57,181 nucleotides of DNA from Marine Group III euryarchaeote CG-Epi1 (GTDB lineage Archaea; Thermoplasmatota; Poseidoniia; MGIII; CG-Epi1). Shown one piece after another: positions 1-57,181 of this stretch; the first letter of the stretch is position 1, and each line of letters begins with the position of its first letter. The notes beneath the pieces were generated by a model that saw only the letters and a list, made by a program, of their open reading frames with translations, searched no databases and was not told the DNA's origin. The DNA is taken from contig MIZA01000024.1 in the NCBI GenBank assembly GCA_001875345.1, positions 1 to 57,181 on the forward strand. The letters run 5' to 3'. The position numbers were made by a program, and so were the translations under genes.

Positions 1-1202
1 ATTTTAATTGTAAAATTTACTTGCTCTTCTGGCTTTGCTGACTGGGTATCTTCACCCTGTATTGCCAATTTTGGCTCATAATTTTGAAGAACTGTGGTCC
101 TTGAAGTATAGGTTGAATTAATTGATGCATTGTAATCTGAAGAAATTGTAACAATTATTTGTGTCTCAACGTCAGCTGCTGCGTCTTCTGGCGCTTTAAC
201 GACTAAAACATCAGTTAGAGTAATATTATCATCAACTCCTAGGTTACTTATCTTGTCTTGATCCAATGAAGCATCCCAACCTGAAGGTAAAGTCGAGGTG
301 TCTACAGCCAGATTAAACGTATCTACTGCGTTACCCTTGTTTGTTACTTCAAAAGAATAATATACGCGCTTACCAGCTTCCACATCTTTAGAACTTGAAC
401 CAACTTTGTCTACTTGAAGTGCAGGAAGTTGATTTACCTTAACAGTTACAGATGTTGAGGAAACAGTTTGACCATCCTCTGAGGTTGAAACAATCGAAAT
501 ACTTTTCAATCCAGCTATTGCCTCAATATCTGGAGTTACTGAAAGATTGAAGAAACCTACTTCATTAATATCAAGTGTCAAAGTTGAAGGTTGAGGTGTT
601 ATATCCCATGAATCTACGCCATTTGCAGTGAAGGAAATCGTAACACTGTCTTCAGTATTACCACCTGAATTTTTAACGCTAACCATGAACTTAACATTTT
701 CATTTGGATCTACGGTCTTTTCACCCTCTGATGGAGTTAAAGTTGTTCCATATACGTTATTAACTGTCAACGAGGCTGTTTGAGTTTTAGTCTTACCACC
801 GCTGGCACTATTTTGTGACTTAGATTTGAAACTAACTTGAGCTGTATCTCCACCCTCTGCTGTATTTGTCGTTCTGTTAGCTATCTTAATGAAAAGCGTA
901 GCAGTACCGGATTCATCCTCTTCTACAGACAATGTAGATGGGAGGATAAATGCTGTGTAACCCGTTGGAATGGTTGAATTTGTGACACTCATATCATAAG
1001 TATCATCATTATCTCCTGTATTTTCAATTGTTATTGTATATTGTAATTGCTCTTCTGGGTCGCCAGACTGGGAGCTTGGACTTACAGTCATTTTATGATC
1101 GTAAGCATCGGCTGAAGCGACTCCTGTAATCAAGAGTAATCCAAAGCACATTAGCGCAAGCGCTAGCGTATTAGCAAACCAATTTTTTAGGTTGAGGCTC
1201 AT
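1..1202 (-). CDS. Secreted repeat protein, partial (C-terminus beyond window)
   Basis: The frame opens at ATG 1202 and runs off the left edge, leaving about 400 residues. The first ~30 residues form a signal peptide: a short polar start, a hydrophobic core (ALALMCFGLLLITG), then a VASADA cleavage region. The rest is a string of similar ~110-residue beta-rich modules with phrases such as TITIENTG, VSVKNSG and FEVTNKGNAVDTF. These resemble the NEW3/CARDB-type modules of archaeal surface proteins. It probably sits outside the cell membrane as an envelope or adhesin component; the anchor cannot be seen because the 3' end is missing. It is transcribed divergently from the RHH gene at 1283. Repeat architecture and secretion are clear; the exact role is unknown. 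Confidence 0.8.
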   Translation of the reverse strand, partial: MSLNLKNWFANTLALALMCFGLLLITGVASADAYDHKMTVSPSSQSGDPEEQLQYTITIENTGDNDDTYDMSVTNSTIPTGYTAFILPSTLSVEEDESGTATLFIKIANRTTNTAEGGDTAQVSFKSKSQNSASGGKTKTQTASLTVNNVYGTTLTPSEGEKTVDPNENVKFMVSVKNSGGNTEDSVTISFTANGVDSWDITPQPSTLTLDINEVGFFNLSVTPDIEAIAGLKSISIVSTSEDGQTVSSTSVTVKVNQLPALQVDKVGSSSKDVEAGKRVYYSFEVTNKGNAVDTFNLAVDTSTLPSGWDASLDQDKISNLGVDDNITLTDVLVVKAPEDAAADVETQIIVTISSDYNASINSTYTSRTTVLQNYEPKLAIQGEDTQSAKPEEQVNFTIK

Positions 1203-1231
1203 AGCGTATCAATTTTTTCACCAGAAAGTAG

Positions 1232-1241
1232 CATATAAAGC
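1232..1241 (-). promoter_or_regulatory. TATA box of the secreted repeat protein gene
   Basis: Read on the minus strand this is CTTTATATGC, centred about 34 nt upstream of ATG 1202. That fits an archaeal TATA box with a transcript starting a few bases before the start codon. Inferred from position and sequence only. Confidence 0.5.
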
Positions 1242-1282
1242 TTAGTGAATAATTATTAATAATAGTTGATAATAGTTATTAT

Positions 1283-1573
1283 ATGAGCAACTCATACTCA
1301 CTACCTCCGATATTAGTCATGCAGATAGAGGCTCTCGTCGATTCTGGTCACTTCAGTAGCAGATCAGATGTAGTAAAAGAATCACTCAGATTCATGATAG
1401 AAAAGAAGAATCATCTGAGATACGCATCTGCAGTTGAAATATATAAGAAAGGAAAGGCAACTTTGACGAAAGGAGCTGAAATAGCTGGCGTTTCACCCGA
1501 TAATTTTAGAGGCATTTTAAACGATCAAGGTATAGTAACTCCTGACACCGTTGAATGGGAATCTATCGAATAA
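1283..1573 (+). CDS. Ribbon-helix-helix protein with UPF0175-like C-terminus
   Basis: A 96-residue protein. Residues 5-40 look like a ribbon-helix-helix DNA-binding unit: a short strand (LPPILVMQIEALVDSG), then SSRSDVVKESLRFMIEKK, the typical helix pattern of archaeal CopG/NikR-like regulators. Residues 45-80 (ASAVEIYKKGKATLTKGAEIAGVSPDNF) resemble the helix-turn-helix of UPF0175 proteins. It is probably a small transcriptional regulator or antitoxin-like protein; no toxin gene is adjacent. The stop codon overlaps ATG 1573 of the next gene (TAATG), so the two are probably translationally coupled. An AT-rich TATA-like tract around 1251-1262 lies ~26 nt upstream of the start, consistent with a leaderless mRNA. 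Confidence 0.75.
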   Translation: MSNSYSLPPILVMQIEALVDSGHFSSRSDVVKESLRFMIEKKNHLRYASAVEIYKKGKATLTKGAEIAGVSPDNFRGILNDQGIVTPDTVEWESIE

Positions 1574-2673
1574 TGCCAAACACTAATATATACAAAAAAT
1601 CACTAGAGTGGCTTGAGGATTTAAACCAAAACAAAATTGTACCTGGTTTAGAGCGCATCCAAAAGATTATGAAACTTCTAGGAAATCCCCAAGATAAGCT
1701 TAGAGTCATATCAGTTGGTGGAACAAACGCAAAGGGAAGCACTAGTTACAATCTTAGTAAAACTTTAATGCAGACTGGAAAAATAATTGGATGTTTCACT
1801 TCCCCACACTTGCATAGCGTTAGAGAGAGAATCAAAATAAATGATAAAAATATAAGTGAAGAGGAATTTGCAAAAAATTTATTTGATTTAAGAGATTTAG
1901 CTAAAAAAAATAACATTGAAATGACTTATTTTGAAACATTAACTGCACTAGCTTATCATTATTTCCTAAGTAAAAGAGTAGATTTTGCAATTATGGAAAT
2001 AGGACTGGGTGGTGAATGGGATGCTGTCAATGTAGCTGACGCAGAAATTGCAATATTAACTACTCTAGGACTAGATCATACTGAATATTTAGGAAATAGT
2101 TTGGATGAAATTGCAAAAACCAAAGCTAAAATTGTACGAGAAGAGACAACTGTCATAACCGGTTGGGAAAAAAATTACCACAAACATATCCCAAGATGCA
2201 AAAATATATTTCATGCTAAAACTGTTGGAGATTGGATTAAAATCTGTATAGAATGCTTAGACTTATCAATCAAGCCAATTATCGATCCGATTCCTGGAAG
2301 ACAGGAAATTTACTTGAATTTTACACTTGATACTGCTCACAATCAGCAAGCCATAAATTTTCTATTAAGTAATGATAAAAAATATCAGATAATCATTCTT
2401 GGAATGCTGAATGACAAGGACATCGATAAATTTGTTTATGAATTGCCAGATGACTGTATAGTTTTGGCTTGTAATTTGGACAGTGAAAGAGGTGCTACGT
2501 CTAGAGAAATAGCTGATATCTGTAAAAAGAAAAATATTATGTGTAAGCAATATGAAAACGTAAGAAAGGCAATTAAGTCTGTAAATAGCGAGAAGACGTT
2601 AATTACTGGATCATTTTATACCGTATCCGAAGCAAGAGAATATTTTAAACTTGATGGTTATAGTGAACTATAA
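1573..2673 (+). CDS. folC: FolC-like folylpolyglutamate/dihydrofolate synthase
   Basis: A Mur-ligase-family ATP-dependent amide ligase that adds glutamate to (dihydro)folate. The P-loop region VGGTNAKGSTS and the following TSPHLHSVRERI match the FolC signature. MEIGLGGEWDAVNV, LGLDHTEYLG and the late PGR...LDTAHN segment are further family motifs. I prefer ATG 1573 (366 residues) because it overlaps the stop of the upstream gene as TAATG; ATG 1555 in the same frame would add six residues. The protein is shorter than typical FolC (about 420-430 residues), mainly in the middle and C-terminal domain, so its exact substrate (folate, or another pterin or F420-like tail) is uncertain. Confidence 0.82.
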   Translation: MPNTNIYKKSLEWLEDLNQNKIVPGLERIQKIMKLLGNPQDKLRVISVGGTNAKGSTSYNLSKTLMQTGKIIGCFTSPHLHSVRERIKINDKNISEEEFAKNLFDLRDLAKKNNIEMTYFETLTALAYHYFLSKRVDFAIMEIGLGGEWDAVNVADAEIAILTTLGLDHTEYLGNSLDEIAKTKAKIVREETTVITGWEKNYHKHIPRCKNIFHAKTVGDWIKICIECLDLSIKPIIDPIPGRQEIYLNFTLDTAHNQQAINFLLSNDKKYQIIILGMLNDKDIDKFVYELPDDCIVLACNLDSERGATSREIADICKKKNIMCKQYENVRKAIKSVNSEKTLITGSFYTVSEAREYFKLDGYSEL

Positions 2674-2675
2674 TT

Positions 2676-3641
2676 ATGAGTCTTCTTATGAAGCATACAA
2701 TGAAACAACCATTATCTGTAATTACTATTTTAATTATGGTCAGTACAGTAAGTGCCGGATGCTTAGAAAATGGACTCTTTGGGAACGATAAAGACAACTT
2801 ATCTTTAGCATCTCCAACTTGGGAAAAAGGTGATTTTTGGGAATACTCAATCACTATAGACGATAAACAATTTTCAACTACTATGGTTGTCTCTGTAGAT
2901 GATGATGATTCAGACTATTATATTGGAGCTGGAAATCTTGACGATGCTAAGAGACATGCCGTCTTGAATTATAATCCTGCGCTCGGTAGAGTCCAGATGT
3001 CAGATTATGCAATCTATGAGAATAACATTCCACAAAAGATAGCTGATTTCCCTTTAAAACAAGATAATAGTTGGGAATTTTCTCTCTACGGTGAAAATTT
3101 CAAAGCAAGTGTTATAGACATTACAGAGTCTGTTGCTGAAATTAGTGCGAATTCAAACAGTGGAGCATTCATCAAATATACTTTTGATAAGAATGCAAGA
3201 TGGTTGAATGATTTTGAATATACTAATTCAAATGGTGAGGTCGAATTAATTATGAATTTAGCAAATTACGGTAGCGGATACACGGGAAATTCTTACTTTT
3301 GCAGAGGCGGAGATCTCTTCGACGAAGAATTTATTGGACCTGACTTTGGAGTTTACGACACTGTGTTTGCAAACGAGGGACACGAAAGATATGGTCCTTG
3401 GAACTATATAGTCTATTACTTAGAAGCTGACATCGGAAGCTCAGGCAGTGGAGAACTGGTCTTACGTGATCATGAGGGTACTGAAGTTTTGCTTGAAACA
3501 TTTAGTCCAGGAACTAATCAACATATTATGGGCACTGTAGCTGGAAGTAGTGGGAACTGGACACTAGAAATTTCACTTTCAGGTAATGCCGACGTAAGAG
3601 CAAGAATTGCTGGAGCAATTCAATATACATATTCAGTATAA
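2676..3641 (+). CDS. Predicted lipoprotein of unknown function
   Basis: A 321-residue secreted protein beginning two bases after the FolC stop. Residues 10-29 form a hydrophobic signal ending in the lipobox-like VSAGC with Cys29, so the mature protein is probably lipid-anchored on the outer face of the membrane. Methionines 5 and 9 are alternative starts. The middle (about 45-195) is a beta-rich domain around WEKGDFWEYSITIDDK. The last ~100 residues (GPDFGVYDTVFANEG to the end) look like a beta-sandwich resembling the pre-peptidase or emp24-type extracellular domains. It shares a transcription unit with folC by position only. I do not recognise a specific family. Confidence 0.7.
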   Translation: MSLLMKHTMKQPLSVITILIMVSTVSAGCLENGLFGNDKDNLSLASPTWEKGDFWEYSITIDDKQFSTTMVVSVDDDDSDYYIGAGNLDDAKRHAVLNYNPALGRVQMSDYAIYENNIPQKIADFPLKQDNSWEFSLYGENFKASVIDITESVAEISANSNSGAFIKYTFDKNARWLNDFEYTNSNGEVELIMNLANYGSGYTGNSYFCRGGDLFDEEFIGPDFGVYDTVFANEGHERYGPWNYIVYYLEADIGSSGSGELVLRDHEGTEVLLETFSPGTNQHIMGTVAGSSGNWTLEISLSGNADVRARIAGAIQYTYSV

Positions 3642-4181
3642 TTATTTAACAAATAATCTGTATTTCTGATCGGTCTCTCGAATTTCATTCTCTATTCTTT
3701 GAGATAAATATTTTTCAGGGTTTCGAAAACTAGAAATTTTCTCTTCCATTTCCTTGAAAGTTTTGTAAGGCCTATTTTTAACGATAAGGTTCATAGTTTT
3801 TTTACCCAATCCTGGAATTAATTCTAAAGAGTGGTATCTACGTGAAATTGGACCTGCATGATTATAAAATTGAATAAACTTTTCTTCGTTATCTTTTACA
3901 ATTTCATCCAAAACAAAGCTTAGTTCACTCTGAGCTGTATGAGTTAAGTCTGAATAATTAACTCGTGCCCTAACGTGATCTATCTGCGTTCGTTCTTCGG
4001 TCTCTTTCCCAATATAACATTTATCACCAATATTTATGGCTGCACCAGTTACCGGCTGCATGTCAAAAATCTTGAATTCCTCAATTCCTAAGCCGTAAAC
4101 TAAAGGCTCTCTTCTAAATCGTCGCTTGCTATCGGGTCTTCCCTCTGGCAATACATCAAGAACGTAGGCGTAATCTTCCAT
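3642..4181 (-). CDS. DUF655 family protein with helix-hairpin-helix
   Basis: A 179-residue archaeal conserved protein. The N-terminal half (EDYAYVLDVLPEGRP, then a small beta-barrel-like stretch with GDKCYIGKE) and the C-terminal HhH pair (LELIPGLGKKTMNLIVKNRPYKTFKEMEEK, about residues 118-147) are diagnostic of DUF655, a predicted RNA/DNA-binding protein. In many euryarchaea it sits between rpo4 and ksgA. Here it follows rpo4 by 3 nt, while ksgA has moved to 13.9 kb. Likely role: an accessory factor in rRNA or transcription-coupled processes, inferred from the neighbourhood only. It converges with the lipoprotein gene, with stops back to back at 3641/3642. Confidence 0.85.
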   Translation of the reverse strand: MEDYAYVLDVLPEGRPDSKRRFRREPLVYGLGIEEFKIFDMQPVTGAAINIGDKCYIGKETEERTQIDHVRARVNYSDLTHTAQSELSFVLDEIVKDNEEKFIQFYNHAGPISRRYHSLELIPGLGKKTMNLIVKNRPYKTFKEMEEKISSFRNPEKYLSQRIENEIRETDQKYRLFVK

Positions 4182-4184
4182 AAA

Positions 4185-4673
4185 TCATACCCCCATTGTC
4201 TCCTTGACGGTAGAAATAATGGTATCAATTTCATCATGGCCAAGAGAAAAACGCTCTCTTGCAAATATCGAACGAACATCGTCTGCATGCATTGGTAAAA
4301 CATCTACTATTTTGGCAGCATAATAATCATTAACATGTTCTAGTTCAATTACTTTTTCCATAATCTGACTTCCCTGCTCTGGGGTTGCTTGTGTAATTAA
4401 ACGAACATGGTCTAAAGCCAATTTGTGCTCATATTGAATTTGTTCAATTAAAATTAATCTTTGTGAATCACATTTTTCACATGTTGGTCCGGTGTATTCT
4501 TCAGACTCTTCTTCGTCTTCGGATTTGTCGGCTTCAGGCTCAACATCAGGAACAGCCTGGAAATGACCACAATCTACACATCTTAAACGGTTTTCTCTGA
4601 CACTTAGCTCTTTTTCCAGCAATTCTTTTGCTACGCCTAAAGGTACTGGTTCTGGTTGTTTTTCTACGTCCAT
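4185..4673 (-). CDS. rpoF: RNA polymerase subunit Rpo4 (RpoF) with cysteine-rich insertion
   Basis: The C-terminal two thirds (YEHKLALDHVRLIT through DDVRSIFARERFSLGHDEIDTII) is the HRDC-like Rpo4/Rpb4 fold, which pairs with Rpo7 to form the polymerase stalk. The N-terminal strand-helix (PVPLGVAKELLEKEL) is also recognisable. Between them lies an insertion of about 45-50 residues carrying Cys32-x2-Cys35 and Cys65-x2-Cys68, separated by a very acidic loop (residues 45-60). This looks like a zinc ribbon with an acidic hairpin. At 162 residues the protein is much longer than the usual 105-120. It sits between rpl21e and DUF655, the standard euryarchaeal order, so the identity is secure and the insertion is the unusual part. 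Confidence 0.88.
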   Translation of the reverse strand: MDVEKQPEPVPLGVAKELLEKELSVRENRLRCVDCGHFQAVPDVEPEADKSEDEEESEEYTGPTCEKCDSQRLILIEQIQYEHKLALDHVRLITQATPEQGSQIMEKVIELEHVNDYYAAKIVDVLPMHADDVRSIFARERFSLGHDEIDTIISTVKETMGV

Positions 4674-4682
4674 TTTATCTTC

Positions 4683-4976
4683 CTACTTAGCTTTCCTAAG
4701 ATGCTCAGGTCTTACTATCAATTCTTTGAGCATTTTACCGACACGTGTTGAGACCACATAAGCCTTACCTTGATTACCGGTCACTTTACCAGTTAATCCA
4801 TGAAATCTGTGGTGTGGTTGCCCTTTTTGATATGAAGAATCAATAACTACGTTGACAGTATCGCCTAATTCAAATGTTTGCAGCGAACGTGTAATTGGAG
4901 AAAGCCCTTTCTCTTTGAAAGAACGTGAAAGCTTGTGGCGTGAACCGCTCCTTAATCCTTGTGATCTTTTGGTCAT
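4683..4976 (-). CDS. rpl21e: 50S ribosomal protein L21e
   Basis: A 97-residue basic protein of the large ribosomal subunit. The N-terminus MTKRSQGLRSGSRHKLSRSF and the segment ELGDTVNVVIDSSYQKGQPH, followed by FHGLTGKVTG and a C-terminal RPEHLRK, match archaeal/eukaryotic L21e along the whole length. Its ATG overlaps the pus10 stop as ATGA (4973-4976), indicating coupled translation, and rpo4 follows after 9 nt. Length and start agree with the family. Confidence 0.97.
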   Translation of the reverse strand: MTKRSQGLRSGSRHKLSRSFKEKGLSPITRSLQTFELGDTVNVVIDSSYQKGQPHHRFHGLTGKVTGNQGKAYVVSTRVGKMLKELIVRPEHLRKAK

Positions 4977-6214
4977 TTTTTTTCCTCTTCAAATTCAAGG
5001 TGAAGATTAAGGACATCCAAAACCTCTACCTTGCATGCTCCATCAACCAGCGAGGAAAAACTAGGAACTGTCCGCCCCATGTCTCCGCTGACAAGTTCAC
5101 GAATATAGGTCCCGTGTTGAGCTCTGATTTCTAACTCGACCATTCCCTGCTCAAATGATAATACATTTACCGATTCAACAAGGCGCGGGCGTATCAAATC
5201 TGCTCTACGGTGCGCTACACGTGTCGGTGTCCGCTGCTTGACAAGCTTCTCCTTCAACCTCTGCGCCCCGTTCTTAAGGCTTTCTATTGTTAAGTCTTCA
5301 GGGATAGATACGTCTACTCTGTATGATTTATCACAAACTGTATTCTTGAGTTCAGCAACTCTTTTTCGAGGAACAAACTGTAAGCTATTTACTTGAATTC
5401 GATCCACATTGCTTTTATTAATTTCATCTGCCATCTCATCTAAGTTAATATCTCGATTCCTAGGCATTCGCAGTTCTAGAACAAAAGGTCTACCTAAACC
5501 TAGCATTGCTGCATCGATGTCTTCGCGTCCCATTCCGTGAAAAAGATTTTCAGTTGCCTTCGTAACTTTCATGAAGGGTTCAGCCACGAGAGACTGAACT
5601 GAATCTGGATAAAGTTGACCTGTATGATTGCAACTTTTACAACCCTTTCCTTTACAATTCCTACAAGGCCAATAAGTCTGAGGAATAGTTCTATCATACT
5701 TGTTATATTTCCCCTCAACAAATATAGACTTAATTTCTAAGTTAATTGTATCATACCTAGTATCAATAATGACTGTTGAATCTGGATTATCTAATCTTGC
5801 TAAAATGTTATTTTTCTGAAAAACGCCTATACCTATCTCTCTGTTTAACTGAGATTTAATACTCTCTGATAAATTTACACCAAAAGTATTTGCAAATTCA
5901 GACTCTAGGTTTAAGATGTCCTTATCCACAATGGTTCCAATTTTAAAAGTTTCAAGTGAATAATCCGAAATTGATTCGCAGGCTAAATCGATAAAATTAT
6001 CAATTTCTCCAATCAATCCATCACAAATCTTACAATCCTCTGGGGAGCAAATAATCTCTTCAACAATATTCATATTCTCAGACAATTCAATAATATTAAT
6101 CATTTCGATCCCCCTCTCTCTATTGTCAAGGCCAAAACCGACTAATCCTACTGAGCGACCTAAACAGGAAAGACAAAAAGGCGAGTATTTCTTTATTTCT
6201 TCTAAATCAAACAT
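4973..6214 (-). CDS. pus10: tRNA pseudouridine synthase Pus10
   Basis: It makes pseudouridine 54 and/or 55 in the T-arm of archaeal tRNAs. N-terminal zinc-binding cysteines are visible (PFCLSCLGR at residues 12-20, a later CKIC pair), and so is the family-specific central knuckle CRNCKGKGCKSCNHTG. The catalytic aspartate lies in GREDIDAAMLGLGRPFVLE, where the usual D is followed by the ARMLG-like stretch. The C-terminal RTPTRVAHRRADLIRPR and GTYIRELVSGDMGRT segments are the PUA-like and active-site motifs. At 413 residues the length is normal. It is the first gene of the pus10-rpl21e-rpo4-DUF655 unit. Confidence 0.95.
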   Translation of the reverse strand: MFDLEEIKKYSPFCLSCLGRSVGLVGFGLDNRERGIEMINIIELSENMNIVEEIICSPEDCKICDGLIGEIDNFIDLACESISDYSLETFKIGTIVDKDILNLESEFANTFGVNLSESIKSQLNREIGIGVFQKNNILARLDNPDSTVIIDTRYDTINLEIKSIFVEGKYNKYDRTIPQTYWPCRNCKGKGCKSCNHTGQLYPDSVQSLVAEPFMKVTKATENLFHGMGREDIDAAMLGLGRPFVLELRMPRNRDINLDEMADEINKSNVDRIQVNSLQFVPRKRVAELKNTVCDKSYRVDVSIPEDLTIESLKNGAQRLKEKLVKQRTPTRVAHRRADLIRPRLVESVNVLSFEQGMVELEIRAQHGTYIRELVSGDMGRTVPSFSSLVDGACKVEVLDVLNLHLEFEEEKK

Positions 6215-6225
6215 TTCTTAAGTTT

Positions 6226-6912
6226 TTATTTTCCCAAAATTTGGCTTGGAACATCCGTTACTATAGACTGAATATCACTGTTTATTAAATCTTTCAAAAG
6301 ATTTAGCTCGTTTACAGTCCAAAGCTGTATTGGAATTCCCTTTTTCTGAAAATTTCGCATTAAACCCATTTCGTATATTTTGTAATAAGGAGATATGAAA
6401 TCTGCTTTAGAATAGTAAAAATCCTTCATAGATATAGCTTCCTTAACTATTCTGTAGAAAACTTGGTAACTCATAGCGTCTCCTAGTAATAATCCTGATA
6501 CAATTTTTGAATCTTGAGACTTAACACTTCGAATCACTGAAGGTATGAAAGATGTAACGTATATCTTATCATAACTAAAATTAGCAACTAACAAATCAAT
6601 TGCTTTAGTCTCAAATCCTTCTTCTTTAATCTCTAGATTTACTCCAATTTTGCCTTTACACAAGGAAAGTACTTCCTCTAATTTACATAACTGTTCATTA
6701 GAAATTTTTAATGATTCATAGGTAAGGTTGGAAACTGAAACACCGTTAACTTTGGCATCGTGGTGACATACTAGTACTTCATCAGATGTTTTTCTAACAT
6801 CAAATTCAACCATATCTACTCCCAGATTAATTGCTTCTTGGATTCCGGTCAAATCATTCTCGGGACTGCTTAAATCCGTCTTGCCTCTATGAGAAATAAT
6901 TCGCGGGGACAT
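6226..6912 (-). CDS. Glycerophosphodiester phosphodiesterase family protein
   Basis: A TIM-barrel phosphodiesterase that splits glycerophosphodiesters into sn-glycerol-phosphate and an alcohol. The N-terminal His8-Arg9-Gly, the PEN motif, Glu36-Phe-Asp38 (metal ligands) and His50-His51-Asp52 all match the GDPD active site, and LWTVNE near the C-terminus is the closing family motif. It has 228 residues and no signal peptide, so it acts in the cytoplasm, probably in lipid head-group turnover. It ends 11 nt before pus10 begins, in the same direction, and is probably co-transcribed with it. Confidence 0.9.
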   Translation of the reverse strand: MSPRIISHRGKTDLSSPENDLTGIQEAINLGVDMVEFDVRKTSDEVLVCHHDAKVNGVSVSNLTYESLKISNEQLCKLEEVLSLCKGKIGVNLEIKEEGFETKAIDLLVANFSYDKIYVTSFIPSVIRSVKSQDSKIVSGLLLGDAMSYQVFYRIVKEAISMKDFYYSKADFISPYYKIYEMGLMRNFQKKGIPIQLWTVNELNLLKDLINSDIQSIVTDVPSQILGK

Positions 6913-6971
6913 GAACCTTCATACAGATGTTTAAATATTAAATACTGTAAGTGGATAATGGTTTGATTAAA

Positions 6972-7910
6972 ATGGAAAGTGATTCTAATTACGGCGGCAG
7001 TTCATCAGGCAGAATACAAAATCTTGTTGAAGATTTAGGAGATGAAAGCTTTGAGACACGCAATGAAGCATTAATGACTCTAAAAGCAATGTTACCACAT
7101 AGCGAAGTATCTATATCTAACAATCTTGTAGAGATAATAGCTGAACATGGGGATGATGAAGCTGGAAGTAGTACTTCTTTTGTTAACAAAGGAGCTATTG
7201 AATTATTCCAAAGCATGAGTGAACTTGGTCTAGAGCCGCTCGTCAACGATTTACTAAGAAACGGTGATGAATACGCAAGAAGAGTAGCTACTGATGCATT
7301 GGGAAGAACTGGAAGAATGGCTGTTTTACCTTACTTAATAGAAAGCATGAATGATGATGACATGTATGTAAGATGGCAAGCTGCCAAAGGTTTAGGTAGA
7401 TTCGCTGGATCTAGTGATGCTCGCGATGCTCTAGTTGGTTCTATGGATGATTCTAAACCGTACGTAAGGAAAAGAGTTGCTCGATCTTTAGAGGTATTTG
7501 GAGGAGCTGGACCTGTTGATGAAAAAGTTGAAGGACCCATGGAAAAAGATGGCAAAGGTGACATTGATGGAGATGGAATACCTGACTCCAAAGATAAAAA
7601 ACCAAGAAAAGCTAAAAAAAAGAAAGGTAAGAGCAAAGAAGATGATTTAGCTAGAATTGCAGAAAAAAAGGAAAGTATTGATTTTAAGACACTAGGGACT
7701 GCTAGTGAAAATGACAAAGATGATTTGAAAAATATAAAAGGTATTGGTCCTTTCTTAGAGCAAAAGCTTAACGCATTAGGGATTTACACTTACAAACAAA
7801 TTTCAAACATGACTCCCGAACTTGAAGATCAAGTTAATGAAGCCATAGAATTTTTCCCTGGTAGAATAAAAAGAGATAATTGGGTCAAGCAAGCAAAAGA
7901 TTTGAAATAA
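6972..7910 (+). CDS. HEAT-repeat protein with helix-hairpin-helix C-terminus
   Basis: A 312-residue protein from ATG 6972. A GTG at 6951 is in frame, but the TATA-like TTTAAATATT at 6930-6939 would place the transcript start near 6958-6962, so ATG 6972 is preferred. Residues ~10-180 hold HEAT/PBS-lyase-type helical repeats (ARRVATDALGRTGRMAVLPYLIESMNDDDMYVRWQAAKGLGRF). An acidic/basic linker follows with the calcium-loop-like DIDGDGIPDSKD and a lysine-rich run. The C-terminal ~65 residues (DDLKNIKGIGPFLEQKLNALGIYTYKQI) form a helix-hairpin-helix of the kind that binds nucleic acid or scaffolds complexes. Probably a cytoplasmic scaffold; the function is unknown. Confidence 0.75.
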   Translation: MESDSNYGGSSSGRIQNLVEDLGDESFETRNEALMTLKAMLPHSEVSISNNLVEIIAEHGDDEAGSSTSFVNKGAIELFQSMSELGLEPLVNDLLRNGDEYARRVATDALGRTGRMAVLPYLIESMNDDDMYVRWQAAKGLGRFAGSSDARDALVGSMDDSKPYVRKRVARSLEVFGGAGPVDEKVEGPMEKDGKGDIDGDGIPDSKDKKPRKAKKKKGKSKEDDLARIAEKKESIDFKTLGTASENDKDDLKNIKGIGPFLEQKLNALGIYTYKQISNMTPELEDQVNEAIEFFPGRIKRDNWVKQAKDLK

Positions 7911-7911
7911 A

Positions 7912-9252
7912 CTAAGGTGTAGTTCTACGCATTGTGCGAGGGAAGGGAATTACATGCTTAATATGGTCTGAACCACATATCCAGCTGACAGTTCTGTCTA
8001 TACCTAGACCAAAACCGGAGTGAGGAACACTGCCAAATTTACGAATATCTAAGTACCAACCATAGGATTCTGGTTCTAAGCCCTCTTCACGAATTCTCTC
8101 GGTTAACTCATCAGGGGACCAAACTCTTTCTCCACCGCCAATAATTTCTCCATATCCTTCTGGAGCTAATAAATCATGACAAACAAGAGATTTAGGATCG
8201 TTTGGATCAGGCCTATGATAGAAACCTTTCTCTCGAGGAAAATTAGTTATGTACATCGGAGAGGTTAAATCTTGAGTCAGTGCTTTTTCTTCTTTATAGC
8301 CAAAATCATCACCCCACGATAAATCAAAACCCATTGAATTTAATTTATCAAGAACTTCCTCATATGTAAATCTTTCAAATGGGACTTTAATGTTCTCAAG
8401 AACTGAAATATCTCTACCAAGTATTTCTAATTCTTTCCTGTTAGAAGATAACACTGATTCTATAATATGCATAATCATACCTTCTTCCAATTCCATCATT
8501 TGATGATTATGCATCCAAGCAGACTCAACTTCAGCATGCCAAAATTCAGTCAAATGTCTTCGAGTTCGAGACTTCTCTGCCCGAAATGAAGGTGCCAAAG
8601 TAAATATATTTTCTAAGCCAAACATTGTAGCCTCTGCATATAATTGCCAAGATTGGCTTAAATGGGCATAGAACTTTTGACCAGTTTTTTCTTTTTCATC
8701 GTCGTAATAAACATTGAATAAGGTTGAACCGCCCTCGCATGCCGATGTTGTGAAACTTGGAGATTGAATCTCTGTGAATTTATTATCAGTCCAATAGTCT
8801 CTAAATGCCTTAAAAACAGTCGAACGAATCTTAAGAGAGGCAACCATGCTCTGACTGCGTAGCCATAAATGCCTGTTATTTAGCAAATGTTCGTCACTTT
8901 GATCTTTGGTAATTGGAAAAGTTTCTGCAAAGTGAACAACTTCGAAATCACTAGCTCTTATTTCCCATCCGCCTGGCGCTCTATCATCTTTAGCTGGAGT
9001 TCCTTTTACAATAACTGAAGATTCAATAAGTGCTTTACGAGCATCACTAAATGAAGACTCTGAAACATTTTTTTTAGATACTGTACTTTGAATACTTCCT
9101 GTTGAGTCTCTGATAACTATGAATGCCAATTTTCCTGATGAACGAGTACGATAAATCCAACCCCTAACGGTTATTTCTCCTTCACATTCTCCTGCTAGAA
9201 CTTTACTTATTGCTGTAAAATCATCGTGATTTGGAAATTCAGGATATGCCAT
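7912..9252 (-). CDS. asnS: Asparaginyl-tRNA synthetase
   Basis: A class IIb aminoacyl-tRNA synthetase charging tRNA-Asn. The N-terminal OB-fold anticodon domain (ITVRGWIYRTRSSGKLAFIVIRDSTGSIQ) precedes the catalytic core. Motif 2 is in FRAEKSRTRRHLTEFWHAEVESAW, and motif 3 is GFGLGIDRTVSWICGSDHIKHVIPFPR, whose ending marks AsnRS rather than AspRS. I start it at ATG 9252 (446 residues); a GTG at 9291 would add 13 residues not expected in the family. It converges with the HEAT-repeat gene (1 nt between stops) and diverges from the zinc-ribbon gene at 9329. Confidence 0.93.
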   Translation of the reverse strand: MAYPEFPNHDDFTAISKVLAGECEGEITVRGWIYRTRSSGKLAFIVIRDSTGSIQSTVSKKNVSESSFSDARKALIESSVIVKGTPAKDDRAPGGWEIRASDFEVVHFAETFPITKDQSDEHLLNNRHLWLRSQSMVASLKIRSTVFKAFRDYWTDNKFTEIQSPSFTTSACEGGSTLFNVYYDDEKEKTGQKFYAHLSQSWQLYAEATMFGLENIFTLAPSFRAEKSRTRRHLTEFWHAEVESAWMHNHQMMELEEGMIMHIIESVLSSNRKELEILGRDISVLENIKVPFERFTYEEVLDKLNSMGFDLSWGDDFGYKEEKALTQDLTSPMYITNFPREKGFYHRPDPNDPKSLVCHDLLAPEGYGEIIGGGERVWSPDELTERIREEGLEPESYGWYLDIRKFGSVPHSGFGLGIDRTVSWICGSDHIKHVIPFPRTMRRTTP

Positions 9253-9328
9253 TGATTTGTCAATTAGATATGTCCAAATAATACTTCCCACAAAATTTAA
9301 TTACCGACAATTTTCTGGATTTTACAAT

Positions 9329-9538
9329 ATGTATGGAGTTATATGCTGTCCGAAGTGCAGGTTTGTTACAGCAGTTGATCTGAAATTTAAAACAAAAAAA
9401 TGCATTAAATGTAATTATAATATTAATCTTAAAAAAGTGCGTGTAATTTTCAAAACAGAAGACAATAATGAACTTGGAAATCTGATTAAGGATGCTAGAA
9501 AAAGAGTTGAAAATGGGAATTTGTTTGTTGAACCTTAG
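9329..9538 (+). CDS. Small zinc-ribbon protein (DUF5817-like)
   Basis: A 69-residue protein from ATG 9329. It begins MYGVICCPKC and has a second knuckle CIKC, giving a four-cysteine zinc ribbon in the first ~35 residues, followed by a charged helix (ELGNLIKDARKRVENG). The pattern resembles small archaeal zinc-ribbon proteins annotated DUF5817. The frame stays open upstream to a TTG at 9257, but that would run through the asnS promoter region and add residues with no family counterpart. It may bind RNA or act in translation, judging only from its neighbours (asnS, rpl41e-like, pheT). Confidence 0.7.
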   Translation: MYGVICCPKCRFVTAVDLKFKTKKCIKCNYNINLKKVRVIFKTEDNNELGNLIKDARKRVENGNLFVEP

Positions 9539-9540
9539 TA

Positions 9541-9574
9541 GGTCGCATTTTAAATACAGTGGGCGAGTGCGACC
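9541..9574 (+). promoter_or_regulatory. Promoter of the rpl41e-like gene inside an inverted repeat
   Basis: A TATA-like TTTTAAATA (9548-9556) lies ~34 nt before ATG 9586. It is flanked by perfect 7-bp inverted arms GGTCGCA (9541-9547) and TGCGACC (9568-9574), 20 nt apart. This could be an operator, or a structure at the 3' end of the upstream transcript. Confidence 0.4.
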
Positions 9575-9585
9575 ATCCTAATAGT

Positions 9586-9690
9586 ATGAAGAGAAGTTCT
9601 CGAGTCTGGAAAAAAGCCGGAAAACAACGTTGGAAATGGCGTAAGAAGAAAATGCGCCGTCGTAAGCGTGAAAGAAGGCGTAACAAGTAG
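9586..9690 (+). CDS. rpl41e: Ribosomal protein L41e-like peptide, 34 residues
   Basis: A tiny, extremely basic ORF of 34 codons (ATG 9586 to TAG 9690). The last 20 residues (RWKWRKKKMRRRKRERRRNK) align by eye with the [20 protein letters not shown] core of L41e, the smallest ribosomal protein, a single helix bridging the two subunits. It has about 14 extra N-terminal residues compared with the 25-residue eukaryotic protein. A TATA-like box stands ~34 nt upstream. It lies between a zinc-ribbon gene and pheT, a translation neighbourhood. Small basic ORFs can arise by chance, but the RxKWRKKxMRR match is specific. Confidence 0.75.
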   Translation: MKRSSRVWKKAGKQRWKWRKKKMRRRKRERRRNK

Positions 9691-9716
9691 TTTTGAAGAA
9701 GTTTTAGACACATTTC

Positions 9717-9725
9717 CTTATAACA
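9717..9725 (+). promoter_or_regulatory. TATA box of pheT
   Basis: CCTTATAAC is centred 26 nt before the pheT ATG at 9747, the spacing expected for an archaeal leaderless transcript beginning at the start codon. Confidence 0.55.
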
Positions 9726-9746
9726 CCTTCACAATAGGAATCTAGG

Positions 9747-11360
9747 ATGCCAGTCATTAACATAGCACTAGATGATTTAAATCGTATGCTTAAAGATAAA
9801 TTATCTGCCGCAGATTTCGCCAGTATTATACCAAAAATCGGCGCAGATCCTGATGAAATTAATGATTCTGAAGCTATAGTCGAATTTTTTCCTGATAGGC
9901 CGGACCTTCTGTCAACTGAGGGGGTTGCTAGGGCCCTAAGAGCTTTTACTGAACAAAATTTAGGTTTAATTGAATATGAAGTTAGCCCTCCAACAACTCA
10001 AATTTTTGTATCTCAAGAAGTAATGGAAATTAGACCATCCATTTCTGGAGGTATTGTTAGAGGCGTTACTCTTGATGATATTTCAATAAGGTGTATAATG
10101 GAGCTTCAAGAAAAGTTACATGTAACTCTTGGTAGAAAACGGAAGAAAGTATCTATAGGAATTCATGATTTATCAAAATTGGAAGGGCCATTTAATTATG
10201 ATACTTGTTCACCGCATGAACCTGCATTCGTTCCTTTGCAAAAAGATTATGAAATGACTCCTCAAGAAATACTTGAAGAACATCCAAAAGGTATTGAATA
10301 TGCTCATCTTCTATCTGAATTTAACAGATACCCTATTATCAAAGATTCAAATGATGAAGTTGCATCTATGCCTCCTATAATTAACGGAGCTTTGACTACA
10401 ATTACTGAAGATACTACTGATATATTAATTGATGTCACAGGGCTTGATGATAATGCTGTAGAGTCTTGTGTAAACATAGTGGCTGCAGCCTTGGTAGAAA
10501 GAGGAGGAGAAATCGAGCAACTTGAGATAAAATTCCCTTCAGAAAATAAGATTGTCCCATCAATGGAACCTAAAGTACATGAAATTGAAAATGATTATCT
10601 AATCAAATTGTTAGGGTTTGATCCTGGACAGTTTGTTATTTTTAAAGCATTTAGAAAATGTGGTATGGAACCTGAGCTAAAAGGCGACAAATGGTCTGTA
10701 AAAGTACCTGCGTACAGAGCTGACATATTACATCCAATAGACCTACTTGAAGAGGTTTCAATAGGAATAGGTTATGATGAATTTCCTGAATCATTGCCAA
10801 CGGAAACACTGTTTGGTAAGTCACTTAAATCTAGAAAGCTAGAAAGCAATTGCAGAGAGATTATGCTAGGTTTAGGATTTCAAGAAGTTGTCACACTTAC
10901 ACTAACATCAAAGAAAATGCTCCACGAATATACACAAAGAGAAAACGATAATGAAACTGAAGTGGCAAACCCTGTAACTGAGGATTATCATTTACTCCGA
11001 TCAAGTATTCTTCCTAATTTACTTGAGTTGTTAAAAAATAATAAGCATCGTGAATTACCACAGCAGGTTTTTGAAATCGGTCAAATTGTAAAAATGCATA
11101 CTAACGTGCATTCTCTTGCTTGGATGCAAATAGCGAGTAAGAATACTTTTTCTCAAGCTAGAACCATATCTGATAGTATTTCTTTAAGGCTACAAATTTC
11201 GGGTGAAACCAAAGAGTGTGAAGACCCCTTATTCATTCCGGGAAGGTGCATTGAGACAAGAAGTGGAAGTATTTTACTGAAATATGGAGAGATTCATCCA
11301 TTTACACTTGAAAAATTTGAATTAGGATATCCTGTTATTGGTGGAGAAATTCATTGGTAA
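9747..11360 (+). CDS. pheT: Phenylalanyl-tRNA synthetase beta subunit
   Basis: The beta chain of the heterotetrameric PheRS, archaeal/eukaryotic type (537 residues, lacking the bacterial N-terminal EMAP domain). It shows the B1 start (DLNRMLKDKLSAADFASIIPKIGAD), FFPDRPDLLSTEGVARALR, the B3/B4 editing region with the Phe-tRNA hydrolysis motif area (SPHEPAFVPLQ), the B5 DNA-binding-like fold (VPAYRADILHPIDLLEEVSIGIGYD), and a truncated core-like domain ending in GEIHPFTLEKFEL. It heads an operon with an unknown gene, priS, rnhB and an SCP2 gene. Its partner pheS is ~6.4 kb away on the opposite strand. Confidence 0.95.
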   Translation: MPVINIALDDLNRMLKDKLSAADFASIIPKIGADPDEINDSEAIVEFFPDRPDLLSTEGVARALRAFTEQNLGLIEYEVSPPTTQIFVSQEVMEIRPSISGGIVRGVTLDDISIRCIMELQEKLHVTLGRKRKKVSIGIHDLSKLEGPFNYDTCSPHEPAFVPLQKDYEMTPQEILEEHPKGIEYAHLLSEFNRYPIIKDSNDEVASMPPIINGALTTITEDTTDILIDVTGLDDNAVESCVNIVAAALVERGGEIEQLEIKFPSENKIVPSMEPKVHEIENDYLIKLLGFDPGQFVIFKAFRKCGMEPELKGDKWSVKVPAYRADILHPIDLLEEVSIGIGYDEFPESLPTETLFGKSLKSRKLESNCREIMLGLGFQEVVTLTLTSKKMLHEYTQRENDNETEVANPVTEDYHLLRSSILPNLLELLKNNKHRELPQQVFEIGQIVKMHTNVHSLAWMQIASKNTFSQARTISDSISLRLQISGETKECEDPLFIPGRCIETRSGSILLKYGEIHPFTLEKFELGYPVIGGEIHW

Positions 11361-11758
11361 GATTGCCTGTATGTTTTGAATCAAGAACCACTGCTGCTTC
11401 TTTCAGAAAACTTTTAGACAAAAAAAAATATGAATATGAGAGGTTAACTGACAGTCGAACTTATACTAAAGTTTCCTTCGTGATTGCACATGAAAAAACG
11501 GCAATGGTATACAGATATATGCTAGATGAATCAAAAATAAAAGCAGATATTTGGGAAGAGAATCCTAGTTCAGGTAATGTAACATATATTGAAATTGAGG
11601 GTGAGGATGAAGATAAGATAAATAATCTTTTGAAAGAGTTCGCACTATCATTACCTAGAAAACCATGGGAATATACTGTGTTTCAAAAACTAAGAAATGG
11701 ATGGTTTAGTCAAGGTATATTTCGTGCTAAGTCAAAATGGGAGAACTATGTTAAATGA
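11354..11758 (+). CDS. Unknown conserved-operon protein, 134 residues
   Basis: I do not recognise this protein. It starts at TTG 11354, overlapping the pheT stop by seven bases, and ends in ATGA with the priS start, so it is tightly embedded in the operon. Residues 1-75 look alpha/beta (CFESRTTAASFRKLLDKK, FVIAHEKTAMVYRYML). An acidic beta-turn (YIEIEGEDEDKINNLLKEFALSL) follows, then a C-terminal aromatic/basic tail (KPWEYTVFQKLRNGWFSQG). There is no signal, no membrane segment and no metal motif. Position between pheT and the primase subunit suggests an information-processing role, but that is inference only. Confidence 0.65.
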   Translation: MVRLPVCFESRTTAASFRKLLDKKKYEYERLTDSRTYTKVSFVIAHEKTAMVYRYMLDESKIKADIWEENPSSGNVTYIEIEGEDEDKINNLLKEFALSLPRKPWEYTVFQKLRNGWFSQGIFRAKSKWENYVK

Positions 11759-12948
11759 GTTTACTTCAAGAGATAGAACCAATCAAAACTAGAGATTTCT
11801 TACAGGATAAATTTAGGGAGTATTATGGCACTGCAAAAATTACTCTTCCTCCAAGATTTACTGCTAGAGAATGGGGATTTTTAAATTGGGGAGGAGGTAT
11901 CATGAACAGGCATGTAAAATTTAGTACAACAAGTGAAATTAATAATTATTTGAAAAAAACAGCTCCTGCACATTCGTACCATTCTGTCGCTTATTATGAA
12001 GAACCTGGAAGCAAGTTAATGGTAGAAAAGAAATGGCAAGGTGCAGATTTAATATTTGATTTAGACGCAGACCATCTTCCCGAGATGGAAGAGGTTAAAA
12101 AGGGAAAGATTACTTTTTCAAAATTAATGGATTACATTCGTGAGCAAACATACAGACTTGTACACGATGTTTTACTGGGAGACTTTGGTTTGGATGAAAA
12201 AGATATGCTAATTACTTTTAGTGGAGGAAGAGGATATCATGTTCACGTTAGAACTCCATCCGTTCTATCTCTACCTTCTGGAGCTAGAAGAGAATTATCA
12301 GATTACATGACCGGCAAAGGATTAAATTTGGATAATATATTAATTGATGCAGGATACACCAAAGAATTTGCAATTAGAGGGAAAGGTATTGAGAGAAAGC
12401 ATCTTGATGTAAAAAAATTACCACCTGCATATTCCAAAGGATGGAGTGGAATAGTGTCAAGAAAAATAAGCTCAATATTTGATAATCTTAGGTTGCAACA
12501 AGGCGAAGACTTAATTAATAAAATGAAAGAATTAAGACTGGAAAAAATTAATATTAATTACAAAAATAGTAACGAAGAAATCTTTAATAATTTAGCAAAA
12601 AAACATCAGAAAAATTTGGTTCGGATTGCAGTTAAAGAAGCTGCTATATTTCCAGACGAACCTGTTACTGGAGACGTACATAGACTAATACGCTTACCTG
12701 GTTCACTTCATGGAGGTTCTGGACTTAGAGTTACTACTATGACATCTAAAGAATTAGAAGATTTTGATCCCATGACAAAAGCTATAGCATTTGGAGATGA
12801 ACTCGTTAAAATTAGATCCATTGTCAAGCATCCTGTTTCTATGGGCAATATTGCAAAATTAATGCCTGAAACAATTGTTGAGGTTCCTGAAAAAGCAGCC
12901 ATATATTTTATGGCCAGGAAATGGGCAAATTTGGTACTTGAAACATGA
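11755..12948 (+). CDS. priS: DNA primase small (catalytic) subunit PriS
   Basis: The catalytic subunit of the archaeo-eukaryotic primase, which makes RNA/DNA primers for replication. The metal-binding aspartates are in LIFDLDADHLPE (Asp102, Asp104), followed by the conserved SGGRGYHVHV loop and, near the C-terminus, HRLIRLPGSLHGGSGLRV, all signature PriS motifs. At 397 residues it has normal length. The start overlaps the upstream stop (ATGA at 11755) and the end overlaps rnhB (ATGA at 12945), so the three genes are translated together. The large subunit PriL is not in the window. Confidence 0.95.
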   Translation: MSLLQEIEPIKTRDFLQDKFREYYGTAKITLPPRFTAREWGFLNWGGGIMNRHVKFSTTSEINNYLKKTAPAHSYHSVAYYEEPGSKLMVEKKWQGADLIFDLDADHLPEMEEVKKGKITFSKLMDYIREQTYRLVHDVLLGDFGLDEKDMLITFSGGRGYHVHVRTPSVLSLPSGARRELSDYMTGKGLNLDNILIDAGYTKEFAIRGKGIERKHLDVKKLPPAYSKGWSGIVSRKISSIFDNLRLQQGEDLINKMKELRLEKININYKNSNEEIFNNLAKKHQKNLVRIAVKEAAIFPDEPVTGDVHRLIRLPGSLHGGSGLRVTTMTSKELEDFDPMTKAIAFGDELVKIRSIVKHPVSMGNIAKLMPETIVEVPEKAAIYFMARKWANLVLET

Positions 12949-13586
12949 TTTGTGGAGTTGATGAGGCTGGCAAAGGTCCAGTAATTGGGCCTATGGTTGT
13001 TGCTGCTGTTTTAATAGATAATGCCAAGCAGATTGAAGGCGCAGGATTCAAGGATTCAAAATTACTAACCATACAGAAAAGAAGAGAATTATTTGATTTA
13101 ATAAAGCAAAATTATAGATATGCAGTCGAAATAATCAAGCCCGAAGAAATAGATAAATATAGAAGAAAAAATCAGCTCAACCTATTGAATAGAAAAGCTT
13201 TTGAAAAAGTAATTATTAAGCTAAACCCAAATGTTGCTTATGTAGATGCTGCCGATGTAAATGAAGACAGATTTGGTATGGAGATAAAGGCTAATTTAAC
13301 TAATGAGAATGATACGGATGTAATATCTATGCATAAAGCAGATTCAAAGATTCCAGTTGTAGCTGCCGCATCCATAATAGCTAAACAAACACGAGAACTT
13401 GAAATCGAGAAATTAAAGACGCAAATAGGTGATTTTGGAAGTGGATATCCTTCTGATGAAAGAACAATTAAGTTTTTGAAGAGCTACTTTCATGATAACT
13501 CAAAGTGGCCTTCAGGTACTAGAAAAAGTTGGAAAACAATTGAAAGAATTAGACCTGTAAAAAAACTTAGTGATTTCGGTGACTAA
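12945..13586 (+). CDS. rnhB: Ribonuclease HII
   Basis: It cleaves the RNA strand of RNA-DNA hybrids, for example to remove primers or misincorporated ribonucleotides. The N-terminus ICGVDEAGKGPVIGPMVVAAV contains the catalytic Asp-Glu pair (residues 6-7). YVDAADVNEDRF supplies the next acidic residue, and SKIPVVAAASIIAKQTRELE followed by GSGYPSDERTI are the remaining family motifs. It has 213 residues, standard for archaeal RNase HII. Overlap with priS couples primer synthesis and primer removal genetically. Confidence 0.97.
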   Translation: MICGVDEAGKGPVIGPMVVAAVLIDNAKQIEGAGFKDSKLLTIQKRRELFDLIKQNYRYAVEIIKPEEIDKYRRKNQLNLLNRKAFEKVIIKLNPNVAYVDAADVNEDRFGMEIKANLTNENDTDVISMHKADSKIPVVAAASIIAKQTRELEIEKLKTQIGDFGSGYPSDERTIKFLKSYFHDNSKWPSGTRKSWKTIERIRPVKKLSDFGD

Positions 13587-13925
13587 ATGAGTAATATCAA
13601 ACAAATATTGGAAGAGAAAGTAGCTGAATTTAATAGTCGAATAAAAGACGAGCCTAAATATTCAGGTGTAATAGAAGGTAAAGAGAGAAGTATCTGTATT
13701 TCAGTCTCAAATGGTGATAATTATGTTTCAAACCTAAAGGATATGCAGCTTGAAGAATTTAAGGAATCAGAGGATACGAGTAAAGATCTTGTGGTGACTG
13801 CAACATCTGATGTTCTCATTGCCCTAATTAACAAAGAAATGTCTCCAATAAAGGCATACATGACTGGAGAGTTAAAAGTTAAAGCTAGCTTAACGGACAT
13901 GCTATTGCTAAAAAAATTATTCTGA
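13587..13925 (+). CDS. SCP2 sterol-binding-domain protein
   Basis: A 112-residue stand-alone SCP-2-like domain, a small hydrophobic-pocket fold that binds lipids or acyl-CoA. The typical C-terminal half is clear: DVLIALINKEMSPIKAYMTGELKVKASLTDMLLLKKLF, with the family's MxGxLKVKGxxxxAxxL pattern. It begins directly after the rnhB stop and closes the pheT operon; its 3' end overlaps the convergent ksgA gene by 9 nt. The ligand is unknown, and its presence in a replication/translation operon may be incidental. Confidence 0.82.
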   Translation: MSNIKQILEEKVAEFNSRIKDEPKYSGVIEGKERSICISVSNGDNYVSNLKDMQLEEFKESEDTSKDLVVTATSDVLIALINKEMSPIKAYMTGELKVKASLTDMLLLKKLF

Positions 13926-14648
13926 TTTAATAGCAAATATAGAATTAGAAAGTTCTGCTATTTCTGAAGGCTTTAGAATCTCTGCCCTTAAATCCATAAA
14001 TTTTAATTTTTCAACATCTATTTCAGGAAATGTTATCTTTATACAATTACGTATCTTCTTTCTCCGGTGTGTGAATATGGATCTCACTACCTTCTCAAAA
14101 GTAATAAAATCATCTAAGATATAATCTGGCTCTCTGCGAATTAATTTTACAACTTGTGAATGAATCTTAGGTTGAGGTTGAAATGCTGTTTTAGAAACCT
14201 TAAATAATTTTTTTGTAGATACAAAGTGATTTGCCATAACAGACAACCGACCGTAAATCTTAGAACCTGGTTTTGCAACTAAACGATTCGCGAACTCTTC
14301 TTGGAACATCAAAACTGCGCGAGACCATTCATAATTAAATAATCTAAACAAAATTGGTGAGGAAATTGAATATGGCAAGTTAGCAACGATAACATCTATT
14401 GGAGGTACCTCCCATTTTAGAATATCTCCTTCAATAATCTCTACATTTTCCTTAAATTTTTGTTTTAGTACAACGGCTAGCCATTTATCTTTCTCAATGG
14501 CAATCAAATTTCCTTTTGAAGATAATAATTCTGTAAGAGCTCCTCTTCCAGGTCCAATTTCTAATACTTTTTCTCCTTCTCGCACTTCAGCCGAATCTAC
14601 TATTCTCTTAGAAATATTAGAATCTATTAAAAAATTTTGACCTAGCAT
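13917..14648 (-). CDS. ksgA: 16S rRNA dimethyladenosine transferase (KsgA/RsmA/Dim1)
   Basis: It dimethylates two adjacent adenosines in helix 45 of 16S rRNA using AdoMet. The start MLGQNFLIDSNISKRIVDSA is the standard KsgA N-terminus, so I use ATG 14648 (243 residues). The frame could extend to 14723, but that would run through the tRNA-Val gene. VLEIGPGRGALTELL is the AdoMet-binding motif I and NLPYSISSPI is the NLPY catalytic motif IV. FMFQEEFANRLVA-type (LMFQEEFANRLVAKPGS) and a C-terminal FTHRRKKIRN region follow. It begins 20 nt after tRNA-Val on the same strand, so the two may be co-transcribed. Confidence 0.95.
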   Translation of the reverse strand: MLGQNFLIDSNISKRIVDSAEVREGEKVLEIGPGRGALTELLSSKGNLIAIEKDKWLAVVLKQKFKENVEIIEGDILKWEVPPIDVIVANLPYSISSPILFRLFNYEWSRAVLMFQEEFANRLVAKPGSKIYGRLSVMANHFVSTKKLFKVSKTAFQPQPKIHSQVVKLIRREPDYILDDFITFEKVVRSIFTHRRKKIRNCIKITFPEIDVEKLKFMDLRAEILKPSEIAELSNSIFAIKSE

Positions 14649-14667
14649 TTTTTGCTTGCGGCGAGAA

Positions 14668-14743
14668 TGGTGGGCCGGGGCGGAATCGAACCGCCGATCT
14701 TCGCCTTGTAAGGGCGACGTCATAACCCCTAGACCACCGGCCC
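14668..14743 (-). tRNA. tRNA-Val (anticodon UAC), CCA encoded
   Basis: The reverse strand folds into a cloverleaf. The acceptor stem is GGGCCGG / CCGGCCC. The D-arm has a 3-bp stem GTC/GAC. The anticodon stem is TCGCC / GGCGA with loop CTTACAA giving anticodon UAC (valine). The T-stem is GGCGG / CCGCC with loop TTCGATT, and the discriminator is A. A CCA tail is encoded (14668-14670). There is no intron, and it lies just upstream of ksgA. Confidence 0.95.
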
Positions 14744-14894
14744 AGATGAGGTCTTTTTCACATGAGGTTTAACGCTACAAACCATTTTCTACTTAACTGC
14801 TATTAGAAAGGTCCAAATAAGACTTAAAGTCAATTTTTTTATCGGGAAATGACATTCTTTATAAGCATTTTGAGGCTCTATCAGCTCCCCTCAA

Positions 14895-14903
14895 TTATAA
14901 ATA
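14895..14903 (+). promoter_or_regulatory. TATA box of pckA
   Basis: TTATAAATA is centred 26 nt before ATG 14925, supporting that ATG and a leaderless mRNA rather than the in-frame GTG at 14913. A second TATA-like CTTTATAAG near 14857-14865 could give a longer transcript. Confidence 0.6.
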
Positions 14904-14924
14904 CAATATCGCGTGCGAAGTAGT

Positions 14925-16487
14925 ATGCTTCACCAGTTAGAATTGATGGGCATAAAACCCTCATCAGTCAAATCTAATCTTACACAAGATGAATGGAGAA
15001 ACGAAGAATTAAGCCGAAAAGAAGGTAGACTATCCTCTAACGGCACTGTAATTGTAAACACAGGAATATACACTGGTAGATCGCCTAATGATAGATTTAT
15101 TGTTAAAAATAAAGAAACTGAGAAATTAATTGATTGGGGTGACGTAAATCTTCCATTAAGTGAAGAATCTTTTGAAGTTTTAGAGAGTGCTGTCAAAAAG
15201 GAAATGGAGCAAAAGGATTTATTTGTTTTTGATGGATACGCTGGAGCTGATGAAAGATACCGGTTACCATTGAGAGTTGTAACGATGATGGCATGGCAAG
15301 GTCATTTCTCACACAATATGTTCATTCGACCTACTGAAAATGAATTGGAAGGATTTGAGCCCGATTTTACTATACTTAATGCATCATCTACAAACATTGA
15401 TAACTGGAAAGAATTAGGATTAAACTCAAAAGTTTTCATCGTACTTAATCTTAAGAAAAAAATGGCTATAATAGGAGGTACAGAATACGGAGGTGAAATA
15501 AAAAAATCGATATTCTCAGCTTTAAATTTTTATCTTCCACTTAAAGGCGTAATGCCAATGCATTGCTCTGCCAATATAGGTAAAGATGAAGACTCAGCTT
15601 TATTTTTCGGACTCAGTGGAACAGGTAAAACTACTCTTTCTACCGACCCTAATCGCAGGTTAATTGGAGACGATGAGCACGGTTGGTCTGATGAGGGAAT
15701 TTTTAATTTTGAAGGTGGATGTTATGCAAAAACTATTAAATTAAATCCATCTAAAGAACCTGATATTTTTAAAGCAATAAAGCCTGGGGCTTTACTTGAA
15801 AATGTCATCACTGATGAAGACGGCGTGGTTGACTTTGACGATGGAACAATAACTGAGAATACACGTGTGTCATATCCTATTGACCATATTGAAAATATAG
15901 AACCTTCGGAAAAAGGAGGACATCCACGGAATGTAATTTTTCTCACCTGCGATGCATTTGGAGTTTTACCACCTATTTCTAAGCTAACTCCAGAAATGGC
16001 AATGTATCACTTTTTAAGTGGCTATACTGCAAAAGTAGCAGGTACCGAACGTGGAATTACTGAACCTGTAGCTACTTTTTCAACTTGTTTCGGCGCTCCA
16101 TTTATGCCGCAATACCCTACTACATATGCTAAGCTTTTAGGTGAAAAACTAAAGAAACACAATGCACAAGCTTGGTTAGTGAATACCGGATGGAGTGGTG
16201 GTGCTTATGGAACTGGAGAAAGAATTGACTTGCCTATTACTAGAAGAATGCTAACTTCAATTCTAGATGGGGAATTAGAAAATACTGATTTTATTCCTGA
16301 TCCTAACTTTAAGATTTTAGTACCTGCCAAAGTGCCTGGAGTTGATTCTAATATCCTAAATCCTAGGAATACTTGGAATGATAAAGAATCATACGATGCC
16401 AAAGCTAATGAATTAATAGCTCTTTTCAAAAATAATTTCATTAAATATGAAAGCTTTGGTGATTATTCAAAAGCAGGTCCTGATTAA
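14925..16487 (+). CDS. pckA: ATP-dependent phosphoenolpyruvate carboxykinase
   Basis: It converts oxaloacetate plus ATP to PEP and CO2, the entry step of gluconeogenesis from C4 acids. Visible motifs are TGRSPNDRF (substrate arginine), MHCSANIG (metal/substrate lysine-histidine region), the P-loop [11 protein letters not shown] and the kinase-2 stretch [24 protein letters not shown]. These define the ATP-type (PckA), not the GTP-type common in many archaea, which suggests bacterial ancestry. The 520-residue length is normal. It converges with mdh, with which it overlaps by 4 nt at the 3' ends. Together the pair links malate, oxaloacetate and PEP. Confidence 0.96.
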
Positions 16488-17458
16488 AGATACTCAGAAA
16501 CTAAATCTCTCTCAGATACTAATTCATCATTAGTAATGGCCAGTGCTTTTTTTGCAAAATCATCATGCTGGTAATTATCAACTACCTCATATTTACCTGG
16601 TGAAACTGTTCGTACAGGCATACCTGCCCACACTCCTTTTGCAAATCCGTATTGCCCTTCACTACAAACTACAATTGAATGTATTTCATCGCTTACTGTG
16701 TAGAGACTTTGAACATGATTAATCAAGGCATTCGCTGCTGAAGCTGCGCTTGAAAGTCCTCTGGCCTTAATTATTGCTGCACCTCTCTTACCTACGGCTG
16801 GTATGTATTCACTTTTCAGCCAGTTTTCATCACCGATGCTATTTACCGCAGATTCGCCTGAAATTAAGGTGTTTGAATAATCTGGAAACATTGTAGGACT
16901 ATGGTTTCCAAATATAGCAAGGCCTCTTACTTTCTCAATAAGCACGCCTGCTTTTTTGGCTAACATAGATACTGCTCTATTTTGATCTAATCTAGTCATT
17001 GCTGTGAATCTACTGTTATCAAAGCGATCTGATTGTGAGGCCGCAATCATGCAATTTGTATTACAGGGATTTCCAACTACTACTACTCTACAATCATCTG
17101 CTGCATTTTCAGCAATTGCCTTACCTTGTCCAACAAAAATCTTTCCATTATCTTTCAACAAATCTGAACGCTCCATACCCGGACCTCTAGGTTTACTACC
17201 AACTAAAAGACAAAGATTTGCATCTTTGAAAGCTTCTTCAGGATTAGAAGTCACGACAATCTCATCCAATAAAGGGAAAGCACAATCATCTAACTCCATT
17301 GCAACTCCTCTTAGTGCTTCTAACGCAGGTGGAATTTCCAAAAGTTGCAAAGTAACTTTGGCATCTGAGCCAAACATTTCTCCTGCTGCAATTCTAGGAA
17401 GTAAACTATAGCCTATTTGCCCTGCAGCTCCTGTCACTGCAATACGTATAGTATTCAT
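16484..17458 (-). CDS. mdh: Malate dehydrogenase (NAD-dependent, cytosolic type)
   Basis: It interconverts malate and oxaloacetate. The Rossmann start [17 protein letters not shown], the coenzyme loop [16 protein letters not shown], the [12 protein letters not shown] segment, the MTRLDQNRA substrate arginine and the catalytic histidine in [10 protein letters not shown] all match the cytosolic/bacterial type-2 MDH group rather than the lactate-dehydrogenase-like archaeal MDH. I start at ATG 17458 (324 residues). A TATA-like TTTTATC about 28 nt upstream (17484-17490) fits a leaderless transcript. Its stop overlaps the pckA stop, so the two functionally linked genes face each other. Confidence 0.96.
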
Positions 17459-17549
17459 AATATACATTACTAAATGGGGATGATAAAACTAACACCTTAA
17501 TAGCCTAAATGTCCAAAACCCTTTTAGAGTGGTGACTTCGTGTAAAAAT

Positions 17550-17717
17550 ATGAGTATGCCAATAACTGACGTGAAGAAATATGACATAAACAGAAGGATA
17601 TATTTGCCTAAATGGGTTGAAGAAGATTTAGACCTTGTTCCTGGTGAGTGCTATGTAACTTTCATTCAAAGAGGAGAAAACATAGTAATTAAGAAAGTCA
17701 GCATTAGTATAGACTAA
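17550..17717 (+). CDS. AbrB/SpoVT-like swapped-hairpin protein
   Basis: A 55-residue protein starting at ATG 17550 (ATG 17556 also possible). The core KKYDINRRIYLPKWVEEDLDLVPGECYVTFIQRGENIVIKKV matches the looped-hinge AbrB/MazE DNA-binding fold: strand, PxxVxxxLxLxxGD-like turn, then two strands. GTGs at 17529/17532 would extend it, but a TATA-like stretch around 17521-17529 favours the ATG. It is divergent from mdh, convergent with pheS, and overlaps the pheS end by 4 nt. Possibly an autoregulatory transition-state-type regulator; targets unknown. Confidence 0.65.
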   Translation: MSMPITDVKKYDINRRIYLPKWVEEDLDLVPGECYVTFIQRGENIVIKKVSISID

Positions 17718-19174
17718 AGAGTTTCTTTCAGCCACTTTAAGTCGCTTTGATACAACATTCTTATATCTTTAATTTCCAAATGTAACATAGCTAGCCTTTC
17801 TAAACCTAAACCCCAAGCAAGAACTGGGCAATCAATTCCAAATGGAGCTGTTACTTCAGGTCTGAATATTCCAGCCCCACCCAATTCAAGCCACTTATCT
17901 CCAAATTTAACTTCTACCTCCAAAGAAGGCTCAGTATACGGGAAATAAGCTGGACGAACTCTGACATTATTGAAACCCATCCTCCTGTAAAACTCTTTCA
18001 ATACTCCGATTAGCATCCCAAAATTAGCGTCAGGCTCTACAATTATTCCTTCAACTTGTGTAAATTCAGGTAAATGAGTTGAATCTAAAGCCTCTCTTCT
18101 AAAAACTCTACCTACACTGAAAACTCTAGCCGGAGGTGTTGGATTTTCTGCTAAATATCTGATAGTTCCTACTGTGGTATGTGTTCTGAGGAGTGCTTGT
18201 TGTGCAGCCTCTTTGCTCCAATCAGTACCCCATCCTTTAGAGCCTGTTTCTCCTCCATCTTCATGAATCTTCTTAACTGCATCAAGTATCTCTTTTTCAT
18301 TAATAACAAAAGAAGCCGGTTCTGATAGGTAAAAAGTATCTTGTAATTCCCGGGCAGGGTGATCTTGAGGAATAAACAAAGCATCCATATTCCAGAATGC
18401 AGATTCAACATAATCTCCCTCAATCTCGGTAAAACCCATTTGCAAAAAAATACTCCGAATTTCTTCTGTAAATCTAGTTAATGGGTGAAGTGTGGAAAAA
18501 TTACTAGCTTCAACTTTATCTTCAACACCATATCTTTGAAATGATCTATCTTTCCACTCACCTGATTGGATCAAATCAGGAGTGATATCACCAATTAAAT
18601 TTTCATCTAAACTGTCTAAACTAAAATTATTACCTTCATCTGTTAGAGAAAAAGTTCTTTCAACTTCTTCCTTAACATTTAACAATTTTCTTCCTTTCAA
18701 TAAATTAAGTGCATCCTGATCAATTTCTTTTTCGGATAAAGAAGATTTACTAAGTCTTACAAGTAAAGGCTCATCAGAAGTTTCATCCACATTTCCAGTT
18801 GGGATTAATTTTAATCCTTCGTCTGTTTTTTCCAAGTCTGCAAACCTTTTCCTTTTCAACCAACCTATAACCACCTTACTCTCATCATCATGAAGAGGTA
18901 ACTCAGATAACAGTGACTCTCCGGCTTGATTAAGCCATTCTACCGCGCGCCTTTCTGGTAAGCCTTGCTCTGCGTATCTTTTACCCTCTTCGTTTGTAAA
19001 GTAGAACTTAGTTGAGGATTCCGAAATATTGACTAACCCTTTACTCCTCAACCATGAAGCTGCAGACATAGTTTCCTTTTCACCAAGGTTTGACTCCATG
19101 GAAGCTGCTTCTGGCGAAAGTGTTCCGTTCTTGAGAACCTTAAGCAATTTTACTTCATTTATAGATAAGTCCAC
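17714..19174 (-). CDS. pheS: Phenylalanyl-tRNA synthetase alpha subunit
   Basis: The catalytic alpha chain of PheRS, a class II synthetase. Residues 1-170 hold repeated winged-helix DNA-binding-like modules (INEVKLLKVLKNGTLSPEAASM), as in archaeal/eukaryotic PheS. The catalytic domain includes HPLTRFTEEIRSIFLQMGF, DHPARELQDTFYL (motif 1 region), VGRVFRREALDSTHLPEFTQVEGI (motif 2) and the motif-3-like GLGLERLAMLHLEIKDIRMLY. It has 486 residues from a GTG start. It is separated from pheT and on the opposite strand. Downstream of the NMP-kinase-like gene by 24 nt, it is likely in the same unit. Confidence 0.96.
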   Translation of the reverse strand: MDLSINEVKLLKVLKNGTLSPEAASMESNLGEKETMSAASWLRSKGLVNISESSTKFYFTNEEGKRYAEQGLPERRAVEWLNQAGESLLSELPLHDDESKVVIGWLKRKRFADLEKTDEGLKLIPTGNVDETSDEPLLVRLSKSSLSEKEIDQDALNLLKGRKLLNVKEEVERTFSLTDEGNNFSLDSLDENLIGDITPDLIQSGEWKDRSFQRYGVEDKVEASNFSTLHPLTRFTEEIRSIFLQMGFTEIEGDYVESAFWNMDALFIPQDHPARELQDTFYLSEPASFVINEKEILDAVKKIHEDGGETGSKGWGTDWSKEAAQQALLRTHTTVGTIRYLAENPTPPARVFSVGRVFRREALDSTHLPEFTQVEGIIVEPDANFGMLIGVLKEFYRRMGFNNVRVRPAYFPYTEPSLEVEVKFGDKWLELGGAGIFRPEVTAPFGIDCPVLAWGLGLERLAMLHLEIKDIRMLYQSDLKWLKETL

Positions 19175-19198
19175 AATAAGGTATAGATAGGGTGTTTA

Positions 19199-19963
19199 TT
19201 AATTTGTTCTAAATCCAGATTTTTCTAATTCTCTTACAACTTCTTTAAAAACAAAATCTGCTTCTTTGTTAGTAGTATTAATTACAATGTCGTAGCCATC
19301 TAAATTACCATAATCAAAGCCATACAAAGAAGAGTATCTAGCCCTATCATCGTTATCTCTATCTTGATTTTCTATAAATCTTTCAACTACATCATCACTT
19401 TCAGCTAATCCTAAATTAAAAATTTCATCTTTCAACGATTCTAAACTATCATAAACCATATCTGGAACATTTTCCAAACCCTTAGTATATGCATCTTCAC
19501 CTATCTCTCTACGAAGAAATCTAAGTGCTTGATCTCTTATTGAACACTGAAAATATATGCGAACTATATTTTTCTTGCCAAGATTTTCCATAAAACTTCC
19601 CATGTAGGCAGGTTGTCTTCCTTCAATAACTCCGAGATTTGTTCTAATATTTTCTCCCGAAATCATTTCACATGTTTTATAATCAATTTCAACGTCGATA
19701 CCTCTTTCTGTCAGTAATAGCTTAGCTTGCTCTGCTACAGTAATGCCCCTCTTTGCAGCTACTTCACGAAACAAGTTCCCTACTGAATGGAATGTGCCGC
19801 TGAAGTAATTAGCCAAATTTTTAGCTTGTGTTGATTTACCGGTTAACTGATCACCAGCAATCAAAATCATAGGCTTCTCGTTTATGGAATTCCTAAGCTT
19901 ATCAACAGAATCGAGTCCAATGTAGTTTTTGAAAGCTGTTTCTATTCCGCTAATATATTCCAC
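19199..19963 (-). CDS. Cytidylate/adenylate-kinase-like P-loop protein
   Basis: A 254-residue nucleotide-kinase-like protein. It has a Walker A-like MILIAGDQLTGKSTQA (residues ~31-46), FHSVGNLFREVAAKRGI (NMP-binding helix), GVIEGRQPAYMGSF, and the lid/C-terminal RYSSLYGFDYGNLDGYDIVINTT. These parallel archaeal cytidylate kinase (AGEIFRE..., EGRLA..., RYxxIYGID). It therefore probably phosphorylates CMP or another NMP. It carries a ~30-residue N-terminal extension if the GTG at 19963 is used; a TATA-like GTAAATAGT ~25 nt upstream supports that start. Substrate identity is unproven. Confidence 0.7.
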   Translation of the reverse strand: MEYISGIETAFKNYIGLDSVDKLRNSINEKPMILIAGDQLTGKSTQAKNLANYFSGTFHSVGNLFREVAAKRGITVAEQAKLLLTERGIDVEIDYKTCEMISGENIRTNLGVIEGRQPAYMGSFMENLGKKNIVRIYFQCSIRDQALRFLRREIGEDAYTKGLENVPDMVYDSLESLKDEIFNLGLAESDDVVERFIENQDRDNDDRARYSSLYGFDYGNLDGYDIVINTTNKEADFVFKEVVRELEKSGFRTN

Positions 19964-20000
19964 AATCTAATTCGTTACTAGTACTATTTACCTGTTTTGA

Positions 20001-21092
20001 TTAGCATTCAAATGTTGATTCCAAATGCCCAGTAAGAGGGTCACCAAAGTCAATGACTCTCCCGTCCCAATCTTCTTCTGCTACTAAGGCTATTAAGCTG
20101 TTAGGCGCTTCATCGATAACTTTCCAACCTAATTCTGCTGCCAAACTATTAGAAAATGAAAGAACTTCATCATATGTCAACATATTATCTTGGCTCAAAC
20201 GCTCACGAGCTGGACCTAAATGCATATATGATTTTACTTCTATCATGACTCTTTCTCCTGCCATTTTAATTAATTTAGCATAGCCTGCAACATCGAAGTC
20301 ATTCCAACCTTTTACAACAGTCATTCTGAGAACTTTACGTGTTTCTAGACCATCCATCAAAGCTAGAGTCCCTTTAATCTTATCCCAGAAATTAGGTACT
20401 AGTGGCACATCAATCTTCTTCCAAGTACGTTCGTCTGGAGCATCTAATGACATGTACAATTGAGTAGGTAAAGAATCTTCATCTCTAAGCCTTTCAATCA
20501 TTTCTGGGTGCAATCCATTAGTTACTAAAAATGAAGAAATTTTACGGCTCCTTAATTCGCGGAGCATTTCTGGCAGTCTATTGTAAAGAGTTGGTTCTCC
20601 AGTTAAGGAAATAGCAAAATGACGAACCGTTTTAGACTCAAGTACTTTTTGCTGATCAACGTTTGGATTTCCCCCAAACCCTGAAAGCTTTCGCAAATGT
20701 CCTTCAATTGAACCCTGTACAATGTCGGCAGGATCATCCTTGGCGTATTCCATCAAATCTTGTTTACCTGAAAACATTTCATTAACTCGCCAACAGTACA
20801 CACATTTTTGATCACAAGCTACAGCTGCAGGAGTCATTTGTGTACATTGGTGAGATCTTATTCCGTAAAACTTTTGCTTGTAACATCCACCTTCTGATCC
20901 TTTTATAGATTTTTTAGTCCATCCACATATTTCAACTGCTGAGTGATTTCCAACAATTTCATATGATGCCTTTTCAAGTGCTTCCTTGTATTCGTCTGTA
21001 AAAAGAAGATTACTCTCCTCGCCATCAGGTTCTCGCAAATTTTCTTTAGGTATTTTATCAATATTTTTATCTTTAGAACTGGTTTCCATCAT
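20001..21092 (-). CDS. taw1: 4-demethylwyosine synthase TYW1/Taw1
   Basis: A radical-SAM enzyme that condenses pyruvate carbons with N1-methylguanosine-37 of tRNA-Phe to build the tricyclic wyosine core. The 4Fe-4S radical-SAM motif CDQKCVYCWR lies near residues 91-100, preceded by additional cysteines (CGWTKK, CYKQKFYGIRSHQC) that support the second cluster. FAISLTGEPTLYNRLPEM and LYMSLDAPDERTW are diagnostic for TYW1. It has 363 residues. Its ATG overlaps the stop of the upstream gene (ATGA at 21089-21092), so it is co-translated with the anchored protein gene. Confidence 0.94.
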   Translation of the reverse strand: MMETSSKDKNIDKIPKENLREPDGEESNLLFTDEYKEALEKASYEIVGNHSAVEICGWTKKSIKGSEGGCYKQKFYGIRSHQCTQMTPAAVACDQKCVYCWRVNEMFSGKQDLMEYAKDDPADIVQGSIEGHLRKLSGFGGNPNVDQQKVLESKTVRHFAISLTGEPTLYNRLPEMLRELRSRKISSFLVTNGLHPEMIERLRDEDSLPTQLYMSLDAPDERTWKKIDVPLVPNFWDKIKGTLALMDGLETRKVLRMTVVKGWNDFDVAGYAKLIKMAGERVMIEVKSYMHLGPARERLSQDNMLTYDEVLSFSNSLAAELGWKVIDEAPNSLIALVAEEDWDGRVIDFGDPLTGHLESTFEC

Positions 21093-21808
21093 ACTTCAAC
21101 AATCTCCCTAATATTTTCTAACTCCCACATGTAATATGTAAATGTAATCGTATAATCTATAGAATCATTCAGTGCAATTGAGCCAACACTTTCTGAGGCG
21201 TAGGTAAACTTTCCACCCAACCATTCTCCGGACGTTTCGTATGATTTAACAAAATCATCTGGACTATCGGCAGTGTCTGAAACTATTTCTGGCAGCTGAT
21301 TAACAAGCCAAGTTGTTACTATTGTTCCACCGTTACCACCATCATTCTGAGATTGACCTGTCGTATCGTTCTGCGAAGAAACATCAAATGTCACTTGACG
21401 CCCGCCGCCTGCTCCTCCATTTGCATCCCAAGAAACCTGAATGTCAACATGCGAAATACGTAAATTAGAGATTAGATCCCAATCAACATCGTCAACAACA
21501 TAACCAAACTCAATGAACTCTCCTTCACTATTTAATGTACCTGAAATAGTAGTGCCAGAAACTTCAGACAGACTTACATCTGCAGTAAATGCCTTCGTCC
21601 CACCTAATTCGGAAACCATTATTGAGTTCGCTGCTGAGGAAAAGGTAACCATTAGCATCAGTATGATAACTATGAAGCCAACGGTTCCGGAAACTATCCT
21701 TCCAGTTACTGTAAAACCCAATTTAACTGAGCCTAGGTGATACAATTCTTTATTGTTGTATTTTTCAAAGCTGGAAAGCTTTTCTGACAATTTATCTCCT
21801 ATACTCAT
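21089..21808 (-). CDS. Single-pass membrane-anchored protein, unknown function
   Basis: A 239-residue protein with a cytoplasmic N-terminus of ~35 charged residues, then one hydrophobic segment (VGFIVIILMLMVTFSSAA, about 43-60). The extracellular beta-rich domain of ~175 residues is rich in Gly, Asn, Ser and Thr (GGAGGGRQVTFDVSSQNDTTG). The layout resembles a pilin-like or type II membrane protein but lacks a clear class III signal cleavage motif. A TATA-like GCTAAATAAAG sits ~25 nt upstream of ATG 21808. It precedes taw1 with ATGA overlap, though no functional link is evident. I do not recognise the family. Confidence 0.6.
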   Translation of the reverse strand: MSIGDKLSEKLSSFEKYNNKELYHLGSVKLGFTVTGRIVSGTVGFIVIILMLMVTFSSAANSIMVSELGGTKAFTADVSLSEVSGTTISGTLNSEGEFIEFGYVVDDVDWDLISNLRISHVDIQVSWDANGGAGGGRQVTFDVSSQNDTTGQSQNDGGNGGTIVTTWLVNQLPEIVSDTADSPDDFVKSYETSGEWLGGKFTYASESVGSIALNDSIDYTITFTYYMWELENIREIVEV

Positions 21809-21850
21809 TGAGCTGCTAGTGTCTTGCCTTTATTTAGCTTTCAGTTCAAA

Positions 21851-24800
21851 CTATGAACAGCCTGTGGTAGACCCACAGCTTACACATTTAAGACAGCTAC
21901 CGTTAGATACTAAAGTGAATTGACCGCATTCAGGACATGGATCACCTTCATAACCATACTTTTCAGCTTCTTTCACAAGTGCATTATCTCCAGAAATCAT
22001 AGGTGCATTTTCTGTAGACAAATCAGTTACTGTTGATTGAAAAGAGTTTGAATCACTGGATGAAGTGGCCATATCATCTAAAGTTAGTTGAATTTCGTGG
22101 CCATCTGTAGCTTCACCTGCTGGAGTAAGGCCTGAATTCAAATTTTGCTCTGTTTCAGCTTCACCTTCGCTTCTAACTATATCTGGCTTCAAATCTTCTG
22201 GCTTAACATGGGAAAGATCATTTCTATCCAAATAGTTAACTGCTAAATCTCTGAAAATGTAATCTAAAATACTAGTTGACATTTTAATACGTTCATTTCC
22301 AATAACCGGACCGTTAGGCTCAAATCTAGTAAAAACAAATGCATCAACAAATTCCTTTAGAGGTACACCGTGCTGTAAACCAAGACTTACTGCAATAGCA
22401 AAAGCATTTGTTAAAGCCTTGAAAGCCGCACCTTCTTTATGCATGTCAATGAAGACTTCTCCCAATGTTCCATCGTCGTACTCACCAGTGTGCAAGTACA
22501 CGTTGTGACCTCCTATCTTTGCCTTCTGAATGTATCCTTTTCTTTTATTAGGCAATTTTCTTCTTTGTGCAATATAGCGAGTAACTATTTTACTTGCAAG
22601 AGGGATTGCATCTGGAGTTGGAAGGGCTTTAGCCATAGTTTCCACGGCTTGCTCGGTGCTAACCATGGTCTCGGACATCATTTCCTCTTCATCAATATCC
22701 ACTTTCAACACTGTTCCAGACATAAGAGGTTGACTTAATTTTGAACCGTCTCTGTAAAGTGCATTAGCTTTAATCATTGCTCTCCAAGAATCCATGTAAA
22801 CTTGCTTAATGTCTTCAATCGTAGATTCGTGAGGCATATTGATTGTTTTTGATATAGCTCCAGAAATGAAAGGTTGAGCTGCAGCCATCATATTGATATG
22901 AGCACTCCAGCCAATGAATCGTGTACCATATTGACCACACTTATTTGCACAATCGAAAACTGCTAAATCGCTATCTTTTATGTGAGGTGCTCCCTCTATA
23001 GTTAACCTACCAAAAATGAAATCATTGGCTTCATTAATTTGCTCTTTTGTGTAACCTAAATGCTCTAATAAATCAAAGTTCCAGTTGTCCAAGAATTCTT
23101 CCTTAACTCTTAATTTTTCTACACAGAATTCTGTGCCTACCATGGATGGCGTTACAAGTAACCCTACTGACGTGAAACTACTTATTTGAGATTCTAGTGA
23201 GTCAATTATATCATTAGTTAAGCCTTTACGTATTAGTGATTCTCTGTTAATACCTGGAGCCTCAGAAAAGGTTCCTGTACCAATAACGTAATCAACTATT
23301 TCTTTTGATTGCACTGAGTCATATCCTAATCTATCTAGTGCAACCGGAACTGACTGATTAATTATCCTAAGCATACCTCCACCAGCAAGAGTCTTAAACT
23401 TTACAAGTGCAAAGTCTGGTTCTATACCTGTAGTGTCACAATCCATTACTATGCCAATAGTTCCAGTTGGTGCAATTACCGTAGCTTGGGCATTTCTAAA
23501 GCCATGTTTTTCTCCTTCGGAGACTACTTGATCCCAACAATTCTGTGCTGCTGAAAGTAAATACTCAGGGCAATAGTTAGAATCGATGCCTCTCGGAGTT
23601 ACAGTAAGACCTTCATACTCCTTAGAAGGGACATTGTATGCTGCTCTTCTATGATTTCTCATAACTCTTAACATATTATCCTTGTTTTGCTCGTATCTTG
23701 GGAATGGACCTTGTACTGAAGACATTTCTGCGCTTGCAGCGTATGAAACTCCTCCCAAAATAGACGTAAGCGCTCCGCAAATTGCTGTAGCTCTGTTATC
23801 ATCATATGGAATACCCATGCGCATTAACAAAGAACCAATGTTAGCATAACCTAATCCTAATGTCCTATAATCATAACTTCGTTGAGCAATAGCTTCCGAA
23901 GGAAATTGTGCCATTAATACTGAAATCTCTAGTGCCACAGTCCATAACCTTATTGCGTGACTATATTTTTCAGTGTCGAACTTAGTAGTTTCATCGTCAT
24001 AGAATTTAACTAAATTAAGACTTGCAAGATTACAGGCTGTGTCATCCAAAAACATGTACTCAGAACAAGGATTACTACCGTTGATTGGGCCATCTGGTGA
24101 GCATGTGTGCCACTCATTAATGGTGGTATCATATTGCAATCCTGGGTCTGCACAAGACCATGCGGCTTTAGATATCTTATCCCATAATTCATTAGCTGGA
24201 ATGGATTTACATGGTGCTGGATCTCTGGACTCCTCTTTAGCATCATCTAATTCAGTTCTCCAGTATAAATTCCAGTCGCCTTCGTCAAGAACTGCTTGCA
24301 TGAAGTCATTACTAACTCTAACTGAATTATTACTATTTTGACCTGAAACTGTAGAATAAGCATCACCTTCCCAAGAAGTATCATATGTTTCAATGTCCAT
24401 ATGAGTGTAACCTTGTTCACCTAGTTCAAGAACTCTTGCAATTATGTTTTCAGGAACATAAGCTTGCATAGCAACACTAATTGCTTTAGCTAAAGACCTG
24501 TTTTTCCCTTGATCAAATTTAGAATCTTCCTCAGGGTGGGCTTGTATTGCGGCCAGAATTTCATTTGCATGGTTTTGAAGATGCTGTGAACCTGAAACTA
24601 GTGCAGCAACCTTCTCTTCTTCTGTTAATTTCCAATCAATGAATGCTTCTATATCTGGATGGTCCATATCCAAACTAACCATTTTAGCAGCTCTACGTGT
24701 TGTGCCTCCAGATTTTATTGCACCTGCAGCACGGTCACCTATTCGCAAAAAGGACATAAGACCAGAAGACATACCGCCACCAGAAAGTGGCTCTCCATCT

Positions 24801-25540
24801 CCCCTTATCTTTGAAAAATTACTACCAGTTCCAGATCCAAATTTAAACAGACGAGCTTCACGCGTCCAAAGATCCATAATTCCACCCTCATTAACTAAAT
24901 CATCTGAAACAGATTGAATAAAACAAGCATGAGGTTGTGGATGCTCATATGCATTCACTGAACGCTCTAAATCACCGGTCTTCGGATTAACAAAGTAATG
25001 TCCTTGGGCTGGGCCTTCGATACCATAAGCCCAGTTGAGACCTGTGTTAAACCACTGGGGCGAATTGGGAGAAACCATTTGGAATGCAAGCATGTAACAC
25101 ATTTCATCAAAATATGCTTTTGCGTCTTCTTCGCTAGCGAAATAGCCGTGCTTCCAACCCCAATAAGTCCATGTTCCAGCTAAACGTCTAAAAGTTTGCT
25201 TACCATCAATTTCCTCACCAAATTTTTCCCCTTCACTAAGATTCTCCATAGATTTGAGATCTGGAACGCTTCGCTGAAGCCAAGACGGAACTGCTTTTTC
25301 CTTAACTTTTCTGAGTTTTTTAGGAATTCCAGCTTTTCTAAGATATTTTTGAGCAAGAACATTAGCCGCAACTTGACTGTAGTTATCTGGAAGATTAACA
25401 TCTTTCATTGAAAAGGCAACACTTCCATCAAAGTTTCTTATTTCAACATCTCTTTTTGACCAGGACAATTTATCAAAAGGATCTTTTCCACTTTCAGTGA
25501 AATGTCTAGATATATTTAATGCATTAGCTTTGGCTGGCAA
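21851..25540 (-). CDS. nrdJ: Ribonucleotide reductase, adenosylcobalamin-dependent (class II)
   Basis: It reduces ribonucleotides to deoxyribonucleotides using B12. The 1229-residue chain has the NrdJ N-terminus ([27 protein letters not shown]), [27 protein letters not shown], the phosphate-binding [13 protein letters not shown], and the catalytic NPCSE around residue 497. RNQ/ATG-type substrate loops ([14 protein letters not shown]) and a TSCPD domain ([24 protein letters not shown]) follow. The tail is a zinc-binding CPECG...[14 protein letters not shown], which probably shuttles disulfides. The start is TTG 25540, preceded immediately by an in-frame TAG. A strong Shine-Dalgarno-like GGGGGGTG lies 6-7 nt upstream, inside a hairpin (25545-25562). 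It is monocistronic as far as I can see. Confidence 0.96.
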
Positions 25541-25544
25541 CTAG

Positions 25545-25562
25545 GCCACCCCCCAAGGTGGC
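25545..25562 (-). promoter_or_regulatory. Hairpin sequestering the nrdJ ribosome-binding site
   Basis: On the mRNA strand GCCACC and GGTGGC pair perfectly (6 bp) around a TTGGGG loop. The run GGGGGGTGG (25554-25546), which can pair with the 16S anti-Shine-Dalgarno sequence with one G-U wobble, occupies the loop and 3' arm, ending 6 nt before the TTG start. The structure therefore could hide the ribosome-binding site. Confidence 0.55.
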
Positions 25563-25564
25563 AG

Positions 25565-25580
25565 AAATGACTCATCATTT
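25565..25580 (-). promoter_or_regulatory. Second hairpin in the nrdJ leader
   Basis: On the mRNA strand AAATGA and TCATTT form a 6-bp stem with a TGAG tetraloop, two bases upstream of the RBS hairpin. The two form a tandem pair in a predicted ~63-nt leader. Confidence 0.45.
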
Positions 25581-25623
25581 ACAAAAATTTGATTTAATTT
25601 CATGATTTTCTACCATTAAGCAA

Positions 25624-25635
25624 CCTTATAATAAG
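25624..25635 (-). promoter_or_regulatory. TATA box of nrdJ
   Basis: CTTATTATAAGG on the minus strand; transcription would start near 25603 and give a leader of about 63 nt before TTG 25540. That is unusually long here, where most genes appear leaderless. Confidence 0.45.
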
Positions 25636-25669
25636 TATTTCATACGTTTAAAAAAAAATCAAAAAGTTC

Positions 25670-25700
25670 CATTTTTAGTAGTACGTCTACTACAAAAATG
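25670..25700. repeat. Imperfect inverted repeat between nadE and nrdJ
   Basis: The arms CATTTTTAGTAG and CTACTACAAAAATG pair around a TACGT loop, with the central six base pairs (TAGTAG/CTACTA) perfect and one or two bulged bases outside. It lies ~35 nt upstream of the nrdJ TATA-like box, so it could be an operator or part of the nadE 3' end. Confidence 0.4.
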
Positions 25701-25723
25701 AACAAAAAAGAGTAGAACCTGTC

Positions 25724-25741
25724 AAAAAACCAGTGTTGGTT
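25724..25741 (-). terminator. Possible nadE terminator hairpin
   Basis: On the minus strand AACCA-ACAC-TGGTT is followed by four further T residues, 73-90 nt downstream of the nadE stop. The stem is short (5 bp). An alternative pairing GAACC with GGTTC over a larger loop is also possible. Confidence 0.3.
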
Positions 25742-25813
25742 CCACAAATTTAATGATAAAAACTGTTAAAAATAAGTATACGTTAAATGACGTAATAATT
25801 AAATTATAAAAAA

Positions 25814-26617
25814 TCATCGAGAGCCTATTGTTTCGCGCCAATCTAGGCCTACTGTTCTAAGCCCTATTTTGCAAACCGGAGGAAATACTCTTTTGTGTAT
25901 TGAGGCTTGAATCAAACCCTTAATCTTACCGATCTTTTCAATAGAAATTCCAGTCTTTTCGTTGACTTGGGAAGCTGAATGGAATCTTTCTAATTCAAAC
26001 AACACGCCATCAAGTTCCTCGTAAGTAAAACCAAGTTCATGCTCATCCGTTTGGTCTGGCCATAATTCTGCCGTTGGTTTGCGAACTAAAATTTCATATG
26101 GAATGTCTAAAATTTTACCTAACTCAAATACTTGGGTTTTGTACAAATCTCCAATCGGAAGGAAATCGGTACCTCCATCTCCCCACTTAGTCCAATATCC
26201 TATCAAAAGTTCAGATTTATTAGAAGTGCCAATGACTAAAGAATTTGATGAAAAACCTGCCCCATAGAGCAGTGACATCCGTATCCTTGAATGTAGGTTT
26301 CCTTCAGACAACTGCTCAGAAAATAAGGAAGAATTAGCTTTGTAAGATGAAACTATGTCACTTATGTCTATCAATTTAGTATCTACACTTAGAGATTTTG
26401 CATGACTCGTTGCTAAATCAACAGATTCTGTTACAGTAAAAGGCATAATCAAACCAGTTACTTTATCTGAACCTAATGCCTTAACTGCTAAAGAAAGTGT
26501 TACTGCTGAATCTATACCGCCTGATAGCCCAAGAACAACGCCACCAGAATTTGCATCACTAACTCTAGTTCTAATGAAATTAGTTACTATGTCCAAAGTA
26601 TCTGGTGGTACATTCAC
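25814..26617 (-). CDS. nadE: NH3-dependent NAD synthetase
   Basis: It makes NAD from nicotinate adenine dinucleotide, ATP and ammonia. VVLGLSGGIDSAVTLSLAVKALG is the PP-loop ATP pyrophosphatase motif. NKSELLIGYWTKWGDGGTDFLPIGDLYKTQVFELGK and RKPTAELWPDQTDEHELGFTYEELD are the family signatures. At 267 residues it has only the synthetase domain, not the glutaminase domain of glutamine-dependent enzymes. It starts at GTG 26617, with AAATTTAAATT ~28 nt upstream as a likely TATA box. A nitrilase-fold gene lies divergently 68 nt away, which may supply ammonia. Confidence 0.96.
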   Translation of the reverse strand: MNVPPDTLDIVTNFIRTRVSDANSGGVVLGLSGGIDSAVTLSLAVKALGSDKVTGLIMPFTVTESVDLATSHAKSLSVDTKLIDISDIVSSYKANSSLFSEQLSEGNLHSRIRMSLLYGAGFSSNSLVIGTSNKSELLIGYWTKWGDGGTDFLPIGDLYKTQVFELGKILDIPYEILVRKPTAELWPDQTDEHELGFTYEELDGVLFELERFHSASQVNEKTGISIEKIGKIKGLIQASIHKRVFPPVCKIGLRTVGLDWRETIGSR

Positions 26618-26639
26618 AATTTACGAAAAAGAAGGGACT

Positions 26640-26665
26640 AATTTAAATTTGACAATATTATATTA
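26640..26665. promoter_or_regulatory. Divergent promoter region of nadE and the nitrilase gene
   Basis: AATTTAAATTT (26640-26650) sits 26-28 nt from the nadE start, and ATATTATATTATT (26655-26667 region) sits about 26 nt from the nitrilase ATG 26686. Both genes therefore look leaderless and are read from adjacent TATA boxes in 68 nt. Confidence 0.5.
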
Positions 26666-26685
26666 TTACGGCGCTATCAGAGATT

Positions 26686-27480
26686 ATGCATTTAGCACTA
26701 GGACAAATTCCTACAACTCTAGGAAACGTTGGTGAGAATCTAAAAAGTATAGAGAAAGCCATCGAAGAAGCAAAAAATAAGTCTAAAGAATATATTGATT
26801 TAATTGCATTTCCAGAGCTATTTATTACCGGATATAATCTAAGAGACAATTACCACTCAGTATCTGAATTAATACCTGGTAGCGATACTGCCCAGGAAGG
26901 TCTGCTAATTTTAGCTGAGAAACATGACATTACTATTCTTACAGGTATCGTTGAAAGATCAAATAAATCCCTATTTAACTCGGCGATAATGATTGGGCCC
27001 GAAGGATATTTGGGTCACTGTAGAAAGCAATATCTGCCTAATTTTGGGCCCTTTGAAGAAAAAACTTATTTTGGAGAAGGAAATGGAACTAATATTTTTA
27101 AGACTAAGTTTGGAAATATAGGTGTTCAAATATGCTATGATTTATTCTTTCCAGACGTTTCAATGGAATTAGCTCAAAAAGGAGCTGATATAATTATCAA
27201 TTTAGCCGCTAGTCCTACTACATCTCGCCCACTTTTCCATAGAGTACTGCCAGCTCGCGCAATTGAAACTACTTGTTATTACGCTTTTGTAAATAATGTG
27301 GGAACTCAAGGGAATTTAGTATTTGCTGGAGAATCTTGTATTTTTGATCCTAGAGGTAAGGTAATGGGTGAAATCGATAAATTTGAAGAAGGAGTTCTTA
27401 CTTGCGAAATCCCTCTTGAAAACGTTGAAAAATATCGCGATGCAAGGCCAGTTCTAAGAGACTCCATGAATAGAGATTAG
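26686..27480 (+). CDS. Carbon-nitrogen hydrolase (nitrilase superfamily)
   Basis: A 264-residue nitrilase-fold amidase. The catalytic triad is visible: Glu44 in AFPELFITGY, Lys114 in HCRKQYLPNFGPFEEK, and Cys150 in GVQICYDLFFP. Family members hydrolyse amides (including the glutaminase domain of NAD synthetases, beta-ureidopropionase and omega-amidase). The substrate cannot be read from sequence. Its divergent position next to a glutaminase-less nadE makes a role in supplying ammonia to NAD synthesis plausible, but that is inference. ATG 26686 fits the N-terminus LALGQIPTTLGNVGENL. Confidence 0.88.
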   Translation: MHLALGQIPTTLGNVGENLKSIEKAIEEAKNKSKEYIDLIAFPELFITGYNLRDNYHSVSELIPGSDTAQEGLLILAEKHDITILTGIVERSNKSLFNSAIMIGPEGYLGHCRKQYLPNFGPFEEKTYFGEGNGTNIFKTKFGNIGVQICYDLFFPDVSMELAQKGADIIINLAASPTTSRPLFHRVLPARAIETTCYYAFVNNVGTQGNLVFAGESCIFDPRGKVMGEIDKFEEGVLTCEIPLENVEKYRDARPVLRDSMNRD

Positions 27481-27510
27481 TTTTTTATCCTACCCCAATA
27501 GCATTGTTGT

Positions 27511-28770
27511 ATGTACGATGTAGCTGTTGTAGGTCAAGGCCCTGCAGGAGGAATGGCTGCATTAAGGTTAGCTGAAGCAGGACATTCAGTAGTTACTTTT
27601 GATCGTAAAAGACGCGTTGGCGATCCTGTCCATTGTGGCGAAGGATTGGGCAAAATCGCACTAAAAAATGCAGACTATCCAGTAGGAGACTGGGCAATTA
27701 GGTCAGTTGAGGGCAATCGAATTAGAATGCCTAATGGAAAATCTGTTGGGTTAATGTCTCCAGGATATTCAATTCATAGATGGGGATTAGATCAAAGTAT
27801 TTCTGATGATGCCGTCGAAGCTGGAGCTACTAGACACGAAGGAGTTAGAGTAACTAAAGTTAACAGAGATAAGGACGGATGGATTTTATCATCAAAAGAT
27901 GGTGAAGTAGCCAAAGCAAAGCAACTAGTTGTAGCAGAAGGCAGAGTACCAAATATTGTAACGCAGATAGGCCTTCAAGGAAACGAAAAATTAAGATTAT
28001 TACCTGGTTTACAGTATAAATTTAAAAGAGAAGATGTTGATTTTCCTGACACTGACTATTTTGATTTCTATATAAATCCGAGATATGCTGATGGGTACAT
28101 TTGGGTTTTTCCAAGAAATGATATTTTTAATGTAGGAATTGTTGCTACAAATGGTGCAAAAGCAGGATTAGATTATTTTTGCAGAGAGCACATGAGCGTA
28201 GAGCCAGACAAACGAGTTGAGAGTGAAATAGGCCATCGCCAAAATGGAGGCTTGATTCCAAGAGATGGGCCAATTCCTATTTTTTCTACTAAAGATGCAT
28301 ATGTTGTAGGAGATGCAGCCGGACTAACCAATCCTATCACAAAAGGAGGTGTGCATGTTGGAATGCTTTCTGGTCAATATGCTGCAATTGCAATACAAAA
28401 TGAACTAGGTACTGGAAAATTGTCTCCACCTTCTCACTCTGTAAATTGTCATGAATTAAGAGGACAATATTGGGAAAAAAGTGGTAAAGCATTACATCCT
28501 GATTTAGAATCACACATATGGTATGACCGAATAATGAAAAGACAGCCTTGGACACAACAAAAATTTGTAGATCAGTCTAAGCTAATTTACTCTCTTGATA
28601 AGAGAATTTTAAATTTAATCGGGGAAATATATGATGGAAATAATTATTCGAAATTACCTTGGTTTAAAATGCTAGGAGTTTTGGTTAGGAATCCCGATTT
28701 ACTACCAATGGCTGGAAAATTACTAAAAATTAAATCAAGTTTGAAAGTTACTGAGACTTACGGCTGGTGA
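27511..28770 (+). CDS. Geranylgeranyl reductase family flavoprotein
   Basis: An FAD-dependent reductase expected to saturate the geranylgeranyl chains of archaeal ether lipids. The dinucleotide-binding start YDVAVVGQGPAGGMAALRLAEAGHSVVTFD is followed by the family-specific GDPVHCGEGL, with a conserved cysteine, and the second FAD motif DAYVVGDAAGLTNPITKGGVHVGM. It has 419 residues. Archaea usually carry several paralogues, so whether it acts on lipids or on quinone side chains is not certain. Its 3' end overlaps the convergent methyltransferase gene by 13 nt. Confidence 0.9.
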   Translation: MYDVAVVGQGPAGGMAALRLAEAGHSVVTFDRKRRVGDPVHCGEGLGKIALKNADYPVGDWAIRSVEGNRIRMPNGKSVGLMSPGYSIHRWGLDQSISDDAVEAGATRHEGVRVTKVNRDKDGWILSSKDGEVAKAKQLVVAEGRVPNIVTQIGLQGNEKLRLLPGLQYKFKREDVDFPDTDYFDFYINPRYADGYIWVFPRNDIFNVGIVATNGAKAGLDYFCREHMSVEPDKRVESEIGHRQNGGLIPRDGPIPIFSTKDAYVVGDAAGLTNPITKGGVHVGMLSGQYAAIAIQNELGTGKLSPPSHSVNCHELRGQYWEKSGKALHPDLESHIWYDRIMKRQPWTQQKFVDQSKLIYSLDKRILNLIGEIYDGNNYSKLPWFKMLGVLVRNPDLLPMAGKLLKIKSSLKVTETYGW

Positions 28771-29405
28771 GTAATCATTACAGACGTTTGTTCAGGCTCA
28801 TATTTATGTTTTCCAAATAGTTTCTCTTCTTTTACTTCATCAAAAATAAATTTTTCAGATTCTTTGTAAACGTTATAGAAATCTCGTGGAACTGGATATG
28901 TTTGAAATTTATAATTGAAATCTTCATATAAATTAGCACCAATCCACAATATTCCACCTGGATTAAGAGATGCTAAAATTTTATCAATTATCATCTTTTG
29001 GTCTGATATAGTGAAACATCCTATTACGCCATATAAGATAACCAAGTCAAATTTTTCATTTAAATCATTAAGGTACAATAAAATATCTCCACGATAAAAA
29101 TTTCCACTAGGTACTTTTTTTTTGGCCTGATGAATATTTAATCTAATTAAATCGACCCCAAATGCATTACATTGATGATTCTCTACTGCATACTGTAGCA
29201 TTGTGCCTGTACCGCACCCCAAATCCAAAACATTTTTATTATCTAAATCCAATCTATTATAATCGATAATCTTAGAAACCATCTTTTCTAAGTCTGAGCC
29301 AGTTAACCTTAACCAAACTGCACCATTATTAGTAAAATAATTTCTTAAAGAATAAAGGTTCATAACTATTTTAATGTGAAAGAAGTTTTTCAAAGATTGG
29401 AACAT
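28758..29405 (-). CDS. Class I SAM-dependent methyltransferase, substrate unknown
   Basis: A 215-residue methyltransferase. NVLDLGCGTGTMLQYAVEN is AdoMet motif I, AFGVDLIRLN the acidic second strand, FDLVILYGVIGCF motif IV, and ILASLNPGGILWIGANLYE the later core. There is no motif that names the substrate. Its ATG overlaps the stop of the PqqB-like gene (TAATG at 29405), so it is the last gene of a co-translated set with that hydrolase, the amidotransferase and the LysE exporter. Confidence 0.82.
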   Translation of the reverse strand: MFQSLKNFFHIKIVMNLYSLRNYFTNNGAVWLRLTGSDLEKMVSKIIDYNRLDLDNKNVLDLGCGTGTMLQYAVENHQCNAFGVDLIRLNIHQAKKKVPSGNFYRGDILLYLNDLNEKFDLVILYGVIGCFTISDQKMIIDKILASLNPGGILWIGANLYEDFNYKFQTYPVPRDFYNVYKESEKFIFDEVKEEKLFGKHKYEPEQTSVMITHQP

Positions 29406-30229
29406 TAAAGACTAAACTCCATGCCTTCTTCACCGACTTCCCAACCCCTCTCTTCGACTTTTAAAAATTCTTTTGAATCCTTATCATGAAGAGGATTTGT
29501 GTGATTGAGATGTATAAAAATTATTCTAGGATCTTTTTGACGTCTTTCTCCAATTAATTGAAGCGTTTCTTTAACCGTTGGATGTGGTACATTTTCCTGA
29601 TTTCGATCAGCTAACTCCATTTTGTCCCAGAAAGTACCGTCCAAAAGTACAATGTTAGCTTCAACATGATTAAACCAATCTAATGGATTATTATGACCTA
29701 CAAAATCTAGTGTTTCAGACCAAGAGTCATGATCTGGAAGGAACAAAATATTATTTTTACCTTTGAAAAGAAGTGCATGTGTATCAAAGTCTTTAGACCT
29801 GTGCGGAACTTCAATAGGAATTACTGAATTAGTACCAAAATCTGAAAATATAAGGTTTTTTCTGTCAAACAATTTTTTCCAAATTGGATGCTTTAGAATA
29901 TATTCCCTTACAGATTGAGAGCATCTAAGCTTAATTTTTTTAGAATTTAGTGCTTCTCTACCAAATTGACCTAAACCTTCTATGTGACCTAAGTGAGCAT
30001 GGGTCAACCAGATTTCAGATAATTCTGGATTTTCTACCATCTGTAATTGATTCGTAAGACTCTTGGTTGTTTCAACAATACCAAATTTATCTCCGTGTAA
30101 ACCAAGAGAAACTGGATTTCTAACCAAAAGTGAATTTTTGAAAGCTTCCTTACAACATTTCCTATTGCAGCCTACCTGGGGCCTTCCTGCATCCTGAGCA
30201 TTACCTAGTAAAGTTATTTTATTGTACAT
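29405..30229 (-). CDS. PqqB-like metallo-beta-lactamase-fold hydrolase
   Basis: A 274-residue MBL-fold protein. LLGNAQDAGRPQVGCNRKCCKEAF at the N-terminus is the PqqB-type start with clustered cysteines. LTHAHLGHIEGLGQFG is the metal-binding HxHxxH motif variant, LFLPDHDSW carries the next acidic/His ligands, and IVLLDGTFWDKMEL...HPTVKETL and FIHLNHTNPLHD complete the PqqB-like pattern. PqqB itself oxidises a PQQ precursor, but no other pqq gene is nearby, so this is a relative of unknown reaction. It overlaps the upstream amidotransferase by 11 nt. Confidence 0.8.
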   Translation of the reverse strand: MYNKITLLGNAQDAGRPQVGCNRKCCKEAFKNSLLVRNPVSLGLHGDKFGIVETTKSLTNQLQMVENPELSEIWLTHAHLGHIEGLGQFGREALNSKKIKLRCSQSVREYILKHPIWKKLFDRKNLIFSDFGTNSVIPIEVPHRSKDFDTHALLFKGKNNILFLPDHDSWSETLDFVGHNNPLDWFNHVEANIVLLDGTFWDKMELADRNQENVPHPTVKETLQLIGERRQKDPRIIFIHLNHTNPLHDKDSKEFLKVEERGWEVGEEGMEFSL

Positions 30230-30872
30230 TTTGAAGTTCTTTTCTCAACCATTCTCGTGGCAAGGCCCTACCAAGACCTTCAGAAGTTCTTTCAGGGTGC
30301 CATTGTACTGCAAACCATGGTAATGATTCATGCTTGACAGCTTCAACCATTCCATCAGAAGATTGGGACAGTATTTGGAGACCATTACCTAAATTCCGAA
30401 TTCCTTGATGATGATGGCTCATTACTTCAAATTCTTTACCTTCCATTTTTGTCCAATGAGGAATGTCTCCTATGGGAGGCTCGCCTCCTTCTCCATCTCT
30501 GTGCATTGCGCCATCAAATCCTCCTTGAGCTATGTCTGGCCACAATGTCCCTTCCAAATGTACATTCATGACTTGTAATCCTCTGCAAATTCCCAATACT
30601 GGCATTTTAGTCTGTTCAGCTTTTTTGAGTAAAGAAAGTTCTAATTCATCTCGTTCATCCTTAACTCCATCAATGGGTAACTCTTCAGTCTGGGAACCAT
30701 AAGCTCCGCTCTTAATTCCCATATCTCCGCCGCCAGATAACACTAAAACATCGTATTTTTCTAGATCACTAACTGATTGAATTCTTTCAGGATTGCCATC
30801 TGCTTCTTCAATAAATTTAGCATAACGAGGATAATAACGGTCAGAGCTTAGAGTTAATGCAGTTAATTTCAT
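30219..30872 (-). CDS. Class I glutamine amidotransferase-like hydrolase (PuuD-type)
   Basis: A 217-residue protein from ATG 30872 (a TTG at 30887 would add five residues). VLSGGGDMGIKSGAYG, the nucleophile elbow VLGICRGLQVMNVHLEG with catalytic Cys, MSHHHQGI and WFAVQWHPERTSEGLG match the gamma-glutamyl-GABA hydrolase (PuuD) branch of class I glutamine amidotransferases. It likely hydrolyses a gamma-glutamyl amide. It lies 33 nt downstream of the LysE exporter and overlaps the PqqB-like gene, forming a compact operon. Confidence 0.85.
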   Translation of the reverse strand: MKLTALTLSSDRYYPRYAKFIEEADGNPERIQSVSDLEKYDVLVLSGGGDMGIKSGAYGSQTEELPIDGVKDERDELELSLLKKAEQTKMPVLGICRGLQVMNVHLEGTLWPDIAQGGFDGAMHRDGEGGEPPIGDIPHWTKMEGKEFEVMSHHHQGIRNLGNGLQILSQSSDGMVEAVKHESLPWFAVQWHPERTSEGLGRALPREWLRKELQNVQ

Positions 30873-30905
30873 TGATTTTCCGAACAAGCAGTCCTAATTA
30901 TTACT

Positions 30906-31511
30906 TTAGAAAACTTCTTGAAGCATTGAAAACGCTAAAACAAACATTATTGAAGCAATAACTAAATCTAAGATTTGCCACGCTTTTTTTGAGCCCATAA
31001 GAGGGGACAAAAGTCTTGCTCCAAACGCTAAAGAAAAAAAGAAAATGAAACTAGCTAAACAAGCACCTAATCCGAATTGGAGAGAATCTTCAAATCTAAT
31101 GGAAACTGTGCCAATTAAAATTAAAGTATCTATGTAGACATGAGGGTTAAACCAAGTCAATACTGCACAATTAATTAAAACTAATTTTATATCCGATTCT
31201 TGTTCATTGGAAGCTTCGAGAAAACTATCAGCTAAATATGCTCCTTTTAGCCTTAGAAAGCCATATCCTAGTAACCAAGCCCCCCCAATTGCAAACATAT
31301 ATTCAGAAAAATTATCGAAATTTGAAATTATAGAACCAAATCCAAAAATACCTAATAATATCAAAATAATATCTGATAAGGTACAGAAAAGTGCTATGGG
31401 GAGAACGTGCTGTCTGAGTAAGCCTTGACGTAAGACAAAAGCATTCTGTGGACCTATGGCTAAAATAAGTGAAAAACTAAGTAAAAAACCTGATAGAAAG
31501 GCTGTGTTCAA
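30906..31511 (-). CDS. LysE/ArgO-family amino acid exporter
   Basis: A 201-residue, six-helix membrane protein. The N-terminus FLLSFSLILAIGPQNAFVLRQGLLRQHVL is the LysE/ArgO signature, and TWFNPHVYIDTLILIGTVS is the second conserved segment. The family exports basic amino acids such as lysine or arginine. It starts at TTG 31511, overlapping the stop of a 34-residue ORF as TTGA, which implies translational coupling. The amidotransferase gene follows directly. Confidence 0.88.
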   Translation of the reverse strand: MNTAFLSGFLLSFSLILAIGPQNAFVLRQGLLRQHVLPIALFCTLSDIILILLGIFGFGSIISNFDNFSEYMFAIGGAWLLGYGFLRLKGAYLADSFLEASNEQESDIKLVLINCAVLTWFNPHVYIDTLILIGTVSIRFEDSLQFGLGACLASFIFFFSLAFGARLLSPLMGSKKAWQILDLVIASIMFVLAFSMLQEVF

Positions 31512-31612
31512 GAATCACTTTCTATTGGAACCCATTTCTCCTGACCTGTCTTTGGATCTATAATTTTCTTAACGGGTTGTCCTTTAATGAAAGCTTTGAA
31601 CTCTTTTGGCAT
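31508..31612 (-). CDS. Small ORF, 34 residues, coupled to the LysE exporter
   Basis: It begins at ATG 31612 (MPKEFKAFIKGQPVKK) and ends at TGA 31508-31510, overlapping the TTG start of the exporter (TTGA). The peptide is basic in its first half, contains DPKTGQEKWVPIE, and has no membrane segment or cysteine. An AAAATAC TATA-like element lies ~28 nt upstream of the ATG, so this ORF would be the first gene of the exporter operon. It resembles no family I can name; it may be a small regulatory or leader peptide. Confidence 0.55.
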   Translation of the reverse strand: MPKEFKAFIKGQPVKKIIDPKTGQEKWVPIESDS

Positions 31613-31654
31613 AATTTTGCAGAAAAAGCTGTGTATTAGTATTTTACTACTATC

Positions 31655-32878
31655 TCAAACTAAAATAGCAGTCATGAAGCCATACTCTGAATCGATTATT
31701 TCAACATCATAAAATTCACCCAATGGTAACTCTTCCATTAAAATAATTGGACGGTAGTTATCATCCCTGCAAAGTGTACTACCTCTCTTTTGATTCTCTA
31801 CAGTTAAAATAGAAGTTTTCCTTCCCACGAATCGTCTAAAACTTTTGGCTCCCAACTCCTTTCTTAGAATCGTTAATTCACGTGAACGTTTTTTGACTAT
31901 TCTACCGTTTATTCTTTTGTATCTGGAAGCTGGTGTACCCTTTCTAGGGGAGAAACGTGTTACATTAACCAAATCTGGAGATAATTCATTTAACAAACTT
32001 ATTGTCTTATGATGGTCTTCATCAGTTTCTCCGGGAAATCCAGTTATTATGTCAGTAATAATCATCATTTCAGGGTAATAATCTCTGAAAACATTCACTA
32101 CTTCCCAGAACTCTCCAACTGTGTGATCTCTAACCATAGAGTCCAATATCTTTTGTGAACCCGATTGAATTGGCAAGTGCATGAATTTATAAGTTCTCGA
32201 ATCGCCCCATGCCTTAGCCATTTCATGTGAACGTCCAGCAACTAACATTGGATTCAACATACCTACTCTTAGCCTAAATTCTCCATCTAAATGTGATAAC
32301 TCCATTAGCAAATTCTCAAGACTAGATCCTGTATCTGCTCCAAATGCCCCGTTATCTTGTGAAGTTAACAATAATTCTTTGCTTCCAGAATCTATTGCAT
32401 ATTGAGCCTTGAAAAATATGTCATTTACTGAACGTGATGTTACTCTACCTCTAGCCTTCAAAGTTGCACAATAAGTGCATCTACCAAGACATCCTGAAGA
32501 TATGGGTAAAATAGATGCAAAGGGAGATTCCAAGGTTTCTGGCTTGCAGCCACCTCTGCCTATCAAGTCCCCTAAACCATTAATGTCTCCAGGAGAGACT
32601 AAAGGAGCATTAGGAAATTTGGAATTCAAAACTTTAGTATCTGCAGTAGCCATGCATCCGCTAACTATCACATTTTTACCTTGATCAATTAGCTCAGAAA
32701 TACGCTTTTCCATTTTGTTTTGTGTAGACTCTATTACTGTACAGGTACCAAGAACAACAGTTTCAGCTGAAGTTGAATCCTTTGCAATCGCGTGGCCTAA
32801 TTCATTCGCGTGATCTCTCATTTCAAGAGTTTCACCCTGATTTGCAGTACATCCATAACCTTCAAACCAAATCGACAC
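31655..32878 (-). CDS. tRNA t6A37 methylthiotransferase (MtaB/CDKAL1-like)
   Basis: A radical-SAM methylthiotransferase that converts t6A37 to ms2t6A37 in tRNA. The N-terminal UPF0004 domain shows three cluster cysteines (FEGYGCTANQGE, LGTCTVIES, VSGCMATAD). The radical-SAM motif SSGCLGRCTYCATLKARGR is near residues 132-150. VGMLNPMLV, HLPIQSGSQKILDSMVRDH and TDIITGFPGETDEDH are further family motifs, and a TRAM domain ends the 407 residues. The archaeal/eukaryotic e-MtaB branch fits best. The GTG start at 32878 puts the first conserved motif at residue 5. Confidence 0.92.
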   Translation of the reverse strand: MSIWFEGYGCTANQGETLEMRDHANELGHAIAKDSTSAETVVLGTCTVIESTQNKMEKRISELIDQGKNVIVSGCMATADTKVLNSKFPNAPLVSPGDINGLGDLIGRGGCKPETLESPFASILPISSGCLGRCTYCATLKARGRVTSRSVNDIFFKAQYAIDSGSKELLLTSQDNGAFGADTGSSLENLLMELSHLDGEFRLRVGMLNPMLVAGRSHEMAKAWGDSRTYKFMHLPIQSGSQKILDSMVRDHTVGEFWEVVNVFRDYYPEMMIITDIITGFPGETDEDHHKTISLLNELSPDLVNVTRFSPRKGTPASRYKRINGRIVKKRSRELTILRKELGAKSFRRFVGRKTSILTVENQKRGSTLCRDDNYRPIILMEELPLGEFYDVEIIDSEYGFMTAILV

Positions 32879-32925
32879 AAATGACCAACAAATCCCCTAA
32901 TTAAGACCCTTCCTGTACATCTCTT

Positions 32926-33510
32926 GTGCTCATAAATCTTGAAGGAATTGATGGATGTGGAAAGTCCACACAATCTCAATTTTTAATGGAAAAATTTGAG
33001 AGTGATAATGAAAAAACAATATTACTGAAGGAACCAACAAATGGGAAATATGGGCAAATGCTGTGGAATATGCTAAGTGGAAAGATTGAAGCTACCACTG
33101 AAGAAATTTTGGAATTATTTGTATTAGATCGAAAAGAGCACGTTAATGAAAAAATTAAGCCTGCTCTTGATGAAGGCAAGATTGTTCTCATGGATCGGTA
33201 TTATTATTCCACAATGGCATATCAAGCAGCTGCAGGGATTGATGTTAGCAGGATTAGGAAGGATAATGAATTTGCTCCTAAACCCGATATTGTATTGATT
33301 TTCGATTTACCTGCTGATTTAGCAATGAAACGTGTAAGAAGTCATAGTGTAGCTGATGTGTTCGAAAAAGAAGAACACTTGGAAAAAGTTCGGAAGGCTT
33401 ACTTAAATTTGGAAGATGATTCTTTAGTTCGAATTATAGATGCTACAAGAACTCCTGAGGAAATTTTTGATGAAGTTTGGAAACTAGTTTCTGAGGTTAG
33501 AAATGGATGA
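32926..33510 (+). CDS. tmk: Thymidylate kinase
   Basis: It phosphorylates dTMP to dTDP. The P-loop NLEGIDGCGKSTQSQFL begins at residue 3, KEPTNGKYGQML provides the substrate-binding arginine/lysine region, and LMDRYYYSTMAYQAA is the DRY motif. PDIVLIFDLPADLAMKRV and the lid follow. It has 194 residues from a GTG start, which gives the standard N-terminus. It ends with an 8-nt overlap with the next gene. Confidence 0.95.
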   Translation: MLINLEGIDGCGKSTQSQFLMEKFESDNEKTILLKEPTNGKYGQMLWNMLSGKIEATTEEILELFVLDRKEHVNEKIKPALDEGKIVLMDRYYYSTMAYQAAAGIDVSRIRKDNEFAPKPDIVLIFDLPADLAMKRVRSHSVADVFEKEEHLEKVRKAYLNLEDDSLVRIIDATRTPEEIFDEVWKLVSEVRNG

Positions 33511-33952
33511 TTTACTACAGTATGCAAAAGTAATTTTACTAATTGTACTATTGTATGATGTAATCATTCTTTTTCGAAAACCTGAACCCGACAGTAAAAT
33601 TATTACACTAGATTTTTGGAAGGAGATTGAGAGAAAAGGAATCAATGGATTACTAATTCCTAGCACCATGATCTTTATTATTTCCCTTGATTATGCTCAA
33701 GGACTTGATATTTATCTTTCACTAACGTTATTAATTTTGAGTTTAATATACCTAGGATATCCTCGACCCTTTGCACTTGGAAAGACGGGCATCTTACTTG
33801 ATGGAAAAACTATTGTAAATGATAGAATTCTCAAAGCAAACAAAACGTCTAGAGGGACAATGATTTCTATTGAATGGTATGGATGGCTAATGGAGAAAGA
33901 ATTACCTGATTGTGAAGTTACGGACTCAATTGTAGAAAAATTTACTGACTAA
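33503..33952 (+). CDS. Small membrane protein of unknown function
   Basis: A 149-residue protein with two to three hydrophobic segments: one near residues 8-24 (VILLIVLLYDVIILF) and one hydrophobic hairpin at ~50-90 (LLIPSTMIFIISLDYAQGLDIYLSLTLLILSLIYLGY). These are followed by a soluble PH-like C-terminal part (GILLDGKTIVNDRILKANKTSRGTMISIEWYGW). It overlaps tmk by 8 nt and converges with cysS (4-nt overlap). No family recognised; the topology resembles small bacterial DUF-type membrane proteins with a single cytoplasmic beta domain. Confidence 0.6.
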   Translation: MDDLLQYAKVILLIVLLYDVIILFRKPEPDSKIITLDFWKEIERKGINGLLIPSTMIFIISLDYAQGLDIYLSLTLLILSLIYLGYPRPFALGKTGILLDGKTIVNDRILKANKTSRGTMISIEWYGWLMEKELPDCEVTDSIVEKFTD

Positions 33953-35142
33953 GAGAATAGCCCTAGAACACATTCAAAGATACTGTACATCCCTGATATT
34001 GGTGCTAAATTCCCATTTTGCTTTATACGATTTCCAGCAATTACATCTAAGTCTCTCAAGACATTCATTGCTGCGGGCGTATCTAGGTCATCAGCAAGAG
34101 CAGTTTCAAATCGTGATACTAAAGGTGCAAGTTCATCATCATCCCTCGGGTCTGTAGGGTCTACAACCATGCAATCAACGGCGTTAATTCCAAGTTTTTC
34201 AGCTTCCTGGCATGCCCTCAGTAAAGAATCTGGAGTGTAAGGCGTAAAAGCCCTGTAATGATGAGTTAAGAGGTAAAAACGTAGTGAGGCAGGAGGACAT
34301 TCTTCAAAAATCTGACTAAGACTTACTCTCTCACTTCTTGACTTTGATAATTTACCCTCTGCATCTTCCATTAATCCATTGTGCATCCAGAAATCGCAAT
34401 AGTGTCCTAGTCCTATTTTCTCAGCTAAAATCATTTCAGTTTCATGATGGGGATAGATAAGATCAATACCTCCCCAGTGAATATCAATAGGTAAATCCAA
34501 CTCTGAAGATGACATTATTGTACACTCCAGATGCCATCCCGGCCTTCCTGGAGGTAAACCATCAACCTCCCAAGAATTGCCTCCTTCCAGAGGAGGGCCC
34601 CATAGTAGAGTATCATGAGGACTTTCTTTAGGCCCTGAGTCTACGTCAGAAGTACCTTCTGCCAAAGATTCCTCTAGATTGACTCTAAGTAATTTACCAT
34701 GATCATCCTGGTTAATTCTAACAAATACACCCTGGTCCGTTTGGTATGCTTCTCCAGATTCGAGTAACTTCTTAGTTTCCTCAGCAATCTTTCCTACAAA
34801 CTCTGAGGCTCTAGTATATTTTGATGCATAAGTATTCGATAATAATGCCATATTATCTAAAAATTCCTTTTCATATTTTTGAGTAAAAGTAAACTCATCT
34901 ACTCCTTCCCTCAACGCACCCTCGGCGGTTTCATCTGAAACATCAGTAAAATTTTGAATATGAGTAACGTGATATCCCTTGTAGGTTAGCCATCTCTTTA
35001 AAATATCAAAAGAGACATAAGATTTTGCATGGCCAAGGTGCGTTTCTGAGTATACAGTAGGCCCACAGATGTATAACCCTAATTTCTTAGAATCTTTTGA
35101 AAATTCTTCTTTAATCCCTGAAGCCGTATTGAAAAACCTCAA
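33949..35142 (-). CDS. cysS: Cysteinyl-tRNA synthetase (short form)
   Basis: A class I synthetase charging tRNA-Cys. LYICGPTVYSETHLGHAKSYVSFDILKRWL carries the zinc-ligand Cys28 and HIGH-like HLGH. GWHLECTIMSS (second zinc Cys) and WGGIDLIYPHHETEMILAE (zinc His/Glu) follow, and GKLSKSRSERVSL is a KLSKS variant of KMSKS. At 397 residues it is shorter than most CysRS (about 460), ending soon after the DALR-type region, so the anticodon-binding C-terminus is reduced. The alternative, a MshC-type cysteine ligase, is less likely in an archaeon without mycothiol genes. It starts at TTG 35142, overlapping the upstream stop as TTGA. Confidence 0.9.
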   Translation of the reverse strand: MRFFNTASGIKEEFSKDSKKLGLYICGPTVYSETHLGHAKSYVSFDILKRWLTYKGYHVTHIQNFTDVSDETAEGALREGVDEFTFTQKYEKEFLDNMALLSNTYASKYTRASEFVGKIAEETKKLLESGEAYQTDQGVFVRINQDDHGKLLRVNLEESLAEGTSDVDSGPKESPHDTLLWGPPLEGGNSWEVDGLPPGRPGWHLECTIMSSSELDLPIDIHWGGIDLIYPHHETEMILAEKIGLGHYCDFWMHNGLMEDAEGKLSKSRSERVSLSQIFEECPPASLRFYLLTHHYRAFTPYTPDSLLRACQEAEKLGINAVDCMVVDPTDPRDDDELAPLVSRFETALADDLDTPAAMNVLRDLDVIAGNRIKQNGNLAPISGMYSIFECVLGLFS

Positions 35143-35990
35143 CCTTTGTCACCTCCACCTCTCGCACAAATATTGGATTCATCAGGCCAGTCCTCTCCAT
35201 AAAACATAGACATGTAGTATGAATCTGCTGTATATCCAACTGAATCAAGTAGACTCGTGATACGGTGATTTGGTGCTGGAACAAAAATATCAACGGTAGA
35301 TTTTGGCGGAATTGCAAATACCGATTTCTGAAGCATACCTCTCCAGTTCTTACATCCTGGCTCAACAACCCAGGGGCCGACTTCGTACCAGTTTTCATCT
35401 CCTTTAACAACTATAAATCCTTTCACTATTTGATTTTCATCTAGTGCTACAAAGGCACATTGCGGTAAATTTCCGATAAAGTCTTTGATAAGTTCGGATC
35501 TATCTCCCCCAAATTGTCTTTTATCCATTTCTAAAATATCATCTAAATATCCTTCTGCAGGAACAATATTATCATCCGAGTCAATAGCAAATGGCTGAAA
35601 TTCCTTCAAATCTGCATCAAGCCTGAAAAGAGTTGACATGCCTTCTGGAATGAACCCTAATTTCTTGTAAAAAACAGTTGAATTCATATTTGAGTGAACT
35701 CTGACTGAATCACAAGTTTCAAGCCTTCTCTTGGCCTCAATCACTAATTTACGACCTATTTCTTTTCCCCTGTAATTTTCTGAAACAATAACGTTTCCAA
35801 TCATCCCTAGAGTACTAAAATCAAATGCTGTCGTTACACCTACTAATTTACCATCATCGTAAGCTCCAAGAGGTATACTCTTTTTGAAAAGTCGATTCCA
35901 ATCACTTTTAGAATTACCCCACTCTTCTGCATCAGTTAAAGATTTGGCAGCTTCTAAATCAGATTCCTGAATACTTCTTACCTCAACCAT
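35139..35990 (-). CDS. Tandem GNAT-type acetyltransferase
   Basis: A 283-residue protein with two GNAT-like halves. The first (residues 1-130) has the acetyl-CoA-binding pattern NVIVSENYRGKEIGRKLVIEAKRRL and an NSTVFYKKLGFIPEG tail typical of complete GNAT domains. The second (140-270) is diverged (FVALDENQIVKGFIVVKGDENWYEVGPWVVEPG), resembling the Acetyltransf_18 type. Substrate unknown. I use ATG 35990 rather than TTG 36023, because ATG 35990 overlaps the stop of the 47-residue ORF upstream and gives the canonical start VEVRSIQESD. Its stop overlaps cysS. Confidence 0.78.
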   Translation of the reverse strand: MVEVRSIQESDLEAAKSLTDAEEWGNSKSDWNRLFKKSIPLGAYDDGKLVGVTTAFDFSTLGMIGNVIVSENYRGKEIGRKLVIEAKRRLETCDSVRVHSNMNSTVFYKKLGFIPEGMSTLFRLDADLKEFQPFAIDSDDNIVPAEGYLDDILEMDKRQFGGDRSELIKDFIGNLPQCAFVALDENQIVKGFIVVKGDENWYEVGPWVVEPGCKNWRGMLQKSVFAIPPKSTVDIFVPAPNHRITSLLDSVGYTADSYYMSMFYGEDWPDESNICARGGGDKG

Positions 35991-36126
35991 CTGAATAACC
36001 CTCGTCACAGTCTTGCTGCCCAAAGGTCAAAAATTTCTTTTTCTTAACCTGAAGCTTAAGTCTACAACTGCCATATCCATAATCCTCGCCACCGTACCAA
36101 TGTGGGCAATCTTTACACTTAAGCAT
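35983..36126 (-). CDS. Small cysteine-rich protein, 47 residues
   Basis: It begins at ATG 36126 and ends at TGA 35983-35985, overlapping the acetyltransferase ATG (35990) by 8 nt. Four cysteines (positions 4, 7, 21 and 40) plus His9 give a C-x2-C-x13-C-x18-C pattern after MLKCKDCPHWYGGEDYG, followed by a lysine-rich stretch (KLQVKKKKF). This looks like a small zinc- or iron-binding module. A TATA-like ATTAATATT ~24 nt upstream would make it the first gene of the acetyltransferase-cysS unit. No family recognised. Confidence 0.6.
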   Translation of the reverse strand: MLKCKDCPHWYGGEDYGYGSCRLKLQVKKKKFLTFGQQDCDEGYSDG

Positions 36127-36173
36127 TAGGTATTGATTTGGGCAATATTAATGAAGATATCTATTGAAGAAAT

Positions 36174-36182
36174 TTTATAATG
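36174..36182 (+). promoter_or_regulatory. TATA box of the M14 peptidase gene
   Basis: TTTTATAAT is centred 26-27 nt before ATG 36205, fitting a leaderless transcript for the peptidase-symporter operon. Confidence 0.5.
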
Positions 36183-36204
36183 TAAGCCTCTTGTGTAATG
36201 TTAC

Positions 36205-38562
36205 ATGAATCAAGCTTATACAATGTCGATAGTTCTCATGCTGTGTCTGACTACTGTTAGTACAGGGTCTCTAGATGAACCTGCAGTTACTAAGATCAAT
36301 GATTATGCAAAGGGCTTTGATGGTCATGAAAACGATACAATTGATCGAACTATTACATTCCCATTCGACATATTTTACGATGATTATTACGAAACCTCAG
36401 CTGAAGTTTACGCACAGCTATTAGAATTTGCAACACAATATCCTGATATTGTAGAACTATACACACTAACAGATATAATTCCAGCTGGACAAACCTGGCA
36501 AGGAAATGAGATTTACGGTGTTAAAATTTCAGATAATGTAGCTAACGAACCTGCATTCTATGATGATCCCGATGAAGAAACGTACTTCTTGGTTAGTAAT
36601 CATCACTCAAGAGAATGGATGACTATTCCTACTGTAATGTATTTCATACACTATCTAACATATTTCTACGAAGAAGGTCCTATTGACAACGATGGTGATG
36701 GGCTAGTAAATGAAGATATGATTGATGGAGTTGATAACGACGGTGACGGAGAACAAGGCGGCAGAGTGGATGAGTTTGGACGGGCTCTGTTCGATGGAAT
36801 AGATAATGATGGAGATGGCATCATTGACGAAGGAATAGACGAAGATCCTAGTGAAGCTCGTGTAACACATTTAGTAAACAACCGCGAAACTTGGATTATT
36901 CCTCTTTTGAATCCTGACGGGTATAATTTTGACAGGGAAGATCCTGACCGATTTTGGCGTAAGAACATGCGTGATAATGATGGAAATGATAGATATGGGG
37001 ACGAATGCGATGGTGTTGACATTAATCGAAATTATCCTATGGAATGGTCACACAACACTCAAGGTCAGGCTTTAATTGGAGATGATTTAGAACCTGAGTT
37101 CACAGTTGACGATGATAACCCATGCTCGGACGTATATCACGGTCCAAGAGATTTCTTTGATGATGATGGGGACTGCGATAGTGACCTGTGTGACACACCG
37201 ATAAGTATTGGCGATCAAAATACGCAAACGGGTATTGACGAAGATCCTCCTGATGCACTTCATATAGACGATGACGGCGACGGAATGATTGATGAAGATC
37301 GCGAAGGTGGTTTCTCTGAACCAGAAACCCAAGTAATCGAATATTTAACTTGGAGACTTGATATCTATGATGATTACCCTCAAGATAAATATCTCGAAGA
37401 TTATGAGAATGGATTTATCAGAGATAATTGGCCTGACATGTTTGTAACTGCACCAGATGGTGATTTCATTAGAAATTACAGAACGGAAGCACACGATATG
37501 AAACACAATATTATGAATTCTGTTTCGTACCATTCGTGCTCAGCCCTTTACATCTGGCCATGGGGTTACAAGGACCAAGACCCTCCTCATGAGCTTTACA
37601 TGGAAAATCAAGTTAAACCATTAATGAATGTCACAGGCTATGGAAACTGGAAAGACCAAGGAGGTTACAAAGTTTCAGGAGATATTAATGATTATTTATA
37701 CGGAATGCAAGGTTCTTTTTCGTATACTGTTGAGCTAAATGAATGCGGTAGCCAAGGAGGCTTAACAAGTGGCTTTCATGCTGATCCTTTACTAATTAGG
37801 CCAACTGCGAGGATGCATCTATTAACGAATATTTACTTCTTGGATGAATCTCAAAGAGCTAGGATAGGACAAATGATTACATCTGATACTGGAAACTTAG
37901 GTGTAGACTCAATAAATTCACCAGAGGACACTATGATGCCAAAGTTAACCATTCTGTCTAATAAAGACGCTGAAGAGGTTGGATTTGGAACTGATTCAAA
38001 TGTTGAATTTGATGAAGACAAAATATATTCCAACGATGATATTTCAGTAAAAGTAAATGTAGAAAATTCACAATATCTTTTGAAAGATTCATTAAAACTA
38101 ATGTATCGTTATGATGGGATGCAAGAAGATACTTGGAATGAAATGACAATGAGTTGTATAACAAACTGTGACGCTAAAGATTTTTCTAACTATAACAGCA
38201 GCAGTGGGTTTGTTAACGTTAGAAATTCAATTTATGAAGCTAAAATACCTGAAACTGAAGAATCAATGAATGTTCAGTTTTATGCAGTTGGCCAAGATTC
38301 TAGATTAGCATATGCTTTCGGTGGAGGATTTGTCTTCACTGGATACGGCAACGCTGAACCAATAACTGTTTTCGTTGATGATATCATCGGATTTGGCAAT
38401 CCCTATGTTGACTTTTTCGCTATGATCTTCATGATGGGGATCCTCTATGGTGTTGTATGGGGTGGCTTGTACAAGGCTGTAGGAATTGCTACAGAAGCTG
38501 AAAAGAGAAAGGAAGGCAAGATTACAACTAACAAACGTTCAAGAAAAGCCAAAAGGAGCTAG
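36205..38562 (+). CDS. Secreted M14 zinc carboxypeptidase with calcium-loop insertions
   Basis: A 785-residue exported peptidase. Signal peptide: residues 6-21 (TMSIVLMLCLTTVSTG). The zinc site is NHHSREW (His and Glu, about residue 133) with the third ligand in SVSYHSCS. The substrate arginine is in GVDINRNYPMEW and the catalytic Glu in SYTVELNECG. Between the first zinc motif and the NPDGYN segment, and again before the last His, are acidic loops such as DNDGDG, GIDNDGDGIIDEG and IDDDGDGMIDED, which look like calcium-binding EF-hand/thrombospondin-type repeats. The C-terminus is a beta domain, one membrane helix (~735-760) and a basic tail. It ends 2 nt before the symporter gene. Confidence 0.9.
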   Translation: MNQAYTMSIVLMLCLTTVSTGSLDEPAVTKINDYAKGFDGHENDTIDRTITFPFDIFYDDYYETSAEVYAQLLEFATQYPDIVELYTLTDIIPAGQTWQGNEIYGVKISDNVANEPAFYDDPDEETYFLVSNHHSREWMTIPTVMYFIHYLTYFYEEGPIDNDGDGLVNEDMIDGVDNDGDGEQGGRVDEFGRALFDGIDNDGDGIIDEGIDEDPSEARVTHLVNNRETWIIPLLNPDGYNFDREDPDRFWRKNMRDNDGNDRYGDECDGVDINRNYPMEWSHNTQGQALIGDDLEPEFTVDDDNPCSDVYHGPRDFFDDDGDCDSDLCDTPISIGDQNTQTGIDEDPPDALHIDDDGDGMIDEDREGGFSEPETQVIEYLTWRLDIYDDYPQDKYLEDYENGFIRDNWPDMFVTAPDGDFIRNYRTEAHDMKHNIMNSVSYHSCSALYIWPWGYKDQDPPHELYMENQVKPLMNVTGYGNWKDQGGYKVSGDINDYLYGMQGSFSYTVELNECGSQGGLTSGFHADPLLIRPTARMHLLTNIYFLDESQRARIGQMITSDTGNLGVDSINSPEDTMMPKLTILSNKDAEEVGFGTDSNVEFDEDKIYSNDDISVKVNVENSQYLLKDSLKLMYRYDGMQEDTWNEMTMSCITNCDAKDFSNYNSSSGFVNVRNSIYEAKIPETEESMNVQFYAVGQDSRLAYAFGGGFVFTGYGNAEPITVFVDDIIGFGNPYVDFFAMIFMMGILYGVVWGGLYKAVGIATEAEKRKEGKITTNKRSRKAKRS

Positions 38563-38564
38563 AA

Positions 38565-40103
38565 ATGGCTGATGGAAAAGAAAATGAACAATTCTCTTCT
38601 AGGTTAGGTCTTATTTTAACCACAATTGGAGCTGCTGTAGGAACTGGTAACATATGGAGATTCCCAAGAGAAGCTGCTGCTAACGGCGGTGGCGCTTTCA
38701 TGATTGGTTGGCTGATATTCCTATTTGCTTGGTCCATTCCTCTTCTAATTGCTGAATTTGCCATTGGAAAGAAAACAAGGTTAGGAACTGTAGGAGCTAT
38801 GAGGGACATGGCTGGACGTAATTTCACTTGGCTAGGAATTTGGATGCTTTGGGTTGGTACTGCTGTAGGATTCTACTATGCTGTAGTAATGGGCTGGACA
38901 ATACGATATTTCTGGATAGCCATTTCCGGAGAAATGACTGCTGCTGATGATACGGCACAAACACAAGCATTATGGGAAAATTTTATTTCTTCACCCTTTG
39001 AAGTTATATTTTTCCAGTTAATTGCAGTGGGACTTTCTGCGTTTATTGTTTACAACGGAATTAGCGGTATAGAAAGAGCTAACAAAATTCTGATTCCATG
39101 TTTAATTTCTTTCCTTGTTGTCGCTATGATTTATCCATTCTTCCTAAATCCTTCAGGAGCTATAATTGGTCTTAAGTTTCTATTCATTCCTCAAACTGAA
39201 TACTTATTCAAGAGTGAAACATGGATTAGAGCACTTATTCAGTCAGCCTGGTCTACTTCAGCGGGATTCGGTATGGCGATAACATATGCTGTTGCTATGA
39301 GGAAAAAAGAGGATATAGGTTTGAATGCTTTCTTGACAGGTTTAGGAAATAATTCAGTTTCACTAATTGCTGGAGTTGCAGTATTAAGTACTGTTTTTGC
39401 ATTGTCTGATTCAACTGCTGAAGGGTTAGAAGCTGTTGAATCTGGTTCATCTGGTTTAACTTTCATTCATTTAACTGCTTTATTCGCATCGATGGGAACT
39501 GCAGGGTGGATTATCGGTAGCATTTTTTTCCTTGCAATGTCTTTCGCAGCATTAACTTCGATGGTTTCTACGTTTCAAGCGTGTGTAGTAAATTTTGTTG
39601 ACATGGGATGGGAGAGGAAAGAAGCTGTAAGATATATTGCACTTGCAGTTGCATTGGCTGGAATACCTTCTGCAGTTAGCCTAGAATTCTTAGATAACCA
39701 AGACTTTGTTTGGGGAACTGGACTTATTGTATCTGGATTAATGGTTGCAGTTGTGGTTATGAGATTTGGAGTAAGTGACTTTAGAAATAATTTAATAAAC
39801 ACAAAATATGCAGATTTACAAATTGGTAAATGGTGGGAATACATAATCAAGTACGTTTTCCCTCTTGAATTCATTGCCGTGTTTGGATTTTTCATTTATG
39901 AAAAATTACAAGATCAAAGCAACTCACCAATAGAAGGAATGGGACTTGGATTATTCACTATCATAACAATGGTGTTACAATGGGCTATAATTTTAGTTAT
40001 ATTCATATTCTTCCTCAACAACAAAGTTGCAGATTCTGTGAAAAAAGGACCTGTCTCAGACGGAAACTTTGATGACGATGTTCTCGAAGCTGAATCCGTT
40101 TGA
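38565..40103 (+). CDS. Neurotransmitter:sodium symporter (NSS) family transporter
   Basis: A 512-residue, ~12-helix Na+-coupled amino-acid importer. The first helix GAAVGTGNIWRFPREAAANGGGAF is the NSS signature with the unwound substrate/sodium site. WSIPLLIAEFAIGKKTRLG and the later AWSTSAGFGMAITYAVAMRKKEDIG, with helix 8 SFAALTSMVSTFQ, are also family typical. Its start is 2 nt after the carboxypeptidase stop, so the two are translated from one mRNA: the peptidase would release amino acids outside the cell and this transporter would import them. Confidence 0.93.
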   Translation: MADGKENEQFSSRLGLILTTIGAAVGTGNIWRFPREAAANGGGAFMIGWLIFLFAWSIPLLIAEFAIGKKTRLGTVGAMRDMAGRNFTWLGIWMLWVGTAVGFYYAVVMGWTIRYFWIAISGEMTAADDTAQTQALWENFISSPFEVIFFQLIAVGLSAFIVYNGISGIERANKILIPCLISFLVVAMIYPFFLNPSGAIIGLKFLFIPQTEYLFKSETWIRALIQSAWSTSAGFGMAITYAVAMRKKEDIGLNAFLTGLGNNSVSLIAGVAVLSTVFALSDSTAEGLEAVESGSSGLTFIHLTALFASMGTAGWIIGSIFFLAMSFAALTSMVSTFQACVVNFVDMGWERKEAVRYIALAVALAGIPSAVSLEFLDNQDFVWGTGLIVSGLMVAVVVMRFGVSDFRNNLINTKYADLQIGKWWEYIIKYVFPLEFIAVFGFFIYEKLQDQSNSPIEGMGLGLFTIITMVLQWAIILVIFIFFLNNKVADSVKKGPVSDGNFDDDVLEAESV

Positions 40104-40105
40104 AT

Positions 40106-40918
40106 TTACTTAAGTAGTTTAGATTTGGCTGCTGAAAATTCAGCATCACTAAGCATTCCTTTATCCTTAAGTTCGCCAAGTTTTCGTAGCTTCTGCATAA
40201 GTATTTCTCTGCTGTCCTGAACTCCAGTTGTCTCTTTGAGATTACTTCCCCAATCTTGTGATCTATCTGTTCTTTTCTGAAGTCTAGAACCGCACTTACC
40301 ACATATCCTAAAATTTGCTGGCGATCTGGCTCCACATTTGTTACATATTATATGAAAATCGTCAGACATGACTTCTTTTCGAGTATAAAGATTAGCTTTA
40401 TCTTCCTCTCCTGGAGGAATTTCATTATGAAAAACTGCATCGCCTTCATTCGAATTAGGAAACCAATCTCTCCTTACAATTGAAAAAGTATCTCCTTCAA
40501 TCGTATGATAGAATACATCCATTCGAGTTATAACTGATTCTCTGGATTCAGATTTCACCTCAAAATTAAGTAATATTTCGGATTCAATTTTCAATTCATC
40601 GACTATTGTTTTTCCCCTCGATTCTAAATTATCAAATGAAATATTGATAGAACGGGCTGAACCGTTACCTGTATTCCGTAAGGATATTTCCATCTCACAC
40701 CAAGCCCCCCTCAGTGATGGAGTCAATTGGATAGCTGATATTTCAAGAAATGGAAACTTAAATTCAGCTGAAATATTAGTTACTTCATCTCTAGATTTGT
40801 CGTTTGAAAATACCTGTTTATTTTCTGATTTAACTGAGGAGCCGGTCACTCTCTTTCGTTTGACCCTACGGATTTTACGTTTAGTTCCGAAATCTGTAAA
40901 AGAGACTTTATCAGCCAC
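40106..40918 (-). CDS. Zinc-ribbon and SHOCT-domain protein
   Basis: A 270-residue cytoplasmic protein. Residues ~45-170 form a beta-rich domain (LSLRNTGNGSARSINISFDNLES), with the look of an immunoglobulin-like or CARDB-type sandwich. A four-cysteine zinc ribbon follows (CNKCGARSPANFRICGKCG, about 192-212). The last ~28 residues (LRKLGELKDKGMLSDAEFSAAKSKLL) are a SHOCT oligomerisation motif. The start is GTG 40918. It is convergent with the symporter gene (2 nt apart) and downstream of dnaK. Function unknown. Confidence 0.72.
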   Translation of the reverse strand: MADKVSFTDFGTKRKIRRVKRKRVTGSSVKSENKQVFSNDKSRDEVTNISAEFKFPFLEISAIQLTPSLRGAWCEMEISLRNTGNGSARSINISFDNLESRGKTIVDELKIESEILLNFEVKSESRESVITRMDVFYHTIEGDTFSIVRRDWFPNSNEGDAVFHNEIPPGEEDKANLYTRKEVMSDDFHIICNKCGARSPANFRICGKCGSRLQKRTDRSQDWGSNLKETTGVQDSREILMQKLRKLGELKDKGMLSDAEFSAAKSKLLK

Positions 40919-40951
40919 AATTCTGCATAGAATAGGGGAATTTATACTTGC

Positions 40952-42817
40952 CTACTTTTCTTCTTCTACTTCTTCATAATCTACATCGACAACATTATCA
41001 TCTTCTTTTGAATCTGAATTGTTATCTGAAGACTCATCTGTAGCTTCATTCTTAGCCTGCTCTTCAGCAGCTTGCTGATAAGCCATCTCAGCTACAGCCT
41101 GTGAAGCTTGTTGAAATTCTTCGAAGGCTTTTTGCATGGACTCTAAATCATCTTCCTTCATTGCCTCTTTTAGTTTATCTTTGGACTCTTCAACCGAGGT
41201 CTTAGTCGTATCATCTACCTTATCTCCAAGATCTTTGATTGCCTTGTCTGTAGCATATATGAAAGATTCAGCTTGATTTCTAGTTTCAATTATCTCTCTA
41301 GCTTGCTTATCTTCATCTGCATATTGCTCAGCTTCTTTGACTTTTTGCTCAATTTCGTCATCACTTAAATTAGATTTAGAAGTTATTTCTATTTTTTGTT
41401 CGTTATCTGTACCAAGATCCTTTGCTGTAACATTCATCACACCGTTTCTATCAATATCAAAACTAACTTCGATTTGTGGAACTCCTCTAGCTGCAGGAGG
41501 TATTCCTACTAATTGAAATCTACCTAATGTATCATTATCTGCTGCCATTGTTCTTTCACCCTGCAGAACATGAATTTCTACTCCTGGCTGATTATCAGCT
41601 GCTGTTGAGAAAATCTTAGATTTATTTGTAGGAATTGTAGTATTTCTATCGATTAAAGGAGTCATAACTGACCCTTCAGTTTCAATTCCTAATGTTAAAG
41701 GAGTTACGTCTAGAAGAACTACATCCTTGATGTCTCCTGCCAAAACTCCTGCTTGAATTGCTGCACCCATTGCAACACATTGCATTGGGTCTACACCTCT
41801 CTCTGCTTTTCTTCCTACAAATTTTTCAAAAGCTTCCTGTACTGTTGGCATGCGTGTGGGACCTCCAACAAGAATGACCTTGTCGACATCCCCCGGCTTC
41901 ATTTTTGCATCCTTAAATGCCTGTTTTATAGGCTTTTCACACCTAGAAATAACTGGACCAACTATGTCTTCTAATTTAGCTCTTGTAAAATCATGCTCAA
42001 GATGCTTAGGTCCACTAGAATCAGACCAAATATATGGTAAATTTATTGTTGACTTTAGAGTATTACTTAGTTCAATCTTTGCTTTCTCTGCAGCATCGTG
42101 CAAACGTTGACGCGCAGCTTGATCGTCCCTCAAATCAATACCATTCTCTTCCTTAAATAAATCTGCTAAATAATCAACTAAAGCATCATCCATGTCAGTG
42201 CCTCCCAGATTGTTATCACCAGAAGTAGAGATTACATCAAAAACACCATTATCCATTTCCATAATAGTAACATCAAAAGTACCACCGCCAAGATCTAAAA
42301 CAGCTACAGTATACTCTCCTTCCTTGTCCAAACCATAAGCTAATGCTGCTGCAGTTGGCTCATTAATAATTCTTTCTACTTTCAGACCTGCAATTTTTCC
42401 TGCATCTATCGTTGCCTGCCTTTGATTATCATTAAAGTACGCTGGTACTGTAATTACCGCTTTTTCAATATCAACGCCCAAATGGGCTTCAGAATCTGCT
42501 TTGATTTTTTGAAGAACCATTGCAGATATTTCCTCCGGAGAATACTTTTTCTTTTTGATGGTTACCCTATGTTTTGTTCCCATCTTACGCTTAATGTGCA
42601 TTATTGTATTCTCGGGATTCAATACTGCTTGCCTTTTTGCAGGATCTCCTACGATTCTTTCACCATCTTTGGTAAATGCTACTACAGACGGAAACATCTT
42701 CCCTCCAAATGTCGAACCTTCTGCTGAAGGTATGATTACAGGCCTACCGCCCTCTAGGTATGCAGCCTCAGAGTTTGTTGTACCTAAATCTATGCCAATT
42801 ATAACTTCTTTTGCCAT
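40952..42817 (-). CDS. dnaK: Molecular chaperone DnaK (Hsp70)
   Basis: An ATP-driven protein-folding chaperone. [15 protein letters not shown] is the phosphate-1 loop, [22 protein letters not shown] and [13 protein letters not shown] the connect region, [15 protein letters not shown] phosphate-2 and [14 protein letters not shown] the adenosine motif. The substrate domain ([20 protein letters not shown]) and a charged tail ending [13 protein letters not shown] follow. At 621 residues from ATG 42817 (a GTG at 42829 is in frame) it is of standard bacterial type. It follows grpE directly; DnaJ is not in the window. Archaeal DnaK is generally regarded as acquired from bacteria. Confidence 0.97.
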
Positions 42818-42821
42818 TTTT

Positions 42822-43373
42822 TTACTCACCTTTTTCTTCTTCTTTTTCTTTTTTTTCTTCTTTTTTGGATACTACTACCTTTGCAGGCCTTAGTAGCTCT
42901 CCTTCAAGTAAATATCCTGCTTGAATCACATCTACTATTGTATGTGGTTCAATATCGTCTTTAACTACTGTTGTTAGAGCCTCATGTAAACGAAAATCGA
43001 AAGGTTCACCAACAGGATTAAATCTTTCAACTTTCATTGATTCTAAAAATGATTTTGTAAATTTTTGAATTCCACCAATTCCTTCAACTGCGCTAGCTAA
43101 ATCTGGATAATCTGAGTTAGATGCCTTATCAATTAATTCGACAACTTCAAGAAAGCTTGATACTGCTAAACCTTTACTTTTCAGATTTTGCTGCTCGCGA
43201 TCTCTCTCAATTCTTTTCTTAAAATTATCCAAATCAGCCATTGAGCGTGCAAATTTATCTTTCACATCTTCTAATTCTATCTTCAGAGTCGATAGCTCAT
43301 CAACGGGTTCATCATCTAAAATGAGAGGTTTCTCATCGTTGTTTGCATCTTCAGATTTTTCTCCTAATGTCAT
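42822..43373 (-). CDS. grpE: Nucleotide exchange factor GrpE
   Basis: It releases ADP from DnaK. An acidic N-terminus precedes a long coiled coil ([37 protein letters not shown]). The four-helix and beta-wing region [19 protein letters not shown]...[22 protein letters not shown] carries the GrpE signature. The last ~14 residues are a Lys/Glu run encoded by the T/C-rich tract at 42828-42870. It has 183 residues, is separated from dnaK by 4 nt, and is transcribed with it. Confidence 0.95.
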
Positions 43374-43439
43374 CAGTTGTGAACCTAAGGTTGTTAACCT
43401 CCAATTCGAGTAAAAAGTCTTCTATATAAAATTTCTCGA

Positions 43440-43838
43440 TTACTTCAAACCAAACTTCTTACGAGCATCTGCCACCCTTTTTCTATACTCTTTGGGAAGC
43501 TGGTACCTTGCTATTTGCTCTATTTCGGTCCAATTCTTTTGGAATTCTCTTTTGGAACTTGTAGAAATTATCTCTTCAAATCTATCCATGTAGTGCTTAG
43601 TCAACCAAAGATAATATGCTGAAAAACCAAAAATGATCAAACCAAATATGAACACAAAAACATCATAATCTCCGATCGCATCTAAAATTAAATCAGGAGA
43701 TAATGAGGAAGTTGAATAAAATTCGCCCATCATTCCCACGTAAATCATGAATCCACTAATTATTGCAAACACTGAACTAACTGCTAGCATATGTTCTTGT
43801 AAAAATTTGTCTAAGTCTTTACGCCATTCACTTGCCAT
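43440..43838 (-). CDS. Small two-helix membrane protein, unknown function
   Basis: A 132-residue protein with two membrane segments (LAVSSVFAIISGFMIYVGMM about residues 18-37, and VFVFIFGLIIFGFSAYYLWL about 62-81). A charged C-terminal domain (YMDRFEEIISTSSKREFQKNWTEIEQIARYQLPKEYRKRVADARKKFG) likely lies in the cytoplasm. No family recognised. It is upstream of grpE-dnaK in the same direction with a 66-nt gap, so co-transcription is possible but not shown. Confidence 0.62.
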   Translation of the reverse strand: MASEWRKDLDKFLQEHMLAVSSVFAIISGFMIYVGMMGEFYSTSSLSPDLILDAIGDYDVFVFIFGLIIFGFSAYYLWLTKHYMDRFEEIISTSSKREFQKNWTEIEQIARYQLPKEYRKRVADARKKFGLK

Positions 43839-43908
43839 GATTCATTCTATTAATGTATCTGTATAAAGATTACGCAAACAATAAAACCCTAGTTTTATTC
43901 AAAGTTTG

Positions 43909-45111
43909 ATGAAAATAGCAAACAGAATGAATCTTTTGGGTAGTGAAACTGCCTTTGCAGTTTCTGCAGAAGCTTCTAATCTGGCTGCAACGGGTAAGAA
44001 AATTTTCCCATTCCACTTAGGAGATATTAACCTATCAACTCCAAAAAGTGTTATCAAAGCTGCAAATAAGGCTATTGAAGAAGGTAAGACTGGATACTGT
44101 CCAGCTCCAGGAATTCCAGAATTAAGAGAAGCTTTGGCAAAGGATGTTGGTAATGCAAGAGGAATTACTTACAATATGGAAAATGTTTCTGTTCAACCAG
44201 GAGGTAAACCAAGTATAGGAAAATATATTGCTTCAATGATGGAAAAAGGTGATTCCGTATTATATCCTAATCCTGGTTATCCCATATATGAATCTCAAAT
44301 TGAATTCTACAAAGGCGTTGCCATGCCATATGGATACATCAATACTTCTGAAGGACTAAAACTAGACTTTGATGCAATTGAAAAGGGAGTAGAAAATGGA
44401 GCGAAACATATTTTTTACAATAATTACAATAATCCTACAGGAGCGTCCTCCTCAAATGACGAAATTGAAAGACTTGCTAACTTAGTAATTGATAATGATA
44501 TGTTTCTTATTTCGGATGATGCCTATTTTGATACTCTATTTGACGGGAAACCAAAGTCCATAGCAAGTTATCCTGAAATGTACGAGAGAACTCTAACTAT
44601 GTATACCTTTTCCAAAAAATTTGCAATGACTGGATGGAGATTAGGCGCATCCATAGGTCCAAAGAAAATTATCGAACAAATAAATAGATTAAATGTCAAT
44701 ATGGAGTCATGTACTACTCATTTTGTTCAGTATGCTGGTTTAGCTGGCCTAACTGCTCCAAAGCAAGAAACTCAAGATATTTTGGATATTCTCAAAGAGA
44801 GAAGAGATGCTCTCGTTAAAATTCTGAATGAAATAGAGGGTGTGGAGGTACATGTACCTGAGGCAGGATTTTATGTTTTTCCAAAGATTACAACTTTACT
44901 TGAGAATACCGGATTTAACAGTGTCGAAGAGTTTAGAAAAGTTGTACTAAAAGAAACCGGAGTCAGTTTTTGCGGACGTCACCACTTTGGAAGACCATTA
45001 GAAAACGAAAAAGATTATTACATAAGACTAGCCTTTTCAGGGATAGGTATGAATGATTTAAAGGAGGGAATGAAGCTTTTCAAAAGATGGATCGCTTCCA
45101 ATACTAAATAA
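43909..45111 (+). CDS. Class I/II aminotransferase (aspartate aminotransferase-like)
   Basis: A 400-residue PLP enzyme. GYCPAPGIPELREALAKDV and PGGKPSIGKYIASM belong to the cofactor and N-terminal region, NNYNNPTGASSSNDEI holds the conserved Asn/Pro, and LISDDAYFDTLF the aspartate. The Schiff-base lysine lies in TMYTFSKKFAMTGWRLG (SKKF), and the C-terminal arginine in YYIRLAFSGIG. It most resembles the archaeal/bacterial aspartate/aromatic subgroup; the exact amino donor cannot be read. I start at ATG 43909, one codon after a TTG. It couples to msrA by TAATG at 45111. Confidence 0.87.
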   Translation: MKIANRMNLLGSETAFAVSAEASNLAATGKKIFPFHLGDINLSTPKSVIKAANKAIEEGKTGYCPAPGIPELREALAKDVGNARGITYNMENVSVQPGGKPSIGKYIASMMEKGDSVLYPNPGYPIYESQIEFYKGVAMPYGYINTSEGLKLDFDAIEKGVENGAKHIFYNNYNNPTGASSSNDEIERLANLVIDNDMFLISDDAYFDTLFDGKPKSIASYPEMYERTLTMYTFSKKFAMTGWRLGASIGPKKIIEQINRLNVNMESCTTHFVQYAGLAGLTAPKQETQDILDILKERRDALVKILNEIEGVEVHVPEAGFYVFPKITTLLENTGFNSVEEFRKVVLKETGVSFCGRHHFGRPLENEKDYYIRLAFSGIGMNDLKEGMKLFKRWIASNTK

Positions 45112-45566
45112 TGAAAAAAGCAATGTTCGGAGCTGGATGCTTTTGGGGTGTTGAATATAATTTCTCCAAACTAGATGGTGTAAATGAGGTATTATCAGGT
45201 TACAGTGGCGGAAAAACCCCTGAGCCAACATATGAGCAAGTATGTAATAATTCAACTGAACATGCGGAAGTAGTCTTGATTGAATTTGACGAATCGGTAA
45301 TAAGCTACGAAGAATTACTAAATTCATTTTGGGAGAAACATGATCCCACCACATTAAACCGGCAAGGGCTAGATGTTGGATCTCAATATCGTTCAGCTAT
45401 TTTTTACTTTGATAACGAGCAAAGAGATCTTGCTCAGAAGTCACTTGACAAACTCCAGCAGAAGTTAGAAAAGAAAATCGTCACTGAAATAACTGAAGCT
45501 GATACTTTTTGGAAAGCTGAAGAATATCATCAAAAATACTTTGAAAAGCATAACATAAGACATTAG
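45111..45566 (+). CDS. msrA: Peptide methionine-S-sulfoxide reductase MsrA
   Basis: It repairs oxidised methionine. The catalytic GAGCFWGVEYNF motif places Cys10 as nucleophile. GYSGGKTPEPTYEQVCNNSTEHAEVV and FWEKHDPTTLNRQGLDVGSQYRSAIFY are the family core, and FWKAEEYHQKYF the C-terminal motif. There is no C-terminal resolving cysteine after that motif, so recycling may use an internal Cys or thioredoxin directly. It has 151 residues, and its start overlaps the aminotransferase stop (TAATG). Confidence 0.95.
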   Translation: MKKAMFGAGCFWGVEYNFSKLDGVNEVLSGYSGGKTPEPTYEQVCNNSTEHAEVVLIEFDESVISYEELLNSFWEKHDPTTLNRQGLDVGSQYRSAIFYFDNEQRDLAQKSLDKLQQKLEKKIVTEITEADTFWKAEEYHQKYFEKHNIRH

Positions 45567-45579
45567 ATTAATTTTTGAA

Positions 45580-46713
45580 TTACCCTGTAAGCAAGAAAAA
45601 ATATGAGATTATCAATGCAGGTATACCACTGTAAAGTGTAGCTATCACTGCCATTCTTGGCGTTAATGCTATTGCAGGAAACAGTGCATCTCCGTCATTA
45701 GAAATTGCATTCCCTATCAATGCAGCAAAAGGAATTATACCATTTAAGTATAATGTAGTGACGAGTACTTGAGGTCCACAACCAGGAATAAAACCTACTA
45801 ATATTGCCAAAATGGGAAGGAATATCCAAGCAGCTTCAGCTAGTACCTCCAAATCTAAACCAAAGAAAGCATAAGCGTATTCATATGCTAAGAACCCTGC
45901 AATTACCCAAACTGTAACAAAAGAAGTTTCCTCACTAGAGCGAGTGAATGGATGATCGTCACTAGAAGAAACTGCATTAATGGGAGATAGAACCCAAACA
46001 CTAATCGAGAGAAAAGCACCTAAGAGACCTAAAATGGTAACTAAAGTCCCAAAATTATTTATGTCAACTTGTGCAAGTTGCAAAATTCCTAAAAATAATC
46101 CAGGCGCTGCAAAAGCCATGAATAATTTATCTCTAGTTCGAAGCTTGCCTATTCCTATCTTCTCGAAATGCTTAATTTCTGAACTATACAATTCACCTCG
46201 ATGAAACCGATCAACTGTCCACCCACTTATTACTGCAGCAAAAATTGAAATACTCATTAGCTTTAGATAAGTTGTTGGCTCTTTTGCCAATAGTAAGAAA
46301 GCTGCATCACCCATTGTAGCGATTAAGGCTGCAACCATCGCTCCTAAACGAATATTCCCTCTAGCAAAGGCTGTGATTACTACTACTGCCCCTCCGCAAC
46401 CGGGAAGAGCTCCTAGAAGACTGGCCATGGGCACCTGCCAAGTATCTCCTTTTTTCATCAATATGCCAATATCTATTTTATAAAAATGCTCAAGACTAAA
46501 AAATAGTAACAATGTAGCTGCTACAAACACAGTAACCTGAATATATGCATCGAAAAGAGAAGTACGAGTAACCTCTCCTAGATCTCCTGGAAAAACTGAA
46601 TAAACTAATAATATTACAAGAATACCAATCCTGCGGTGCCTTGTTTTCCACAAGTCAAAGAGGTTTTTCCTTGAAAAATTCAATAGGAAGCCATTATAAT
46701 TTACCGAACTCAA
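45580..46713 (-). CDS. Putative 10-TM heavy-metal/manganese exporter (ArsP_2-like)
   Basis: A 377-residue polytopic membrane protein with about ten hydrophobic segments. It has two related halves, each with a Pro-Gly-Cys-Gly motif: ASLLGALPGCGGAVVVITAFARG (about residues 102-124) and VGFIPGCGPQVLVTTLYLNG (near 310). MGDAAFLLLA and NDGDALFPAIALTPRMA follow those motifs. This duplicated PGCG pattern fits the putative 10-TM metal exporter family (ArsP_2, sometimes called a manganese transporter). Its TTG start overlaps the dtxR-family stop (TTGA), so regulator and transporter form one operon. Confidence 0.78.
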   Translation of the reverse strand: MSSVNYNGFLLNFSRKNLFDLWKTRHRRIGILVILLVYSVFPGDLGEVTRTSLFDAYIQVTVFVAATLLLFFSLEHFYKIDIGILMKKGDTWQVPMASLLGALPGCGGAVVVITAFARGNIRLGAMVAALIATMGDAAFLLLAKEPTTYLKLMSISIFAAVISGWTVDRFHRGELYSSEIKHFEKIGIGKLRTRDKLFMAFAAPGLFLGILQLAQVDINNFGTLVTILGLLGAFLSISVWVLSPINAVSSSDDHPFTRSSEETSFVTVWVIAGFLAYEYAYAFFGLDLEVLAEAAWIFLPILAILVGFIPGCGPQVLVTTLYLNGIIPFAALIGNAISNDGDALFPAIALTPRMAVIATLYSGIPALIISYFFLLTG

Positions 46714-47366
46714 ATATCTACCTCAAGGGAAACATGAATTTGATTAGCTACTGAAAAAGCCAATCTTTTCTCATTATTCTTTAGACTTATAACTAAACTG
46801 TCTCCGAATTTATCTTTGGAAATTAGTGTAATTTTGCAACCCGGTAGAATCTCTTCTTTTCTGAGCCATGCAAGCATTTCAGAATTTCTGTCAGGAACTT
46901 GTGTAATTATCAGATCTGTATTGAAAGGAGATTCTGTAAGTAGAAAATCATGATCTGATAAAATCTCTCCATTTATTCCAGGTATTGGATGTCCGTGAGG
47001 GTCTCTTGTAGGGTTTCCAAGATAATTAGCAATAGCCTCTTCAAGTTCATCGGACAAAGCATGTTCTAAACGCTCGGCTTCATCATGGAGTTGTTCACTG
47101 CCTAATTCAAGTGTCTGAGATAGGAAAGTCTCAAGTAAACGATGTCTGCGAACAACAGATAGAGCCTTAGATTCTCCCTCTTTAGTTAGTGAGGCACCTT
47201 TGTACGGAATGTGCTCGACGAGTCCTTTCTCGGTAAGACGCTTGATCATTTTAGTTGCTGAAGCTGGAGTTACATCCAAATGCTGCGCCAAATCTAACGT
47301 CGCTACATTATCAGGCCCTAATTGCCAAAGTGACTTGAGATAATTCTCAACAGCTATTGAATCCAC
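46710..47366 (-). CDS. DtxR/MntR-family metal-dependent transcriptional regulator
   Basis: A 218-residue Fe/Mn-sensing repressor. The N-terminal winged helix (VENYLKSLWQLGPDNVATLDLAQHLDVTPASATKMIKRLTEKGLVEHIPYKG) is followed by the metal-binding and dimerisation region (HDEAERLEHALSDELEEAI), where the His/Glu ligands cluster. The FeoA/SH3-like C-terminal domain (LRKEEILPGCKITLISKDKFGDSLVISL) completes a three-domain form. It starts at GTG 47366, immediately downstream of two palindromes that probably form its operator. It precedes a metal exporter gene, suggesting control of metal efflux and of its own expression. Confidence 0.92.
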   Translation of the reverse strand: MDSIAVENYLKSLWQLGPDNVATLDLAQHLDVTPASATKMIKRLTEKGLVEHIPYKGASLTKEGESKALSVVRRHRLLETFLSQTLELGSEQLHDEAERLEHALSDELEEAIANYLGNPTRDPHGHPIPGINGEILSDHDFLLTESPFNTDLIITQVPDRNSEMLAWLRKEEILPGCKITLISKDKFGDSLVISLKNNEKRLAFSVANQIHVSLEVDI

Positions 47367-47369
47367 ATC

Positions 47370-47393
47370 TTTTATTAGATTGGGCTAATAAAA
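47370..47393. promoter_or_regulatory. Palindrome 1 upstream of the dtxR-family gene (operator and TATA)
   Basis: Perfect 9-bp arms TTTTATTAG and CTAATAAAA surround a 6-nt centre. On the minus strand the arm TTTTATTAG (47393-47385) also serves as a TATA-like element ~23 nt upstream of GTG 47366. Binding here would block TBP. The core reads TTAG-N6-CTAA. Confidence 0.6.
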
Positions 47394-47395
47394 AG

Positions 47396-47411
47396 TTTAG
47401 CTTAGGCTAAA
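47396..47411. promoter_or_regulatory. Palindrome 2 upstream of the dtxR-family gene
   Basis: TTTAGCTTAGGCTAAA has 6-bp arms and a TTAG centre, again TTAG-N6-CTAA. It is centred 22 bp (about two helical turns) from palindrome 1 and adjoins the EamA stop, so a terminator role is also conceivable. It resembles the DtxR consensus TTAGGTTAGSCTAACCTAA. Confidence 0.55.
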
Positions 47412-48347
47412 TTATGTGCTGCGAAGTGATTCAGAAGGTTGTTGATTAACTAATTTAACGCCATAATAAATCAATATAAAACTAACAATCTGAACTAATC
47501 CAAGCTCTTCACCAATCCAAAGCCAACTTGATAAAATTCCAAATATAGGGACTACATTAATGAAACTAGCAGCTTTGTTTGCCCCTATAGTTTCAACACC
47601 CATAGCGAAAAAAACATAACACAATGCGGTAGATAATACTCCTAGGTATGCTATCAAAGCCCACTCCTCATTTTCCCAAACTCTATTCCAAGGCGATTCA
47701 TTGATAACAAACGGAACAAACATCAGACACCCAATTAATGAAGTCCAAGATATAGTAGCCAAGGAACTCAAAGGATCTTCACGTACAACTAAAACATATC
47801 GCCTCATGGCAACTACATAAATTGCATATGCAAAGGCTCCGAACATAATGTAAGCGTTCCCAATTAATCTATCTGAAAAATTGATATCTACATTTGGTGA
47901 TGCTAGAAAAATTAATAAAACTCCTGTAAAACTTAAGAATATTCCAAGCATTCCGTTCCTTGTAAGGCTATGTGAAAGGATAAAAACTGACAATAACGAC
48001 ACTGATACAGGATTAAAGCCAATTATCAAAGATGCATCTGATGCTGCCGTCTTCTGCATTCCAAACATATATCCAAATTGATAGAGGAAAACTGAGGTAA
48101 ACGCGAGCAATAGCAAATAACTATAATCCCTTTTCAAAGGAACTACATTTCCTTCTTTAAACCAGAGCCATCCAAATAAAACAGGTATAGCGAACAAATA
48201 CCTAAAAAACATAACTGAATAAGGATAAGATAGTAAATCTGTAGCAAGAATTCTTCCTACAGGCCACGCCAAACCCCAAAAAAAAGCAACAAAGAACATT
48301 AAGATATAAATGAACCTAGAATTGTAGGCTGGTGTCTGAGAACTCAA
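47412..48347 (-). CDS. EamA/DMT-family transporter
   Basis: A 311-residue, ten-helix drug/metabolite transporter made of two EamA repeats. FFVAFFWGLAWPVGRIL and FFRYLFAIPVLFGWLWFKEG belong to the first repeat, and SLIGFNPVSVSLLSVFILSHSLTRNGMLGIFLSFTGVLLIF closes it. The second repeat ends SFINVVPIFGILSSWLWIGEELGLVQIVSFILIYYGVKL. Substrate unknown; relatives export amino acids or other small metabolites. It starts at TTG 48347 with GGAGAT (48360-48355) as a Shine-Dalgarno-like sequence, 4 nt after livF, so it is the last gene of the liv operon. Confidence 0.87.
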   Translation of the reverse strand: MSSQTPAYNSRFIYILMFFVAFFWGLAWPVGRILATDLLSYPYSVMFFRYLFAIPVLFGWLWFKEGNVVPLKRDYSYLLLLAFTSVFLYQFGYMFGMQKTAASDASLIIGFNPVSVSLLSVFILSHSLTRNGMLGIFLSFTGVLLIFLASPNVDINFSDRLIGNAYIMFGAFAYAIYVVAMRRYVLVVREDPLSSLATISWTSLIGCLMFVPFVINESPWNRVWENEEWALIAYLGVLSTALCYVFFAMGVETIGANKAASFINVVPIFGILSSWLWIGEELGLVQIVSFILIYYGVKLVNQQPSESLRST

Positions 48348-48351
48348 AAAA

Positions 48352-49071
48352 CTAATCTCCTTTAGTACCTAAGAAATATTCATTGATATGTGGATCATTA
48401 AGAATGTCTTCAGCATTACCAGTATGAACTACTTTACCATTTGATAATATGTATCCTCTATCAGATCTTGCTAAAGACAATCGTGCATTTTGCTCGACTA
48501 TTAACACTGTGATTCCTACTTCTCTAAGAGCGTCTATTCTTTCAATAATTTGTTGTTGGTAAAGAGGACTTAAGGCAGCCGTGGGTTCATCTAAAAGTAA
48601 GAAATCTGGTTGATTAATTAAAGCTCTACCAATTGCGAGCATTTGCCTTTCCCCTCCGGATAATGAGGCTGCTAAGTCATGTGTTCTATCTTTCAAATCT
48701 GGAAACATATCCAAAGCATGACCTATCCTCTCATTTAGAAGGCTTGATGAAAGAGAGTTGCCTCCCATCTGTAAATTCTCTTCAACAGACAGCGAAGGGA
48801 AAACATTGTCAACTTGAGGAACATATGCTATCCCTCTAGTTGCCAACCTGTCTGTACGCCATCCGGAAACATCTTCGCCTTTATGCTCAACTTTTCCTCC
48901 ATAGTATGTTGCGATTCCAAAAATAATCTTAATCAAAGTAGATTTACCACAACCATTTGGTCCAATGATAGTTACAAATTCTCCTTCGTCAACATGCATA
49001 TCTATTCCATGAATAATCTTAACTGAGCCATAACCACCCTCAACATTTTTTACATCTAACCATCTAGCCAT
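48352..49071 (-). CDS. livF: Branched-chain amino acid ABC transporter ATP-binding protein LivF
   Basis: An ATPase subunit of the high-affinity leucine/isoleucine/valine importer. The Walker A is GPNGCGKSTLIKIIFG, the Q-loop AYVPQVDNVFPSLSVEENL, the signature LSGGERQMLAIGRAL, and the Walker B FLLLDEPTAALSP, with an H-loop-like EQNARLSL typical for LivF. I use ATG 49071 (239 residues), which overlaps the livG stop as TAATG and gives the start ARWLDVKNVEGGYG. The ATG further upstream would add 12 residues. Confidence 0.92.
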   Translation of the reverse strand: MARWLDVKNVEGGYGSVKIIHGIDMHVDEGEFVTIIGPNGCGKSTLIKIIFGIATYYGGKVEHKGEDVSGWRTDRLATRGIAYVPQVDNVFPSLSVEENLQMGGNSLSSSLLNERIGHALDMFPDLKDRTHDLAASLSGGERQMLAIGRALINQPDFLLLDEPTAALSPLYQQQIIERIDALREVGITVLIVEQNARLSLARSDRGYILSNGKVVHTGNAEDILNDPHINEYFLGTKGD

Positions 49072-49874
49072 TATTCTTCCTCCTGGGCCAACTTTTCCCA
49101 TTCCCAATCCTCAGAAGATCCAAGATATGCTGAAATTACTTCTTTACTGCCTTTAACCTCGGAGGGTGAACCGACCATCAATACTTCTCCCTCGTTCATA
49201 ACTACAATTCTATCAACACCTTGACGTAGAATAAAATCCATATTGTGCTCAATAATCAAAACTGATATTCCCGTTTCATCAACTAAGTTTCTGAGATTTG
49301 AGAAAATTTTCATTGCTAGAGGTCCAGCAACACCTGCAACGGGCTCATCCAAAAGTAATAGTTTTGGTTCGCCCATCATAGACCTACCAATGTCTACAAG
49401 TTTACTTTGCCCACCTGATAATTCACTTGCAAGATTATTAGCCATATGTGGAATTTCAAGCTGTTCTAAAACTTCATAAGCCCTATTAAGACGATTAATT
49501 TCGTTTTCATTCTTCTTTCCTTCCCAAATAGATTTCCAAATACTTGGCTTAAACTGATCTCTAGGAGGTACTAGTAAATTTTCAATTACCGTCATTTCAC
49601 GCCACAGCCTTGTGTGCTGAAAAGTTCTAGTCATACCTATTTTCTGAATCTCATCAGGCCGTAAGTCAGATATGTCTGTACCAAAAAAATCTACTTTTCC
49701 CGAGGTTTGCTTCAGTGAACCACTTATACAGTTAAATGTAGTTGATTTACCACATCCATTGGGTCCAATCAGTCCAATGAACTCTCCTTTGTTAACTTCA
49801 AAAGAAACATCTTTGACAGCTACAAGTCCTCCAAATTCTTTCCTTAATTCATTAACTTTAAGAACTTTATTCAT
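49071..49874 (-). CDS. livG: Branched-chain amino acid ABC transporter ATP-binding protein LivG
   Basis: The partner ATPase of LivF. The N-terminus LKVNELRKEFGGLVAVKDVSFEVNKGEFIGLIGPNGCGKSTTFNCISG, the long LivG-type insertion with RTFQHTRLWREMTVIENLLVP, the signature LSGGQSKLVDIGRSMM and the Walker B LLLLDEPVAGVAG, followed by IEHNMDFIL, are all characteristic. It has 267 residues. It overlaps the livHM permease end by 8 nt and livF by TAATG, so the ABC genes are translationally linked. Confidence 0.93.
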   Translation of the reverse strand: MNKVLKVNELRKEFGGLVAVKDVSFEVNKGEFIGLIGPNGCGKSTTFNCISGSLKQTSGKVDFFGTDISDLRPDEIQKIGMTRTFQHTRLWREMTVIENLLVPPRDQFKPSIWKSIWEGKKNENEINRLNRAYEVLEQLEIPHMANNLASELSGGQSKLVDIGRSMMGEPKLLLLDEPVAGVAGPLAMKIFSNLRNLVDETGISVLIIEHNMDFILRQGVDRIVVMNEGEVLMVGSPSEVKGSKEVISAYLGSSEDWEWEKLAQEEE

Positions 49875-52800
49875 CGTCAGAATTCACCTCCTCGTCATTT
49901 AATTCATCATAATCAGGAATTGCCGCAATAGCCTGATTTTTAGAAAAACTTGCAGAAACTACGGGTCGTTCCGGCCTGTAAGGTACCTCAGGAAGTAAAC
50001 CTTTAGGATTATACTTCAATGATACCATAATTAGTAAACCTATCAGCATTAATTTCACATATGTCATTTGAACCTGAATTCCACCTAGCACTTCGGGGAA
50101 AACTAAGTCTATTGAACGTTGATCAAACATTAAATGGCATGCCATGAAAATAAATGAGAACCAAAATAATGTTTCCGAAGCACTATATCTCCTGAATATA
50201 AATAGTATTAAAGAAAAAAGTAAGAAATAAGAGGAAATTTCCAATGGAGACTCTACCATCCATACAAAATTTTCATCTATTGCTTTAGCTGTATCTCCAA
50301 GAGCAAGGTCTGGACTACTTTGTGCAGCCACTAACACATTGAACAAAAATTCAGTAAGTGTGATTAGCATAGCGCCGATTAACATTCCTCTATTATTTCC
50401 CGCTCCACCGATAATAAAGGCAGCCCAAACAAGGAATGTTGACTTAGCAGGCGACATAAAGCTAGGTTGAAACCCAGTCAATTTCCATGCCCAAAATGCT
50501 CCAGCTAGTGCTGCAATTGCCCCTCCTAATGCTAGACTTCTAGCTTTGTGAGTAAAAACATCATGCCCATGGTGCTGTGCAACCTCTTCATCCTCACGGA
50601 TAGATCTTAAGATTCTACCCCATGGAGAATTAAAGAGAATATTTAGTAACCACCAAACAACTAATGCTGAAGTAAATGTAATTACAGATAAAAGAAACAT
50701 GTAAGGGACTGCTTTACCCTCTAAATCTAACCCTATCATCTCGAAATATTCTACCGCTTTTCTCGCTGGACTGTCTGGAACAAGTTCTGCGTTTGAAGCA
50801 CAGGCGGAGGGTGAGTACTCAGTACCCTGAGAGGATACTGGCGTTTCATCTCCACAAAACCACCACTTTTGAAGAGGTAATGGATAATTTTGAACGCCTA
50901 CTGCAGAGACATTTGCTCCAGTACGAAGAAGAGGCTCACCCATCAGTAAAATTCTTACTATTTCACCTAGAGAAATCGTAATAATTGCAAAGTAATCGGT
51001 TCTCAACCTGGCAGTAGGATAAGCAAGCAACCAACCAAATAGCGCACCAAAAATAACGGCTACAATTACTGCAGGAATTATGTCCCAGTCATATCCAAAC
51101 TTATCACTAGGTGCAGTCAAAACTCCAACAATAATAGCTCCAACAGCAACAAAGAAAATAACCCCAAAGTTAACCAATCCTGTCATTCCAGTATGGATAT
51201 TTAGTGAAAAAGCGAGCAACAAGAAAATAGATAGTGTTACTAAAAAATTAGATACCTGAAGAAGTTTGGTAAAATCCGTTATTGATGGGAGCCAATAAAC
51301 GATGTATATCAGAAACAAAAGTAAAGCGGCGAACATTACTCTTGATCCGCTCTCAGATTCTCGACCGTGTTCTGCTCCGATGTAATTAAAAAAGTTTGAA
51401 GAAACCTGACCTAACTTATCATTAACAACTGAACCATATTTACTTGCTACATCGTTTATCTTATCTACATATTTAGTTCCGCCGGAAGTAACTGCAAATT
51501 TACTCTGAGCTGAAACTATAAAATTGGATATCTGTAAATTAATCGAATCTACATAATCAATAATAATAGATTTTGGTTTGTGAAGTAAATCAACATATTT
51601 ATTATGGTAAATTAAATACGATTCATAAATTGCAAACAACCAAATGAATATTGGAACCCAAGGCCATAATATATCTCCAAAAATACCTAAGAATTCAATA
51701 AACGTTTGCTCTCTTTCAACAACTGATATCCAATCAGCATGCATGCTAGAATTAAGATCTTCAGGAGGCTGAACTGTACCTTTACCTGCAAAGGAGTTAT
51801 CGCGTATAAATGATAGAGATTTACCTAAAACAAGTGAACTGATACTCAAAACGAGCATCGTGACGCCCCTAGAACTTCTTCCTTGATCTATTTGGTGAGC
51901 TCCAGCCCAACCAAATAATACGCCCAAAATAGAAGACCTATTGCTATCTCTCTTAACTTTGTTTGAGGCTCTTTTCCTTATCCTTTCGATGTTCCATTCT
52001 TGATATGCTTTACCGATACCCTCAGGCATTATTAGCAAAATTGCTATGATTATTGCATATGGAGTCACACCTGCAAGCGCATAATAATTGGTTCTCTCAA
52101 GTGGGTTTCCAATTCCTGAAAGAACGGGTTCAGAGATTGCCCTAACAAATCCAATAATTAAAGAAGCAACAATAGCTCCTCGAACTGAACCTATTGTACC
52201 TAGAACAATTACTGCAAATGCTGGTAAAAGAAGAGTAAATGCCGTTTTAGGAGTAAATAATACTGTTAAACCAAAAACTGCACCGCCTAATCCAGATATT
52301 CCTGCTGATAAAAAAGCACTAGTCATCTGGACTCGTTCGACATTAATTCCACTGCTAGCTGCTAATTCGGGATTATCTGCCACAGCTCTCATTCTACGTC
52401 CCAACCTTGTATAATTTAGAAGTAAAACTAATAAGAATACGCTAATGAAAATAATAATAGGCAGAAATGCATTATCATAAGGATAATTTGCAGTCCCTGA
52501 ATCTATAACTGGCCAACTTAGGTTACCTAAATTTAATTTTACAATGTAAGTAGGAATTTCCCAGCGCTGTTCTCCAGACATCCAATCCTTATCAGGGACC
52601 AAACGTTTTGTATTAGAACCAAAGCGAAGATATACAAGAGAACGCAAAATCATAGCTACACCTAATGAGGCTATCATCATTACATCTGGAGATGACTTAC
52701 TATCTCTGAAACCCTTGAATACTAAGCGATCGATAATTATTCCTGCTATTCCTGTTAAAATAAAAGCACCTACTACAACATATGCAAATAGAGACCATAC

Positions 52801-53367
52801 TAACGTGTCGTCAGCTGGAGCTTCGCTAATTGGGTAAAGCCAATCCATCCACATGAACGCAATTCCTACATACATCCCTAACATGAAAAATTCGCTCTGG
52901 GCAAAGTTACCATATCTTTGAACACTGTAAGTCAGCGTACATCCCACAGCAATTGCAAGGTATGTTGATGACCAAGTTAACGTTGAAATGCCTATTGTAC
53001 CAATATTAAATGATAAATTAGCCACTAACCCTTGGCCAGATAACAAAATATTAAGTGAAAATAGTACATGTAAAATAAGTAAAAACGGAGACATACACAT
53101 TATAGCTGTGCGTGTCCTGGACGGTGGAACGTTTTCAAATAATATCTTTACAAAGTAGAAACCAATACAAATCATCTGAAATGTCTGGAGTAACCAAACA
53201 AAATCAGAAGGTAAATTTCCACCTAATATTAAGTCTACAAAATTAAGAGAACCTCTTCCGTATGTTAAACCTAAATAAGAGTCTAAGAAAAAAATGAAAC
53301 CCAGTATTACTCTTTGCCTTACAATTGAAAGCGAGTTCCAGAAATTGATTAAGTCAGCTTTTATCAT
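49867..53367 (-). CDS. livHM: Fused LivH-LivM branched-chain amino acid permease with TM2-like linker
   Basis: A 1166-residue membrane protein combining both permease subunits. Residues ~1-115 are an extra N-terminal membrane region. LivH occupies ~120-470, ending after its ABC-contact motif RRMRAVADNPELAASSGINVERV. A TM2-domain-like segment (GVLFGWAGAHQIDQGRSSRGV, ~480-520) and a long linker with a predicted helix follow. LivM spans ~690-1130, with NIHTGMTGLVNFGVIFFVAVG and the motif GRILRSIREDEEVAQHHGHDV. The C-terminus is acidic. LivH and LivM are normally separate ~300-residue proteins. It sits between livK and livG, so a single chain would serve both permease positions. Confidence 0.92.
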   Translation of the reverse strand: MIKADLINFWNSLSIVRQRVILGFIFFLDSYLGLTYGRGSLNFVDLILGGNLPSDFVWLLQTFQMICIGFYFVKILFENVPPSRTRTAIMCMSPFLLILHVLFSLNILLSGQGLVANLSFNIGTIGISTLTWSSTYLAIAVGCTLTYSVQRYGNFAQSEFFMLGMYVGIAFMWMDWLYPISEAPADDTLVWSLFAYVVVGAFILTGIAGIIIDRLVFKGFRDSKSSPDVMMIASLGVAMILRSLVYLRFGSNTKRLVPDKDWMSGEQRWEIPTYIVKLNLGNLSWPVIDSGTANYPYDNAFLPIIIFISVFLLVLLLNYTRLGRRMRAVADNPELAASSGINVERVQMTSAFLSAGISGLGGAVFGLTVLFTPKTAFTLLLPAFAVIVLGTIGSVRGAIVASLIIGFVRAISEPVLSGIGNPLERTNYYALAGVTPYAIIIAILLIMPEGIGKAYQEWNIERIRKRASNKVKRDSNRSSILGVLFGWAGAHQIDQGRSSRGVTMLVLSISSLVLGKSLSFIRDNSFAGKGTVQPPEDLNSSMHADWISVVEREQTFIEFLGIFGDILWPWVPIFIWLFAIYESYLIYHNKYVDLLHKPKSIIIDYVDSINLQISNFIVSAQSKFAVTSGGTKYVDKINDVASKYGSVVNDKLGQVSSNFFNYIGAEHGRESESGSRVMFAALLLFLIYIVYWLPSITDFTKLLQVSNFLVTLSIFLLLAFSLNIHTGMTGLVNFGVIFFVAVGAIIVGVLTAPSDKFGYDWDIIPAVIVAVIFGALFGWLLAYPTARLRTDYFAIITISLGEIVRILLMGEPLLRTGANVSAVGVQNYPLPLQKWWFCGDETPVSSQGTEYSPSACASNAELVPDSPARKAVEYFEMIGLDLEGKAVPYMFLLSVITFTSALVVWWLLNILFNSPWGRILRSIREDEEVAQHHGHDVFTHKARSLALGGAIAALAGAFWAWKLTGFQPSFMSPAKSTFLVWAAFIIGGAGNNRGMLIGAMLITLTEFLFNVLVAAQSSPDLALGDTAKAIDENFVWMVESPLEISSYFLLFSLILFIFRRYSASETLFWFSFIFMACHLMFDQRSIDLVFPEVLGGIQVQMTYVKLMLIGLLIMVSLKYNPKGLLPEVPYRPERPVVSASFSKNQAIAAIPDYDELNDEEVNSDDE

Positions 53368-53380
53368 TTTAAACCTAATA

Positions 53381-53435
53381 ACACGTTCCTATCAAAAAGC
53401 CGACTTAAAAAAATTAAATCTTCATAGGAACGTGT
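53381..53435. repeat. 12-bp inverted repeat between livK and livHM
   Basis: Perfect arms ACACGTTCCTAT (53381-53392) and ATAGGAACGTGT (53424-53435), 31 nt apart. They lie in the livK-livHM spacer and could form a long-loop stem in the mRNA or a protein-binding site. Confidence 0.55.
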
Positions 53436-53444
53436 GTGACACCA

Positions 53445-53466
53445 CAGTAGGTCCAAAGACCTACTG
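53445..53466 (-). terminator. Strong hairpin after livK (attenuator or mRNA stabiliser)
   Basis: On the minus strand CAGTAGGTC-TTTG-GACCTACTG forms a perfect 9-bp stem with a 4-nt loop, starting 40 nt after the livK stop. It has no T-run directly after it, so partial termination or 3' end protection of livK mRNA is more likely than a full terminator. Confidence 0.5.
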
Positions 53467-53505
53467 CAGCGCTCTTACGTTTTCCAAACTAGGTTTGGAT
53501 CTTAT

Positions 53506-54747
53506 CTATGCTGACTCGACTCCGTTCTCTGCGGTCCAGAATTTACTGCAGGTGTATGTTCCTGCTGTATCATCTCCACCGTAGGTACAGAAATCGTATC
53601 CGTTTCCACCAATGTCTCCATTAGAAAGGAAATTGATTACTCCGGATGCTCCTTCGTATCCTGTTCCAACAGATTCGATACCTGCGACTATTGTTCCGTC
53701 AGTCATTGCTGCCTTTCCAATAATCATAGTTGCATCATAAGCTGTCAAAACATATGTTTTGATACTTCCTACTTCTGTTGCGTTAGCATCGTACCTAGCC
53801 TCGAAATCTCCAAAGGTTGTACCTGCACGAGGTGCTGATACAGTGAAGTTTACTGCTGTGGCATTGTCAGTCAATTTTTCGAAAAGACCAATACCTGCTG
53901 GTCCGTCACCACCGAAAACATGTCCGGTAAATCCTGCTTGAGCTAATGCTTCTAAAATTCCTGCACCATCAGTGATGTATGAGGAAAGATATACTGCATT
54001 ACAATCTGATGCATCGGTTATGTTTGCTACCATTGCATCAAAGTTGGTTGTAGATTCTTCATATCCTTGCATTCCTGCTGAACATAAGCTACCATCTACT
54101 TCCCAAGCTGTTTTGATAGAATCTGCTAATCCAGATCCATAGTCGTTGGTCATGTGTAGAATAGCTAAACTTTCGTTAGTTACACCTGCATCTGCCATCA
54201 TAGCTGCTCCTGCTGGACCCTGGATAGCGTCACTTGGAACTACACGATAGAAATGTGGGTATACAGCTTCGTCACTTAGACCTGGGTTTGTACTAGCGTA
54301 GGAAATCATTGGAATTCCTGCTGCAGACAAAATAGCGTTAGCACCCATGGAAGCTCCGGAACATGCTGCACCGACTACTGCTACCACACCAGAGTCAACT
54401 AGTGTTTGTGCGGCAGGTCCTGCTACATCTCCACTGCATCCTGAATCTAATTCTATAGCTTCGAATACTGTGTTCTCACTTGCAAAGTGAGCATTTAGGT
54501 CACCAATTGCTTGATCTACACCCCATTTAAAACCGGCTGCATCAGCATCTAGTGGTCCTGTTATCGGATTCAAGAAACCAATCTTAATTGTAGTAGTTGT
54601 TACTACAGTTTCGTTTCCAGACCCGTCGTCTGTCGTTGTTGTTGTCGTTGTTGAGCTTTCGTCATCGTCATCCTCAACACAGCCAGTGAAAGCACCGACA
54701 ACGAAGAGCATGGCAAAAACAAAAACTTGTAGTTTGTTTGTGTTCAT
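53506..54747 (-). CDS. livK: Branched-chain amino acid ABC transporter substrate-binding lipoprotein
   Basis: The periplasmic-type binding protein, here anchored to the outer face of the membrane. The signal peptide ends in the lipobox GAFTGC with Cys23, followed by a DDDDE/Thr-rich spacer (~24-50). The binding domain starts IKIGFLNPITGPLDADAAGFKWGVDQAI and continues SGCSGDVAGPAAQTLVDSGVVAVVGAACSGASM and YASTNPGLSDEAVYPHFYRVVPSD, which are Leu/Ile/Val-receptor motifs. It has 413 residues. A leader with AAGGTG upstream of the ATG acts as a ribosome-binding site. It is the first gene of the liv operon. Confidence 0.93.
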   Translation of the reverse strand: MNTNKLQVFVFAMLFVVGAFTGCVEDDDDESSTTTTTTTDDGSGNETVVTTTTIKIGFLNPITGPLDADAAGFKWGVDQAIGDLNAHFASENTVFEAIELDSGCSGDVAGPAAQTLVDSGVVAVVGAACSGASMGANAILSAAGIPMISYASTNPGLSDEAVYPHFYRVVPSDAIQGPAGAAMMADAGVTNESLAILHMTNDYGSGLADSIKTAWEVDGSLCSAGMQGYEESTTNFDAMVANITDASDCNAVYLSSYITDGAGILEALAQAGFTGHVFGGDGPAGIGLFEKLTDNATAVNFTVSAPRAGTTFGDFEARYDANATEVGSIKTYVLTAYDATMIIGKAAMTDGTIVAGIESVGTGYEGASGVINFLSNGDIGGNGYDFCTYGGDDTAGTYTCSKFWTAENGVESA

Positions 54748-54815
54748 GTCAATTTACACCTTCCCCTTCGTAGGAATGATAGTATTAAAAGCTAATTGAT
54801 ACAACAAATGCCGAA

Positions 54816-54831
54816 TTTAGGGGACCCTAAA
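54816..54831. promoter_or_regulatory. Palindrome TTTAGGG-GA-CCCTAAA in the liv/acyl-CoA dehydrogenase intergenic
   Basis: A 16-bp palindrome with perfect 7-bp arms, ending 2 nt before the TATA box of the acyl-CoA dehydrogenase gene, where the BRE and upstream promoter region would be. It shares the TTAG-N6-CTAA spacing with the two palindromes at 47370-47411. Confidence 0.45.
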
Positions 54832-54833
54832 AA

Positions 54834-54844
54834 CTATTTTATAG
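54834..54844 (+). promoter_or_regulatory. TATA box of the acyl-CoA dehydrogenase gene
   Basis: CTATTTTATAG is centred 25 nt before ATG 54864, fitting a leaderless transcript. Confidence 0.55.
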
Positions 54845-54863
54845 CCGTTGCCCAGATTTAGCC

Positions 54864-56027
54864 ATGGAAAAATACAAGCCCGTCGACTTTTACAATGTAG
54901 ACCAACATTTTAGTGAAGAAGAAAAAATGGTTAGAGAACTAGTTCGGTCATGGGTTGATGAGACGATTATTCCAAATATCGAAGAATACAACGAAAAGGG
55001 TATTTTCCCGATAAAAATTATTAGAGACATGGGTGAAATGGGTCTCTTTGGGTGTTATTTGAATGATTACGGTGGCGCTGGACTAAGTCACACTGCATAC
55101 GGTTTAATATGCCAGGAACTCGAAAGAGCCGACTCTGCTTTGAGAAGTTGCTTATCAATTCAAGGCTCTTTGTCCATACTACCTATATTTTTATATGGTA
55201 GTGAAACCCAGAAAAAAAAATATTTACCTAGAATGATTAAGGGGGAACTGATAAGTTGTTTCGGCTTAACTGAGCCAGACCATGGTTCGGATCCGACAAA
55301 TATGGCTACAAAAGCTGTAAGAAATGGAGATTCTTTTATTTTGAACGGTGCTAAAATGTGGATAACTAACGGAACTATAGCAGATATGGCTATTGTTTGG
55401 GCAAAGCTAGACGGCGAAATTAGAGGATTTATTGTTGAAAAAGATGATAATGGATTTTCTGCTCCAGAAATGAAGGGGAAACATTCCTTCAAATCTTCTA
55501 TAACAAGCGAGTTAGTATTTCAAGACTGTAAAATTCCTGTAGACAGACTGCTCCCAAACATAAAAGGAATGAAAGGACCTCTCAAATGCTTGTCTCAGGC
55601 TAGATTTGGAATCGTATGGGGTGCAATAGGATCTGCAATGTGCTGCTACGATGCTTCTGTCAAGTACGCTAAATCCAGAATTATGTTCAAAAAACCAATA
55701 GCTAGCTTTCAATTAGTCCAGAATAAGTTGTCTTGGATGCTACGTGAAATTACCAAAGCCCAACTCCTAGCTTATCACCTTGGAAGAGCTGTTGATTCTG
55801 AAAGTGCTTCTCCTGAGATGATTTCTCTTGGAAAAATGAATAATGTGGACATGGCTTGTAAAGTAGCTAGAACTGCTAGAGATATTCATGGCGCAAATGG
55901 AATTTTAAACGAATACCCAGTAATGAGGCACATGGCTAATTTAGAAAGCGTCTCTCTCCAAGGTACACATGATATTCACAATTTAATACTCGGAAGATGG
56001 ATTACCGGAATTTCTGCCTTCGATTAA
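54864..56027 (+). CDS. Acyl-CoA dehydrogenase, glutaryl-CoA-dehydrogenase-like, atypical active site
   Basis: A 387-residue flavoenzyme of the acyl-CoA dehydrogenase superfamily, closest by eye to glutaryl-CoA dehydrogenase. GLFGCYLNDYGGAGLSHTAYGL, RSCLSIQGSLSILPI, CFGLTEPDHGSDPTNM, WITNGTIADM and the C-terminal THDIHNLILGRWITGISAFD all match that branch. It would feed electrons to ETF. The catalytic base region, normally TYEGTHD with Glu, reads here SLQGTHD: one residue shorter and Gln in place of Glu. The alternative Glu position used by isovaleryl-CoA dehydrogenase (before the Arg of the ARFGIVWG helix) is also not Glu (Ala). Substrate and activity are therefore open. Confidence 0.85.
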   Translation: MEKYKPVDFYNVDQHFSEEEKMVRELVRSWVDETIIPNIEEYNEKGIFPIKIIRDMGEMGLFGCYLNDYGGAGLSHTAYGLICQELERADSALRSCLSIQGSLSILPIFLYGSETQKKKYLPRMIKGELISCFGLTEPDHGSDPTNMATKAVRNGDSFILNGAKMWITNGTIADMAIVWAKLDGEIRGFIVEKDDNGFSAPEMKGKHSFKSSITSELVFQDCKIPVDRLLPNIKGMKGPLKCLSQARFGIVWGAIGSAMCCYDASVKYAKSRIMFKKPIASFQLVQNKLSWMLREITKAQLLAYHLGRAVDSESASPEMISLGKMNNVDMACKVARTARDIHGANGILNEYPVMRHMANLESVSLQGTHDIHNLILGRWITGISAFD

Positions 56028-56070
56028 ATAGTAAAACTGTAGAATCGACTACGCGAAAACATTAGGTATA

Positions 56071-56080
56071 CTTATTATAG
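56071..56080 (+). promoter_or_regulatory. TATA box of the riboflavin kinase gene
   Basis: CTTATTATAG is centred about 25 nt before ATG 56100, fitting a leaderless transcript. Confidence 0.5.
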
Positions 56081-56099
56081 CATATTTTAATCAATTGTT

Positions 56100-56771
56100 A
56101 TGAAGCCAAGTCTTCTTTCTGCCTTGAAGTTCATTGCACTTCAGGGTGGAACCAGACACTCAGTTCACATCTCATCTACAGCATTGGCTGAAATGCTTGA
56201 CATAAGTCAACAATCTGCCTCTAGAAAGCTAATAGAACTTGAGAATTCGAATTACATAGATAGGAAGCTCGCACAAGGTGGGCAAATTGTGGGAATAAAA
56301 AGCTCCGGTATTACTGCTCTTAAGAAAGAATTTACTGAATACCAACTAATATTTGGCAACCTTGATAAAGTTAAAATTAATGGAATTTTAGAAAAAGGTC
56401 TAGGAGAAGGCGGATACTACATTTCTAAAGAAGGATATATGAAACAATTTAAAAAAATCTTGAGTTGGACTCCATACAAAGGAACATTCAATATTCGACT
56501 AGATGAAAGTCAAGTTCCTAAAATAGAGGCAATTAAAGCTGCTGAGGGTATTCTAATTGAAGGTTTCGAGCAAGAAGGTAGATCTTTTGGAAAAGCATGG
56601 ATTTTCAAGTGTACGTTGAAAGGAAATGGAAATTTAATAGAAAAAGCTGCAATTATTGCTCCAAAAAGAACTCATTACAAAAACGTAGTTGAACTAATAT
56701 CACCTCATTTTATTAGAGAAAAATTAAATGCGACCGACGGTGATTCATTTGAAGTTGATGTAGAACTATGA
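56100..56771 (+). CDS. ribK: CTP-dependent riboflavin kinase with winged-helix N-terminus
   Basis: It makes FMN from riboflavin using CTP, the archaeal replacement for ATP riboflavin kinase. Residues 1-85 form a winged helix (ISSTALAEMLDISQQSASRKLIELENSNYIDRKLAQGGQIVGI), which may let the protein regulate its own operon. Residues ~90-223 are the RibK barrel: VKINGILEKGLGEGGYYISKEGYMKQF, the TPYKGTFNIRL substrate loop, and APKRTHYKNVVELISP. It has 223 residues, normal for the two-domain archaeal form. It lies between two flavin/electron-transfer genes. Confidence 0.92.
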   Translation: MKPSLLSALKFIALQGGTRHSVHISSTALAEMLDISQQSASRKLIELENSNYIDRKLAQGGQIVGIKSSGITALKKEFTEYQLIFGNLDKVKINGILEKGLGEGGYYISKEGYMKQFKKILSWTPYKGTFNIRLDESQVPKIEAIKAAEGILIEGFEQEGRSFGKAWIFKCTLKGNGNLIEKAAIIAPKRTHYKNVVELISPHFIREKLNATDGDSFEVDVEL

Positions 56772-56811
56772 TTCTTAAATAGAATAGCCAGATAGTTTAT
56801 CCGGACGCAGC

Positions 56812-57181
56812 ATGGACGCATACCACAGCTACTATGGAGTAGAATGGTATTATTTCCTCTTGGTTTGGGGAATAATAGCTTTAGGCTCTCATATATATCA
56901 AGTAGGATTTATTATCAAATTAATTCGGCTAGGTAAGGATGACGATAGATTTAATTCGTGGAAGCAAAGAATTAAAGAATTTCTTACTGACTGGCTTGGT
57001 CAAAGAAAAGTTGTTGAGGATAAACTTGCTGGTTATGCCCACGCATTAATTTTTTGGGGGTTTTTGATGCTCGTAAGTGATGTCATTGACTTGAGTACTG
57101 GAGGATTATTCGCGGAATTCTTGGGAATGATTTATCTTGAAAATATTTGGAATTTAATAGTTGATATCGGTTACCTGATGG
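56812..57181 (+). CDS. Membrane (Fe-S) oxidoreductase, EtfD/HdrD-like, partial
   Basis: The first 123 codons from ATG 56812, open through the window's right edge. An N-terminal membrane helix (YYFLLVWGIIALGSHIYQVGFIIKLI) is followed by a loop, then AGYAHALIFWGFLMLVSDVIDLSTGG, a NarI/HdrE-type b-haem or quinone-site helix with the conserved His. The layout matches the start of large membrane proteins that end in HdrD-like iron-sulfur domains and act as ETF:quinone oxidoreductase (EtfD). That would complete electron flow from the acyl-CoA dehydrogenase two genes upstream. The assignment is tentative because most of the gene is missing. Confidence 0.62.
   Translation, partial: MDAYHSYYGVEWYYFLLVWGIIALGSHIYQVGFIIKLIRLGKDDDRFNSWKQRIKEFLTDWLGQRKVVEDKLAGYAHALIFWGFLMLVSDVIDLSTGGLFAEFLGMIYLENIWNLIVDIGYLM

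Follow-up and report, generated by a model that had tools for sequence, protein, structure and literature searches.

Why does the RNA polymerase stalk subunit Rpo4 of the Marine Group III (MGIII) euryarchaeote CG-Epi1 carry four cysteines around an acidic loop, and is this a peculiarity of one gene or a property of the lineage? The gene, rpo4 (rpoF), lies at 4185..4673 on the reverse strand of the window, the whole 57,181-nucleotide stretch of contig MIZA01000024.1 that was analysed, and encodes a protein of 162 amino acids from an ATG start codon. An earlier note on this DNA, made from the letters alone, had named the product Rpo4, and this assignment held. The window protein scored 27.5 bits against PF03874 (RNA_pol_Rpb4; cut-off 25.6) over residues 75-159, and a PDB sequence search with E values up to 10 returned only the Rpo4 chains 4qiw_F, 8cro_F and 1go3_F. 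Fold searches matched the Rpo4 body to 4qiw_F (Z 12.4, rmsd 2.8, 118 residues aligned) and to 1go3_N (Z 12.2 over 105 residues). The protein missed the NCBIfam RpoF equivalog cut-offs (best NF011552, 68.5 bits against a cut-off of 156), NCBIfam holding several parallel RpoF models; the name Rpo4 is kept despite this miss because of the Pfam match, the fold and the neighbourhood.

In that neighbourhood, all on the reverse strand, rpo4 is preceded by the genes for ribosomal protein L21e (4683..4976; PF01157, 115.5 bits) and the tRNA pseudouridine synthase Pus10 (4973..6214; TIGR01213, 426.2 bits) and followed by a DUF655 protein gene (3642..4181; PF04919, 184 bits). The gene for the partner subunit Rpo7 is present in genome G000 (C10:24010-24543; 189.7 bits, cut-off 124.2). 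Elsewhere in the window, two forward-strand frames encode a HEAT-repeat protein (6951-7910; PF13646, 66.2 bits; GTG start in the ORF list) and a small protein with two CxxC pairs and sub-threshold matches to DUF5817 and DUF1922 (9257-9538).

Within the subunit, an otherwise canonical Rpo4 is interrupted near its N terminus. Helix 1 (residues 12-25; 4599..4640, reverse strand as for all parts of the gene) was placed by the AlphaFold2 (AF2) secondary structure and by alignment to ordinary Rpo4s, and the MGIII-specific insert (residues ~27-77; 4443..4595) by an alignment of 54 Rpo4s. Helix 2 together with the HRDC-like helical domain (residues 78-162; 4188..4442) is canonical by Pfam, PDB, AF2 and fold search; helix 2 itself spans residues 81-93 in the AF2 model, and RecQ/WRN HRDC domains align from residues 94-99 to 162, marking the HRDC-like core. 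The insert thus lies N-terminal to the HRDC-like core, as the earlier note had proposed, but one helix earlier than it had stated, in the turn between helix 1 and helix 2. The first knuckle, C32-V-D-C35 (consensus RCxxCG; 4569..4580), and the second, C65-E-K-C68 (consensus GPxCxxCGS; 4470..4481), stand exactly at the four cysteine positions given before, with codons at 4578-4580 (C32), 4569-4571 (C35), 4479-4481 (C65) and 4470-4472 (C68). Between them runs an acidic, variable loop (residues 43-61; 4491..4547) with a net charge of -10, predicted to be disordered on the basis of AF2 pLDDT and a 20-sequence comparison. The ~50 extra residues around an acidic loop that had been noticed at the outset were likewise recovered in the alignment. 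Among the 20 aligned MGIII sequences, the loop between the knuckles is 19-42 amino acids long and has a net charge of -8 to -18 in every one, being more acidic in genus g2 (-15 to -18) than in genus g1 (-8 to -10).

The idea that the insert is zinc-ribbon-like also gained from modelling. An AF2 model built on alignment A3, which holds the 54 Rpo4s (20 from MGIII and 34 others), has a mean pLDDT of 83 and was used in place of an earlier model from 15 MGIII sequences (mean pLDDT 54.7). The model predicts a three-stranded module, with strands at residues 29-32, 38-40 and 73-77, and a disordered loop, in which pLDDT falls below 50 over residues 47-57. Measured against what defines a zinc ribbon, the window Rpo4 has two conserved CxxC knuckles and, in the AF2 prediction, a small three-stranded beta fold. 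Among curated zinc-ribbon profiles, no Pfam ribbon family matched at E values up to 10, and NCBIfam NF047912 reached 8.1 bits against a cut-off of 37; because a curated profile match is absent, we term the insert zinc-ribbon-like and do not assign it to a named ribbon family. The fold searches were dominated by the Rpo4 body and hardly probed the insert. One weak Foldseek match, 7pwg_m (E 0.58), is to a Giardia ribosomal chain of 51 amino acids that is possibly a small zinc protein.

The cysteines are a property of the whole family. All four were found in 21 of 21 MGIII family genomes (G000-G020), which answers the check for lineage-wide conservation that the earlier note had called for, and they are invariant in the 20 aligned sequences; the one further sequence, L021, contains an X and was counted among the 21 but left out of alignment A1. 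Identical Rpo4s were merged in the comparison set. The window protein was used to search 60 genomes, among them that of the window itself. In all 21 MGIII genomes the match ran through the insert, although in five from genus g2 it was split in two owing to their longer loop. The other 39 genomes belong to the class's two remaining families, presumably Marine Group II; 26 of them matched, in no case starting before residue 78, and 13 gave no Rpo4 match at the search threshold. Ten Rpo4 loci from these sister families encode proteins of 117-121 amino acids and lack the insert; sister-family Rpo4s L022-L030 have a few additional residues (e.g. NRNGYST) behind helix 2, which MGIII lacks. Furthermore, CxxC is absent from 52 non-MGIII Thermoplasmatota Rpo4 entries, which contain 12 cysteines in total, spread over 10 entries; this set includes eight Rpo4s of family f11 (L081-L088) cut at a downstream start, whose longer frames also lack CxxC, and one entry, L096, that is not a clean Rpo4. 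The insert therefore proved lineage-specific, as had been supposed: neither the ten sister-family loci nor the further Thermoplasmatota Rpo4s compared have it.

Broader searches agreed with this distribution. A phylum-wide scan with an MGIII Rpo4 profile matched 225 of 292 genomes and, among the matches listed, the insert was matched by six MGIII genomes only, apart from G144 and G272; these two reach model position 26-27 but with three stop codons each, and were discounted as insert carriers. Matches in G091, G060, G121 and G148 start at model position 66-70, and their Rpo4s lack CxxC. A wider contig scan with MGIII-specific patterns gave 20 loci, largely from the same genomes, with four cysteines in 20 of 20. 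The closest named Rpo4 to that of the window is L031 (98% identical). One of the 20 loci, an MGIII-type Rpo4 that is 96% identical over residues 31-162 (L035; PCCQ01000080.1), lies in a bin labelled Candidatus Neomarinimicrobiota, probably through mis-binning. In the titles and abstract openings of the open-access literature, we found no description of a zinc-bearing Rpo4, of an Rpo4/Rpb4 insertion or of the MGIII polymerase; the accessible part of a paper on archaeal RNA polymerase evolution (PMC13257274) contains neither "zinc", "insertion" nor "Poseidon", and its three mentions of "Rpo4" do not concern such an insert.

Selection has acted differently on the parts of the module. Pooled within-clade NG86 omega, which combines pairs that are not independent, was 0.041 for knuckle 1, 0.057 for knuckle 2 and 0.146 for the loop; outside the insert it was 0.043 (residues 8-26) and 0.053 (residues 78-160). 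Constraint on the knuckles thus equals that on the remainder of the subunit and is weaker in the loop, and purifying selection on the four cysteines and the strands beside them is strong. Since all relatives compared lack the insert, the most plausible reading is that it arose in the MGIII stem.

The turn that received it is permissive, since Rpo4 length varies there in other groups as well. In the distant Thermoplasmatota family f11 (eight genomes), an insert of comparable length occupies the same turn, giving full-length Rpo4s of 146 (L087), 146 (L081) and 140 (L085) amino acids, but it lacks cysteines and differs in sequence from that of MGIII, and is apparently an independent insertion. 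Some members of family f17 (L058 and relatives) have a short acidic insert at the turn, and the Thermococcales PDB chains (Thermococcus kodakarensis and Pyrococcus furiosus) are 6 amino acids longer there. Outside Thermoplasmatota, Rpo4s were sampled as PDB chains and family models, and the contig scan was specific to MGIII patterns, so that an unrelated zinc-bearing Rpo4 may exist elsewhere. The archaeal Rpo4/RpoF chains 4qiw_F (T. kodakarensis), 8cro_F (P. furiosus) and 1go3 (Methanocaldococcus jannaschii) share gene family and fold with MGIII Rpo4, but are 107-122 amino acids long and lack the insert, whereas MGIII Rpo4s have ~50-75 amino acids more and four cysteines. Yeast Rpb4 has a long, charged, disordered segment, an acidic linker, in its N-terminal half, which is not known to contain a zinc site; it resembles the MGIII loop in these general features. 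Judged from these sequences, insertion at the turn is not unique, but the conserved zinc-type module is unique among the Rpo4s compared.

What might the module do? The explanation that we find best as a whole, held tentatively and at somewhat less than an even chance, is that zinc ribbon and acidic loop together give the stalk a site at which a partner protein docks, most likely the termination nuclease FttA (aCPSF1). The module of ~50-75 amino acids in the helix 1/helix 2 turn of Rpo4, gained in the MGIII stem, is what the sequences show. The four cysteines would bind one zinc to give a small three-stranded ribbon, from which the acidic loop would hang in a disordered state, as both model and motif suggest. 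Placed near the exit of the nascent RNA, such a module could serve the stalk as a constitutive dock for a protein, with the ribbon offering a rigid and the loop an electrostatic contact. FttA, already stalk-docked in Thermococcus, would be the likely partner because its stalk-contact loop and the segment next to it are changed in MGIII.

According to a Thermococcus study (PMC11616081), FttA-prox touches both stalk subunits, RpoE and RpoF, over 619 A2, and the FttA substitution R572A impairs FttA-dependent cleavage. Of the 16 MGIII genomes searched, 14 yielded a full-length or almost full-length FttA; the other two genomes are 65 and 70% complete. The equivalent of T. kodakarensis R572, residue 555 of the MGIII FttA L197 (aligned via PH1404 R575, with a 3-residue numbering offset between the chains), is Gly in all 14 MGIII FttAs, whereas each of the 25 others has Lys, Gln, Arg or Ser there; the loop that holds it is 1-2 amino acids longer in MGIII. 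Taken alone, this replacement is unremarkable, because MGIII-specific residues occupy 55 of the 630 positions of FttA, about 9%. The adjoining segment 577-592 (L197 numbering) carries a net charge of +7 in 14 of 14 MGIII FttAs and at most +4 in the 25 others. Set against the 25 comparators, no MGIII-specific basic gain in the protein is larger (z 4.2), with segment 56-71 next (z 3.6); with the first 12 comparators alone, 577-592 came second to 56-71. The latter segment (L186-L199) is strongest in genus g1. The charge of segment 577-592 is +7 in both g1 and g2, and so does not scale with the acidity of the Rpo4 loop; the segment could equally bind RNA. In family f11, FttA (found in 7 of 8 genomes) shows no basic gain, with +1 or +2 over 577-592. 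Since the Rpo4 and FttA changes fall on one branch, their coincidence is a single event. In Rpo7, the largest MGIII-specific charge shifts over 16 residues are one of about +1.8 beginning at residue 4 and one of -2.2 beginning at residue 63, and 12 positions are MGIII-specific, in a comparison that leaves out the partial Rpo7 L172. We infer that FttA is the leading candidate partner, and this is the least certain step of the explanation.

Other explanations would dispense with such a partner. The module may be a structural spacer, the permissive turn having taken up a ribbon whose acidic loop is passive, or else keeps off nucleic acid in general or aids solubility; the variable length of this turn elsewhere, as in the Cys-less f11 insert and the longer Thermococcales chains, is in keeping with this, and we regard it as a real, though lesser, possibility. 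Such conservation as is seen here would not be required of a passive spacer: the knuckles evolve under the same constraint as the remaining Rpo4, all four cysteines are retained, and the loop has kept its strong negative charge in every aligned sequence despite changes in length; a structural need alone could nevertheless explain the cysteines. That these are a metal or redox sensor, responding to zinc or oxidants and altering transcription, is suggested by the presence of four cysteines on what we take to be a regulatory subunit. CxxC pairs with ribbon-type spacing usually make a structural zinc site, and the data contain no pointer to redox or Fe-S chemistry, which leaves a sensor very improbable. 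Least credible of all is the fusion of a zinc-bearing polymerase subunit, Rpo12 or Spt4, into Rpo4. By hhalign, whose probabilities are pairwise values from small alignments, the insert profile is closest to Rpo12 (78% over 28 columns, covering both knuckles) among the four ribbons compared, the others being S27ae (28%), TFE (11%, 10 columns) and Spt4 (1%). The Rpo12/RpoP ribbon shares the pattern CxxC...CxxCGS over both knuckles, but belongs to a separate core subunit with a short inter-knuckle stretch and a C-terminal tail that the insert lacks. Relocation of either gene was rejected, as both remain separate genes: Rpo12 was found in 21 of 21 MGIII genomes with a family-specific query (PF03604 detects it in just four of the 21, each time below the cut-off) and Spt4 in 16 of 21, the five without a match being 54-85% complete. 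The similarity to Rpo12 is likely a generic ribbon resemblance, with a duplicated Rpo12-type ribbon as a possible distant source of the insert.

The ribbon could also be a built-in substitute for TFE after its loss in MGIII, docking on the stalk and aiding clamp opening. With TIGR00373, TFE went unrecognised in the 21 MGIII genomes, apart from two weak matches (G000 and G003) inside an ORF of ~1787 amino acids, and TFE alpha and beta are stated to be missing in Thermoplasmata in the part of Blombach 2015 (PMC4495717) that was available. Moreover, in T. kodakarensis, the accessible text of PMC7704642 has the TFE zinc ribbon docking on the stalk subunit RpoE, so that the TFE alpha ribbon resembles the insert in being a zinc ribbon seated on the polymerase stalk. 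Several points argue against substitution and make it, in our judgement, unlikely. With the same model, TFE was recognised in none of eight sister-family genomes, whose Rpo4s lack the insert, and among six other Thermoplasmatota genomes it matched clearly in two, neither above the curated cut-off, and went unrecognised in four. TFE is a separate factor with a winged helix, which the insert lacks, and docks on Rpo7, not Rpo4; the profile similarity of the two ribbons is poor beside that to Rpo12. The Rpo7 TFE-docking patch (Y or F, F, L) is conserved in all groups, with or without TFE, and was for this reason dropped as a discriminating test. A diverged TFE may also persist in MGIII: it could escape a search in which four archaeal control genomes all matched but only one exceeded the cut-off, and with PF02002 at E 0.5 a single stretch of the 1787-amino-acid ORF in G000 barely attains the cut-off (22.9), in a search that gave many weak matches, also in all 14 controls, bacteria included. 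Because insert-free sister families also lack a recognisable TFE, we treat TFE replacement as a minor rival. The ORF in question (L127; G000:C1 ~108780-109025) has weak TFIIE-alpha-like winged-helix stretches and is perhaps, we assume, a helicase-like protein; ORFs of similar size also occur in other MGIII and sister-family genomes. Across 196 genomes of the phylum, TIGR00373 matched 20 at E 0.001 and nine at E below 1e-9, with every score under the curated cut-off; TFE looks patchy in Thermoplasmatota, which is at odds with its blanket absence from the class.

We thus return to a stalk docking surface, with FttA as its candidate partner, as the preferred reading. A bolder form of it, which we put forward as speculative and rather improbable, is that the MGIII stalk acquired a permanent zinc-ribbon dock that co-evolved with FttA, so that the interface of RNA exit and termination was rebuilt in a lineage without a recognisable TFE. 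If true, a basal transcription interface would have been re-engineered via the insertion of a domain into a core subunit. The zinc-ribbon-type insertion itself, fixed across the lineage in one of the core subunits of the polymerase, is real; its mechanism is what we infer. Recombinant Rpo4/7 has been made from other archaea, according to the accessible text of PMC7704642, and because of this precedent the question can be answered without a cultured strain. The MGIII stalk therefore offers a testable case, in an uncultured marine group, of stalk interfaces for initiation or termination factors being rebuilt.
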